NCBI GenBank assembly: GCA_029863005.1
Contig: JAOTWF010000010.1
Span: 1 to 56,594, forward strand
Length of the DNA: 56,594 bases
Direction: 5' to 3'
From: Gammaproteobacteria bacterium
GTDB taxonomy: Bacteria > Pseudomonadota > Gammaproteobacteria > Acidiferrobacterales > Sulfurifustaceae
Below, one piece after another: positions 1 through 56,594 of this stretch. The position numbers were made by a program, and so were the translations under genes. The notes under the pieces are model-generated. The model saw only the letters and a list, made by a program, of their open reading frames with translations. It had not been told where the DNA came from and searched no databases. Positions within the stretch are counted from its first letter, which is position 1; each line of letters starts with the position of its first letter.

Positions 1-440
1 GGGGCGCTATCGGTAAAGGCCCGGTACTGAAAGCGGCCGACCTTTGTCGCGATGCGATCGGCCAGCTTCTGCAAACGGGATCGCAAGATTTTGTGATAGT
101 CCCGCCCAAGCGCGTAGCGCGAGATAAAAGCCAGCTCCGGGTCGCGCATGACAGTTTCGCTGTCAGCGGCCATTCCCGGGAGATAGTTCAACCGCGCTGA
201 GATCACTCGTAGCGTGCCGGGTTGTAATTCCTGCGGCCGGCTGCGGCGCGTGCCGTGGGATTCCATATATTGCATTTCTCCCTGTCGTCCCAGTTTGAGC
301 CAGCTCAGCAATCGGGTTTCCGCTTCGCCGAGGTCAATGTCGGCGATACCGATTCGCTGAAAGCCCAGCTCCTGCCCCCATTCCTTGATATCAGATGCCA
401 GGCGGGTAAGTTCAATTTTAGTGTTTCGTGCCGTATGCAT
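1..440 (-). CDS. queG: Epoxyqueuosine reductase, 5' part (cut by window edge)
   Basis: Reading the minus strand from an ATG at 440-438 gives an open frame of about 146 codons that runs off the left edge without a stop. It reads like the N-terminal part of QueG, the cobalamin- and iron-sulfur-dependent enzyme that reduces epoxyqueuosine to queuosine in tRNA: an opening WGQELGF-x-RIGIADIDL stretch, then GEMQYMESHG, an arginine-rich PGTLRVISARLNYLP segment, ISRYALGRDYHK, and FTDSAP at the cut. The 4Fe-4S cluster region lies outside the window. It is divergent from nnrDE with only 40 bp between the start codons; queG beside the nnr-tsaE-amiC run is a common proteobacterial arrangement. Identification rests on recognised motifs, not on a search. 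Confidence 0.85.
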   Translation of the reverse strand, partial: MHTARNTKIELTRLASDIKEWGQELGFQRIGIADIDLGEAETRLLSWLKLGRQGEMQYMESHGTRRSRPQELQPGTLRVISARLNYLPGMAADSETVMRDPELAFISRYALGRDYHKILRSRLQKLADRIATKVGRFQYRAFTDSA

Positions 441-480
441 GAGGGCCTATCATATACTCTTCGAAGAAAAGGACGCATGC

Positions 481-1980
481 ATGGATCTTCCTGAAGCTCT
501 TTATACCGCTGCCCAGGTGAGGGAACTCGACCGCCTGGCCATTGAAGCGTGCAAAATTCCGGGTGCGACGCTGATGCAGCGCGCGGGGGAAGCGGCATTC
601 GACCTGCTGCGGGCACGTTGGCCGCGGGCACGGAAAATCGTGGTGCTGTGTGGTCCCGGCAATAACGGGGGTGATGGCTTCGTGATCGCCCACCTCGCGC
701 GTGCGGCCGGACTCACGGTAACCGCGCTCGAACTGAGTGCGCCTGAGAATATGAAAGGGGAGGCCGTTGCGGCACGCAAGAAAGCCAAATCCACCGGTGT
801 GGTAATCAGGAATTTCCAGGTCGATTTGTTAGAGAGCCAGGACATTATCGTTGATGCTTTGCTTGGCACAGGCCTCGAGCGCGAAGTAGATGGCGAATGG
901 TGCGCGGCGATCGAGGCCATCAACCACAGACGTGTTCCGGTGCTGGCCGTGGACATTCCTTCCGGCCTGAATGCCGACACTGGCCGTGTCATGGGCGTGG
1001 CGGTGCGTGCCAGCGCCACCATGACCTTTATTGGTCTCAAGGCCGGCTTGTTCACCGGCGCGGGCCGGGAACTTGCCGGTGAGATTTTTTTCAATGATCT
1101 CAAGGTTCCACCGGATATCTATGCCAAAGTTCCTGTCATGGTCAAACGCCTGACAGAAGCATCTCTTCACGGGCTGATGCCCAAACGCCGGCGAGACATG
1201 CACAAGGGCGATGCCGGGCATGTGCTGGTAATAGGTGGCGACCGCGGCATGCCTGGTGCGGCACGCTTGGCGGGCGAGTCGGCGTACCGCGCCGGGGCTG
1301 GATTGGTGATCCTGGCCACGCATCCCGAACATGCCGCGCACATTGGTGCGGCTTGTCCAGAGTTGATTGTTCATGGTGTTGCCACGCCTGAAGAATTGCG
1401 TCCTTTACTGGCGCGTGCCGATGTCATTGCCATGGGTCCGGGACTGGGGCAAGGGGAATGGGGCAATGCCCTGTTCGGCGCGGCACTCGACACCAAGTTG
1501 CCCATGGTGGTGGATGCCGATGCGCTTAATATCCTCGCCGCCGACCCGTTGATGCACACGGACTGGATACTCACGCCTCATCCGGGTGAAGCAGCGCGCC
1601 TGCTGGGATTGTCGATAGAGGAGATTCAGGCTGACCGTTTTGCCGCGGTGCACGAGTTGGTGGCGAGTTTCGGCGGGGTGTGCGTGTTGAAAGGGGCAGG
1701 TACGCTAATCGCCTCATTATATGATGGTGTAGTCTCGGTTTGTGACCGCGGCAATCCTGGCATGGCGAGTGGCGGCATGGGGGATGTCCTGACGGGCGCG
1801 ATCGCTGGCTTGAGGGCCCAAGGATTGATTTCGTCCATGGCCGCGCGCCTTGGTGTATGGGCTCACGCGGCCGCCGGCGATGACGCCGCCGCGAATGGTG
1901 AGTCCGGCATGATGGCCAGAGACTTGCTTCCTCACCTTCTCCATCGTCTGAATCGCCTGGTGGGGCATGCCAACCCTTGA
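481..1980 (+). CDS. nnrD/nnrE (yjeF): Bifunctional NAD(P)H-hydrate epimerase / ADP-dependent dehydratase
   Basis: Repairs damaged NAD(P)H hydrates: the N-terminal YjeF_N domain epimerises the R and S forms and the C-terminal carbohydrate-kinase-like domain dehydrates the S form using ADP. The 499-residue product has VVLCGPGNNGGDGF near residues 52-66 (epimerase loop), VDIPSGLNADTG around 160, MVVDADALNIL near 340 and GMASGGMGDVLTGAIAGL near 425-442 (dehydratase nucleotide and catalytic region). The frame is open from 385, but the ATG at 481 is preferred: AAAAGGA at 467-473 sits 7 nt upstream and MDLPEALYTAAQVRELD is a typical family start. A TATACT at 453-458 could be a -10 element. Its 3' end overlaps tsaE by 14 nt, so the two are probably co-transcribed. 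Confidence 0.93.
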   Translation: MDLPEALYTAAQVRELDRLAIEACKIPGATLMQRAGEAAFDLLRARWPRARKIVVLCGPGNNGGDGFVIAHLARAAGLTVTALELSAPENMKGEAVAARKKAKSTGVVIRNFQVDLLESQDIIVDALLGTGLEREVDGEWCAAIEAINHRRVPVLAVDIPSGLNADTGRVMGVAVRASATMTFIGLKAGLFTGAGRELAGEIFFNDLKVPPDIYAKVPVMVKRLTEASLHGLMPKRRRDMHKGDAGHVLVIGGDRGMPGAARLAGESAYRAGAGLVILATHPEHAAHIGAACPELIVHGVATPEELRPLLARADVIAMGPGLGQGEWGNALFGAALDTKLPMVVDADALNILAADPLMHTDWILTPHPGEAARLLGLSIEEIQADRFAAVHELVASFGGVCVLKGAGTLIASLYDGVVSVCDRGNPGMASGGMGDVLTGAIAGLRAQGLISSMAARLGVWAHAAAGDDAAANGESGMMARDLLPHLLHRLNRLVGHANP

Positions 1981-2425
1981 GCGACTCGCCAGATCGGTGG
2001 AAGAGATGGAGGCGCTGGGGCAAAAACTCGCTCTCCAAGTGGGTAAATGGCGCGTAATGCATCTGCGCGGGCCTTTGGGGGCAGGCAAGACCACGCTGGT
2101 GCGCGGCATATTGCGCGGTCTTGGCCATGCGGGAGCAGTTAAGAGCCCGACGTTTACCCTCGTCGAACCTTATGCATTCGGACATCAGCATTTTTTTCAT
2201 TTCGATCTCTACCGCCTGAACGACCCCGGAGAACTGGAATTCCTCGGCGTGCGCGACTACCTTGACGGTAAAGGCGTGTGTGTCGTCGAGTGGGCCGAAC
2301 GCGCGCAAGGCGTTTTGCCTTCTCCGGACGTGGATATTATGATTGAACCGACCGAGACAGGACGCATGGTACGGATCACAACCTTGACAGCGGATGGAGA
2401 TGTCTTACAGGAGGCGCTGAAATGA
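1967..2425 (+). CDS. tsaE: tRNA threonylcarbamoyladenosine biosynthesis ATPase TsaE
   Basis: Small P-loop ATPase that works with TsaB and TsaD to place threonylcarbamoyl on A37 of ANN-decoding tRNAs. At 152 residues it has the normal family length. A Walker A motif, GPLGAGKTT, lies at residues 35-43, followed by SPTFTLVEPY (typical TsaE switch region) and the FHFDLYRL and VVEWAER segments expected around the second aspartate. The ATG at 1967 lies inside the end of nnrDE (14 nt overlap) and its stop overlaps the amiC ATG as ATGA, which points to translational coupling along this run. All sequence features are canonical and nothing looks damaged. Confidence 0.95.
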   Translation: MPTLERLARSVEEMEALGQKLALQVGKWRVMHLRGPLGAGKTTLVRGILRGLGHAGAVKSPTFTLVEPYAFGHQHFFHFDLYRLNDPGELEFLGVRDYLDGKGVCVVEWAERAQGVLPSPDVDIMIEPTETGRMVRITTLTADGDVLQEALK

Positions 2426-3780
2426 AATCATTTCGGCGCCTGCTTCCCGCGGCATGTCTGCTCTTCATCACCGTGACGGTTTTCGCCGAAACCGTATCCG
2501 TAAATAATCTCCGTGTGTGGCGTGCGCCGGATCATACCCGCGTTGTATTCGATGTCAGCGGTCCACTGGAGCACCGGTTGTTCACCCTGGAAAACCCCCA
2601 TCGGATCGTGGTGGACATGCTTGATGCCCGCCTGCAGGGATCACTCCCGGAAGTGGAGACAGGCGGTCCGTTGATTACCAGCGTTCGCAGTGGCATGCCC
2701 GAAGAAGGACCGTTGCGTATCGTGCTGGATCTCAAAGCCGAAGCCCGCGCGCGCAGCTTCATGTTGAAACCGGCAGGTCCGTACGGGCATCGTCTTGTCA
2801 TCGATCTGCATGACATCAAGGCAAACCAGGACGATTCGACCAGCTCGCGGGACATCGCAATATCACCTCCGCCGGCCCGTCCCGTCCCGCGCGAGCGCAT
2901 CGTGGCGATTGACGCCGGGCACGGCGGTGAAGATCCTGGCGCGGTGGGGCGACGCTACCGCACGCGCGAAAAGGACGTAACCCTGGCGATTGCACGTGAT
3001 CTGGCCAAGCTGGTGGCAAAGACGCCGGGAATGCGCGCCGTGTTGATTCGCAACGGCGATTATTATGTCAGTTTGCGTCAGCGCTACGAGAAGGCGCGCC
3101 GGATGCGCGCCGATGTGTTTATTTCAATCCATGCGGATGCCGTTCCCAGCCGCCGCGCCTATGGTTCGTCGGTTTATGCCTTGTCCGAGAAGGGCGCCAG
3201 TAACGCCATGGCGCGCCAGCTTGCGGACAAGGAAAATGCCTCGGACCTGATCGGGGGTGTTTCCCTGAATGACAAGGATGACATGCTGGCGCAGGTTCTG
3301 CTCGATCTGTCCCACAACAGGACCATTCAAGACAGCCTGAGTCTGGGCGAGGATATCCTGACGGAGCTGCAGCGCGTGGGTCCGGTGCATCTGCGCAACG
3401 TGGCCCAAGCCGGATTTGCCGTGCTGAAATCTCCCGATATCCCGTCGGTCTTGGTCGAAACCGCCTTCATTTCCAATCCCTCGGAAGAGAAGAAATTGCG
3501 CAGCTCGGCGTACCAGGAGAAGCTGGCCGCCAGCATGTTTCGCGGCATACAGCGGTTCTTGAAACGTGCACCACAGACTTCCCCTGTCCCGGTTCAGGCG
3601 GCCATCAGCTCATCTGAATTACCGCGCGAACACGTCGTACGCAAGGGCGATACACTGGTCTCAATCGCACGCAAGTACGACATCCACATAGACGCGTTGC
3701 GGTTTATCAATAATTTGTGGGATGCCGATCTCCCGGTCGGCCTTCGTCTTCGCATCCCCGCCAATCAGGGAGACGGCTAG
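2422..3780 (+). CDS. amiC: N-acetylmuramoyl-L-alanine amidase with AMIN and LysM domains
   Basis: Periplasmic zinc amidase that cuts the stem peptide from N-acetylmuramic acid during daughter-cell separation. The 452-residue product begins with a signal peptide (positive start, hydrophobic core to about residue 22). An AMIN domain (about 25-130) would target it to the septum and the Amidase_3 domain spans about 160-385. Zinc ligands and catalytic residue can be placed: H167 in DAGHGG, E183 in TREKD, H237 in SIHADA, and E346 in VLVETAFISN. A C-terminal LysM domain (about 405-448, beginning HVVRKGDTLVSIARKY) binds peptidoglycan. It starts in an ATGA overlap with tsaE. AmiB and AmiC share this architecture, so the paralogue letter is uncertain; the enzymatic class is not. 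Confidence 0.93.
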   Translation: MKSFRRLLPAACLLFITVTVFAETVSVNNLRVWRAPDHTRVVFDVSGPLEHRLFTLENPHRIVVDMLDARLQGSLPEVETGGPLITSVRSGMPEEGPLRIVLDLKAEARARSFMLKPAGPYGHRLVIDLHDIKANQDDSTSSRDIAISPPPARPVPRERIVAIDAGHGGEDPGAVGRRYRTREKDVTLAIARDLAKLVAKTPGMRAVLIRNGDYYVSLRQRYEKARRMRADVFISIHADAVPSRRAYGSSVYALSEKGASNAMARQLADKENASDLIGGVSLNDKDDMLAQVLLDLSHNRTIQDSLSLGEDILTELQRVGPVHLRNVAQAGFAVLKSPDIPSVLVETAFISNPSEEKKLRSSAYQEKLAASMFRGIQRFLKRAPQTSPVPVQAAISSSELPREHVVRKGDTLVSIARKYDIHIDALRFINNLWDADLPVGLRLRIPANQGDG

Positions 3781-3888
3781 CCCTGCTTAACGGTTTGATC
3801 CCCGGGCTTGCTGCGAACTAGGTCCGGGCGAGTGTTTTGCGATAGGATTTGAGACCATGTCAGAAAAAAATCATCAAGGAGAAAATTT

Positions 3889-5085
3889 ATGAACGGTCCG
3901 CCGCTGACGAAATGGACAGTCTGGTTGTTTGTTCTGACGCTTGCTTTGACTGCTTGTAGTAAAAAAGAAGAAACCACTACCGGCACGACAGGCGGTGAGA
4001 TGACGGTCAAGATCGGCCAGGTCTCGCCGCTGACCGGTCCCCAGGCCCATCTGGGCAAAGACAACGACAACGGGGCACGGCTCGCTATCGATGAGAACAA
4101 CGCCTCAGGCGTCACGCTCGGTGGCAAGAAAGTGAAATTCATGCTGGTGAGCGAGGACGACATTGCCGATCCCCGAACCGCGACCGTCGTGGCACAGAAA
4201 CTGGTGGACCAGCGTGTGGCCGGTGTCATCGGCCATTTGAATTCCGGGACCAGTATCCCCGCCTCGAAAATCTATTTTGATGCCGGCATTCCCCAGATTT
4301 CTCCTTCGGCCACCGCCATTGCCTACACCGCTCAGGGATACAAGACAGCCTTCCGCGTCATGACCAATGACCGTCAACAGGGAAAAGTGCTGGGCGAGTA
4401 TGCCGTGAAAAAAATGAAAGCCAAACGTGTAGCCATCATTGATGATCGCACCGCTTATGGACAGGGGCTGGCCGATGAAGTGGACAAGGCGGTCAAGGCG
4501 TCGGGAGGTGAGGTGATCGCGCGCGAGTTCACGACCGATCGTTCCACGGATTTTCTGGCCATCCTTACTTCTATCAAGGGGAAGAAACCCGACTTAGTCT
4601 TTTACGGCGGCATGGATGCGCAAGGCGCGCCGATGGTGAAGCAATTGCAGTCACTTGGCCTCAAGGCAAAATTCCTGGGTGGGGATGGCGTACAGACTGC
4701 TGAATTTCTCAAACTTGCCGGAAGCAATTCCGAAGGCGTGACGGCTTCTTCTCCCGGCCTGCCCATCGACAGCATGCCGGGCGGGAAGGAGTTCAGGAAA
4801 AAATTCACTGACCGTTTCGGCACGATTCAGACCTATGCACCTTATGCCTACGACGCCGTCAATGTGATGGTGGAAGCGATGAAGAAAGCGGATTCCGCCG
4901 AGCCGTCGCGTTATCTGGCCGAATTGCCGCGGGTACAGCGCGCCGGCGTCACCGGAAACATCAGTTTCGATGGAAAGGGTGATATCCGCGGTGGCGCCAT
5001 TACGCTTTATCAGGTGAAAGGTGGAAAATGGGAAGTCCTGGAAACGGTAATGGGCGGCGGCGCGACGGCAATGGAGAAAAACTAA
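3889..5085 (+). CDS. livK: Branched-chain amino acid ABC transporter substrate-binding lipoprotein
   Basis: Periplasmic binding protein of the hydrophobic amino acid transport family (type I periplasmic fold). Residues 1-23 form a lipoprotein signal with the lipobox LTAC, so C23 should be lipidated. The mature part begins with TVKIGQVSPLTGPQAHLGKD and has GVIGHLNSGTSIPASKIY and the later GGMDAQGAPMVKQL segment typical of this family. Start is supported by AAGGAG at 3876-3881, 7 nt before the ATG. It opens a livK-H-M-G-F set. Substrate cannot be read from sequence: leucine, isoleucine or valine is usual, but family members also bind urea or short amides. The 108 bp upstream of the gene hold no promoter that I would defend. 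Confidence 0.92.
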   Translation: MNGPPLTKWTVWLFVLTLALTACSKKEETTTGTTGGEMTVKIGQVSPLTGPQAHLGKDNDNGARLAIDENNASGVTLGGKKVKFMLVSEDDIADPRTATVVAQKLVDQRVAGVIGHLNSGTSIPASKIYFDAGIPQISPSATAIAYTAQGYKTAFRVMTNDRQQGKVLGEYAVKKMKAKRVAIIDDRTAYGQGLADEVDKAVKASGGEVIAREFTTDRSTDFLAILTSIKGKKPDLVFYGGMDAQGAPMVKQLQSLGLKAKFLGGDGVQTAEFLKLAGSNSEGVTASSPGLPIDSMPGGKEFRKKFTDRFGTIQTYAPYAYDAVNVMVEAMKKADSAEPSRYLAELPRVQRAGVTGNISFDGKGDIRGGAITLYQVKGGKWEVLETVMGGGATAMEKN

Positions 5086-5137
5086 GTAAAGAGAATCGTT
5101 TTTCACGAGGGCTGATTTAACGGCGAGGCCATAGCGT

Positions 5138-6067
5138 TTGGACATATTCACCCAGCAGCTCATCAACGGTCTCGTGCTTGGAAGCATTTATGCCCTGGTG
5201 GCGCTGGGGTACACCATGGTGTACGGCATCCTCGAGCTGATCAATTTCGCGCACGGCGAAGTGACGATGTTCGGCGCCATGATCTGTCTCGCCGTGATAG
5301 GCGCCATCACCGCGACGGGGACCGACGCCAACGGTCTGCTGATTGTGGCGCTCGGACTGTCGGCCGCCATCTCCGTGTGCACTGTCTTGGGTTTCCTGAT
5401 CGAACGTGTTGCCTATCGACCGCTACGCCGCGCCCCGCGGCTCGCCGCGCTCATCACCGCCATTGGCATGTCGATCGTCCTGCAAAACGCGGCCATGCTG
5501 ATCTGGGGCAAGCAATACATTACCTTTCCGCCGTTGTTGCCGCTGGTGCGTTATGACATCGGTGGCGCCGTGATCACCAACCTGCAGATTTTTATCATCC
5601 TGCTTTCTTGTCTGCTGATGGCGGGGCTGTTGGTGCTCATCCGGAAAACACGTTTAGGGCGCGCCATGCGCGCCACCGCCCAAGCGCAGGATATCGCTGG
5701 CCTCATGGGCATCAACGTCAACACCATCATTTCTGTTACGTTTGTAATCGGTGCTGCGCTCGCTGCGGTTGCTGGCGTTATGGTAAGCGCGTATTACGGA
5801 CTGGCACATTATTTCATGGGTTTCATGCTTGGCCTCAAGGCATTCACCGCGGCGGTGTTAGGCGGTATCGGAAATATCGCCGGCGCCATGCTGGGTGGAC
5901 TGCTGCTGGGCCTGATCGAGAGTTTCGGTGCGGGTTACATCGGAACACTCACGGGCGGTTTTCTCGGCAGCCATTATCAGGACGTCTTCGCCTTCTTCGT
6001 ATTGATCCTGGTGCTGGTAATCCGCCCCTCGGGGTTGCTGGGCGAACGCGTCGTGGAGCGCGCCTGA
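5138..6067 (+). CDS. livH: Branched-chain amino acid ABC transporter permease LivH
   Basis: Inner-membrane permease that forms the transport channel with LivM. The 309-residue product is almost entirely hydrophobic, starts MDIFTQQLINGLVLGSIYALVALGYTMVYG and contains the family signatures INFAHGE near residue 40 and VLGGIGNIAGAMLGG near 240. The start is TTG at 5138-5140; no in-frame ATG precedes the conserved N-terminus, so TTG is the best choice. It follows livK by 52 bp and is followed by livM 2 bp after its stop. An overlapping open frame from 5608 reads into livM but codes for arginine- and histidine-rich nonsense over the livH part, so livM really starts at 6070. Confidence 0.94.
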   Translation: MDIFTQQLINGLVLGSIYALVALGYTMVYGILELINFAHGEVTMFGAMICLAVIGAITATGTDANGLLIVALGLSAAISVCTVLGFLIERVAYRPLRRAPRLAALITAIGMSIVLQNAAMLIWGKQYITFPPLLPLVRYDIGGAVITNLQIFIILLSCLLMAGLLVLIRKTRLGRAMRATAQAQDIAGLMGINVNTIISVTFVIGAALAAVAGVMVSAYYGLAHYFMGFMLGLKAFTAAVLGGIGNIAGAMLGGLLLGLIESFGAGYIGTLTGGFLGSHYQDVFAFFVLILVLVIRPSGLLGERVVERA

Positions 6068-6069
6068 GC

Positions 6070-7200
6070 ATGGATAAGTTGAGACAGCGCTGGAATGCCT
6101 TGCGGCACGACCGCCATGCAGCCTGGGCCGCCGCACTCGCGCTTGCCGTGCTGTTGATGCTGCTGCCGTTTATCACCGGCGAGACGCTCGGGCGCGGGTG
6201 GGTGCGGATTCTGGATTTCACCTTGCTGTACATCATGCTGGCGCTGGGTCTTAATATCGTGGTTGGTTATGCTGGTCTGCTCGATCTCGGGTATATCGCG
6301 TTTTACGCCGTCGGCGCTTACACCTATGCGCTTCTGGCTTCGCCGCAATTTGGTTTGCATTTGCCTTTTTGGGCGCTGTTGCCGATCGGAGCCGGGATTG
6401 CCGGGATTTTTGGAATCTTGCTGGGGGCGCCGACGCTGCGATTGCGCGGCGATTACCTGGCCATCGTTACCCTCGGGTTTGGCGAGATCATCCGGATTTT
6501 CTTGAACAACTTGAATGCGCCCGTCAACATCACCAACGGTCCCCAAGGCATCAATCTGATCGATCCGGTTTCTTTTGGGAGTTTCTCCCTCAGCGAGACA
6601 CACACATTTTTCGGGGTCACGTTTCCCGGCATTTACACTTATTACTATCTGTTTCTGTTGTTGGCGCTTTTGGTAATCTTCGTTTCTTTGCGTTTGCAAA
6701 ACTCGCGCATCGGTCGCGCCTGGGTGGCCATCCGCGAGGACGAAGTGGCCGCCGAGGCCATGGGCATCAACACGCGCAACATCAAGCTGCTGGCGTTTGC
6801 CATGGGCGCCTCGTTCGCCGGCATTAGCGGTGGATTGTTTGCAGGTTTCCAGGGCTTCATCAGCCCGGAAAGCTTCAATCTCTTCGAATCCATCATCGTG
6901 CTGTGCATGATCGTTCTGGGCGGCATGGGCAATATCGGCGGCGTCATTCTGGGCGCCGTGTTGCTGACGGTATTTCCGGAAGCCCTGCGCTACATCGGCG
7001 ACCTTCAGCATTACCTGTTTGGTCGTGTTCTCGTGGATGCGGCTGATTTGCGCATGCTGCTTTTTGGTCTGGCGCTGGTTCTGATCATGATCTTCCGCCC
7101 GGCCGGGCTGGTTCCCTCGGTGCGCCGCCGCCATGAATTTGGGTCTGATGCCTCCGTTCTGGCCCAGGAACAGGCTTCGCTCTATGACGCTCGACGCTGA
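6070..7200 (+). CDS. livM: Branched-chain amino acid ABC transporter permease LivM
   Basis: Second permease of the liv transporter; 376 residues from the ATG at 6070, 2 bp after the livH stop. Hydrophobic segments alternate with short loops, and the conserved LivM features LNIVVGYAGLLDLGYIAFYAVGAY (about residues 59-80), GAPTLRLRGDYLAIVTLGFGEIIRI, and GRAWVAIREDEVAAEAMGIN (the cytoplasmic EAA-type loop that contacts the ATPases) are intact. The frame is open upstream to 5608, but that extension overlaps livH in another frame and has no membrane character. The C-terminus overlaps livG by 17 nt. Nothing looks truncated or frameshifted. Confidence 0.94.
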   Translation: MDKLRQRWNALRHDRHAAWAAALALAVLLMLLPFITGETLGRGWVRILDFTLLYIMLALGLNIVVGYAGLLDLGYIAFYAVGAYTYALLASPQFGLHLPFWALLPIGAGIAGIFGILLGAPTLRLRGDYLAIVTLGFGEIIRIFLNNLNAPVNITNGPQGINLIDPVSFGSFSLSETHTFFGVTFPGIYTYYYLFLLLALLVIFVSLRLQNSRIGRAWVAIREDEVAAEAMGINTRNIKLLAFAMGASFAGISGGLFAGFQGFISPESFNLFESIIVLCMIVLGGMGNIGGVILGAVLLTVFPEALRYIGDLQHYLFGRVLVDAADLRMLLFGLALVLIMIFRPAGLVPSVRRRHEFGSDASVLAQEQASLYDARR

Positions 7201-7987
7201 AATTAAACCGGAATCGCATCCCGAAACACGGCTGGTCGTCAGTGGTGTATCGAAGTATTTTGGCGGCCTGGCAGCACTGGATGACGTATCGTTGCAGATT
7301 CATGCCGGGGAGATTTACGGGTTAATTGGCCCGAACGGAGCCGGCAAGACGACTTTGTTCAATGTCCTGACCGGACTGTACCGGGCCGATGCCGGGCATA
7401 TCAGTTTGCATGGCGCCCGGATTTCCGGGTTAAAACCGAATCAGGTTGTGGCGCTTGGTCTGGCGCGCACGTTTCAGAACATCCGGCTATTTGCCAACAT
7501 GACGGCGATCGAGAATGTCATGGTGGGGCGGCATCTGCGTACACACGCCGGTATCGTCGGCGCTGTCTGGCGCGACCGCGCGACGCGCGCGGAAGAGACG
7601 GCCATTCTGGAGCGGGCGCGTGAACTGCTGGAATATGTCGGCATCATGAAGCAGGCTTACCTACCGGCGAAACATCTTTCCTACGGTGACCAGCGACGGC
7701 TTGAAATTGCACGCGCCTTGGCCACTGACCCCGTCCTGCTGGCGTTGGATGAACCGGCCGCCGGCATGAATCCCGTAGAAACCAGCAAACTCCAGATTCT
7801 CCTGCAAAAAATACGCAACGACGGAGTAACCCTGCTGTTAATTGAGCATGATGTAAAGCTCGTGATGGGGCTGTGCGACCGCATTGCCGTCCTGGATTAC
7901 GGCAAAAAAATTGCCGAGGGCATTCCAGCTGATGTCAAATGTGATCCGCGCGTGATCGAGGCTTATCTCGGCGGAGGGATGACATGA
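7184..7987 (+). CDS. livG: Branched-chain amino acid ABC transporter ATP-binding protein LivG
   Basis: One of two ATPases that power the liv transporter. From the ATG at 7184 the product is 267 residues. It has Walker A GPNGAGKT at 49-56, the LivG-type QNIRLFANMTAIENVMVG stretch, a signature-like LSYGDQRRLEIARAL and Walker B VLLALDEPAAGMNP. An in-frame ATG at 7133 would add 17 residues and a 68 nt overlap with livM, so 7184 is preferred. The last codons are ATG ACA TGA: the stop overlaps another ATG at 7984, the arrangement usually seen where livF starts directly. Here livF instead starts 254 nt after the livG stop because of the insert described separately. Confidence 0.93.
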   Translation: MTLDAEIKPESHPETRLVVSGVSKYFGGLAALDDVSLQIHAGEIYGLIGPNGAGKTTLFNVLTGLYRADAGHISLHGARISGLKPNQVVALGLARTFQNIRLFANMTAIENVMVGRHLRTHAGIVGAVWRDRATRAEETAILERARELLEYVGIMKQAYLPAKHLSYGDQRRLEIARALATDPVLLALDEPAAGMNPVETSKLQILLQKIRNDGVTLLLIEHDVKLVMGLCDRIAVLDYGKKIAEGIPADVKCDPRVIEAYLGGGMT

Positions 7988-8040
7988 GTAGCCGAGAGGG
8001 AAATGTAGAAGTGGGGATGCGAGTGCGAGCAGGGAGCAGG

Positions 8041-8063
8041 CTCCATTGGCGAAGCCAATGGAG
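8041..8063. repeat. Perfect hairpin inside the livG-livF insert
   Basis: A 10 bp perfect inverted repeat, CTCCATTGGC and GCCAATGGAG, with a GAA triloop. In RNA this would be a very stable stem. It is not followed by a T-run, so it is not a typical intrinsic terminator. It may instead set the relative stability of livG and livF mRNA or be the core of a repeat family. Confidence 0.7.
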
Positions 8064-8071
8064 GCGACCGT

Positions 8072-8086
8072 CGCGAGTCGCTCGCG
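8072..8086. repeat. Second hairpin inside the livG-livF insert
   Basis: Six base pairs, CGCGAG and CTCGCG, around a TCG triloop, 8 bp after the first hairpin. Two adjacent GC-rich hairpins are what REP or BIME-type intergenic elements look like. Confidence 0.55.
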
Positions 8087-8240
8087 GCCACCGGGATGAA
8101 CCATGCTTGTCACGCTTACGACGCCGGCTTCAGGAACGTAGCTGTGCCGGGGCAATCCGGTGGCGATCAACCGCGAATGCCACCAGCCACCGACTGCGAG
8201 CATACGAACATGATCGTGGACATGTGGAGGCTGTGTTGGT

Positions 8241-8951
8241 ATGAGTTTCCTGGAAACGCACGAACTCGAGGTGTCCTACGGTGGGATTCGCGCTGTTAAG
8301 GGAATCAATCTAACGGTCCAACGTAACGAACTCGTCTGCCTAATCGGTGCCAACGGCGCGGGGAAGACCACGACGCTCAAATCTCTGTGCGGAATGCTTC
8401 CGCCCAGCCGTGGTGAAATCCTGTTTGAGGAAACCCTCATTACCGGACGGCCTTCCCATGAATTGGTGCGTCGCGGCATATCCATGGTGCCGGAAGGACG
8501 CGGTATCTTTGCCCGGTTGACCCTGGAAGAAAACATGAAAATTGGCGCTTACGCACGTACAGATACCGCCACCATCCGTTCGGACATGGACCGGATGTAT
8601 GACTTGTTCCCCCGCTTGGCGGAGCGGCGCCATCAGCAGGCCGGAACGCTTTCCGGTGGCGAGCAGCAGATGCTGGCCATCGGCCGCGCGCTGATGAGCC
8701 GCCCGAAGTTGCTGCTGCTCGATGAACCCAGTATGGGGCTGGCGCCGATGTTGGTGCAGAAAATATTTGAAACCATTCGTCGGATCGCGGAAGAAGGTAT
8801 GACGCTGCTACTGGTGGAACAGAATGCAAAACTGGCCCTTGAAGTCAGTCACCGAGGTTACGTCATGGAAAGCGGCAATATCGTACTTTCGGATTCGGCC
8901 GAGACACTCCTTAAAGATGCAAAAATACAGGAATGCTATCTTGGGGGCTGA
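8241..8951 (+). CDS. livF: Branched-chain amino acid ABC transporter ATP-binding protein LivF
   Basis: Second ATPase of the liv system, 236 residues, the family's usual length. Walker A GANGAGKT lies at residues 36-43, followed by the LivF-specific GISMVPEGRGIFARLTLEENM, the signature LSGGEQQMLAIGRAL, and Walker B LLLLDEPSMGLAP. The ATG at 8241 overlaps the stop of the frame running through the upstream insert (ATGA), so translation may still be coupled although livG itself ends 254 nt upstream. It ends 10 bp from the stop of convergent glnD, with no hairpin terminator in the gap. Confidence 0.95.
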   Translation: MSFLETHELEVSYGGIRAVKGINLTVQRNELVCLIGANGAGKTTTLKSLCGMLPPSRGEILFEETLITGRPSHELVRRGISMVPEGRGIFARLTLEENMKIGAYARTDTATIRSDMDRMYDLFPRLAERRHQQAGTLSGGEQQMLAIGRALMSRPKLLLLDEPSMGLAPMLVQKIFETIRRIAEEGMTLLLVEQNAKLALEVSHRGYVMESGNIVLSDSAETLLKDAKIQECYLGG

Positions 8952-8961
8952 CCCGCCAGTA

Positions 8962-11652
8962 TCAGAATTCCATTGAAGGCGCCTTGGTAGCCGTTGGCGC
9001 GGGTTCAAGGCGTCGCACGATTTCGGTTTTCAGGCAATTCAGTTGCACCGGATCGGTAAGTGGTTGTTGCTCGTGGCTGTTAATGAAGAATATATCCTCG
9101 GCGCGCTCACCGTAAGTCGCCACCTTGGCGGCCACGAGGTTAACGCGACAGTGCTTCAGAGCGAGAGCCACCTGATACAGCAATCCCAGTCGGTCCTGCG
9201 CCGTGACTTCCATGATGGTCAGCAGTCCTTTCGGAGAAGTGCTGAAGTTTACGCGCGTCTCGATTGGAAAATGCTTAAGTTGGCGTTGCAGCCCCGCCGT
9301 CTGCATCTCCCGTCCCGGTTGCGGATGCAGCAGCTGATCCCGCATGGCCTTCTGGAGTTGTGTCAACAAACGATTGTCGCTGATGGGTTGCTCGGAATGA
9401 TCCAGCACGACAAAGGTGTCGAGTGCAAATCCATTGTGCAAGGTATGTATGCGCGCATCCATGATGGATAGATTAAGGCGGTCAAATCCGGCGGTCATGA
9501 CGGCAAACAAGTCATCGCGGTCCGGCGTATAGATCAGAAACTCACTGCCGCCAAGATCAGGCGTATAACGCGTGGCCACGATCGGCAGCTCCGTCGCCGA
9601 CGCCTTGGCGATGACTTGAGCATGCCAGGCAAGGCTGTCCACGTCATATGGAAGAAAATAATCCTCATCCAGGTCTTTCCAGAAACGGGTGACAGTCTTT
9701 TCCGTGACGCCGGTGGTGCGCAGTATTTCCAACGTCGATTTGCGCAGGTCGGCTATATGCGCTTCAACATCGATCGGTCGGGCGATGCCGCGCAGCAATA
9801 GCCGTGAGGTGGCGCTGTAGAGCTGAGACAACAACCGGCCTTTCCAGGCATTCCAGACAGCTGGGCTGGTGCCACGCATGTCGGCGACTGTCAGCAAATA
9901 TAGGTTGTCCAGGTGCTCCTGGTCGCCCATCCTCTGTGCGAAGCGCATGATCACATCGGGATCGGAGATGTCTTCGCGCTGGGCTGTGATTGACATCAAC
10001 AAGTGATGTCGCACCAACCAGCAAACGAATCGCGTGTCGTATTCGCTCAGATTGTGCAGGCGACAGAAAACCCCAGCCTCCTTTTCACCGAGCTCAGAAT
10101 GATCTCCGCCACGACCTTTGGCAATATCGTGAAACAGCCCGCCCAAGTACAGGCGCTCAGGCTTGACCAGTTTTTGGATGAGCTCGCTGGCAAAGGGAAA
10201 CTCACGGCGGAATTCAGGTACCGTGAATCGGCGGAGATTGCGCACAACCATGAGCGAGTGGGCATCGACCGTGTACACGTGGAACAAATCGTGCTGCATC
10301 TGGCCGACGATGCGTCCGAAGACCGGCAGGTAGGCTCCCAGGACGCCATAGGCATTCATGCGTCGCAGCTCGTGGGTGATGCCGCGCGGCTGGCGCATGA
10401 TCTCCATAAACAAGCTGCGGCAGGCGAGGTCATCGCGGAATTTGTTGTCAATGCGATGCAGGTTGCGGCGTACCAAGCGGATCGTGTTCGCGCGCACTCC
10501 TTTCAGCTCGGGATGCTGTTGCATGATTAAAAAAAGCTCCAACAAGGCGTACGGCGATCGCTCGAATACGCGCGGATGCGCAATCTCGAGAAAGCCAAGA
10601 TGGGACTGGAAGCGGCGATTGATCGGACGGACTTTCAGGCGTCCGCGCGCGAGGAGGACTTCCTGAAAATGCTGTAGGAGGATGTCGTTAAGCAGGGACA
10701 AATCTTTGATTGTCCGGTAGTAACGCTTCATGAATTGTTCGACGGCGAGCAGTCCCGGACGATTGGCGTAACCAAAATGCGTGGCGAGCTCACGTTGATG
10801 ATCGAACAGCAACCGATCCTCGCGCCGGTCGGCGAGATAGTGCAACCCGGCGCGTACGTGCCATAGGAAGTTACGTCCACGCCGTAGGGTGCGGTATTCC
10901 TCCTCGCTTAGAAAGCCGAGAATGACCAGATCGTGCAGGGAGGTCGTGTCAAAATGGCGCTGCGTGACCCATTGGATCATGTGAATATCGCGTAAGCCCC
11001 CCGGACCGTCCTTGACGTTCGGCTCCAGGTTGTAGGCGGTATCGTGATAGTGACGATGCCGGAGAATCTGTTCCTGGTGCTTGGCGGCAAAGAACTTGCG
11101 GCTCGGCCAGATTTTCGAAGCATGCGTTATGGCGCGCATCCTGGCGAAAAGCTCCTCATCGCCGTCAAGCAGGCGCGATTCCATGAGATTGGTGGCCACC
11201 GTGATGTCGCTTTTTGCTTCGCGCACGCAATCCTTGAGCGTGCGCACACTGTGCCCGACTTCGAGCCCCATGTCCCAGAAAAAACGGATGAGGATTTCAA
11301 TGAACGCTTGCGCCCTAGGCAGTTTTTTTCCATCGAGTAACACCATGAGGTCGATGTCTGAAGCGGGGTGAAGTTCGCTGCGTCCATACCCCCCGACAGC
11401 CACCAGAGCGATGCGAATACCGGATGGGAGCAGCGGCAAATGCCGCTTCCAGGCACGGGTGATCAACTGATCGATCAGCTTGGCATGCGCGGTTATCAAC
11501 AACGTCGCGCCGCTATTGTTCAGAAAACGCTTTTTTAGATTTTCCCGACCGGTCTGTAACGCGGCACGGAACAGCGGCAAGGGATTCTCACTGCGGGCCA
11601 CTGAATGGTCGAACTCGCGATGGTGGAACAGGCTCTCCCTGACGCTGGACAC
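8962..11652 (-). CDS. glnD: [Protein-PII] uridylyltransferase / uridylyl-removing enzyme
   Basis: Nitrogen-status sensor that uridylylates PII when glutamine is low and removes UMP when it is high. The 896-residue product has the nucleotidyltransferase motif VGGYGRSELHP followed by the D99-x-D101 pair, a central HD domain (LGGLFHDIAKGRGGDHSELG), and two C-terminal ACT domains (around LIYTPDRDDLFAVMTAGFDRLNLSI and MEVTAQDRLGLLYQVALALKHC) that bind glutamine. Start is GTG at 11652-11650. It lies 35 bp downstream of map on the same strand, as in Escherichia coli, and ends convergently against livF. Frames on the opposite strand here are shadows. Confidence 0.96.
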   Translation of the reverse strand: MSSVRESLFHHREFDHSVARSENPLPLFRAALQTGRENLKKRFLNNSGATLLITAHAKLIDQLITRAWKRHLPLLPSGIRIALVAVGGYGRSELHPASDIDLMVLLDGKKLPRAQAFIEILIRFFWDMGLEVGHSVRTLKDCVREAKSDITVATNLMESRLLDGDEELFARMRAITHASKIWPSRKFFAAKHQEQILRHRHYHDTAYNLEPNVKDGPGGLRDIHMIQWVTQRHFDTTSLHDLVILGFLSEEEYRTLRRGRNFLWHVRAGLHYLADRREDRLLFDHQRELATHFGYANRPGLLAVEQFMKRYYRTIKDLSLLNDILLQHFQEVLLARGRLKVRPINRRFQSHLGFLEIAHPRVFERSPYALLELFLIMQQHPELKGVRANTIRLVRRNLHRIDNKFRDDLACRSLFMEIMRQPRGITHELRRMNAYGVLGAYLPVFGRIVGQMQHDLFHVYTVDAHSLMVVRNLRRFTVPEFRREFPFASELIQKLVKPERLYLGGLFHDIAKGRGGDHSELGEKEAGVFCRLHNLSEYDTRFVCWLVRHHLLMSITAQREDISDPDVIMRFAQRMGDQEHLDNLYLLTVADMRGTSPAVWNAWKGRLLSQLYSATSRLLLRGIARPIDVEAHIADLRKSTLEILRTTGVTEKTVTRFWKDLDEDYFLPYDVDSLAWHAQVIAKASATELPIVATRYTPDLGGSEFLIYTPDRDDLFAVMTAGFDRLNLSIMDARIHTLHNGFALDTFVVLDHSEQPISDNRLLTQLQKAMRDQLLHPQPGREMQTAGLQRQLKHFPIETRVNFSTSPKGLLTIMEVTAQDRLGLLYQVALALKHCRVNLVAAKVATYGERAEDIFFINSHEQQPLTDPVQLNCLKTEIVRRLEPAPTATKAPSMEF

Positions 11653-11687
11653 GGGACCTCAGGCGCGCTGTAGCGGTGTGGAGATAT

Positions 11688-12455
11688 TCACGGTCTGTCT
11701 CCGGGCACGAGAGTTAGAATTTCATGTCCTGATTCCGTGACCAGCACGGTGTGCTCCCACTGCGCGGAGAGAGAGTGGTCGCGAGTGACCACGGTCCAGT
11801 TGTCGGGTAGCAATTTTACTTCCTTTTTTCCGGCGTTGATCATGGGTTCAACCGTGAATGTCATGCCGGGCTCCAGCGCCATACCTGTTCCCGGTTGCCC
11901 GTAATGCAGGATCTGGGGGTCTTCGTGAAACTCGCGTCCGATACCATGACCGCAGTATTCGCGCACGACAGAGAAACCGTACGCCTCGGCGTGATGTTGG
12001 ATGGCATGTCCGATATCACCGAGTCGTGTGCCCGGGCGCACGGTCTCGATGCCTTTGACCATGCACTCATGCGTGACCTGGATCAAACGTTTCGCCTGCA
12101 CCGAGGGTTCGCCGATAATAAACATCTTACTGGTGTCGCCGTGGTAGCCATCCTTGATGACCGTGACGTCGATGTTGATGATGTCACCTTTTTTGAGTTT
12201 TTTGTCGCCCGGTATGCCGTGACAGACTTGATGATTCACCGAGGTGCAAATAGACCGTGGATAGCCCTTGTAGTTGAGTGGCGCAGGAATCGCCTCCTGC
12301 ACGTTGACGATGTAGTCATGACAGATTTTGTCGAGTTCGCCGGTCGTGATCCCCGCTTTGACATGCGGCCGGATCATACTCAGCACGTCGGCCGCGAGCC
12401 TGCCGGCTACGCGCATTTTTTCGATTTCGGCGGGAGTTTTAACGGTGACGGGCAT
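11688..12455 (-). CDS. map: Methionine aminopeptidase, type I
   Basis: Removes the initiator methionine from nascent proteins after deformylation. At 255 residues it is normal for a type Ia enzyme. H79 in NHQVCHG, metal ligands D96 (INIDV) and D107 (YHGDTSK), the later HGIGREFHEDP segment with its histidine, and MTFTVEPM and QWEHTVLV with the two glutamates are all present. It is divergent from rpsB across a 457 bp region and is followed by glnD after 35 bp; map-glnD divergent from rpsB-tsf is the classical arrangement. Confidence 0.96.
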   Translation of the reverse strand: MPVTVKTPAEIEKMRVAGRLAADVLSMIRPHVKAGITTGELDKICHDYIVNVQEAIPAPLNYKGYPRSICTSVNHQVCHGIPGDKKLKKGDIINIDVTVIKDGYHGDTSKMFIIGEPSVQAKRLIQVTHECMVKGIETVRPGTRLGDIGHAIQHHAEAYGFSVVREYCGHGIGREFHEDPQILHYGQPGTGMALEPGMTFTVEPMINAGKKEVKLLPDNWTVVTRDHSLSAQWEHTVLVTESGHEILTLVPGDRP

Positions 12456-12545
12456 AAGCAGTCTGTTACCCGCATATTGTCCGGGAATGACGCTGATTTA
12501 AAAAGCCCTTTTGAGTATGTTTTTTAATTTAAACCCATGAAAACA

Positions 12546-12575
12546 TTGTTCTAATGCCCCTCCTTATGGTATAAA
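12546..12575 (+). promoter_or_regulatory. Candidate sigma-70 promoter of rpsB-tsf
   Basis: TTGTTC at 12546-12551 and TATAAA at 12570-12575 are separated by 18 bp, and the -10 is preceded by TGG, making an extended -10. It is the best promoter-like match in the map-rpsB intergenic region and would start the transcript near 12582, giving a leader of about 330 nt. Confidence 0.5.
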
Positions 12576-12581
12576 GCCGCC

Positions 12582-12912
12582 CGCAGTTAAAGCAATTGTT
12601 GATCCGGAGCTGGTTGTCCAAAACAAATAAGGTGCAAGCCGTCGCTTTCGTGGCTTTTCCGATGATGCAGAGGACGGATCAATAACGTAAATTATTAAGG
12701 ATTTCGGGTTTTCTCGAGGCGGTAAGAGCCCTTAGAATCGTGTGCGCGAGAGCGAAATCTTGCGGATTCGTTCAAATTGATTCGCGCCGCTTCGATAAAA
12801 CCCACAACCCTCACGCGGCATCGTCACAGGCATCCGGGTGTCCGACCATTCCTTCGGGAACCGGCCGGATTGATGCATGGGGTCCGCGGCGGAAAAACCC
12901 GAAGGAGATATT
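12582..12912 (+). promoter_or_regulatory. Long 5' leader of rpsB (putative S2 autoregulatory region)
   Basis: About 330 nt with no convincing reading frame separate the candidate promoter from the rpsB ATG. In gammaproteobacteria the rpsB 5' untranslated region is known to carry conserved structure through which S2 represses rpsB-tsf. The leader has short complementary pairs, for example AGCC and GGCT around 12634-12656, and ends in a strong AAGGAG ribosome site at 12902-12907. I cannot confirm the consensus structure by eye. Small open frames on both strands here look non-coding. Confidence 0.45.
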
Positions 12913-13854
12913 ATGAGCAACGTCACCATGCGCCAGATGCTGGAGGCCGGCGTGCATTTCGGCCACCAGACGAGGTTCTGGCATCCCAAGATGCGCGCCT
13001 ATATTTTCGGCGAACGCAATCGTATCCATATCATCAATCTGGAAAAGACCCTGCCGCTGTTCAACGAGGCCATGGGTTATCTGACAAAACTCGCTGGCAA
13101 CGGCGGATCGGTCCTGTTTGTCGGCACCAAGCGCCAGGCGACCGAGATCATCGGCGAGGAAGCCAGCCGATGTGGTTGTCCGTACGTGAATCATCGCTGG
13201 CTTGGCGGAATGTTGACCAATTACCGCACAGTCAAGAAATCCATCGAGCGACTGAAAATGCTTGAATCGATACTGGCGGACGAAACCAGCAGTCAGAAGC
13301 TGTCCAAGAAAGAACTTCTTACCCTCGATCGTGAGCGTGTCAAGCTCGAAAAGAGTCTGGGCGGAATCAAGGAAATGTCCGGTTTGCCTGACGCCTTGTT
13401 TGTCGTCGATGTTGGTCATGAATACATCGCTGTCTCCGAAGCGAAGAAACTCGGCATTCCTGTCGTTGGCGTGGTCGACTCCAACTGCAAACCGGATGGC
13501 GTGGATTACGTCATTCCGGGCAACGACGACGCCATCCGTGCGATTCAGCTTTATGCTCGCGCCGCGGCAGACGCCATGCTTGTGGGTCGTGAACAGCATC
13601 AGGCCGCGATTGTGTCGGGGGACGACGAATTCATCGAAGTGAAAGATGAGCAGCCCAAGGTAAAAATTACTGCCAGGAAAAAAACTGCGGCCGTAGCTCC
13701 GTCAGAAGTCGTTGCCGAGCAAGAGACAGTGGAAGAACCGGACGACAAACCCGCAGACAAACCGGCCGTTAAGGCCAAGCGCACCGTCCGCGCCAAACCT
13801 AAGCCCGGCGGGCGATCGAAGAAAGAAGCGCACCCTGGGAAAGAAGAAGATTAA
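12913..13854 (+). CDS. rpsB: 30S ribosomal protein S2 with extended C-terminal tail
   Basis: S2 binds the 30S platform neck and is needed for S1 assembly. From the ATG at 12913 (AAGGAG at 12902-12907) the product starts [20 protein letters not shown], a canonical beginning; an in-frame ATG at 12877 would add 12 unlikely residues. The S2 fold covers about residues 1-235, with [17 protein letters not shown] and [16 protein letters not shown] visible. At 313 residues it is some 70 longer than the 241-residue E. coli protein: the tail (about 240-313) is low-complexity, rich in K, E, P, A and D, acidic first and strongly basic near the end. A stem-loop separates it from tsf. Confidence 0.96.
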
Positions 13855-13866
13855 CTGACACGAATC

Positions 13867-13894
13867 ATCAAGGGGGCAATGCCCCCTTGATTTT
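13867..13894 (+). terminator. rpsB-tsf intergenic hairpin with short T-run
   Basis: A perfect 11 bp inverted repeat, ATCAAGGGGGC (13867-13877) and GCCCCCTTGAT (13881-13891), around an AAT loop and followed by TTTT (13891-13894, sharing the last stem base). It sits between rpsB and tsf, 42 bp before the tsf ATG. A partial terminator that lowers or adjusts tsf expression relative to rpsB is the likely role, as reported for the E. coli operon. Confidence 0.7.
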
Positions 13895-13936
13895 ATGCGG
13901 TGACGTCGGTCATCGAAATGAAGACGAGGATCACGC

Positions 13937-14827
13937 ATGACTATTTCAGCACAACAGGTTAAGGAGCTCCGCGAACGCACAGGGCTCGGCATGATGGAGT
14001 GCAAAGCGGCACTCACGGAAGCAGGTGGAGACATGGATGCCGCGGCCGATCTTCTGCGCAAACGTGCAGGCGCCAAGATTGAAAAGAAGTCTGGACGCAT
14101 CGCCGCTGAGGGGACAATTAATATATTTGTCAGCCCCGATCACAAGACCGCCGCGATGGTCGAAGTGAATTGCGAAACCGACTTTGTCGCCAAAGGTGAA
14201 GAATTTTTGGCTTTTGCCGCTTCAACCGCTGCGCGTGTGGCTAATAAGCAGCCGGCGGACGTTGATGCGCTTTACGCGCTTCCCGGCGGAAACGGTACCC
14301 CGGGAACACTCGCGCAAATGCGCGAGGGCCTGGTCATGAAGTTGGGTGAGAAAATCAACGTGCGGCGATTTGAAAATATGTCTGCTGACAAAGGCCTCAT
14401 CGGCAGTTATGTCCACCATGGCAGCAAGATCGGCGCGCTGGTGTTGCTGGAAGGGGGTGATGAAACCCTTGCCAGAGATATCGCTATGCATATTGCCGCC
14501 AGCCGGCCCGAATACATTTCGAAAGAGCAGGTACCGGTTGCGGCCATTGCTAAGGAAAAGGAAATCTTTTCCGAGCAAGCCAAAGACAGCGGTAAATCTC
14601 CAGAGATCATTGAAAAGATGGTCATGGGCCGTGTCAATAAGCACCTCAATGAAATTACCTTGCTCGGACAACCTTTCGTCAAAGACCCGGACACCACGGT
14701 CGATAAACTCCTGAAATCCAAAGGCGCGATCGTGAAAGATTTTATCCGTTTTGAAGTCGGTGAAGGGCTGGAAAAGCGGTCGAACAATTTCGCTGCTGAA
14801 GTGATGGCGACAGCCAAAGGAGCGTAA
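13937..14827 (+). CDS. tsf: Elongation factor Ts
   Basis: Guanine nucleotide exchange factor for EF-Tu. The 296-residue product is near the usual 280-295. The N-terminal motif TGLGMMECKAAL lies at residues 15-26, followed by the UBA-like AADLLRKR, the signature EVNCETDFVAKGEEF, and the C-terminal core with HIAASRPEYIS and LLGQPFVKDPDTTV. It follows rpsB after a hairpin and precedes pyrH by 3 nt, so tsf-pyrH-frr are likely read together. Confidence 0.97.
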   Translation: MTISAQQVKELRERTGLGMMECKAALTEAGGDMDAAADLLRKRAGAKIEKKSGRIAAEGTINIFVSPDHKTAAMVEVNCETDFVAKGEEFLAFAASTAARVANKQPADVDALYALPGGNGTPGTLAQMREGLVMKLGEKINVRRFENMSADKGLIGSYVHHGSKIGALVLLEGGDETLARDIAMHIAASRPEYISKEQVPVAAIAKEKEIFSEQAKDSGKSPEIIEKMVMGRVNKHLNEITLLGQPFVKDPDTTVDKLLKSKGAIVKDFIRFEVGEGLEKRSNNFAAEVMATAKGA

Positions 14828-14830
14828 CGC

Positions 14831-15568
14831 TTGACGAGCGCCTCCGGGGTTCCTGTCTACCGCCGCGTGCTCCTTAAGCTTTCCGGCGAGGCGCTCATGG
14901 GCACAGATGCCTATGGGATCAACCGTGAGGTAATCACGCGCATTGCCTCCGAGATCAAGTTGGTAGTCGCCTCCAATATCCAGCTGGCCATCGTGATTGG
15001 TGGTGGTAACATATTTCGCGGTATTGCGCCCTCGGCGCAGGGCATGGACAGGGCCACGGCCGATTACATGGGCATGCTCGCAACTGTGATCAATTCATTG
15101 GCCTTGCAGGATGCCTTGGAAAAGCAGGATGTCCCCGTGCGTGTGCAATCGGCTCTGCGAATCGACCAAGTGGTGGAACCCTATGTTCGTCGCCGCGCCA
15201 TACGTCATCTCGAGCAAGGGCGTGTGGTGATCTTTGCGGCGGGCACCGGGAATCCCTTCTTTACCACGGACACGGCGGCAACATTGCGGGGGATGGAAAT
15301 CGGCGCTGAAGTCGTGCTGAAGGCTACCAAGGTCGATGGTGTGTACGACCGGGATCCGGTGAAACATCCTGACGCAAAGCGCTTTGAAAGCGTCAGTTTC
15401 GACGAAGTCCTGGACAAGCGACTGGCCGTGATGGATGCCACCTCCATTGCCTTGTGTCGCGACCAGGATATACATGTCCGTGTATTCTGCATTCACAAGT
15501 CCGGCAATCTGATGCGCGTCTGCCGGGGAGAAAATGTCGGCACACTCGTGAAAGGAGGACAGCCATGA
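14831..15568 (+). CDS. pyrH: Uridylate kinase
   Basis: Phosphorylates UMP to UDP in pyrimidine synthesis; bacterial type, unrelated to eukaryotic UMP kinases. KLSGEALMG at residues 16-24, the glycine-rich [10 protein letters not shown] near 56-65, [13 protein letters not shown] near 137, and [15 protein letters not shown] are all diagnostic. Length is 245 residues. The start is TTG at 14831: AAAGGAG at 14816-14822 is spaced 8 nt from it, and no ATG exists upstream of the conserved N-terminus. Its TGA overlaps the frr ATG (ATGA). Confidence 0.96.
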
Positions 15569-16131
15569 CGCAGTCGGTTGAAAGCATCAAGAAAGACGCG
15601 GAAACGCGAATGGCGAAGTCGGTGGAGACGCTGAAGAATGATCTGGGCAAGATTCGCACCGGCCGTGCTCACCCAGGCTTGCTGGAAAACGTGCGCGTGG
15701 ATTACTACGGCAACAAGACGCCGCTGAACCAGGTCGCCAATGTTTCAGCTGCCGATGCCCGGACGCTTACGGTGACCCCTTATGACAAGAGTCAGGCGGC
15801 GGCTGTCGAGAAGGCTATTCGTGAATCGGACCTCGGGCTCAATCCCATGTCAGCGGGCGCGGTCATCCGAGTTCCTCTGCCGGCGCTTACCGAGGAGCGG
15901 CGCAAGGAACTGTCCAAGCACGCCCGTGCCGAAGGCGAGAACACCAAAGTGGCGATCCGCAATATTCGGCGCGATTCCAATCAGCACCTGAAGGAGGCCC
16001 TGAAAAAGAAAACCATTACCGAGGACGAAGACAAGCGGGCGGAAGAGGTGGTGCAAAAATTCACGGACCGTTTCATCAGCGAAGTCGATAATCTGGTGAC
16101 ATCCAAGGAAAAGGACATCATGCAGGTGTAA
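15565..16131 (+). CDS. frr: Ribosome recycling factor
   Basis: Splits post-termination ribosomes together with EF-G. The ATG at 15565 overlaps the pyrH stop and has a strong AAAGGAGG at 15551-15558, so the longer open frame from 15454 is rejected. The 188-residue product has the canonical features: [46 protein letters not shown]-like helices, and a C-terminal three-helix bundle ending in KEKDIMQV. The length is within a few residues of the family's usual 185. Confidence 0.97.
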
Positions 16132-16173
16132 TGCGACTTGCACGATCCTGATTGAACTACAATACATTAATCC

Positions 16174-16950
16174 ATGGACAAGAAATCCAAGACTGACACG
16201 GCCGCTTTTTTGGCTTCGAAATCGGATATTCCTCAGCACGTGGCGGTGATCATGGACGGTAATGGCCGCTGGGCCAAAAGCCGTGGTTTGCTCCGTATCG
16301 CTGGCCATCGCAAGGGCGTCGAGCGTGTACGCGATCTGGTGACCCGATGTGTGGAGAAAGGGATAAAACATCTGACATTATTTGCCTTCAGCAGCGAGAA
16401 TTGGCGCCGTCCGGCACAGGAGGTCCAGCTGCTCATGGACCTGTTTCTGAGTGCATTGGACAACGAGATCAAGAAGCTTCACAAGAACAATGTGCGGTTC
16501 CGCGTAATTGGAGACATCAGCCGTTTCGGCGATAACCTCATTTCACGTATCCGGCAAGCGGAGACGATGACACTGGACAATAAGGCGCTGACCCTGACGA
16601 TCGCCGCGAATTATGGCGGCCGTTGGGACATTGCGCAGGCCTGTGCGCAACTGGCTCGTCGCGTGCAGAATGGCGAAACCGATCCGGCGACAATCACGGA
16701 AGCCAGCCTCGAGCCTTTTCTTAGCCTGGCGGATGCCCCGGAACCGGACTTGTTCATCCGCACCGGCGGAGAGCAGCGCATTAGCAATTTTTTGCTTTGG
16801 CAACTCGCCTACACCGAGATGTATTTCACTCCGGTTCTCTGGCCGGATTTCGATCGCGCGCAATTCGAGCAGGCGCTCGCCTCGTATGCCGGTCGCCAGC
16901 GCCGTTTCGGTCTGACCGGTGATCAGATCGAAGCCGCGCGCCGTGCTTAA
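16174..16950 (+). CDS. uppS: Undecaprenyl diphosphate synthase (cis-prenyltransferase)
   Basis: Condenses isopentenyl diphosphate onto farnesyl diphosphate to make the C55 lipid carrier for peptidoglycan and O-antigen. The 258-residue product carries the catalytic IMDGNGRWAKSRG with D28 and the neighbouring N30-G31-R32-W33, GVERVRDLV, FAFSSENWRRP, and the C-terminal IRTGGEQRISNFLLWQLAYTE. The first 18 residues are a short charged extension not seen in the core family. Its end overlaps cdsA by 8 nt. Confidence 0.96.
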   Translation: MDKKSKTDTAAFLASKSDIPQHVAVIMDGNGRWAKSRGLLRIAGHRKGVERVRDLVTRCVEKGIKHLTLFAFSSENWRRPAQEVQLLMDLFLSALDNEIKKLHKNNVRFRVIGDISRFGDNLISRIRQAETMTLDNKALTLTIAANYGGRWDIAQACAQLARRVQNGETDPATITEASLEPFLSLADAPEPDLFIRTGGEQRISNFLLWQLAYTEMYFTPVLWPDFDRAQFEQALASYAGRQRRFGLTGDQIEAARRA

Positions 16951-17773
16951 ACAGCGGATTCTGACAGCTGTTATTCTGATACCGCTGCTGATGGCGGCGT
17001 TGTTCTATCTCCCCCTCTCGTGGATTACTCTGTTTTTCGGTGCATTCATCGCCTTGGCGGCCTGGGAATGGGCCGCGCTCTCTGGCCTGCAACGCATCCC
17101 GGCAAAGATGGCTTATGTGATTTGTCTGTTGTTGTTTGGTCTGTTGTCGATGAATGTCATTCCAAACCGAGAGGATCTGGTTTTTTCGCTCTTTAGCGCC
17201 ACCGCTATCTGGTGGTTGTGGGCACTGGTGGAACTCATGACCCGGAAAGAGATGAACCGTGGGTTGTTCGCCTCGGTGACTGGAAGGCTCGCGGGTGGAA
17301 TTCTGGTGCTCGTCCCTTTGTGGGTCGCTTCGGTCTATTTGCTTGCCTCAGACGTGAACAGACCGCGTTTATTGCTCTACCTTTTTGTGCTTGTGTGGGC
17401 CGCTGATACCGCCGCCTATATTGCAGGTTCCCTCATGGGCAAGACCAAGCTCGCCCCTCATATCAGCCCTGGCAAGACATTGGAAGGAGTTGCCGGCGCG
17501 GTATTGGGTGTCGTGCTGCTTGCCTGGCTTTGTGGGACAATACTCTGGGAATACGAGGATTCACGGCTGGCGCTTTGGATCGGATTGTCCGTCATTACCG
17601 CATTGATGTCAGTGGTCGGTGACCTGACAGAGAGTAAACTCAAGCGGATTGCCGGAGTCAAAGACAGCGGGAAATTGCTTCCCGGTCACGGCGGTGTGCT
17701 GGATCGTATCGACGCACTGACCGCGGCAGTACCTTTATTTGCGTTGGGCACCATTTTCCTTTTTAAGATTTGA
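16943..17773 (+). CDS. cdsA: Phosphatidate cytidylyltransferase
   Basis: Inner-membrane enzyme that makes CDP-diacylglycerol from phosphatidate and CTP, the branch point for phospholipids. The product is 276 residues of mostly hydrophobic helices and carries the family signature near the C-terminus: SKLKRIAGVKDSGKLLPGHGG followed by a D-R-x-D pattern. The start is taken as GTG at 16943, which gives MLKQRILTAVILIPLL, the usual CdsA beginning; an alternative GTG at 16919 would add eight residues and lengthen the overlap with uppS. Neither has a good ribosome site, which fits translational coupling with uppS. Confidence 0.93.
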   Translation: MLKQRILTAVILIPLLMAALFYLPLSWITLFFGAFIALAAWEWAALSGLQRIPAKMAYVICLLLFGLLSMNVIPNREDLVFSLFSATAIWWLWALVELMTRKEMNRGLFASVTGRLAGGILVLVPLWVASVYLLASDVNRPRLLLYLFVLVWAADTAAYIAGSLMGKTKLAPHISPGKTLEGVAGAVLGVVLLAWLCGTILWEYEDSRLALWIGLSVITALMSVVGDLTESKLKRIAGVKDSGKLLPGHGGVLDRIDALTAAVPLFALGTIFLFKI

Positions 17774-17776
17774 AGC

Positions 17777-19027
17777 ATGACCATCACGGCTCGAAATAAT
17801 TCCAGGGAAAGGCCTGATCACGGCAGCCGTGGGGTCACGGTGCTGGGATCCACCGGTTCCATCGGAATCAATACACTCGATGTTCTTGGACGGCATCCCG
17901 AGCGCTACCGCATCATGGCGCTGACAGCCAATACGCAGGTTGACCGCCTATTTGATCAATGCCAACAATTTCTTCCACAAAAAGCGGTCATGCTTGACCC
18001 TAGTGCGGCAACGCGTTTGAAGGAAAAATTTCGCCATGAGGGATTGGAGATAGACGTGCTGTCCGGGGTTGATGGTTTGAATACTGTAGCAACCCATCCG
18101 CGTTCACACATCGTTGTCGCGGCTATCGTCGGCGCTGCCGGTTTGCTCCCGACGCTCAACGCGGTACGCACGGGTAAACGCGTCCTACTGGCGAACAAGG
18201 AATCGCTGGTAATGTCCGGTCATGTTTTCATCGAGGAAGCGCAACGCTGCGGCGCCGAGCTGCTACCAGTGGACAGCGAGCACAATGCTATTTTTCAGTG
18301 CATGCCGGATGGATTTCGGGCCGGTACCGCCGCTTCTTCTGTGCGACGCATTTTTTTGACTTGCTCGGGCGGTCCATTCCGTGAGTTATCGCCCGAGTCA
18401 CTTGTTTCTGTGACGCCGGAGCAGGCATGCGCCCATCCCAACTGGGTCATGGGACGGAAAATCTCTGTGGATTCCGCCACCTTAATGAACAAGGGGCTAG
18501 AAATGATCGAGGCTTGCTGGCTGTTCGGTGTGTCGCCCGACCAGATCGAGATCGTCATCCATCCTCAAAGCGTGGTTCATTCGCTGGTCGAATATATCGA
18601 TGGTTCCGTGTTGGCCCAGTTGGGAAACCCGGACATGCGAACGCCCATTGCGCATGCCCTCGCATGGCCAGAACGCATTGAATCGGGCGTCAAAAGTCTA
18701 AACTTGTTCGAAGTTGCGCGCTTGGATTTCGAATCTCCGGATTTAAATCGTTTTCCATGTCTGCGTCTGGCTTATGAAGCGGCGCGTGGCGGTGGAACCA
18801 TGCCGGCGATCCTGAATGCAGCCAATGAAATCGCCGTCCAGGCATTCCTCGACCGACGCATCGGCTTTACCGATATCCCGTTTATCATAGAGCATACGCT
18901 GTCCAAGATTCCCTCCACCCGGGATATTCGTCTCGAATCCGTTCTGTCTGATGATATACGTGCCCGCGAATTGGCGGTCAACTTCATCGCTTCACATGAA
19001 CCCATCGTAGGTCTAAGGGCAACATGA
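17777..19027 (+). CDS. dxr (ispC): 1-deoxy-D-xylulose 5-phosphate reductoisomerase
   Basis: Second enzyme of the methylerythritol phosphate pathway, making MEP from DXP with NADPH; it feeds uppS two genes upstream. The NADPH loop GSTGSIG is at residues 24-30. [36 protein letters not shown] (here [11 protein letters not shown]), and [23 protein letters not shown] cover the metal and substrate sites. At 416 residues it is slightly long because of an N-terminal run of about 18 residues before the Rossmann fold. The stop overlaps the rseP start. Confidence 0.97.
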
Positions 19028-20385
19028 TGGATCTGTTTTTTTTCGCTGGCGCGTTCATCGTAGCCTTGGGTATTCTGATCACGGTGCATGAGTATGGCCA
19101 TTTTTGGGTGGCGCGCACGCTGGGAGTCAAGGTACTGCGTTTTTCCGTGGGGTTCGGAAAACCGATTTGGTCAAGGCGCGTAGGGAAGGACCGAATGGAA
19201 TTGGCCATCGGTGCGTTCCCGCTGGGCGGTTATGTAAAAATGCTGGATGAAACCGAAGGAGACGTGCCGGCCTCCGAGGTGAAACGGGCATTCAATCGCC
19301 AACATGTGTGGAAACGCATGGCCATCGTGATCGCCGGCCCCTCGTTCAATTTCCTGTTTGCCATCCTGGCTTATTGGGCCATCTTTCAAGTCGGTGTTGA
19401 TGGCATCCAACCGATTGTGGGAAAAGTGGTTGAGAATTCTATTGCGCAATCAGCCGGATTCAATGCCGGGGACAGGATACTGAGCATCGATGGTAAAGAA
19501 GTGCAGAGCTGGGATCATCGTCGATTATATGTTTTCCAGAGGGCGCTTGATCGTGAGCGGATGATGGTGGAAGTGCGTAGCGCGCAAGGACAAATAAAAA
19601 CATTAGAACTTAATCTTTCGGACTTTCCTGTGGAAGAGGTGAATGCATCATTATTTGAACGCGGCATTGGCCTCATCGGTTATTTTCCAGAAGTGCTGCC
19701 AATTGTCGGAGCGATCGAATCCGGTCCTGCCAAGCGTGCGGGTATGAAAGTAGGTGATCGATTGGTAGAAGTTGATTCTCAGCCTGTGACCAGCTGGGAA
19801 AAACTGGTCGCCTTCGTCAGTCAGAAGCCCGGCGTACCCATTCACATTGTCATTGAGCGCAATGGGACTCGTCTTGGCTTTGACGTGACACCGGATGCTG
19901 TCGAGCAGGGTGACAAGATGATAGGTCGTATTAACATTCGCCCTCAGTTTAGCGAAATTCCCGACGAGATGCGGGTCAAAGTCCGATTCGGCGTTTGGGA
20001 AGCATTGACGGAAGGGATCCGTAATACCTGGATGATGTCCACGCTAACGCTGGAGATGCTCTATCGCATGCTGAAACTTGAGGTTTCCACACGCAACATC
20101 AGTGGACCCATTACGATTGCGCAATACGCTGGTTACTCCGCGAAGGTGGGAATTGGACAATTCATGTTGTTCTTGGCGGTCATCAGCATCAGTCTGGGTG
20201 TGTTAAATCTATTGCCCATTCCGGTACTCGATGGCGGACACTTAATGTATTACATTATCGAAGCCGTAAAGGGGAGTCCGCTTTCTGATGAAATTCTGGC
20301 CTGGGGCCAGCAGATCGGAGTGGCCCTGCTTGTCGGTCTGATGGTGCTGGCTTTTTATAATGATCTAACGCGTCTTTTCCTGTAG
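19024..20385 (+). CDS. rseP: Regulator of sigma-E protease RseP (site-2 metalloprotease)
   Basis: Intramembrane zinc protease that cleaves anti-sigma factor RseA and clears signal peptide remnants. The 453-residue product has HEYGH at residues 22-26 in the first membrane helix and the second metal motif with D403 in LDGGH. Two PDZ domains lie in the periplasmic loop (around 120-190 and 220-290). [10 protein letters not shown] follows the active site as expected. It starts 4 nt inside dxr. Placement directly before bamA links envelope-stress signalling to outer-membrane protein assembly, as in most gammaproteobacteria. Confidence 0.96.
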
Positions 20386-20418
20386 ATGATGGCCGCTTGA
20401 TTCAGAACAGAACAACGA

Positions 20419-22710
20419 ATGAAAAGATTTATTGCGGCGCTTTTCCTTTTAATACATTTCATTTCCGTCAGCCATGCGATGGAATCCTTCGTGATCAAGG
20501 ATATCCGCGTCGAGGGGCTTCAGCGCATTTCTGCGGGTACTGTATTTAATTATCTTCCAGTCAAGGTCGGCGACACATTTACCGAGAAGAAGTCCCAGGA
20601 TGCCGTGCGCGTGCTCTTCAAGACGGGATTCTTCCGTGATGTGCAATTGGAGCGGGAAAAAGATGTACTGATTGTGACGGTGGTGGAACGGCCCTCTATC
20701 GCCGGCATCAAGATAATCGGTACTCGCGAAATGTCGGAGGAAGACCTAAAAAAAGGATTAAAGGAAATTGGTCTTGCCGAAGGTCGGGTATTCAATAAAT
20801 CACTTTTGGATCGCGTGGAGCAGGAATTGCGGCAGCAGTACTTCAGCCGTGGTTATTACGGCGTCAGCATCCAGCCGACCATGACGCCGCTGGAGCGGAA
20901 TCGAGTCGATCTCAACATTGAGGTTATCGAAGGGAGTGTTGCGCGTATACGTGAAATCGCCCTGGTTGGAAACCAGCTCTTTCCTGACAAGCAACTTCTT
21001 AAACTGTTCACGTTAGGCCCCAAGTCTTGGTACGCGTTATTTTCAAGTCGTGATAAATACTCAAAACAGAAGCTCGCGGGAGATCTGGAGCGCCTGAGAA
21101 ATTTCTACCAGGACCAGGGATTCCTTGAATTCAACATAGATTCCACGCAGGTCTCGATAACACCTGACAAGGAAAGTATTTATATCACGATTAATTTCAC
21201 GGAAGGCAAAAGATATGTTGTGAAGAGCTACAAGCTCTCCGGAACATTTCCTGTTCCTGAGAGCGTGTTACATGGTCTGATCTCCATCAAGCCGGGAGAT
21301 GTTTTTTCACGGAAGGCGGTCACGGAAACTACCAAGAAAATATCTGACCGTCTGGCGAACGATGGTTATGCCTTTGCCAACGTAAATGCGATTCCCGATG
21401 TCGACAAGGATAAATCTGAGGTTGTTTTCACTTTTTTCATTGACCCCGGTCGGCGTATCTACGTACGGCGAGTCAATTTTGCCGGAAACATCGCCACGCG
21501 CGATGAAGTTCTGCGACGTGAAATGCGACAACTGGAAGGTGGATGGTATAACGCTGAGAAGATTCAACGTTCACGTGTGCGATTGCAGCGCCTTGGCTAC
21601 TTTGATGACGTTAACGTTGAAACTCCGACGGTGGTCGGTGTCGCTGATCAGGTGGACGTGAATATTAACGTAAAGGAACGTCCCACGGGCAATCTTATTC
21701 TGGGAGTGGGTTATTCGGACAGTGACGGCCTTCTCTTGAATGCCAGAGTGACTCAGAGCAATCTGTTCGGCACCGGCAAAGAACTCAGTGTCAGTTTCGA
21801 TAATTCTGCCTCAACCACGAATTACAATATTCGTTATGTTAACCCCTATTACACGAAGGATGGCTTGAGCCGAGGATTCAATATCTTTTCGAGTACTATC
21901 GATGCGGCTCTTGCTGACACCGCCGCCTATTCCGCGGATAGTCAAGGAGTGGGAGTTTTTTACGGTATTCCGTTGAGTGAAGATAACAAAGTCGATATTG
22001 GCGCCGATGTTGAAAGAATTGATCTTCATGTTAACAGCACCAGCGCCCAGGTGGCCCAAGACTTTGTTGCCGTGAACGGGGATTCCAACACGGTTCTGAA
22101 AACAACACTGGGCTGGTCACGCGACACCCTGGATAGCCTTTTGCTACCCACCTCAGGCAGCCTTCAGCGACTAACGGCCGAGATTGCTCTTCCGGGTACC
22201 GATATTGAGTACTACAGGCTGACCTATCTTGCAGGACGTTACTGGCCGCTCAGCCCAACCTACACATTTAAGGTAAGGGGGGAGCTTGGCTACGGAAACG
22301 GGTATGGCGATCAGGAGACATTGCCGTTTTACAAGAATTTTTATGCTGGAGGCAGCAGCACGGTGCGTGGATTTAGTTCGCGGTCACTGGGTCCGCGGGA
22401 TACTCTGCCGCCCAATGATCCCATCGGTGGTAACCGGCGTGTTCTGGTGAATGCCGAGCTGCTTTTCCCGCTCCCGGGTTCGACGGTTGATGACAAGTCC
22501 ATGCGGATCAGCCTTTTCACCGATGGAGGCATGGTATACGGCCCTGGCGAGAAGGTTGATCTCGGCCAGTTGCGCTATTCGGCCGGTATAGCGTTTAATT
22601 GGTTTTCACCTGTCGGACCGATCAGCTTCAGTTATGCCATTCCGCTGAACGACAAGCCGGGTGATCGGAAAGAATCGTTCCAGTTCACACTGGGTGTGCC
22701 GTTACGATAG
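20419..22710 (+). CDS. bamA: Outer membrane protein assembly factor BamA
   Basis: Essential outer-membrane insertase of the Omp85 family. The 763-residue precursor starts with a signal peptide (cleavage probably after SHA, about residue 20). Five POTRA domains cover about 22-420, beginning FVIKDIRVEGLQRISAGTVFNYLPVKVGD. The C-terminal half is a 16-strand barrel with the VRGF loop (STVRGFSSRSLGPRD) and an end in FTLGVPLR. It is about 45 residues shorter than E. coli BamA. It lies 33 bp after rseP and 16 bp before skp. Confidence 0.97.
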   Translation: MKRFIAALFLLIHFISVSHAMESFVIKDIRVEGLQRISAGTVFNYLPVKVGDTFTEKKSQDAVRVLFKTGFFRDVQLEREKDVLIVTVVERPSIAGIKIIGTREMSEEDLKKGLKEIGLAEGRVFNKSLLDRVEQELRQQYFSRGYYGVSIQPTMTPLERNRVDLNIEVIEGSVARIREIALVGNQLFPDKQLLKLFTLGPKSWYALFSSRDKYSKQKLAGDLERLRNFYQDQGFLEFNIDSTQVSITPDKESIYITINFTEGKRYVVKSYKLSGTFPVPESVLHGLISIKPGDVFSRKAVTETTKKISDRLANDGYAFANVNAIPDVDKDKSEVVFTFFIDPGRRIYVRRVNFAGNIATRDEVLRREMRQLEGGWYNAEKIQRSRVRLQRLGYFDDVNVETPTVVGVADQVDVNINVKERPTGNLILGVGYSDSDGLLLNARVTQSNLFGTGKELSVSFDNSASTTNYNIRYVNPYYTKDGLSRGFNIFSSTIDAALADTAAYSADSQGVGVFYGIPLSEDNKVDIGADVERIDLHVNSTSAQVAQDFVAVNGDSNTVLKTTLGWSRDTLDSLLLPTSGSLQRLTAEIALPGTDIEYYRLTYLAGRYWPLSPTYTFKVRGELGYGNGYGDQETLPFYKNFYAGGSSTVRGFSSRSLGPRDTLPPNDPIGGNRRVLVNAELLFPLPGSTVDDKSMRISLFTDGGMVYGPGEKVDLGQLRYSAGIAFNWFSPVGPISFSYAIPLNDKPGDRKESFQFTLGVPLR

Positions 22711-22726
22711 ACCTTAGGAGGTTGTT

Positions 22727-23239
22727 TTGCACGCCAGAAACATGATTTTCAGAATCGCCATATGCCTGCTTGGCATTTCCCTTTTCCCGGTATCAGGCCA
22801 CGCGGCTGACCTCAAGATTGGCTACGTGAATGCCGTCAAGGTTATCGAGGAGGCCCCTCAGGGGGAGGCGGCGCTAAAAAAACTCGAGGCAGAATTTGCA
22901 CCACGTGACAAGAAGATCGTGGAAATGCAAAACAGGTTGAAAACGCTTGAGCAGGACCTGGAAAAAAATGCCCTACTATTGAAAGACACCGATCAACGCT
23001 CCAAGGAATTCGAAATCGTTTCGTTGAAACGTGATTTGCGCCGCGCTACACAGGAATTCCGCGAGGATTACAATTTGCGACGCAACGAGGAGCTGGCCGC
23101 GCTACAGAAAATTGTGCAAAAAACAATCGCTGAAATTGCCCGGCAGGAAAACTACGATCTCATACTGGAAAGCGCTGTTTACGCCAGTCCCAAGGCGGAT
23201 ATTACTGATAAGATATTGAAGAAATTGGGGAAGAGATAG
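22727..23239 (+). CDS. skp: Periplasmic chaperone Skp (OmpH family)
   Basis: Jellyfish-shaped trimeric chaperone that keeps unfolded outer-membrane proteins soluble on their way to BamA. The 170-residue precursor has a signal peptide ending in GHAAD, then LKIGYVNAVKVIEEAPQG and a long charged coiled-coil (about 45-130). Start: AGGAG at 22716-22720 is 6 nt before a TTG at 22727, while the first ATG (22742) is 21 nt away, so TTG is preferred; the choice changes only five residues. Gene order bamA-skp-lpxD is conserved. Confidence 0.93.
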   Translation: MHARNMIFRIAICLLGISLFPVSGHAADLKIGYVNAVKVIEEAPQGEAALKKLEAEFAPRDKKIVEMQNRLKTLEQDLEKNALLLKDTDQRSKEFEIVSLKRDLRRATQEFREDYNLRRNEELAALQKIVQKTIAEIARQENYDLILESAVYASPKADITDKILKKLGKR

Positions 23240-23245
23240 CGCAAG

Positions 23246-24283
23246 ATGGCCGTCTCGCTTGCAGAGTTGGCACGACAGTTTCACGGCAAAGTGAAAGGTG
23301 ATCCTGAGTTAACGATCAATCGCGTCGCTTCACTCGAAAGTGCCGGTCCGGGCGATATCGCTTACCTCAGCGATAGAAAATATCTGGCGAAGCTGGCCAA
23401 GACAGCTGCCGGGGCGGTGATCGTGACGGAAGCCGATGCCAGTCATTTCTCCGGGCCTGCGTTGATTGTGAATGATCCGCATCTATGTTTTGCGCGCGTG
23501 GCTCAATTCCTGAATCCATTCCTCAAGTTCTCGCCGGGTGTGCATGCCACCGCCGTGATTGAATCCGGGGCGCAGGTGGCGGCGACGGCGTGGATCGGAC
23601 CTCATTCCGTTGTTGAGGCTGGCGCCAAGATCGGGGATGATGCCTTTGTTGGGCCGGGTTGTTTCATCGGAAAAGGCGCTGAGCTAGGTGCGCGTAACCG
23701 ACTCATCGGGCATGTGACCATTGGCGAACGTTGTGTTTTCGGGACGGATTGTGTGATTTATCCTGGAGCAGTGATTGGGGGCGACGGCTTTGGTTTCGCC
23801 CGGAATGGAGAGCGATGGCAGAAAGTGCCGCAGCTCGGCCGTGTTGTGATGGGTAATGACGTGGAAGTGGGCGCCAATACGACCATTGACCGGGGTGCGC
23901 TGGATGACACGGTAATTGGCAATGGCGTCAAGCTGGATAATTTGATCCAGATTGCCCATAACGTGCAAATCGGCGACAACACAGCCATTGCCGCCTGCGT
24001 AGGCATCGCTGGCAGCACGATAATTGGCCAGCGCTGCACGTTGGGCGGCCAGTCAGGCATTGTCGGGCATCTGGAAATCACGGATGACGTACACGTGACA
24101 GCAGGATCCTTGGTGACGAGCTCAATCCGAGAAGCGGGTGTATATTCATCGAGCCTTAAGGCCATGCCAGTGGATAAATGGCGGCGTAACGCGGCGGTGC
24201 TGCATCGGCTGGAAGAGATGTCACAGCGGCTGAGAAAAATTGAGGAAAGTCTAGAACTGCGTTCGAAGGAGCACAAGAATTGA
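23246..24283 (+). CDS. lpxD: UDP-3-O-acylglucosamine N-acyltransferase
   Basis: Adds the second 3-hydroxyacyl chain in lipid A synthesis. The 345-residue product has an N-terminal uridine-binding domain (about 1-100, with [15 protein letters not shown]), then a left-handed beta-helix of hexapeptide repeats (about 105-320). The catalytic histidine is H238 in the [10 protein letters not shown] turn. The C-terminal helix bundle is present ([20 protein letters not shown]). Starts 6 bp after skp; its TGA overlaps the fabZ TTG. Confidence 0.97.
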
Positions 24284-24723
24284 ACACTTTGGATATCCAT
24301 GAAGTTCTCAAATATCTTCCCCATCGCTATCCTTTCCTTTTGATCGATCGCGTTCTCGTGTTCACGAAGGACGAATCGTTGACGGCCATCAAGAACGTCA
24401 CGATCAACGAGCCTTTTTTTCAGGGGCATTTTCCGAATCGCCCGGTCATGCCCGGCGTGCTGATGATCGAGGCCATGGCGCAGGCCTGCGCTATCCTTTC
24501 TTTCAAGAGCATGGATACCCTGCCGTCAAAAAACTCTATTTTTTACTTTGTTGGAATTGACAAGGCACGCTTCAAGCGTCCGGTCGAACCCGGCGACCAA
24601 TTGGTGATCAACGTATCCACCAAGCGCCAAATGAAAGGTATTTGGCAATTTGAAACCAATGCACGGGTAGGTGATGAGTTATGCTGCACCGCCGAATTAA
24701 TGTGCACTTACAAGGAAATCTAG
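24280..24723 (+). CDS. fabZ: 3-hydroxyacyl-[acyl-carrier-protein] dehydratase
   Basis: Hot-dog fold dehydratase of fatty acid elongation; it competes with LpxA/LpxD for 3-hydroxyacyl-ACP. The 147-residue product has [13 protein letters not shown] near the N-terminus and the catalytic pair H50 (GHFP) and E64 ([10 protein letters not shown]). Start is TTG at 24280 with GAAGGAG at 24265-24271; its first two bases precede the lpxD stop in a TTGA overlap. The stop is immediately followed by the lpxA start. Confidence 0.96.
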
Positions 24724-25494
24724 TTGATCCACCCTCAGGCCATTATTAACCCGGGCGCAAAGATAGGAAAAAACGTCCAGATTGGCGCCTTCAGTATCAT
24801 CGGCGCGGAAGTCGAAATAGGAGATGGGACTTGGATCGGCCCACACGTCGTGATCAATGGTCCAACCCAAATTGGGCGTGACAACCGTATATATCAGTTT
24901 TGCTCGCTGGGGGAGGGGCCGCAACACCTGGGTTACAAGAGCGAGCCGACCTTATTGGAAGTCGGTGATCGGAATATCATCCGGGAGTACTGCACGTTCA
25001 ACCGTGGCACCGTAGGGGGTGGCGGTGTAACCCGGATGGGAAACGATAATTTCATCATGGCCTATTGCCATGTAGCGCATGATTGTCGTGTCGGGCAACA
25101 CACGATTTTCGCCAACGGAACCAGTCTTGCCGGCCACGTTCATGTGGAAGATCAGGTAATTTTTGGCGGGTTTACGATGATTCATCAGTATTGCCATGTC
25201 GGTGCGCATTCCATGACTGGAATCAGCACTGTGACCTTCAAGGATATTCCGCCATATCTACTCGTTTCTGGAAATACCGCGATTCCTCATGGGTTGAATA
25301 TTCGGGGGCTAAAGCGCCGGAATTTTTCCGAACAATCCATCAGTTCTCTACGACAAGCCTATAAACTGCTATACAAATCCGGTTTGCGATTCAGTGAAGC
25401 CATCGAAAGGATAGGACAGATGGCTGACCCAACCCCTGAGGTCAGACATTTTCTCGATTTTATCAAGCGATCAGAACGCGGGATTGTTCGTTAA
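24724..25494 (+). CDS. lpxA: UDP-N-acetylglucosamine O-acyltransferase
   Basis: First step of lipid A synthesis. The 256-residue product is a left-handed beta-helix from residue 1 (IHPQAIINPGAKIGKNVQIG), with the catalytic region CHVAHDCRVG (H116 and H119, corresponding to H122 and H125 of E. coli), and the C-terminal helical domain with GLNIRGLKRRNFS. The start is TTG placed directly after the fabZ stop. It has no spacer for its own ribosome site, so it is likely translated by reinitiation from fabZ. Confidence 0.97.
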   Translation: MIHPQAIINPGAKIGKNVQIGAFSIIGAEVEIGDGTWIGPHVVINGPTQIGRDNRIYQFCSLGEGPQHLGYKSEPTLLEVGDRNIIREYCTFNRGTVGGGGVTRMGNDNFIMAYCHVAHDCRVGQHTIFANGTSLAGHVHVEDQVIFGGFTMIHQYCHVGAHSMTGISTVTFKDIPPYLLVSGNTAIPHGLNIRGLKRRNFSEQSISSLRQAYKLLYKSGLRFSEAIERIGQMADPTPEVRHFLDFIKRSERGIVR

Positions 25495-25497
25495 TCC

Positions 25498-26691
25498 GTG
25501 GCGCCCAAGCCTGTGACAAGGATTGGGATTGTCGCCGGTGAAGTTTCCGGCGATTTTCTGGGTGCAGGGCTGATGCGCGAAGTCAACAAGCAGTTACGCG
25601 CCGTGTCTTTTGAAGGCATCGGGGGACCGCAAATGCAAACCCTGGGTTGCCGCAGCCTTTATCCCATGGACCGCCTATCCATCATCGGATTCGACAGTCT
25701 CGACAAATACCCTGAAATCTTCAGTATACGGAACAAACTTGTCGATCATTTTCTGGCCAATCCACCGGATCTGTTTATTGGTATTGATGTTCCTGATTTT
25801 AATCTCGGTCTCGAAGAAAGGTTAAAATCCGCCGGGATTCCGACCATGCACTATGTCAGCCCCACCGTTTGGGCCTGGCGCGGTTATCGGATTAGAAAAA
25901 TCCGACGCGCGGTGGATCATATGCTGGCACTCTTTCCTTTCGAGGCCAATTATTACCGCAAGCATCATGTGCCAGTCACGTACGTGGGGCACCCACTGGC
26001 CGATCAGATTAACCTGCGTTGCGATGTGGCCACCGCACGTCGCGTACTCCATCTTCCTTCCAAGGCTATGATCATTGCACTGTTGCCGGGGAGTCGTAGC
26101 AGCGAACTCAATCGGCACGCCGATCTCTTTGTTAAAACGGCAATATGGTTATACAAACGTCACCCGAACGTTCATTTTGTCGCTCCATTTGTCAGCACGG
26201 ATACCCGGCTGATATTTGAGAATGCGCTGCTTCGACAGGGCGCCTGGTTTTTACCGATCACAATCGTTGCCAATGAATCGCGCGAGGCCATGGCAGCAGC
26301 GGATATTGTGCTGTTAGCCTCAGGGACAGCCACCCTGGAAGCAGCGCTACTCAAAAAACCTATGGTTGTTACCTATAAAATGTCTTGGTTATCTTACTTG
26401 CTGGTCTTGCCATTCTTGCATGTGAATCTGTATGCGTTGCCAAACATCCTGGCGGGAAGGAAAATCGTTCCAGAATTGATACAAAGCAAAGCAGCACCAG
26501 AAAAACTGGGTGTTGCCGTGGAAAACTACTTGACCCATCGCGCCAAAGTGCATGCACTGCGTGCGGTTCTTTCGGGCATTCATCATTCCTTGCGTCGTAA
26601 TGCCAACAAACGTGCGGCCGAGGCGATAATTAAGATGCTTAAATCGCGAAAGCCGATCTCGCGCAGGACCTCTCCAGGAACAGCTTCATGA
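25498..26691 (+). CDS. lpxB: Lipid-A-disaccharide synthase
   Basis: Family GT19 glycosyltransferase joining UDP-diacylglucosamine and lipid X. Of 397 residues, the N-terminal part shows [18 protein letters not shown] and [14 protein letters not shown], then [19 protein letters not shown] and YVGHPLAD; the C-terminal part has [13 protein letters not shown] and [23 protein letters not shown], the nucleotide-sugar site. GTG start at 25498, three bases after the lpxA stop. Its TGA overlaps the rnhB ATG. Confidence 0.97.
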
Positions 26692-27293
26692 TTTCTATTT
26701 CAGGAATTCGATTGCTTGTCGCCGGTGTCGATGAAGCGGGCCGGGGACCGCTGGCAGGCCCGGTCATAGCTGCTGCCGTAATTCTGGAGGCAGATAATCC
26801 TATTGAGGGACTGGCCGATTCTAAGACTCTGACGGCCGAGCGGAGAGAAAGACTGTCAGAACTGATCCGGGAACGTGCCTTATGCTGGACTCTGGGTCGC
26901 GCGGAGGTAGAGGAGATAGATAGACTGAATATACTTCAAGCCACCATGCTCGCCATGAAGCGTGCGGTGGCGTCACTTCCCCTTGCTCCCGGTCTGATCA
27001 AGATAGACGGCAACAACGCGCCACAAATGGATTATCCGGTTCAGACGATCATCCGGGGCGATGCCAGTGTCCCGGCCATTTCCGCTGCCTCCATTATGGC
27101 CAAGGTCGCACGCGATGCCGAGATGATTGAATGGGACAGGATATACCCTGGCTATGGGTTCTCAGTTCACAAGGGCTATCCCACCCGGACCCACATTGAT
27201 GCATTAATGAAGCAGGGAGTCAGCCCCATTCATCGACGCAGTTTTGGGCCCGTTCGGGAGGCGTTGGCTGCGACCCGTTCTGCCTTCCTTTGA
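26688..27293 (+). CDS. rnhB: Ribonuclease HII
   Basis: Removes RNA from RNA-DNA hybrids, including single misincorporated ribonucleotides. The 201-residue product has the catalytic DE pair in [15 protein letters not shown] (D15, E16), the aspartate of IKIDGNNAP, and the region [16 protein letters not shown] typical of type 2 enzymes. It closes the lpx cluster through an ATGA overlap with lpxB. In related gammaproteobacteria dnaE follows next; here it is 16.6 kb further on. Confidence 0.96.
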
Positions 27294-27334
27294 TCTGAGT
27301 AGGGGTGTTAGTTCGAGAGTGAAAACCGGATAAA

Positions 27335-27937
27335 TTAAATAAACAGGCAAACGTCGGATTTGGCGGCTATTGGCAGGAAAGTGGCTGCGCCGACGTAATC
27401 CTTTACCTCCGGGATGAATTCATCCTTGGAAAATCCGAATACATCCACGGTCATTTGGCAGGCGATAAGTTTGACGTCGGCTTCAATGCAGAGTTCACGT
27501 AGCTCGGGAATGCTGGCCACGCCTTTATTGCTGAATGTCTTTTTCATCAACATTGTGGCCATCTTTTCGAATCCCGGGATGCCGGCCATGATGAGGTTCG
27601 GCATGGGCCAGGCGAAATTCTGAAACCACTTCGGTCCAAATGGCATCTTCATCGGCATGGCCGGGTTGCCGAGAGGACTGACTTCCGCCCCAAGATCCTT
27701 TTTCAGGAGTAAGAGGCCATAAAAAGTGAAGAAAATGGACACATCCCATCCCAATGCCGATCCCGTGGACGCAAGAATGAATGGGGGATAAGCCCAGTCC
27801 AACGTACCCTTGGTGGCTATGATCGCCATACTTGGCGTCTTGTTGGCTTCGATTTCCTGCAGTTTCTTGGGTAGCACCTTGTCGAGGTGTTTGCTGATTA
27901 ACTGCTCGATACTGGCTTCTTGCATCATGGTAGACAT
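27335..27937 (-). CDS. DsrE2-like sulfur-carrier / peroxiredoxin-like protein
   Basis: A 200-residue member of the DsrE/DsrF/DrsH-like family. MAIIATKGTLDWAYPPFILASTG near residues 37-59 and the cysteine C160 in LIACQMTVDVFG are the conserved points; C150 and C197 are two further cysteines. A hydrophobic stretch around 52-78 could associate with the membrane. DsrE2 proteins occur with rhodanese and TusA in sulfur oxidisers, where they take part in cytoplasmic sulfur transfer, but neither partner is adjacent here, so function is only inferred from the family. Ribosome site AAGGA precedes the ATG at 27937. It is convergent with rnhB, 41 bp away, with no clear terminator. Confidence 0.8.
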   Translation of the reverse strand: MSTMMQEASIEQLISKHLDKVLPKKLQEIEANKTPSMAIIATKGTLDWAYPPFILASTGSALGWDVSIFFTFYGLLLLKKDLGAEVSPLGNPAMPMKMPFGPKWFQNFAWPMPNLIMAGIPGFEKMATMLMKKTFSNKGVASIPELRELCIEADVKLIACQMTVDVFGFSKDEFIPEVKDYVGAATFLPIAAKSDVCLFI

Positions 27938-28432
27938 ATAGTGTCCTTGAAACGTGATTCCACTCTGAGAAAAGAATTAGTGATTTATGGATCCGCCCGC
28001 AGGGGGAACGTCTGTTTAACCACTCGTAGCCTTAAGTGTGATGGCTATCTGACTTTATTAGTAATTTAGATATGAAGAGTGAGCTAATATGCTGAGGCCG
28101 GTTTTAATAGTCAAGCTTAGAGATTTACTGATCTCTTCAAAAGATCTGGCACAGCCTGGATAGCGTCATCGATTTCAAGTCTTTAGGATATCCGGGTATC
28201 ATGTTGAAAGACTTATGGAATTACGTTTTATCCAGAATGGGTGATCCGGGGCAAGGCAAGGTTCAAAGGGTCGAATGTATTATTGTTTATATACGATATT
28301 TTGCGGTGGGAGGATACCGGATCACCTGTTTTCACCGGGAAATCCCCTCCAAGTTGGCAATATCAATTCCAGGAAACCAGGATTATTCAAATACTTGGTT
28401 CTATTTCCGGCAGCCATAGTCGCAGACCTAGA
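27938..28432. other. Gene-free A+T-richer region between dsrE2-like gene and rmlB
   Basis: About 495 bp between two divergent genes. Visibly more A+T-rich than the flanking operons. It contains an inverted repeat AGAGAT (28119-28124) / ATCTCT (28131-28136) with a 6 nt loop. A weak promoter-like pair, TTCAAA at 28262 and TTTATA at 28286, could serve rmlB. The rmlB frame is open back to 28241, but that extension lacks any family similarity. No RNA gene recognised. Confidence 0.5.
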
Positions 28433-29512
28433 ATGACTGAGAAAACGATACTGGTAACAGGCGGTGCAGGATTCATTGGATCGAATTTTGTCCTGAACTG
28501 GATCAACCAGGAAGGCTCACCGGTAATTAATCTTGACAAACTGACCTACGCCGGCAACCTCGGAAACCTGTCTAGCCTGAAAAACGACAAGAGGCACATC
28601 TTTGTAAAAGGGGATATCAACGATCGGACGCTGGTCCAGGAACTGCTAACTCGACACCGACCATGGGCGATTGTGAATTTTGCAGCGGAAAGCCATGTCG
28701 ACCGCTCCATCCACGGGCCTGAAGATTTCATCCAGACCAACGTGAACGGCACTTTTCATCTACTCCAGGAAACCCGGGCCTATCTGGAAACGCTTGAGGG
28801 AGAAGAAAAAAACGTCTTCCGGTTTCTGCACATTTCGACGGACGAAGTTTACGGTTCGCTAGGTCCGGACGATGCCCCATTCACGGAATCAAGCCCGTAT
28901 ACACCAAACAGTCCTTATTCTGCCTCCAAAGCCGCCTCGGATCACCTGGTCCGCGCCTTTCATCACACCTATGGCCTGTACACACTGACATCCAATTGTT
29001 CCAACAATTACGGACCCTATCAATTTCCAGAAAAACTTGTGCCTTTGATAATCTTGAACGCCTTGAACTGGAAACCCCTGCCGGTCTACGGTGATGGCCT
29101 TAATGTCCGCGACTGGTTGTACGTGCAGGACCATTGTGAGGCGTTGCGAATTGTATTGGCGCAAGGGAAATCGGGCGAGGTTTATAACATTGGCGGGGGC
29201 AACGAACGAAAGAATATTGACGTTGTTCAGACAATTTGCTCCCTGCTCGACGAGTTACGGCCTGTTTCTGGGCAGAAGTACGCCTCACTCATATCTTTCA
29301 TTAAGGATCGACCGGGGCACGACCGGCGTTATGCGATTGATGCTCGCAAGATAGGCCACCAACTCAGATGGAAACCGGAAGAGACCTTTGAAACGGGAAT
29401 TCGCAAAACCGTGCAATGGTATCTCGATAACATGGAATGGGTGAAAAGTATAACCAGCGGTGATTATCAGCGTTGGCTGGAAAAAAATTACGGTAACCGG
29501 GGGACGGCATGA
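28433..29512 (+). CDS. rmlB (rfbB): dTDP-glucose 4,6-dehydratase
   Basis: Second step of dTDP-L-rhamnose synthesis. Extended short-chain dehydrogenase of 359 residues from the ATG at 28433: NAD loop [10 protein letters not shown] at residues 10-19, [24 protein letters not shown], the catalytic Y162-x3-K166 in [10 protein letters not shown], and [13 protein letters not shown]. The open frame extends to 28241, but the extra 64 residues are unlike the family. It starts the rmlBACD run and overlaps rmlA by 4 nt. Confidence 0.96.
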
Positions 29513-30384
29513 AGGGAATCATTTTGGCGGGCGGGTCGGGAACGCGGCTCTATCCGGTGACGCAGGCTGTTTCCAAGCAGTTATTGCCGGTCTACGACAA
29601 GCCGATGATCTATTACCCCCTGTCCACTCTGATGCTGGCGGGAATCAGGGATATTCTGGTCATTTCGACTCCCCGGGACATCAGCCGGTTTGAGCTGCTG
29701 CTGCGGGACGGCAAGGAATGGGGGCTGAATATTTCCTATGCGGCGCAACCTCGCCCCGAGGGTATTGCCCAGGCATTCATTATCGGCGAGACATTTATCG
29801 GTAAAGATCCCTGTACATTGATACTGGGCGATAATATTTTTTACGGTCACGAGTTAACTTCTGATCTGCAGGCCTCCGCGCGTAATAAAACAGGGGCCAC
29901 CGTCTTTGCCTATCCGGTGCAGGAACCTGAACGTTATGGCGTTATCCAGTTTGATACCTCGAAAAAAGCGTTGTCCATTGAAGAAAAACCAAAGCAGCCC
30001 AAATCCCGTTATGCGGTGACCGGTCTCTATTTTTACGATAACCAGGTGACCAGCATTGTGAAGTCGCTAAAACCCTCCGCGCGCGGTGAGCTGGAAATCA
30101 CCGATGTGAATAAAATCTATCTTGAAAAGGGACTTCTGGAGGTGATAGTCATGGGACGTGGCAACGCCTGGCTGGACACGGGTACTCACGAATCACTACT
30201 CGAAGCGTCACTCTTCATCGAAACCATCGAGAAGCGGCAAGGACTCAAGATTGCCTGCCCAGAGGAAATCGCCTACCGCATGAATTTCATCACGGCGGAA
30301 CAACTCGAAAAACTGGCCGGCCGCATGAACCGGAATGATTATGGCCAATATCTGCTCGCTATACTGCGGGAACGGGTGTTCTGA
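29509..30384 (+). CDS. rmlA (rfbA): Glucose-1-phosphate thymidylyltransferase
   Basis: First step of dTDP-L-rhamnose synthesis: dTTP and glucose 1-phosphate to dTDP-glucose. The 291-residue product has the nucleotidyltransferase loop [13 protein letters not shown] at residues 6-18, [33 protein letters not shown], and the conserved [11 protein letters not shown] and [13 protein letters not shown] segments. Overlaps rmlB by ATGA and shares one base with the start of rmlC. Confidence 0.97.
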
Positions 30385-30926
30385 TGAAAGTCTTCCGGAC
30401 CGACATCCCGGAAGTGCTGGTCATGGAACCGAAACTCTACACGGATGCACGGGGTTATTTCTTCGAAAGCTTCAACAAGAAAGCCATGCAAGAGGCAGGA
30501 ATCGTTGCCGATTTTGTTCAGGATAACCACTCGCATTCGGCAAAAAATGTGCTGCGCGGTCTGCATTATCAAATTAAACAACCGCAGGGTAAGCTGGTGC
30601 GAGTGGTGGCGGGCGAAATATTCGATGTGGCGGTGGACATTCGCCGGCGCTCGCCGACGTTTGGACAATGGGTTGGAATGAACCTGTCGGTGGATAACAG
30701 GCAAATAATGTGGATCCCGCCGGGATTCGCCCATGGTTTCCTGGTTCTATCGGAAATCGCCGAGGTTCTCTATAAGACGACCGATTACTGGGCACCACAA
30801 TTCGAGCGCACCATCGCTTGGAACGACAGCCATTTGGGGATCGCCTGGCCGACGGCAGGGGAACCGCAGTTATCTGCCAAAGACAGGGCGGGAGCGGTAT
30901 TCAGCGCCGCGGAGATATTTGAGTGA
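30384..30926 (+). CDS. rmlC (rfbC): dTDP-4-dehydrorhamnose 3,5-epimerase
   Basis: Cupin epimerase acting on dTDP-4-dehydro-6-deoxyglucose. The 180-residue product contains DARGYFFESFNKKA, FVQDNHSHSAKNVLRGLHYQ (with the active-site histidine in GLHYQ), LVRVVAGEIFDVAVDIRRRSPTFG, and IPPGFAHGFLVLS, all characteristic. It begins on the last base of rmlA and its TGA overlaps the rmlD GTG. Confidence 0.97.
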   Translation: MKVFRTDIPEVLVMEPKLYTDARGYFFESFNKKAMQEAGIVADFVQDNHSHSAKNVLRGLHYQIKQPQGKLVRVVAGEIFDVAVDIRRRSPTFGQWVGMNLSVDNRQIMWIPPGFAHGFLVLSEIAEVLYKTTDYWAPQFERTIAWNDSHLGIAWPTAGEPQLSAKDRAGAVFSAAEIFE

Positions 30927-31834
30927 CAAAAATTCTACTGACCGGGAAAAACGGCCAGTTAGGATGGGAGTTGCGGCGAACACTCGTGCCTCTCGGCGAA
31001 GTCGTGGTTCTGAATCGCGATGAGATGGATCTTGCCAACCCAGATTCCATCAGAACTGCGATCAGACGCATCCAGCCTGATCTTATCGTCAATGCTGCCG
31101 CCTACACCGCCGTCGATCAGGCGGAATCGGAGCCCCAACTGGCCATGGCCATCAATGGTCTTGCCCCAGGCATTATGGCTGAAGAAGCCAAACGGCAGAA
31201 CGCCGGCATCATTCATTTCTCCACGGATTACGTATTTGACGGCACGGCGGATCGCCCTTACCGCGAAGACGACACACTCAACCCCCTCAACGTCTACGGA
31301 AAGACGAAACTGGCCGGTGAGCGAGCCATCCAGGCCGCTGGAGTGCCGCACCTCATATTACGGACAAGCTGGCTCTATGCCGCCCGCGGCAGGAATTTTC
31401 TGCTGACCATTCTCAGGCTTGCAGGCGAAAGAAAAGAACTAAAAATCGTCGATGATCAGATAGGTACGCCAACCTGGAGCCGTTTGTTGGCAGAAATCAC
31501 ATATCAAATTGTGACGCAGTTTATATCACCTCGATCCCGCCCGGTTGTCCAGATGGCGGAGACCAGCGGCATTTACCATGCGGTTTCCGCCGGATCGGCG
31601 TCATGGTACGGCTTTGCCAAAAAAATACTGGAAATCGCACATGATCACGTCGTGCGGGAAATGCCGAAATTAATTCCCATAGCAACATCTGATTATCCCT
31701 TGCCGGCGGCAAGACCACGGAACTCCTGTCTGTCAAATGAAAAAATTACACGTACCTTTGGATTGGCTGTTCCTTCCTGGGAAGAGTCCCTGACGTTGTG
31801 CCTAAATGAATTGTACGGAAAACAGGTGACGTAG
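30923..31834 (+). CDS. rmlD (rfbD): dTDP-4-dehydrorhamnose reductase
   Basis: Last step of dTDP-L-rhamnose synthesis. The 303-residue NADPH-dependent reductase has the nucleotide loop GKNGQLG at residues 8-14, NAAAYTAVDQAESEP, FSTDYVFDG, and the catalytic Y125-x3-K129 in YGKTKLAGE. GTG start overlaps the rmlC stop. No glycosyltransferase or O-antigen gene follows, so the sugar is presumably consumed by loci elsewhere. Confidence 0.96.
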   Translation: MTKILLTGKNGQLGWELRRTLVPLGEVVVLNRDEMDLANPDSIRTAIRRIQPDLIVNAAAYTAVDQAESEPQLAMAINGLAPGIMAEEAKRQNAGIIHFSTDYVFDGTADRPYREDDTLNPLNVYGKTKLAGERAIQAAGVPHLILRTSWLYAARGRNFLLTILRLAGERKELKIVDDQIGTPTWSRLLAEITYQIVTQFISPRSRPVVQMAETSGIYHAVSAGSASWYGFAKKILEIAHDHVVREMPKLIPIATSDYPLPAARPRNSCLSNEKITRTFGLAVPSWEESLTLCLNELYGKQVT

Positions 31835-32251
31835 CCTTCTCCCAGGTAAAAAAATGTTCGCTAGTATTGATATTTGGCGGGATAACCTTGATCTCATCTT
31901 TTCATCCCATTCTTCGCTTGCGGCGGTATCCCATTTCTCCATGGCCGACCTCACACTCCTTGTCGTGGTCCACGGGATTGGGGGGTTCTGGCGCGTTTGC
32001 TGGCATCGACGCATGTCCTTGCCCTGGGGGGTGGAGTATTGCGCGTCACCATATCGAACCGTGATGCCAGTGGCTGGGATGTCCTAGGCGAATGGTGCCG
32101 GTGAAGTTCTTGCCAGCATGGCTTTTCCGGCGCGTGCGCCGAAAGGTCATGGATTCATAGATGTAATCCAACGTGAAAGAAGGCGAGCATAGGTTACTTA
32201 TTGCCACGCACGCTTCAACGAAATCAGCCAATAACGATGGAGTATTCGTTT
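31835..32251. other. Gene-free gap between convergent rmlD and gspN
   Basis: About 415 bp. Short frames exist on both strands (plus 31854-32087, minus 31802-32014 and 32046-32231) but none resembles a known protein. A GC-rich inverted repeat CGGCGC-GT-GCGCCG lies near 32131-32144, with T's before it and A's after it, and could be a weak bidirectional terminator. The remaining sequence shows no tRNA or other recognisable element; decayed DNA is possible. Confidence 0.4.
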
Positions 32252-33040
32252 CTAGTTCGATGCAAGCATCGGTGGCAGGCGGGCTATTATCAATAGCTTG
32301 CGTTTGCCACCTCCCTCATCATTGCCAAACATTTTCAGCAGAGGTTCAAGTTCACCGATACGGGCACGCGGTAAAGCAAAGCCGCTTATCTGTAGCTGCC
32401 CCGTACGGAGTTGCACTTGTCCCTGTCCCGTCAACTCAAGGTCACCGCGAAGGGTAGTGAGCCTGAGATTGGCGATCGTGTCCGCCCCTGTGATATCCAG
32501 ACGGTAATCCCCAAGCGGTTGAACGCTGGAAAGGCTGCTACCGGCGTTCAGCCATTCCATCTGCGCGGCGCCTTCCATTTGTTCCGCTGTCACCAACAGT
32601 GCCGACGTCCTGATTTTGACTCTTCCCTGAGGGCTGATCAGCGATAGTGGTGCGTGCAGTTGACCCACAAAAGCCGCAGGGAATTCTATATCGGTGTCTA
32701 GGAGCTTGAAACTGGTCCTCGTCAGCTGCAACGTAGTCGTTATCCGTTTATCCTGGTGATGAGTTTGCAAGGCCACCTGAACGTGTCCGGTAAGCAGCCA
32801 GAAAGGGTTTATTTGCCACCTGGCTTGGCCGAGATCATGCGGTGTCGTTGATGGGTAATAGAAGACCACGCGTCCATTCCCGTTCCACAAACTGCCGGCG
32901 ATGGGATCGATTTGCACGCTGCCCTGAGTGTAGCGATTCAGTCCCCAGGCAAACCAGAATGCCGGCAGTTCAACGATGAGAAAGAGAAGATAAAAAACAA
33001 TTCCGAAAATGCTATATAGCAACCAGCGCCTTTTGCTCAT
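32252..33040 (-). CDS. gspN: Type II secretion system protein N
   Basis: Last gene of the gsp operon. The 262-residue product has one N-terminal membrane helix (about 9-30, after MSKRRW) and a periplasmic part with SGSVQIDPIAGSLWNGNGR-like sequence (here QGSVQIDPIAGSLWNGNGR), the conserved T2SSN opening. GspN is present in some T2SS only and its exact role is not settled. The ATG overlaps the gspM stop by 4 nt. It faces rmlD across a gene-free gap. Confidence 0.87.
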   Translation of the reverse strand: MSKRRWLLYSIFGIVFYLLFLIVELPAFWFAWGLNRYTQGSVQIDPIAGSLWNGNGRVVFYYPSTTPHDLGQARWQINPFWLLTGHVQVALQTHHQDKRITTTLQLTRTSFKLLDTDIEFPAAFVGQLHAPLSLISPQGRVKIRTSALLVTAEQMEGAAQMEWLNAGSSLSSVQPLGDYRLDITGADTIANLRLTTLRGDLELTGQGQVQLRTGQLQISGFALPRARIGELEPLLKMFGNDEGGGKRKLLIIARLPPMLASN

Positions 33041-33543
33041 CCACCCGCACCCCGAAGGACAAGTCGCGCGTTCACGGTTCCGACAGCCGGTTGTGCCTCG
33101 AATGTGGCTTTTTCCAAGCGCACGCCACCCTGTGTCTGAAGGCTGGTGAGCCAGGTGATCAGCGCATTGAAGTGCACATCATTGAGAGTCAGGCGTGCGC
33201 CATTGACGCCGTCCGGTTCCATGCGAACGATTCGACCTCGAATGCCGTTGGCGGTGGCGGACTGTTCCAGGGTGGCGAGTAGATTTCCACCAGAAACCGG
33301 AACGCGACCGCTGGCGCGCAGTTGTTTGATTTCCATGGCTTGCACTCTCATCTGGGTCAGTTGAACTTTTCCCTGCGGCACGGACACACGTAGCTTGGAA
33401 AGTTCGCCTTGCATCGGCACCCACAAGGAAAGATAAAGGACCAGCAACAGTGCGATACCTCCACCGATAAGCAACCAACGATCGCGCAGCGGCAGTCCGC
33501 GCAAACGATCCAAGGAGATGCTGCCTAGCAGTTGCTTAATCAT
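33037..33543 (-). CDS. gspM: Type II secretion system protein M
   Basis: Inner-membrane platform component that pairs with GspL. The 168-residue product has a short cytoplasmic start, one membrane helix (about 24-45, GGGIALLLVLYLSLWVPM), a helical stretch and a ferredoxin-like periplasmic domain, as expected. Sequence conservation in GspM is low, so the call leans on position between gspL and gspN, with 4 nt overlaps to both. Confidence 0.87.
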   Translation of the reverse strand: MIKQLLGSISLDRLRGLPLRDRWLLIGGGIALLLVLYLSLWVPMQGELSKLRVSVPQGKVQLTQMRVQAMEIKQLRASGRVPVSGGNLLATLEQSATANGIRGRIVRMEPDGVNGARLTLNDVHFNALITWLTSLQTQGGVRLEKATFEAQPAVGTVNARLVLRGAGG

Positions 33544-34868
33544 GTGCCCGCCCGTCCGGTCCGACTCAGGCGCAACCGACCCTCGATCCCCGAAGGAGTG
33601 CTGTTGGCCCCGACGACTTCTACTGATATACCGCGCGCCGCGAGGGCAGTTTTGATTGTTTCCATAGTCTGGAAATCCGGCAAGGTAAAATCAATGGTCA
33701 ATCGGGATTCACCATATTGAATACCGCGCAGGATTATTTGCGGATTAGCCTGGATCACCGGCGCGATGCTCCCCAGCAGCGGGAGGACATCGGCCTGCCC
33801 GGTTTTTCCGCTTTTTCCCTGTAGTTCGCTGTGCAGCCGTTGCATCTGCAGTGCCGGGTCCTGCACGACTTGGGCGTCAGGAAAGGTACTGCGAAACACC
33901 TGGGTCATCTCCGAGCGTAATTTCTCATGGGTATTTTTCAGACTCCACCATTCCCAAGTATTGAATCCGAGACTGCCGACCATCCAGATTCCCAGCATGA
34001 TGGCAGCCGGTCGCAGACCGGGCAGCATTTCCTGTAATTGATGAGAAGGCGCGAAGCTCCCCTGCAAAAGATTTAGCGCCGGTACGGATTCATGGTATCC
34101 CGTCCAAAAATCCTGCTTCTGGATACTTAGGGGTAATTTGAGCTGAGAAGCCCAGGAATCCTGTACAAACCCGGAAGGGGGATGAATGATCGTCAGTCCT
34201 GACGGGGCACTGGGTTTATCCTGAACTTCGCGCAAGCACATTTCCAGCAACGGCGGTGCCACACCGCCGCTACCGGCTGCGGAGGTAAAACCGGAGGCCA
34301 TGCCAGTGCGAACCCAGATGTCATTTCCGTGAAAGGTCGCCGACCAGGTTCCGGGTTCGAGCGGGATCGCGAGCAGCGCGGGACAGAATCCGGTCGGGCG
34401 CAGCCCGGCTTCGTTCAACTGCGCCAGCCAGGCCTGCATGCGTTCCTTGGCCGTGACCGCCACGGCGAGGCTGCCGTCTTCGAGAATTCTGTAGGAAAAA
34501 TGCAGTTGTTCCGGCTCTCCGACAAGCTGATCTTCGAGCGCGTAAGGAAGGGCTTGCTGGATTTTGGTTCGCGAGCGCGTTGGCAGGGTCACGCGCGTCA
34601 GCAGGGAGTCGGAGGGCGGTGTCCAGACATGCACACGTGTCATGTTGCTCACACCCGGGATTTGGTTCAATTCCGTCACTTGTCCGTGCGGGGCCGCTCC
34701 GGCACCATCGCGCAGGCGCCAGTGGACGGTGCCTCGGCGCTCCGGCCATCCTCGTGGAAGGAGCAACTCCAACGTGTCTCCCCGACGAGAGAACGACTTC
34801 TGCAGCCCCCGCCACCATGAGGCGGCGGACAGCTTGCGCGATTTGAAGGTCATTTGCGAAGCAGTCAT
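33540..34868 (-). CDS. gspL: Type II secretion system protein L
   Basis: Bitopic platform protein linking the GspE ATPase to the periplasmic part. At 442 residues it has a cytoplasmic actin-like domain (about 1-250, with VHVWTPPSDSLLTRVTLPTRSRTKIQQALPYALEDQL-type features, here partly quoted as QQALPYALEDQL), a membrane helix near 290-308 (LRPAAIMLGIWMVGSLGF) and a periplasmic ferredoxin-like domain. Overlaps gspM by 4 nt and follows gspK after 33 bp. Confidence 0.9.
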   Translation of the reverse strand: MTASQMTFKSRKLSAASWWRGLQKSFSRRGDTLELLLPRGWPERRGTVHWRLRDGAGAAPHGQVTELNQIPGVSNMTRVHVWTPPSDSLLTRVTLPTRSRTKIQQALPYALEDQLVGEPEQLHFSYRILEDGSLAVAVTAKERMQAWLAQLNEAGLRPTGFCPALLAIPLEPGTWSATFHGNDIWVRTGMASGFTSAAGSGGVAPPLLEMCLREVQDKPSAPSGLTIIHPPSGFVQDSWASQLKLPLSIQKQDFWTGYHESVPALNLLQGSFAPSHQLQEMLPGLRPAAIMLGIWMVGSLGFNTWEWWSLKNTHEKLRSEMTQVFRSTFPDAQVVQDPALQMQRLHSELQGKSGKTGQADVLPLLGSIAPVIQANPQIILRGIQYGESRLTIDFTLPDFQTMETIKTALAARGISVEVVGANSTPSGIEGRLRLSRTGRAGT

Positions 34869-34901
34869 GGAATTACTGGTTAACTGTATTTATGGATTCC
34901 A

Positions 34902-35909
34902 TTATATCTTCCCGCCAGCCGGCTTTTCCGGATTTTCTCCGGCCTTCGATTCAGTACTGACGATCCAGCCAGGCAGGCGCTGGCTGTGCCACACGGCGTG
35001 GATTGATTCTTTGTCTGCACCCCGCTGAATCAACGCCTGAGTCGTGCGCTGATAGCGGCCGAACAGGGTTTCAATGGTAATTTCAAAATAACTGCTTTTG
35101 ACCCCAATGTGAACCGGTGGGAGAGTTTTCCCGCCTGCCAGTTCCTGGAGCTTGGTCGTGAGTTTTGCTTGATCCTTATAGGGCCGTTGTTGGTACAGCT
35201 GCTCGACGGCGGAGGACGGCAGGGTGTAGAACACCGCGGCCAGTATTTCTTGTGGCGCCGTGTTGACGTTGATTTCGGTGGGTTGAGGCAAGGCGGTCAC
35301 CCAAGGCAGCAATTTCTCGATCATCTCCGGTGTGAAGCCACGTATCAACCGCAATTCCTCCACACTTTGCAGTGGCTGGTTGGCTGCGCGATACGGGGTT
35401 TTCATCTGCAAATAATCAATATCCTCTGCACCGGCGGGCCGGGCATTGCTGTCACTATCAATCCAGTCAATCACGGAATCAGAGAGGTTCGGATCCAGCA
35501 AGAGTGTTTTGAGCAAATGCTGAAAGGTGCCAATGTCCGGCGGACTCGGTTGATTGTTCCGTACCAAATTGTTCAGATTGAATTTGCTCTGGGCGTCGAT
35601 GATCTGTCCCGTGACCAGGCCGCCTTCGACGGGAATTGGCGGGAGTTTTCTGGCCCAATCTTCTGTCAGATCGTCGCTATTGCTTTCATTAGCGTCTTTG
35701 GCAAGGATGGTGATAACCCACTCCTGCGCACCGGCGCGGACAACTTCGGCTTGAGCACGATCCGTGAAGTTCTCGGACTGCCGTTGCCAGATTTGTTGAT
35801 CGAGTCCCAGATATGCCGCCGTGGTAGCCGCGACCGCAACCACCAGCATCGCGGTGATCAGCGCCAGGCCACGTTGTTGAAACACCGGCTTGAAATATTG
35901 ATTAGCCAT
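34902..35909 (-). CDS. gspK: Type II secretion system minor pseudopilin K
   Basis: Large minor pseudopilin thought to cap the tip of the pseudopilus with GspI and GspJ. The 335-residue product has a prepilin-type start with cleavage expected after G14, then LALITAMLVVAVAATTAAYL. It lacks the glutamate at mature position 5 (threonine here), a normal trait of GspK. The body carries the FNLNNLV, WIDSDSNARPAGAEDIDY and INVNTAPQEILAAV motifs characteristic of the SAM-like helical domain. Overlaps gspJ by 8 nt. Confidence 0.94.
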   Translation of the reverse strand: MANQYFKPVFQQRGLALITAMLVVAVAATTAAYLGLDQQIWQRQSENFTDRAQAEVVRAGAQEWVITILAKDANESNSDDLTEDWARKLPPIPVEGGLVTGQIIDAQSKFNLNNLVRNNQPSPPDIGTFQHLLKTLLLDPNLSDSVIDWIDSDSNARPAGAEDIDYLQMKTPYRAANQPLQSVEELRLIRGFTPEMIEKLLPWVTALPQPTEINVNTAPQEILAAVFYTLPSSAVEQLYQQRPYKDQAKLTTKLQELAGGKTLPPVHIGVKSSYFEITIETLFGRYQRTTQALIQRGADKESIHAVWHSQRLPGWIVSTESKAGENPEKPAGGKI

Positions 35910-36507
35910 TGACCAGCATCAACCTGGTGAATTCGCCTCGTCCCGTGAGTTTCAGTTTGACTTCGACGCCACGGGGCAGGATTTCGGAAATGCCCTCGGC
36001 TGGCCACACATCAATCCAGGCACCCGCCGGGGCGTAAAAGCGGACACGAAATTCCTCGACATTTTTGAGAATCGGGGTTTCGACCGGGGCGGTTTGTGGG
36101 CCCAGATCAAGCACCGGCCAGGTGAGCCGCATGAGCGTGCCGTCAACCAGCCGATATCCTACCCGCTGCAAGTCGGGACGTGTATTGTCCCCGAATGAAA
36201 GTACGCCACCGCGCGTTAATTCCACGCTCGGTTGTGCGATAGCGCGTATATCTGTCGGTTGTCCGCGAAAGGCGGGTTGAGCAAAACCAATGACATCGCG
36301 AATGGAGCGCTCACGTGCCTGGGAGAAATCTTCCTCCATACGGGCGAAAGTGATCGAAAGCGATCGCCAGAAATTATGCTCGGACTCCAGGCGCGCCCGG
36401 TCATTCATCAGACGGATGAGGCTTCCGTAAGCGATGGCGGAAATCAGAGCAAATATCCCGATAGCCACCAGCAGCTCCAGCAACGTAAAACCTTTTTCTC
36501 TTTTCAT
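35902..36507 (-). CDS. gspJ: Type II secretion system minor pseudopilin J
   Basis: Minor pseudopilin of the tip complex. The 201-residue precursor starts MKREKGFTLLELLVAIGIFAL: cleavage after G6 by the prepilin peptidase, mature F1 and E5. The C-terminal part, with the VGYRLVDGTLMRLTWPVLD segment, matches GspJ. Lies 5 bp after gspI. Confidence 0.93.
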   Translation of the reverse strand: MKREKGFTLLELLVAIGIFALISAIAYGSLIRLMNDRARLESEHNFWRSLSITFARMEEDFSQARERSIRDVIGFAQPAFRGQPTDIRAIAQPSVELTRGGVLSFGDNTRPDLQRVGYRLVDGTLMRLTWPVLDLGPQTAPVETPILKNVEEFRVRFYAPAGAWIDVWPAEGISEILPRGVEVKLKLTGRGEFTRLMLVNG

Positions 36508-36512
36508 CTGCC

Positions 36513-36890
36513 TTAAGTTCCGGAATTGCGCAGGAAGCCCACCAGCTTCGCTTGTGTGTTCGGGCTGTCAGTATCCCGGCGAACGGTAATTTCGATCCGT
36601 CGGATTCGCGGTTCGGGGGTAGTGGAAACCTGCTCGCGCCAAAACCATTGTTCGCCGCCTATTTCTGCCTCTCCCTCCTTGGTGTCCGGGGACGGCCAAT
36701 TGCGACGTATCTGGTGTTCGGTCAGGCGGTTTTGGGCCACCCAAAGTGCTACATTGCGCTCGCGCAAGGCAATCGTGGTGTCCACGGCTTGGCCCATGGT
36801 GCGCAGAACCGCGACCAAGGCAATCGCTAGCACCGCCAGCGCCACCAGCACTTCCACTAAGGTAAATCCACGGTCCGATCGGTGCATCAT
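36513..36890 (-). CDS. gspI: Type II secretion system minor pseudopilin I
   Basis: Minor pseudopilin that nucleates the tip with J and K. The 125-residue precursor has cleavage after G8, then FTLVEVLVALAVLAIALVAVLRTMGQA and the conserved NRLTEHQIR. ATG overlaps the gspH stop by 4 nt. Confidence 0.94.
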   Translation of the reverse strand: MMHRSDRGFTLVEVLVALAVLAIALVAVLRTMGQAVDTTIALRERNVALWVAQNRLTEHQIRRNWPSPDTKEGEAEIGGEQWFWREQVSTTPEPRIRRIEITVRRDTDSPNTQAKLVGFLRNSGT

Positions 36891-37384
36891 GCCTTTTCCG
36901 GTTTAAGCAGGGATTGTGCCGTGATTTCCCCCGTCGACTTGCCTTCCACCTGCCAGCGTGAATCGCCACGCTTGAAGGTAATCGTAAACGGTGGAAGCTC
37001 ACCAGTCGGAAGAAGAATCAGACGGGGTTTTTCAATATTCTCCTGGCCCTCGATGTTGACGGATGAAACGATGATATCGGGGGGCATGGCTCGCTCGCGA
37101 AAAATCCCATTATCCCCGATCGGCCTGAACTGGCGGTTTTCATCCAGCATCTGAAAATAATAGCGTTGGCGTTCGACCGTCACGGCGTATATTTTTCCCT
37201 GCAAGATCGCTTCCTGTTGCGCAGTTTGCAGCAGCAGGGCCAGTCGGTGGGCCTCGTCACGCACTGGCGTATCCTGATCGGGATTTAGGTTTACCGTGAC
37301 AAGCCCGAGAATGATCACGATGACCAGCATCACGACCGCTACTTCGATCAACGTGAATCCCGATAGCCGGCGCGGGATAATCAT
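36887..37384 (-). CDS. gspH: Type II secretion system minor pseudopilin H
   Basis: Minor pseudopilin linking the tip to the GspG shaft. The 165-residue precursor has cleavage after G9, FTLIEVAVVMLVIVIILGLV, the RDEAHRLALLLQTAQQEAILQG stretch and a beta-rich C-terminal part. Seven bases separate it from gspG. Confidence 0.93.
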   Translation of the reverse strand: MIIPRRLSGFTLIEVAVVMLVIVIILGLVTVNLNPDQDTPVRDEAHRLALLLQTAQQEAILQGKIYAVTVERQRYYFQMLDENRQFRPIGDNGIFRERAMPPDIIVSSVNIEGQENIEKPRLILLPTGELPPFTITFKRGDSRWQVEGKSTGEITAQSLLKPEKA

Positions 37385-37391
37385 TTACGTT

Positions 37392-37841
37392 TCAATAATC
37401 AATATTCCAGGACCCGATGTCGGCATTCACCCCTTCGCCGCCGGGTTGGCCGTCCGCCCCATAACTGAATATGTCGATTTCACCTTGCAGCCCGGGATTG
37501 AGGTATTGGTAATCGTTTTTCCACGGATCCTTGGGGAGCCGATCGAGGTAACCGCTGCTTTTCCAGTTACGCGGGATTTCGCCAGTTTCCGGTTTTTTCA
37601 CCAGCGCCTGCAGACCCTGTTCCGTCGAGGGGTAAACGCCGTTGTCCAGACGATAGAGCTTGAGCGCATTGTGAATAGCCTGGATGTCGCTCTTGGCGGC
37701 GATGATACGGGCCTGATCCGGACGGTCCATGATGCGTGGGACGATCAGGGCCGCGAGAATACTTAAGATGACCACGACAACCAAGACTTCAATGAGCGTG
37801 AAGCCCCTGGGAGCATGTGGTAACCGGATCATGCGTTTCAT
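37392..37841 (-). CDS. gspG: Type II secretion system major pseudopilin G
   Basis: Main subunit of the pseudopilus. The 149-residue precursor is cleaved after G13, then [22 protein letters not shown]. The globular part is typical: [38 protein letters not shown] and the calcium-site region near [23 protein letters not shown]. The prepilin peptidase (GspO/PilD) is not in this window. Confidence 0.97.
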
Positions 37842-37848
37842 AAGGTCC

Positions 37849-39069
37849 TCATTTTATCAGTTGATTCATTTCAAATATCGGTAACAGGATGGCCAGGACG
37901 ATGAATAAAACGATGGCGCCCATCGCCAGGATAAGCACCGGTTCCAGCAGCGCCGTCAGTGCCCGCACCCAGTTTTCCAGCTCCCGCGTCTGGGCCGCGG
38001 CGGCGCGTTCCAGCATCTGATCAAGTTTGCCAGTAGCCTCGCCACTGGCGATCAGGTGAATCACCATGGGTGGAAAGAGCTTGGTCTTGCCCAGCGACCG
38101 GGAGAGGCTGCCGCCTTCGCGCACTTGACGCAGCGCGCCTTCCACCGCGGCGCGCATCGGAAGGTTGGTGACGACCTGCACAGAAGACTGCATGGCGTTG
38201 AGCAGAGGGATTCCGCTGGCCGTCAGAATACCGAGCGTGCTTGAAAGACGTGCCGCATTGGTACCGCGCAACAGCCGCCCCACCAAGGGGGTGCGCAATA
38301 GAAGAGAGTGCCATTGAAGGCGCAAATGCGGCTCCCGCAGGGCTAGGCGAAAAGCGACAATGACGGCCACCGCCATCAACAACCACCACCAGCCGCCGGC
38401 ACGCAGGGAATCGCTTACGGTAATGAGAATTTGCGTAATAAGCGGCAATTCCTGCCCGGTATTTTCAAAGACCCGTGTGACCTGCGGCACGACATAAACC
38501 ACGAGACCGATGACCACGGCCGTGGCGACGAGGGTGACGAGCGCCGGATAAATGAAGGCGAGAATGACTTTTTGCTGAAGGGCCTGACGACTTTCGGTGT
38601 AATCCGCCAGCCGCTCCAGCACTTGGTCGAGCTTGCCTGACTGCTCGCCGGCATCCACCATGCTGCGAAAGATTTCCGGGAAAGACTCCGGAAATTGCCC
38701 CAGGCTGCGTGCCAGCGATTGTCCCTCCAGCAGGCGTGTGCGTACCCCGGCCAGCACGGCGCGGGAGCGGGCGGTTTCCGTCTGCTCGATGAGCGCGTTA
38801 AGGCATTCTTCGATGGTGAGCCCGGCATGGATGAGGGTTGCAAACTGACGCGTCAATAGAGCCAGTTCGGAGCCGGGAATTCCGCGATTTAGGGATAAAC
38901 GCCAGCCGCCACGGCGAGATTCAGCCTGCTTGTCGATGACTTCTACCTGCAGCGGTGTCAGTCCCCGTTCGCGCAACGCCGCTCGCACCTGGCGTTCAGC
39001 ATCACCTTCCATCACGCCTTTAACGGCGTGGCCCATGCCATTGAGCGCCTGGTATTCGAAGGCGGCCAT
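37849..39069 (-). CDS. gspF: Type II secretion system inner membrane protein F
   Basis: Polytopic platform protein with two repeated cytoplasmic domains (about 70-195 and 270-395) separated by membrane helices near 170-225 and at the C-terminus. The 406-residue product begins [23 protein letters not shown] and has [19 protein letters not shown] and the matching C-terminal [12 protein letters not shown] and GSLSRSL repeats. Two bases separate it from gspE. Confidence 0.95.
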
Positions 39070-39071
39070 GA

Positions 39072-40586
39072 TTATTCGCGCGTCACGCGCAGGACTTCTT
39101 CAAGGCTGGAAACGCCCGCGCGTACCCAGCGCAGGCCGTCGTCACGGATGTTGCGCATGCCGCGCGTCCGCGCGTAGTCACGCAATTTTCCTTCTGAAGA
39201 TCCATCGTGAATCAGTGTGCGCAGATTGTCGTCAATGCTTAAGAGTTCGTAAATCCCGGTCCTGCCCTGATAACCCGTGCTGGCGCAGGCGCTGCAGCCT
39301 TCCGGCATGTAAATGGTTCTCGTCCCGGATTCGCTTTTGCCGGCATAAAGCAGTTTCATTTCGGCCACGTCGGGCGCGTGTTCCCGCCGGCACACCGGAC
39401 AAAGTTTGCGTACCAAGCGTTGGGCCAACACCCCCAGCATGCTGGAGGCCACGAGAAAGGGCTCCACCCCCATGTCCACCAGGCGTGTCACAGCACCGAC
39501 TGCATCATTGGTGTGCAGGGTGGCCAGGACCAAGTGGCCGGTCAGGCTCGCCTGGACGGCAATCTGTGCCGTTTCCAGATCGCGGATTTCCCCGATCATG
39601 ATGATGTCCGGGTCTTGGCGCAGAATCGAGCGTAGTGCCCGGGCGAAGGTCAACTCGATTCTGGGGTTGACTTGCATCTGCCCAATCCCGTCAAGATCGT
39701 ATTCGATCGGATCCTCGACCGTCAGGATATTGTGCTGACTGCTGTCGAGTTTGCCCAACGCCGCATAGAGCGTCGTGGTTTTGCCCGAACCGGTCGGTCC
39801 GGTGACAAGGATAATTCCGTGCGGCTGGTTAATGAGCGCGTTGAGGGTTTTCAGGGTGTCGTCGGCCATTCCGAGCCCGGTCAGGTCGAGGCGACCCGCC
39901 TGTTTGTCCAGCAGGCGCAGCACCACCCGTTCGCCGTGCCCCGTGGGGACGGTGGAAACGCGTACATCCACCGGCCGTCCGGCCAGGCGCAACGTAATGC
40001 GTCCGTCCTGCGGCAAGCGCTTCTCGGCGATATCGAGGCTGGCCATGATCTTGACGCGCGAGACGAGCACCCCGTGCAGCGCGCGCTGCGGCTCGACAAC
40101 GTCCCGCAATACTCCATCAATGCGATAGCGCACTACGGATCGAGTCTCGAAAGGTTCGATGTGTATATCGGAGGCGCCTTCGCGCACAGCCTGAGTCAGG
40201 AGAGCGTTGATCAACCGTACGATCGGGGCATCGTCCTCGCTCTCCATCAGATCCTTGGCCTGCGGGAGACTCTGGGTCAGCTCTGCCAGGTCCAGGTCTT
40301 CATCCAGATCGTCGACAATGTCCATGGCCTGGGACACGCCGCGTTCATAGGCGCGGTTGAGCGCGGAATCGAACATGGCCGCGCTCAATTCCCGCACCTG
40401 AATGGGCTGTCCCAGCGCGCGGTCCAGTTCTGCCAGGACCGTGCTGGTGATGCCCGGCTTGACCCAGACTTCGATCAAGCCATCTCGCTGACAGGCGCTG
40501 ATGACGCCGTGTCGGCGTGCAAAATGATAGGGAAGACGCTGCGTCCAGGCGGGATCGAGTGACTGTAGATCGGGCGCGTTATCCAT
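39072..40586 (-). CDS. gspE: Type II secretion system ATPase E
   Basis: Hexameric cytoplasmic motor for pseudopilus assembly. Of 504 residues, about 1-130 form the GspL-binding N-terminal domain. Walker A GPTGSGKT is at 263-270, the aspartate box ILTVEDPIEYDLDGIGQ and Walker B DPDIIMIGEIRD follow, and a tetracysteine zinc site (CPVC near 400 and CSAC about 33 residues later) lies in the C-terminal part. Its first base lies 18 bp after the gspD stop. Confidence 0.97.
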   Translation of the reverse strand: MDNAPDLQSLDPAWTQRLPYHFARRHGVISACQRDGLIEVWVKPGITSTVLAELDRALGQPIQVRELSAAMFDSALNRAYERGVSQAMDIVDDLDEDLDLAELTQSLPQAKDLMESEDDAPIVRLINALLTQAVREGASDIHIEPFETRSVVRYRIDGVLRDVVEPQRALHGVLVSRVKIMASLDIAEKRLPQDGRITLRLAGRPVDVRVSTVPTGHGERVVLRLLDKQAGRLDLTGLGMADDTLKTLNALINQPHGIILVTGPTGSGKTTTLYAALGKLDSSQHNILTVEDPIEYDLDGIGQMQVNPRIELTFARALRSILRQDPDIIMIGEIRDLETAQIAVQASLTGHLVLATLHTNDAVGAVTRLVDMGVEPFLVASSMLGVLAQRLVRKLCPVCRREHAPDVAEMKLLYAGKSESGTRTIYMPEGCSACASTGYQGRTGIYELLSIDDNLRTLIHDGSSEGKLRDYARTRGMRNIRDDGLRWVRAGVSSLEEVLRVTRE

Positions 40587-40604
40587 GGCGGCCGTGGTGA
40601 TTAA

Positions 40605-42851
40605 TCAGGGAGCAGTTCGATTCGATGGCGACACGGAATTTGGAACATTAGGTGGGCCAAATTTTTTACTCGGAAAAAGTTCTTCGGAATCAGTGTCGTC
40701 AAGTGAGGAAGTCGGCTCGATTGGCTTGAAGTCTTCTAGTTTCGGCGAGGTTTTTTCCCACACGGCTTTTTCCGTTGCCCGCATATGGTCGTAACGGTTA
40801 CGGGTAAAGCCGTAACTGTCGTCGGCGCTGCGCACGATTATCGGACGTAAAAAAACCATCAGGTTGGTTTTCTTGTGTTGCTTCTCATTGGACTTGAACA
40901 GCCAGCCGAGGAGCGGAATCCGACCGAGCAAGGGAACGGCCTGGGTATTGTCCGTAATGCTGTCCTCGATCAGCCCGCCTAATACTATGGTATGCCCATC
41001 GTCCACGACCACCGTCGTTTCAATAGACCGTTTGTTGGTGATAAGGTCCTGCGCCCCGACCCCGACAGCACTGGCCACGTTGGAGGTTTCCTGGAAGATC
41101 TGAAGCTTGACGGTGCCACCTTCGGATATCTGGGGTTTGATCTTGAGTGTGAGACCGACATCCTTGCGCTCGATGGTCTGGAATGGATTGACCGCGCCAG
41201 TCGTCGTCGTGGCTTGAGAGAAACTGCCGGTGAGGAACGGGACATTCTGACCGACGACGATTTTCGCCTCGGCATTGTCCAGCGTCAGCAAATTCGGCGT
41301 GGACATGATGTTTCCAAGGTTGTTTTCTTCCAGCGCCCGTGCCAGCGCCCCGAGACCCCGAATTTGCCTTCCATCCACGGTAATGGTCTCGCCGACGAAG
41401 CCCAGGGTGAGGCCGCCGGCACCGGCCAGTGACGTGGGATCGACGGCGGCGCTGACAATGCTGGAGCCACTAGCAGGGAAATTTGTGGCAGCGCCGAGTA
41501 CACCGCCACTTTTTTGGTCTCCAACAAACCATTGCACCCCAAGCTGGGTGGCCTTGTCGGTGGTGATTTCGGCGATGAGTGCTTCAATGAAAACCTGGGC
41601 ACGCCGAACGTCGAGTTTTTCTATCACGGCACGCAGATTATTAAACACCGCATCCTGTGCACTGATGATAAGCGAGTTGGTGGCTTCATCTGCCTGGATT
41701 TGTGAGGACTCGACGGAGGATTTGGTGGGCGCCGGTCGGCCCGCAACCGCAGGAGCCGTGGGTTGCGAGCGGGCCTCACCCGTGAGCAAGCCGCGCAGTA
41801 TTTCAGCGAGTTTGGAGGCCTCGGCATTGCGCAGATATACCACGCGGGTATTGCCGGCGACTTTGGCCGGAACATCGAGCTTACTCACAAATTCACGAAG
41901 ATCATTGATGGCACCCATGTTTTCCGCGCGTACCAGCAGGCTGTTGGTGCGCAGGTCGGGCAGAATGGTGACGCGGTCTGCTTCGCCGCCGGCGGCCTGG
42001 GCGGGATTCTGAGGTCCAGCGGTGTGAGTAATATTGGGATAAAGACGGACCACCATGTCGGCGATGTCCAATGCCGAGGCGTGCTTTAAGGGGATGATAG
42101 CCAGTTCGGCGCCACCACGCTGGTCGATGATTTCAACGATACGCAACAAATTGCGTATATTGTCGGCATAGTCCGTGACGATCAAGGTATTCGCCGGAGG
42201 ATAAACGGATATCTGGCTCGTCGGCGCCATCAACGGACGCAGCAGAGGTACCAGTTGCGCGGCCGAACTGTACTGCACCGTAATGACATGGGTGATGGTT
42301 TGCTCTCCGGGGCGGGGCATGGCCCCGGTGGAAACATCCGCGTTCTGCTTAGCCTCTGCGAGCGGGACCAGCTTGATGAATCCGCTGGCGCTGTCAATGG
42401 CGGTATAGCCCTGAGCTTTAAGAGAAGCCAGAAATATTTGGTAAATGGCTTTTTTGGATACCGCCTTGGTGGAGATGATCGTCAACTTGCCCTTAACGCG
42501 CGGGTCCAGAAGAAAATTCTTGCCGGTGATTTGAGAAACGGTTTTTACCACCGCCTGGATATCCGCATCCTGGAAATTAAACATCATTTCGCCCGGCCGC
42601 AATCCCGGACCGGATGGAGTCGCCACGTTGGCTGTCGCCGATGTCGTAGCCTTTGATGGTAGTCCGGAAGGCATGGGGGATGCTCCCCTTGAACCCGGCG
42701 GAGCAGGAGGTGGAATCGCCTGCATGGGTTGTGCGCTCGTTCTCTTAACCCGTGCATTCTCCTCGGTATGTACCGCGAACGGCATACTAAGCAGGATGCC
42801 AATCAATATCCAGCCAAGGGTATTTGTCTTTGTAGAGCGGTTGAAATTCAT
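40605..42851 (-). CDS. gspD: Type II secretion system secretin D
   Basis: Outer-membrane secretin channel. The 748-residue precursor has a signal peptide (about 1-30), a proline-rich linker (45-80), then the N0 domain (MFNFQDADIQAVVKTVSQITGKNFLLDP) and N1-N3 repeats. The secretin domain shows ALARALEENNLGNIMSTPNLLTLDN, VPFLTGSFS and VVVDDGHTIVLGGLIEDS. A 65-residue tail after the barrel may be the S-domain for pilotin binding. Lies 46 bp after gspC. Confidence 0.97.
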   Translation of the reverse strand: MNFNRSTKTNTLGWILIGILLSMPFAVHTEENARVKRTSAQPMQAIPPPAPPGSRGASPMPSGLPSKATTSATANVATPSGPGLRPGEMMFNFQDADIQAVVKTVSQITGKNFLLDPRVKGKLTIISTKAVSKKAIYQIFLASLKAQGYTAIDSASGFIKLVPLAEAKQNADVSTGAMPRPGEQTITHVITVQYSSAAQLVPLLRPLMAPTSQISVYPPANTLIVTDYADNIRNLLRIVEIIDQRGGAELAIIPLKHASALDIADMVVRLYPNITHTAGPQNPAQAAGGEADRVTILPDLRTNSLLVRAENMGAINDLREFVSKLDVPAKVAGNTRVVYLRNAEASKLAEILRGLLTGEARSQPTAPAVAGRPAPTKSSVESSQIQADEATNSLIISAQDAVFNNLRAVIEKLDVRRAQVFIEALIAEITTDKATQLGVQWFVGDQKSGGVLGAATNFPASGSSIVSAAVDPTSLAGAGGLTLGFVGETITVDGRQIRGLGALARALEENNLGNIMSTPNLLTLDNAEAKIVVGQNVPFLTGSFSQATTTTGAVNPFQTIERKDVGLTLKIKPQISEGGTVKLQIFQETSNVASAVGVGAQDLITNKRSIETTVVVDDGHTIVLGGLIEDSITDNTQAVPLLGRIPLLGWLFKSNEKQHKKTNLMVFLRPIIVRSADDSYGFTRNRYDHMRATEKAVWEKTSPKLEDFKPIEPTSSLDDTDSEELFPSKKFGPPNVPNSVSPSNRTAP

Positions 42852-42897
42852 CCTGAAATTAATACTTTCCTGGAATAGATATAAACATGCGAATCAC

Positions 42898-43764
42898 TCA
42901 GTTCTGCGCCAATAGATAATTCAAAGAGACAGGTGTCCCGTCGCGCATGATTTCCAGATTTACCGCGTTGATGCTGGCCATCTGTTGATAAAGATTGAGG
43001 GCATCTTCTGCGGTATTAATCGGTTGTCCATTGACAGACTTGATGACATCGCCCGCTCGCAGCCCCAGTTTTTGATACAAGCTGCCCGATTGAATTTGAC
43101 GAACCAGGAAACCGCCGCCACTCGATGGAATAAGCGTTGCGTTTCTAAGAAAATCCGGTGTGCGCATCTGCTCGACCAGTTTGTCACGTGCCACCGTATA
43201 CTGATTGGGCCCTGTCTCGCGCACTAGTCCTTCGGGGAGGGCAACCACTCGGCTGATATTGGCTGAGGCCGCGGCGGACGGTGGCCGTGTATTCTCCGAT
43301 CCCTCGAGTAGCAGGCTTTCGAGCACGCCATTGCGACTGATCACGACCCGGTCCGGGTAAACTGCTTGCAAGATGGCACTTTCCGTAACGGCCTGACCGA
43401 CCGCAAAGGGCTCCTGCGATTGACCATTGACGGAGATCAGCGCGTAGCCTCCGGAACCCGAGGCGATTATTCCAGCAAGGATGAGATTGAGGCTGCTGAT
43501 GGGAAGATTATCGAGGTGTCGGACATTCAATTCCTGGCTGGCCTGACCGAAGAGATGAGCGGCAAGCAGAGATTGCAGGGAAAAAGCATTGGCCGGTGTC
43601 GAAGCCGGTGTGGTAGCCACGATGAGCGGTGGCGGCGATGGTTTGACGAGCATCCAGGTCCATTGGGCCAGGCTCGCAGTGAGTAGCAGCAGCATCCCGC
43701 CATTGAGAATTCCCGGGAGCCACTGTCTGACACGGGGATTGGTGATGACCTCGGTAATGCCCAT
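42898..43764 (-). CDS. gspC: Type II secretion system protein C
   Basis: First gene of the gsp operon. The 288-residue product has a cytoplasmic start, one membrane helix (about 17-37), a homology region that contacts the GspD N0 domain (LNLILAGIIASGSGGYALISV) and a C-terminal PDZ domain (FLVRQIQSGSLYQKLGLRAGDVIKSVNGQPI). The PDZ domain marks a GspC as in Vibrio and Pseudomonas-like systems. The 50 bp upstream contain a consensus -10 (see separate entry). Confidence 0.94.
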   Translation of the reverse strand: MGITEVITNPRVRQWLPGILNGGMLLLLTASLAQWTWMLVKPSPPPLIVATTPASTPANAFSLQSLLAAHLFGQASQELNVRHLDNLPISSLNLILAGIIASGSGGYALISVNGQSQEPFAVGQAVTESAILQAVYPDRVVISRNGVLESLLLEGSENTRPPSAAASANISRVVALPEGLVRETGPNQYTVARDKLVEQMRTPDFLRNATLIPSSGGGFLVRQIQSGSLYQKLGLRAGDVIKSVNGQPINTAEDALNLYQQMASINAVNLEIMRDGTPVSLNYLLAQN

Positions 43765-43813
43765 TTATTCAGTATCAGTTGCTTGTACAACGCTGTGGAG
43801 GTATCTGAGTAAC

Positions 43814-43819
43814 ATTATA
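43814..43819 (-). promoter_or_regulatory. Candidate -10 of the gsp operon
   Basis: On the minus strand the sequence reads TATAAT, a perfect -10, 50 bp before gspC. The -35 is poor. Immediately upstream, TCAGGAT occurs twice with an 8 bp period (43819-43833 in plus coordinates), which could be an activator site in place of a good -35. Inference from position and hexamer only. Confidence 0.4.
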
Positions 43820-43911
43820 TCCTGACATCCTGAAAAGCCTAATTAATCCGGGCTCGGTGCCACCGGTGATTATCGCTTCCCAGGCCCAAGGATTTACGGT
43901 GAAATACGGGC

Positions 43912-46900
43912 GTGAGCCGTCCCTTCGTCCATTTACACGTCCATACCGAGTTTTCGCTGGCCGATGGCATCGTCCGAACGGACGATCTGGTCAAAACCGC
44001 CGTTCGTCATGGTATGCCGGCCGTGGCCGTTACCGACCTCAGCAATCTTTTTGGGGTGGTCAAGTTCTACCAGGCGGCCTGTGCGGCCGGACTGAAGCCC
44101 ATCGTAGGATCGGATGTCTGGCTGGAAAACCCAGCCGATCCACATAAACCCTATCGGCTGGTTCTTCTGTGTCGGGACAACGCGGGATACCGGTTGATGT
44201 GCCGGCTGTTAACGCGCGCCTACGTAGACGGGCAGCATTCCGGCAAACCTTGTCTCAGTAAATCCTGGTTCGAGGCCCCGATGGCCGGGCTGATCGCGCT
44301 TTCGGGAGCACAGGAAGGCGATATTGGTCAGTCGCTGTTATCGAACAATGCGGACCAGGCGGAAGAACTGGCACGTGCGTACCAGGAATGGTTCCCGGAC
44401 GGTTTTTATCTCGAGCTACAACGTACCGGTCAACCCTTTCAGGAAGATTACAACCACGCCGCCGTGGTGCTGGCGCAGCGGTTGTCGTTGCCCGTGGTAG
44501 CAACGAATAACGTGGTGTTCCTGGAGCAGACCGATTTTGATGCGCACGAGGTCAGGGTATGCATTCAGGACGGCCGCGTGTTGACCGACACCCGCCGCCC
44601 GCGTCGATACACCCCCCTGCAATACTTTCGCAACACGTCGGAGATGACCGAGTTGTTCGCGGATATTCCCGAGGCCATCGAGAACACGGCTGAAATTGCC
44701 CGGCGCTGCAATCTTCGATTCAAGTTTGGGCGCTATTATCTCCCGGCTTATCCGGTGCCCGAGGACATGACGATCGATGATCTGTTGCGTGAGCATTCAC
44801 GCGCCGGACTGGAAGCACGGCTGCGGCTCATTCCGGATGACAGACGCGAAAACTCCCGGAACGCCTATTTGGAGCGCTTGGAACTGGAATTGTCCACTAT
44901 CATTAAGATGGGTTTCCCCGGTTACTTTCTGATCGTCGCGGATTTCATTCAGTGGGCCAAGCAGAACGGCATTCCGGTCGGTCCGGGGCGCGGCAGCGGT
45001 TCCGGTTCGCTGGTGGCCTATTGCCTTGGCATCACCGAGCTCGATCCGATCAAATACGATCTGCTGTTCGAACGTTTCCTCAATCCCGAGCGCGTTTCGT
45101 TACCTGATTTCGACGTTGACTTTTGCATGGAGCGGCGCGATGAGGTCATTGATTACGTCACCCGACGTTATGGTGCGGACCGCGTGGCCCAGATCATCAC
45201 CCACGGCACCATGGCGGCCAAGGCGGTGGTACGCGACGTTGGCCGCGTCATGGATCATCCCTACGCATACGTGGACAAGCTCGCCAAGCTGATTCCTTTC
45301 GAGATCGGCATGACGCTCGAACGCGCGCTCGAAATCGAGCCGCAACTGGCGGAGCGTTACAAGAAGGAAGAGGATGTGCGCGACCTGCTCGATACAGCGC
45401 GCACGTTGGAAGGGATGGCGCGCAGCGCTGGCAAGCATGCCGGCGGCGTGGTGATTGCACCGGGACCATTGACGGATTTCATGCCGCTGTACTGCGAGCA
45501 GGGCGGTAAACAAACCGTGACCGGACTCGACATGGAAGACGTCGAGAAAATCGGTCTGGTCAAATTCGATTTCCTCGGCTTACGCACGCTCACGATTATC
45601 GACAAGGCCGTCAAGAACATCAATGCGGAGCGCGATAGCCAGGGTGAGCTGCCGATCGTCATTGAACAACTCGCCATTGATGATCCCGTGACGTATGCGT
45701 TGATCAAATCCGCGCGCACTACCGCTTTGTTCCAGCTGGAGTCACGCGGCATGAAAGATCTCATCCAGCGCCTGCAACCTGACAACTTCGAGGAAATCGT
45801 GGCGCTCGTGGCTTTGTTCCGCCCGGGCCCGCTGCAGTCTGGCATGGTGGACGACTTCATCAACCGCAAACACAAGCGCACGGCAATCAAGTACCTCCAC
45901 CCAAGCCTCGAGCCGATCCTGAAGCCCACCTTTGGTGTGATTCTCTATCAGGAACAGGTCATGCAAATCGCCCAAGTGCTTTCGGGCTATACACTGGGGA
46001 GCGCAGACCTGTTGCGTCGCGCCATGGGCAAGAAAAAACCGGAGGAAATGGCACAGCAGCGCGAGGGCTTCGTCCAGGGCGCCACGGCGCGCGGTGTCAG
46101 CGACAAGCTGGCGACGCACATCTTTGATGTGATCGAGAAATTCGCCGGCTACGGATTCAACCGCTCGCACTCGGCCGCGTATGCGCTCATCGCCTACCAA
46201 ACCGCCTGGCTCAAGGCCCACTACCCGGCGGAGTTCATGGCGGCAGTGCTGTCGTCGGACATGGACAAGACCGACAAGGTCGTGACCATGATCGCCGAAT
46301 GCCGTGACATGCACATTAATCTTCGTCCCCCCGATGTCAATCAATGCGAGTATCACTTTGTGCCGGTCGATCGGGAAACGATTCTCTACGGACTCGGTGC
46401 CATCAAGGGCCTGGGGGAGGCGGCCATCGACGCCATCCTGCAGGAGCGTTGCCGGGAGGGGGCATTCAAGGACTTGTTCGACTTTTGCCAACGCATCGAT
46501 CTGCGCAAAGTCAACCGGCGCGTGCTGGAGTCATTGATCAAGGCCGGAGCGCTCGACGCGCTCGGCACACACCGGGCCGGACTGATCAATTCACTGAATG
46601 CCGCACTCGCCGCCGCCGACCAGCACACCCGCAACCGGGATGCCGGCCAGGGAGATATATTCGGGGCCGCAGCCGCGCCAGAGGAAGCGCAAGGGTACGA
46701 AACCGTTGCGGAGTGGAGTGATGATCAGCGCCTCGAAGGGGAGAAAGAAACGCTGGGGCTATATCTCACCGGCCATCCGATCGCGCGTTATGCCGAGGAG
46801 CTCAAGCACATCACAGATGCCACGATCGCCGAATTGAAACCATCATCCGACAGCACCGTGGTGGTGGCAGGCCTGGTGGTGGCGCAGCGCACGATGCAAA

Positions 46901-47361
46901 CCCGACGCGGCGATCGCATGGCCTTCGTGACCCTCGACGACCGGACTGGCCGACTGGAGCTGGCGGTTTTTTCCGATCTTTATGCGCAAAGCCGGGAATT
47001 GTTGGCCAAGGATACGCTGCTGGTTGTCGAGGGGCAGGTCAGTGTCGATGAATATACCGGCGGATTCAAAATGTCCGCCGAGAAGCTCTATAATATTGAT
47101 CAGGCCCGTTCTGCTTTCAGTGCTCGCTTGGTAATCGATGTGGATGCCGAGCAGGCCGGCAACGGCTTTGTCGAAGAACTGAAGGAAATACTCACTCCGG
47201 CGACCCAGGGGAGATGCCCGGTGTATTTGCGTTATCAGGGTCGCTTGGCGGAAGCTGAAATTGTTTTGGGCGATGAGTGGCGTATCAGCCCAACGAACAG
47301 CCTGCTGGAGCGTTTATCGCGATTGGCGGGGGAGAGTCATGTGCGCCTGATCTACCGATGA
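43912..47361 (+). CDS. dnaE: DNA polymerase III subunit alpha
   Basis: Replicative polymerase catalytic subunit. The 1149-residue product has an N-terminal PHP domain (FVHLHVHTEFSLADG), the catalytic aspartates D401 and D403 in PDFDVDF and D553 in KFDFLGL, the beta-binding and helix-hairpin-helix regions, and a C-terminal OB domain (RMAFVTLDDRTGRLELAVFSD). Start is GTG at 43912; its ribosome site is weak. Positions agree with the E. coli enzyme almost residue for residue in the palm. Confidence 0.97.
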   Translation: MSRPFVHLHVHTEFSLADGIVRTDDLVKTAVRHGMPAVAVTDLSNLFGVVKFYQAACAAGLKPIVGSDVWLENPADPHKPYRLVLLCRDNAGYRLMCRLLTRAYVDGQHSGKPCLSKSWFEAPMAGLIALSGAQEGDIGQSLLSNNADQAEELARAYQEWFPDGFYLELQRTGQPFQEDYNHAAVVLAQRLSLPVVATNNVVFLEQTDFDAHEVRVCIQDGRVLTDTRRPRRYTPLQYFRNTSEMTELFADIPEAIENTAEIARRCNLRFKFGRYYLPAYPVPEDMTIDDLLREHSRAGLEARLRLIPDDRRENSRNAYLERLELELSTIIKMGFPGYFLIVADFIQWAKQNGIPVGPGRGSGSGSLVAYCLGITELDPIKYDLLFERFLNPERVSLPDFDVDFCMERRDEVIDYVTRRYGADRVAQIITHGTMAAKAVVRDVGRVMDHPYAYVDKLAKLIPFEIGMTLERALEIEPQLAERYKKEEDVRDLLDTARTLEGMARSAGKHAGGVVIAPGPLTDFMPLYCEQGGKQTVTGLDMEDVEKIGLVKFDFLGLRTLTIIDKAVKNINAERDSQGELPIVIEQLAIDDPVTYALIKSARTTALFQLESRGMKDLIQRLQPDNFEEIVALVALFRPGPLQSGMVDDFINRKHKRTAIKYLHPSLEPILKPTFGVILYQEQVMQIAQVLSGYTLGSADLLRRAMGKKKPEEMAQQREGFVQGATARGVSDKLATHIFDVIEKFAGYGFNRSHSAAYALIAYQTAWLKAHYPAEFMAAVLSSDMDKTDKVVTMIAECRDMHINLRPPDVNQCEYHFVPVDRETILYGLGAIKGLGEAAIDAILQERCREGAFKDLFDFCQRIDLRKVNRRVLESLIKAGALDALGTHRAGLINSLNAALAAADQHTRNRDAGQGDIFGAAAAPEEAQGYETVAEWSDDQRLEGEKETLGLYLTGHPIARYAEELKHITDATIAELKPSSDSTVVVAGLVVAQRTMQTRRGDRMAFVTLDDRTGRLELAVFSDLYAQSRELLAKDTLLVVEGQVSVDEYTGGFKMSAEKLYNIDQARSAFSARLVIDVDAEQAGNGFVEELKEILTPATQGRCPVYLRYQGRLAEAEIVLGDEWRISPTNSLLERLSRLAGESHVRLIYR

Positions 47362-47388
47362 TGACGGGGGATGCGGGGCAAGATCGAT

Positions 47389-48348
47389 ATGAACCAGAAT
47401 TATCTCGAATTCGAACAGTCCATTGCCGATCTGGAAGCCAAGATCGAAGCCCTGCGTTATGCGGACAAGGGTGGGGCCATCAATATCAATGAGGAGATCA
47501 ACAAGCTTAGCGCCAAGAGTCGGAAGCTGACGGAATCCATTTTTCATTCGCTGACGCCATGGCAGATTTCGCAACTGGCGCGACATCCCCTACGACCGTA
47601 CACCCTGGACTACATCACCCACGCCTTCACTGACTTTGAGCAATTACACGGTGATCGCGTCTTTGCCGATGATCATGCGATTGTCGGTGGACTGGCGCGC
47701 CTCGACGGCCGCCCGGTGGTTGTGATCGGACATCAGAAGGGGCGCGACACGCGCGAGAAAGTACGTCGAAACTTCGGCATGCCGCGACCGGAAGGTTATC
47801 GCAAGGCCCTGCGCTTGATGCGCATGGCGGAACGGTTTCGCCTGCCCTTGATCACGCTCATTGATACTCCCGGCGCCTATCCCGGCGTCGGCGCGGAAGA
47901 GCGCGGACAGAGTGAAGCCATTGCACGCAATCTCTATGAAATGGCGCGATTGCATGTTCCCATCGTGAGCGCCGTGATCGGCGAGGGCGGTTCGGGCGGG
48001 GCGTTGGCCATCGGTGTCTGCGATCGTCTGTTGATGTTGCAGTACTCCACCTATTCCGTGATTTCTCCCGAAGGCTGCGCCTCGATCCTGTGGCGTTCCG
48101 CCGACAAGGCGGCCGAGGCGGCGCAGGCCATGGGCATCACCGCAGAAAGTCTCAACCGGCAGGGACTCGTGGATGAAATCGTTCCCGAACCGCTCGGGGG
48201 CGCGCACCGCGACATGGTCGCGATGGCCAAAACACTCAAATCATCGCTGATTGCCACACTGAACAAGCTTGGCGCCATTCCGATCGAGCGCCTGCTCGAA
48301 CAACGATATGAACGCATAATGCATTACGGCGAGTTTGAAGAACATTGA
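47389..48348 (+). CDS. accA: Acetyl-CoA carboxylase carboxyltransferase subunit alpha
   Basis: Transfers carboxyl from biotin to acetyl-CoA with AccD, the first step of fatty acid synthesis. From the ATG at 47389 it is 319 residues, the E. coli length, starting [22 protein letters not shown]; the ATG at 47371 would add six residues. [30 protein letters not shown]-type sequence ([19 protein letters not shown]) and [32 protein letters not shown], and [11 protein letters not shown] are all present. Follows dnaE by 27 bp and overlaps tilS by 14 nt. Confidence 0.96.
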
Positions 48349-49684
48349 TAAGCCATTCTCCCCCTCGGCTTTGGTGGATGTTCTGCACCGCCTGGGCCTG
48401 TCCTCCTCGACACCTCTGAAAGTCGCTTTCAGCGGCGGGTTGGATTCCTGCGTGCTGCTGCATGCGCTTGGCTCCTTGCGCGAACCACTGGGCTTGTCGC
48501 TATCCGCCGTGCACGTGAATCATGGGCTGCATCCGGATTCCGCTGACTGGGCCCGGCGCGCACGGCAGTTTTGCGAGCAATTGAATATTTCCTGTGTGGT
48601 TGAATGTATAGAGATTACGCGGGTCCGCGAACATGGCTTGGAAGCCGCGGCACGGCACGCACGATATGCCTGCCTCGCGCGGCATGTCGCACCCGGCGAG
48701 GTGTTGCTCACGGCCCATCAGGCCGATGACCAGGCCGAGACCCTGTTGCTGCAGCTGCTGCGGGGAACCGGCATGCAGGGGTTGGCCGCCATGCCGGCCA
48801 TCACGCAGTTTCACGCCGGACGTCACGCGCGACCCTTGCTGGATTTCACCCGGGCGCAGGTCTCGGCTTATGCCACGCAGGAAAAACTCCAGTGGATTGT
48901 AGACACCAGCAACGACGATCTGCGGCTATCGCGGAATTATCTGCGTCATCAAGTTGTACCGCGGCTGGAGGCGCACTGGCCCGGGGCGGTGCGACGGATC
49001 GCGCATTCGGCGGGCATGGCGGCGGAGGCCGTCGTGTTGCTGGACGATCTGGCGGAATCCGACTGGATTCTCGCTCGCGGGACGGAGGATTGGAGCTTGT
49101 CCATTAGCGCCTTGCGGCGACTGCCACCGCCGCGACAGCGTAATCTTGTCCGTTATTGGTTGCGACGGCAGAGTTTTCTGGCGCCGACGGCCGTGCACCT
49201 CAATCAAGTGTTGGCGCAGGTCATGCAGGAACCACGCTCGCGATCGGCCGTCATCCGCTGGGCCGGAGCCGAGGTTTGCCGCTATCGCGATGCGCTGGTG
49301 GTAATGAGACCGCGCACGGGAGTGGATTCCACCTGGAGAAATCACTGGAACCTGACTGACCCACTGGAAATCCCGGGTGTCGGTATGTTGCGCGCCGAGG
49401 CGTCGCAGGGTAATGGCTTGTCACGAGAACGCGTCGGCCGTGCTCCGGTAATCGTTGGTCTGCGCCAGGGCGGAGAAATCTGTCGCCTGCCAGGACGTGC
49501 ACACCATCACAAGTTGAAGAAGCTGCTGCAGGAGGCCGGCGTGCCCCCGTGGGAGCGCACCCGCCTGCCGCTGGTATATGTCAACGGCGATCTTGCCGCC
49601 ATCGGTGAACGCTGGGTTTGTGAACCGTACGCGGCACGCGTGAACGAATCGGGATGGAAATTGCAATTGGAGTCGGTGTCTTAA
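48335..49684 (+). CDS. tilS: tRNA(Ile)-lysidine synthetase
   Basis: Converts C34 of the CAU-anticodon tRNA-Ile to lysidine, so it reads AUA codons. The 449-residue product has the PP-loop SGGLDS at residues 33-38, [48 protein letters not shown], and the C-terminal TilS_C domain with [24 protein letters not shown]. Start is TTG at 48335; an in-frame GTG at 48374 is the alternative. accA-tilS adjacency is typical. Confidence 0.94.
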
Positions 49685-52406
<2,722 letters not shown>

Positions 52407-52426
52407 TCCCGTTGTCATTTCACTAA

Positions 52427-53731
<1,305 letters not shown>

Positions 53732-53771
53732 CGATGTTTAATCCGGATCCCTTGGCTCGCTCTGCGCTAGA

Positions 53772-54098
53772 ATGTTTTTTGTGAAGATTGCCACTTATGT
53801 CCTGCTGGGGATTCTCCTGTTGCTGCAATACCCGTTGTGGTTCGGAAGCGGCGGCGTCATTACGGTGTGGCAGCTCAACCGGGAGATCGATGCGCAAAAA
53901 AAAGAAAACGCGCAATTGAAGGAGCGTAACCAGACGCTTGAAGCCCAGGTGAACGATTTGAAACAGGGACTCGAAGTGATCGAGGGGCGCGCCCGCTCCG
54001 AACTCGGGATGGTCAAGAAGGGTGAAATCTTTTATCAGGTGATCGACCCCAAACAAACCAACGACACGCCGCCGGATACCAAGCTGGATAAAAAGTAG
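53772..54098 (+). CDS. ftsB: Cell division protein FtsB
   Basis: Small bitopic divisome protein that joins FtsL and FtsQ. The 108-residue product has one membrane helix (about 6-24), a coiled coil from about 30 to 70 (LNREIDAQKKENAQLKERNQ), then the conserved IEGRARSELGMVKKGEIFYQV. A GTG at 53781 would drop three residues and is an alternative start. In E. coli ispD and ispF follow ftsB; here the next gene is convergent and unrelated. Confidence 0.95.
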   Translation: MFFVKIATYVLLGILLLLQYPLWFGSGGVITVWQLNREIDAQKKENAQLKERNQTLEAQVNDLKQGLEVIEGRARSELGMVKKGEIFYQVIDPKQTNDTPPDTKLDKK

Positions 54099-54117
54099 CT
54101 GGGTTGGATGGGGGGCG

Positions 54118-54744
54118 TTAGTCCTGTTCCAGCACGTAGATAAGCAACACAAACAGGAAAAAAAAGAACTCCGCTAACGTGATCAGGTAGACCAGCCACA
54201 CGATCCGGCGCGCGGAGGGTTTCATGGGCATCCAGACCCGACGCAGATACCAGCGCCATCCCGGCAACCACGACCAGCGCTTCAACCGCAGGAAATATAT
54301 CCGCAGCGCCTCGGCCCAGGCATTGAGACTTTTGTCGACCTCCGCTTTGCGTTCTTCGCGCTCCTTGATCGGCAGCAGATCGTAATCATCGGTGATGGTA
54401 ATGCGGCTGCCTTCCCGTGCCGGCTCGATGGTGAACACGGTCCGTTTTTTGATTCCTCCGACGTAGGCGACGGTGAGGCCGTGGCCGGTTTCCGGCATGA
54501 CATTCAGATCAAGGGACAGACGTGTTTTGTTGCTCTGGTTCTCAAATTCGGCATGAAACGTCTCTGGCCCGGTTCTTCGCCAGACATCAAAATAGTAATA
54601 GGGGTTGAGGCGGTACATGGCCTCGACATCGCGACAATGCCGCTGGACCACGTCGGGGGAAAAGGATACAAGAAAGCTGGCCCAGACGGCGTCGGTGGAA
54701 TCCACCGGAGACTTGTGTGCCGGTTCCTTGGAATCTTCACCCAT
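54118..54744 (-). CDS. SRPBCC-like protein with C-terminal membrane helix
   Basis: A 208-residue protein not recognised by name. The first 150 or so residues look like a START/SRPBCC hydrophobic-ligand fold: an alternating beta pattern with FHAEFENQS, VFTIEPAREGSRITITDDYD and a final amphipathic helix. The C-terminal 28 residues (about 181-203) are a single hydrophobic membrane helix (WLVYLITLAEFFFFLFVLLIYV). It would be a tail-anchored cytosolic domain. The start overlaps the end of the upstream universal stress gene by 8 nt. No catalytic motif; function unknown. Confidence 0.6.
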   Translation of the reverse strand: MGEDSKEPAHKSPVDSTDAVWASFLVSFSPDVVQRHCRDVEAMYRLNPYYYFDVWRRTGPETFHAEFENQSNKTRLSLDLNVMPETGHGLTVAYVGGIKKRTVFTIEPAREGSRITITDDYDLLPIKEREERKAEVDKSLNAWAEALRIYFLRLKRWSWLPGWRWYLRRVWMPMKPSARRIVWLVYLITLAEFFFFLFVLLIYVLEQD

Positions 54745-55204
54745 GTCGGTTCGGCACGATCATGATAGGCGCGCGCAGGGATCGGAACAGTTTTTCATCC
54801 AGCATGTGTGACCGAAAGCCGGTTTTTCCCTTGGAGCGTTTTGAGCCCAGAACGATCAGGTCGAAGCGGCCTTTTTTTGCGCGCGCAACCAGGCATTCCG
54901 CAGGCTTCCCGATCACGACCTCGAAGCGATAGCGGATTTTCCGCTTGGCGGCTTCGCGCATCATGCGCCGGATGTGTTTACGGACTTCGCGCTCAAGCTG
55001 GGTTTCCACGTAGTTGGCAAAAATATCGCGGGTGGAGGCGTTATTGAGCCAGTCATCGCCCTGCATGCCTTTCCAGAAATCCGGGACCACGATCAAGTGG
55101 GTGAGAGTGCTGCCGGCGCGACAGAGGGAAAACGCCATTCGCTCGGCGGCGCGCCCCCCCGGTGTTCCGTGGCTGGCCAGCAGGATTTGTTTCGATTCGA
55201 GCAT
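54737..55204 (-). CDS. Universal stress protein (UspA family)
   Basis: A 155-residue USP-domain protein. ILLASHGTPGGRAAERMAFSL near the start and VVIGKPAECLVARAKKGRFDLIVLGSKRSKGKTGF followed by LRAPIMIVPN near the end match the fold (motif VLGSKRSKGKTGF at about 118-130). The glycine-rich ATP loop is only partly preserved, so nucleotide binding is uncertain. It lies on the minus strand downstream of a strong terminator and overlaps the SRPBCC-like gene, suggesting an independent two-gene unit. Confidence 0.8.
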   Translation of the reverse strand: MLESKQILLASHGTPGGRAAERMAFSLCRAGSTLTHLIVVPDFWKGMQGDDWLNNASTRDIFANYVETQLEREVRKHIRRMMREAAKRKIRYRFEVVIGKPAECLVARAKKGRFDLIVLGSKRSKGKTGFRSHMLDEKLFRSLRAPIMIVPNRHG

Positions 55205-55218
55205 GGGAATATTCCGTC

Positions 55219-55259
55219 AAAAAAAACCCCGGTGGCGGCGCGAGGCACACCACCGGGGT
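55219..55259 (-). terminator. Strong intrinsic terminator after the 42-codon gene
   Basis: On the minus strand a 10 bp stem ACCCCGGTGG/CCACCGGGGT (55250-55259 and 55226-55235 in plus coordinates) around a 14 nt loop is followed by eight T's (A-run at 55219-55226). It should end the transcript of the transporter and small-protein genes before the universal stress gene. Confidence 0.9.
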
Positions 55260-55274
55260 CCACTTTTCCGGCAA

Positions 55275-55403
55275 TCAGCCGCCTACAATAACATAAACCA
55301 GAAAGGCGATAGCAAAAGCAATCACCAGAGCGGCCATGTCTTCCGTGCGATCACTTTTGAAGATGGTGAGCGCCGAACCACGATCAAATTTTTCTTTCGT
55401 CAT
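55275..55403 (-). CDS. Small single-span membrane protein beside YeiH-type transporter
   Basis: A 42-residue open frame too short for the usual cutoff. It begins MTKEKFDRGSALTIFKSDRT, then DMAALVIAFAIAFLVYVIVGG, one membrane helix (about 23-40), stop at 55275. GGAGGA lies 8 nt before the ATG (plus 55411-55416). It starts 15 nt after the transporter stop and ends 16 nt before a strong terminator, so transporter and small protein form one transcript. Likely a partner or regulator of the transporter; that is inference from position and topology. Confidence 0.75.
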   Translation of the reverse strand: MTKEKFDRGSALTIFKSDRTEDMAALVIAFAIAFLVYVIVGG

Positions 55404-55418
55404 GAGTTAGTCCTCCGC

Positions 55419-56594
55419 TTAAATGGTTTCACGCACAAACAGCAAGATGACGATGAGCGACCCGATCGCCTTGGTGGCACCGACCACCGAGCCGATCACG
55501 AGCGGCTGCCCGCCGGCCTGCTTGATGGACGCCATGGTGATCTGCATGCCTAGGCCCACCAGACCGAAGGTGAAGAACCAGGCAATGAGAGTGCGGAACG
55601 TCCCGATCATCTTGGCCGTGTGGTACACCGCCTTGTGCGCGTCCTTGAGGATGCCGGTGCTGTCCTTGGACAAAACCTTGGCATTGGCCACGCCACGCAG
55701 GAGCGTGTCATCGTCGATGGACATGATCTTTTTGTTTTCAATCAACCGGGTCAGCGCCGCTTTTTGATCCTCGCGCTGAAGCTTGTCGATATCGGCCTTG
55801 AGCTTGGCCACCTCTTCGTCTTTCAGCAATTTGCTCTTGACCTTTCCAGTCTCCGGGTCGGTCTTGACCAGCGTACTCTCGCTGTTGTCAAAATATTTGC
55901 CCTTGTAATGCTGGGGCGGGGCAAAAACGCCGGTGGACGAAAGGGCGAACATCAGGATGAAGCCCAGCACGAAAAGCGGGAACTTGCCGAAGATCACCTG
56001 ACCAATATTGACCTTGAGGCCGGTCTGTTCGCGCTTCACGTACCAAAGAGCGAGCCACAGGACGATGATCGGCAGGAACAGGACGCGCGTGATGTTGAAG
56101 ATTTCCGCGACCTTGAGGGTTTCGATGCCGGTCGGCTGGAACGCCAGCGCCGCTCCCGCGACCTGTGCCGAGTTGAGGATGCCGGTGCCGGCCCAGGCGC
56201 CGAACTGGATATAGCCCATTCCCAGCGCCTTGCCGACGATCGGGAAGATGAACATCATCAGCACGCCCCAGAGCAGGATGGTGCCGATGGTGTAGGCGAT
56301 TTCGGTGGACTTGGCGCTGACGACCGGGGCCGCGGCGACCGAGGCCGACACACCGCACACGCCCATGCCGGCCGAAAGGACGCCACCCATGGAGTTCGGA
56401 ATATTGCGCCGTGATCCCATCCACAACACCATCCAGACGGAACCCAGCACGAAGAAGCCGATCAACACCACCGACAAGCGGCCGAGATGCGCCAGTTCTG
56501 CCAGACTGTACAGAGTGCCCAACAGGATAACGCCGGATTTAAGTCCAAGACGCGAGAGTCGCACGCCGTTCTCGGCCCAGTCCGGTATCTTGAA
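55419..56594 (-). CDS. YeiH-family putative sulfate exporter, 3' part (cut by window edge)
   Basis: The minus-strand frame is open from 55421 to the right edge: 391 codons are visible and the true start is outside (the GTG at 56564 is internal, since FKIPDWAENG upstream is conserved-looking). Typical features of the PF03601 family are SAGMGVCGVSASVAAAPVVSAK, GTGILNSAQVAGAA and the polytopic hydrophobic pattern. A hydrophilic stretch of about 100 residues (visible residues 225-325, 55620-55922) separates the last membrane groups and is absent from the 349-residue E. coli YeiH. The substrate is not established for most members; sulfate export is a family label. Confidence 0.85.
   Translation of the reverse strand, partial: FKIPDWAENGVRLSRLGLKSGVILLGTLYSLAELAHLGRLSVVLIGFFVLGSVWMVLWMGSRRNIPNSMGGVLSAGMGVCGVSASVAAAPVVSAKSTEIAYTIGTILLWGVLMMFIFPIVGKALGMGYIQFGAWAGTGILNSAQVAGAALAFQPTGIETLKVAEIFNITRVLFLPIIVLWLALWYVKREQTGLKVNIGQVIFGKFPLFVLGFILMFALSSTGVFAPPQHYKGKYFDNSESTLVKTDPETGKVKSKLLKDEEVAKLKADIDKLQREDQKAALTRLIENKKIMSIDDDTLLRGVANAKVLSKDSTGILKDAHKAVYHTAKMIGTFRTLIAWFFTFGLVGLGMQITMASIKQAGGQPLVIGSVVGATKAIGSLIVILLFVRETI

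Follow-up and report, generated by a model that had tools for sequence, protein, structure and literature searches.

Organisation of the s locus

The window analysed here, the whole stretch of 56,594 nt, corresponds to contig C60 of genome G000, and at its end carries on the minus strand, in this order, a transporter gene (T), a small gene (s), a hairpin followed by a T-run, a universal stress protein (Usp) gene (U) and a fourth gene (X) (Table 1). The s reading frame starts with ATG, encodes 42 amino acids (MTKEKFDRGSALTIFKSDRTEDMAALVIAFAIAFLVYVIVGG) and stops with TGA. The gap between the end of the T frame and s is exactly 15 nt and contains a ribosome site proper to s, both as put forward in the original prediction. 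The original prediction held the frame to be too short for routine gene calling, yet common gene finders take frames of 90 nt.

Table 1. Features of the T-s-U-X region, given in window coordinates
Feature	Position	Strand	Basis or remark
T, PF03601 (YeiH-like) transporter, C-terminal 391 aa	55419..56594	minus	start on contig C51 (L002)
Shine-Dalgarno-like GGAGGA for s	55411..55416	minus	7 nt 5' of the ATG, inside the T-s gap
s, small single-span membrane protein, 42 aa	55275..55403	minus	homologues and purifying selection
Codons of the invariant core F-x2-D-R-x-E-D of s (residues 15-22)	55338..55361	minus	directly N-terminal to the membrane helix
Codons of the predicted membrane helix of s (about residues 23-41)	55281..55337	minus	hydrophobic stretch in the sequence and model of the L038 homologue
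Hairpin and T-run between s and U (terminator or attenuator)	55219..55259	minus	fold z -4.94
U, universal stress protein (PF00582), third cassette gene	54737..55204	minus	Pfam match
X, 208 aa, fourth cassette gene	54118..54744	minus	overlaps U by 8 nt

The ends of contigs C51 and C60 have about 127 bases in common, which lie within the T gene; this gene is therefore cut by the assembly. An open frame of 360 codons lies upstream of T on contig C51, in the same orientation. T scored 142.7 bits against PF03601 (Pfam curated cut-off 24.5) and is thus a member of this family, whereas against TIGR00698 (YeiH family putative sulfate export transporter) the fragment contained in the window, which lacks the N-terminus, reached 65.5 bits for a cut-off of 232.6. 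The earlier designation of a YeiH-type transporter consequently stands at the level of PF03601 and has to be qualified at that of TIGR00698, T being a divergent YeiH relative. T also differs from canonical YeiH in length (about 510-600 residues in 78 loci, with the first ATG chosen, versus 333-416 in 30 canonical frames), and from the YeiH/PSE family (TIGR00698, PF03601) in the company of s, Usp and X, to which an inserted charged loop is added in the T proteins that we call type A.

The 70-nt stretch 55205-55274 showed a folding energy of -38.1 kcal/mol (z -4.94), and none of 200 shuffled sequences was as stable. The stem (55226-55259), followed by the T-run, lies 16 nt after s, in agreement with the strong terminator proposed at this place; the consensus terminator scan omits it because the loops considered in that scan are limited to 8 bases and the loop of this hairpin is longer. 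Of 70 loci, 42 showed a hairpin with a T-run in the s-U interval; the corresponding counts averaged 2.0 (range 0-5) over 20 dinucleotide shuffles and were 0-2 for T pieces of the same length and 8 on the reverse strand. No sigma-70-like site was detected in 54000-56594 with a scan that covers one promoter type. The hairpin after s implies that T-s may exceed U-X in amount, or that U-X may have their own promoter.

Conservation of the small gene

The searches that used s covered the Pseudomonadota. Querying 398 phylum genomes with the single sequence detected eight relatives besides the gene of its own genome, at 47-64% identity and with E-values no higher than about 2e-4. In 369 genomes of the class, a profile search detected 21 genes distributed over 20 genomes, all with E-values of at most 4.2e-11, the next match being at 0.002, and a wider profile detected s in 10 of the 398 genomes of the phylum sample at E 2.3e-13 or better, with the next match at 0.027. 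In total, searches with s alone yielded 29 clear-cut genes from 28 genomes, the own genome among them, namely 20 loci, the second copy of G693 and eight further phylum genomes. Weak s-like matches at L012, L013, L015, L016 and L117-L126 were discarded because no T-type transporter adjoined them; 11 further weak class matches without loci were dropped on E-value, and so were the weak phylum matches L166 and L167, which were also without T. L014 had a low single-sequence score to s, yet it is a true member of the type B described below.

The s gene codes for a protein and is subject to purifying selection, and the 42-residue frame of the original prediction is real. In a codon comparison of 101 s coding sequences, pN was lower than pS in all 498 pairs of 70-97% nucleotide identity; the same was observed in 41 of 41 disjoint pairs, with a pooled pN/pS of 0.235, and the two shifted frames used as a control gave 1.21 and 2.54. 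Differences at the three codon positions numbered 287, 146 and 646 (1863 codons). Residues F15, D18, R19, E21 and D22 were identical in 101/101 coding sequences, while R8, G9, L12, A25 and L26 were nearly invariant. The core F-x2-D-R-x-E-D was present in each of the 107 extracted s sequences, which represent 99 distinct proteins with a few genes counted twice, and whose lengths ranged from 39 to 65 residues (median 43). An SD-like 4-mer was located upstream of 76 of 78 s homologues (shuffle mean 16.4, maximum 29). In 29/107 homologues (for example L027, L048, L064 and L079), many of them alphaproteobacterial and Chromatiaceae-type records, we found an N-terminal extension of about 12 residues with a (D/N)IDLQ-type motif, and its conservation suggests a putative additional binding site.

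None of the Pfam or NCBIfam families was matched significantly by s of the window, and the best E-value for s together with 99 aligned relatives (100 members) was 0.019 in either library, the commonest sub-threshold family being DUF131 (10/100 members at E up to 1). A sequence search of the PDB gave a best E of 0.7 for the s profile, to an unrelated chain, and none at E 0.1 for the fused profile.

Nearly all basic residues of s lie on its N side, where K+R average 4.2, compared with 0.14 for the six C-terminal residues; this suggests an N-in topology, although this call is soft because the acidic residues on the N side (mean 6.6) outnumber the basic ones. In a read-through co-fold, the part corresponding to the s homologue of L038 was helical with pLDDT block means of 82-90, the helix beginning at the DRxED residues, and the stretch before it was poorly predicted (block mean 45, residues 631-640); this co-fold informs on confidence along the chain only and neither shows nor excludes docking of s on T.

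Association of s with one transporter branch

In a scan of 84,980 species genomes with T as query, 358 relatives were obtained and the best 80 were kept, all belonging to Pseudomonadota by their titles except L088, titled only bacterium. A gene for s was found just downstream of T in 78 of these best 80 of 358 relatives, and conversely T preceded all the s genes found without using T (29/29), the T gene of G153 being cut by the contig end. In contrast, s was absent behind the 49 other PF03601 genes examined (0/30 canonical and 0/19 other), and it therefore does not accompany PF03601 proteins in general. In the phylum sample, PF03601 was present in 188 of 398 genomes and s in 10, nine of which were among those 188 and the tenth was G153. 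The small frame is therefore conserved downstream of related transporters, and the partnership that had been proposed for it holds within one PF03601 branch and does not extend to the other PF03601 genes.

A tree of 71 transporters built with FastTree (36 of type A, both Marithrix included, and four of type B versus 31 others) separated types A and B from the rest with a support of 0.97; the support was 0.992 for type A, which bears the loop insert, and 1.0 for type B, which does not. Both types were found on one strand of L019, and each is accompanied there by a separate s and Usp. The type B cassette of this locus (L019:6718-8563) comprises a T without the loop insert, an s with GSETMGS...KMTLFKDDRSEDWGA and Usp, and its s lies about 2.6 kb past the first one. 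A separate subgroup of long PF03601 proteins (L182-L189, frames of 512-579 residues) formed its own cluster in the tree; neither s nor Usp was detected within its 1.5-kb flanks. Transporters 73-74% identical to T were present in L056 and L073, from metagenome bins titled Bordetella parapertussis, titles that look like misassignments. No relative of T was found in plasmid records at E 1e-30.

In 71 of the 78 loci T and s were 5-19 nt apart, supporting the proposed co-transcription of both genes; in the remaining ones the distance was 26, 27, 31, 68, 85, 294 and 330 nt. L038 and L057 carry inserts of about 300 nt between T and s, with the start codon and sequence of s retained. Inverted repeats were observed in this gap, CCTGACAGG...CCTGTCAGG in L038 and another one in L057. 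In the two Marithrix loci (L075 and L077) T was present and s was undetectable, so s is not indispensable everywhere. The repeat CCTGACAGG...CCTGTCAGG was found directly 3' of T in L075, and no such repeat was seen at that place in L077. A long open frame in L055 raised the suspicion of a T-s fusion, but the frame was not that of T, and none of the 78 loci was flagged as carrying a fusion.

T and s, adjacent as originally described, turned out to be the front part of a conserved four-gene cassette composed of T, s, a universal stress protein and X. Where at least 700 nt of sequence was available, Usp followed s in 65 of 71 loci (70/78 in all); where at least 1500 nt was available, X was present in 61 of 68 (64/78 in all), always after Usp in the 64 loci having both. 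X matched no Pfam family significantly, Polyketide_cyc2 coming closest at E 0.12, and carries a C-terminal hydrophobic stretch. Usp was present in the four type B loci examined, whose flanks were too short to judge X. In L032, L038, L057, L063, L082 and L090 both Usp and X were undetected despite sufficient room and s was kept, from which it follows that s goes with T and not with U. X was also undetected despite room in L085, and one of the two G693 copies (L107/L181) kept s with no Usp within 0.9-1.5 kb.

Possible role of s and comparison with known systems

Deletion of yeiH renders Salmonella highly sensitive to sulfite, and the YeiH-type carrier, called poorly characterised in the same source, has recently been reported as its main sulfite-resistance factor (PMC12880088); a YeiH homologue of Hyphomicrobium, up 526-fold with thiosulfate, has been proposed as a sulfite exporter (PMC11582611), these phenotypes and proposals concerning distant relatives of T. 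DsrA was over the cut-off in 23 of the 28 genomes with s and in 12 of 28 without s (Fisher p 0.005), in a non-random comparison set in which all the s-less genomes came from the class of the window and 7/28 genomes with s from other classes. In the s-less set, DsrA was found in 7 of 13 genomes picked for sub-threshold s matches and in 5 of 15 from listed non-matching rows; split in this way, the comparison is weaker than its pooled value would indicate. For SoxB the figures were 20/28 and 14/28 (p 0.17), and two genomes with s (G102 and G185) had neither dsrA nor soxB over the cut-off. DsrA works in the cytoplasm and SoxB in the periplasm, so the DsrA link would fit an export of cytoplasmic sulfite, for which it is only suggestive.

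We consider that s is probably an accessory subunit with a single membrane span, dedicated to a divergent elevator-type sulfite exporter of the PF03601/YeiH family, and that it would stabilise or gate this exporter. Two traits of small transporter-binding membrane proteins, a single helix and a genetic tie to one transporter (78/80 and 29/29), were found for s. Translated 15 nt behind T, s would insert with the charged N-terminus on the cytoplasmic side and pack its helix against T, so that the invariant FxxDRxED motif, placed at the cytoplasmic membrane edge, may stabilise or gate the transporter. T would most likely expel sulfite formed in the cytoplasm during sulfur oxidation, Usp and X would be probable regulators in the same pathway, and U-X may be made at a different level than T-s because of the hairpin after s. 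A more elaborate form of this proposal, which we regard as rather unlikely, is that T-s-U-X constitute a self-contained regulated sulfite-export machine of sulfur oxidisers, in which the FxxDRxED motif would act as a latch coupling the soluble Usp, and X, which is possibly SRPBCC-like, to the gating of T; s would thereby serve T as a membrane adaptor in the way SbtB serves SbtA, with the conserved hairpin setting the subunit ratios.

The frequent presence of Usp after s (65/71 loci with room, and 4/4 of type B) could also be explained if s were mainly a membrane anchor or adaptor whose motif recruits the nucleotide-binding Usp, and X, with T as a neighbour of the same pathway. Such a function would agree with the position of the motif, on the side of the soluble Usp if the N-in topology is right, and an interaction between a Usp and a transporter has been reported elsewhere (PMC5549992). 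However, s persists beside T in the six loci where Usp and X were undetected and in the G693 copy where Usp was, and among the 29 genes there was no s with Usp but without T, so we judge this role improbable. The arrangement of a short frame, a terminator-like hairpin and then U-X is furthermore the layout of an attenuator, and s might be a leader peptide whose translation controls the hairpin and hence the expression of Usp and X. A leader would need neither the selection at the amino-acid level nor the invariant polar core and the conserved helix, and s is retained where U and X were undetected; as the sole function of s it appears very improbable, although an attenuator role in addition to that of the protein is possible. 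Least credible of all is that s might be a small selfish peptide, such as a hydrophobic toxin, lying in the operon by chance: the size and hydrophobicity of s fit those generally known for type I toxins, but it has a fixed place behind one T branch in many families, a conserved ribosome site and a conserved charged core, and no orphan copy was seen among the 29 genes.

The near-obligate partner of about 40-65 residues and the conserved four-gene cassette found for the T branch offer a direct genetic entry to the possible gating of such an exporter. YeiH-type carriers were present in 188/398 sampled phylum genomes, and the s profile allows the annotation of a gene covered by neither Pfam nor NCBIfam. 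Among the titles and abstract openings listed in a literature search, we found no description of a small protein beside a PF03601 transporter or of the T-s-U-X cassette.

Among the known systems, YeiH has been noted as similar to a Na+/H+ antiporter (PMC12880088), and PF03601 is mentioned in a paper on CPA/AT transporters (PMC8396727). With Foldseek, the best PDB match of the co-fold model had an E of 0.033, and none reached 0.001. VIA-align, used as a second look at the fold of T, placed SbtA at the top (Z 13.4, rmsd 4.3, 251 residues), tied with NapA (13.0) and CitS (12.8), with Z values near the level at which the tool warns of helical bundles, and many of the 50 rows were Na+/H+ antiporters, bile-acid or citrate carriers. 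SbtA and T are 11% identical, so this match can bear on fold only. The SbtA-SbtB pair would resemble T-s in that a transporter is accompanied by a separately encoded dedicated regulator, but SbtB is a PII-like signalling protein and s a membrane peptide.

Closer in kind is AcrZ, the 49-aa partner of the AcrB pump (PMC10903887), a small membrane protein that touches the membrane part of its transporter and alters its activity (PMC7267776), as s may do with T. The two differ in that no match of s to an AcrZ family was present among those listed, and in that the partner of AcrZ is an RND pump and not a putative elevator-type carrier such as T. To our knowledge, acrZ is not encoded directly behind acrB. 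KdpF, a small subunit of the KdpFABC potassium pump, shares an operon with the other genes of this pump; it differs from s in partner and motif, and the matches of s to the KdpF models (PF09604 and TIGR02115) were below the cut-offs and far below significance (2/100 members with a best E of 0.22 in Pfam, and 1/100 at E 0.28 in NCBIfam). Single-span transporter partners such as AcrZ and KdpF are thus a known kind, of which s would represent a new family.
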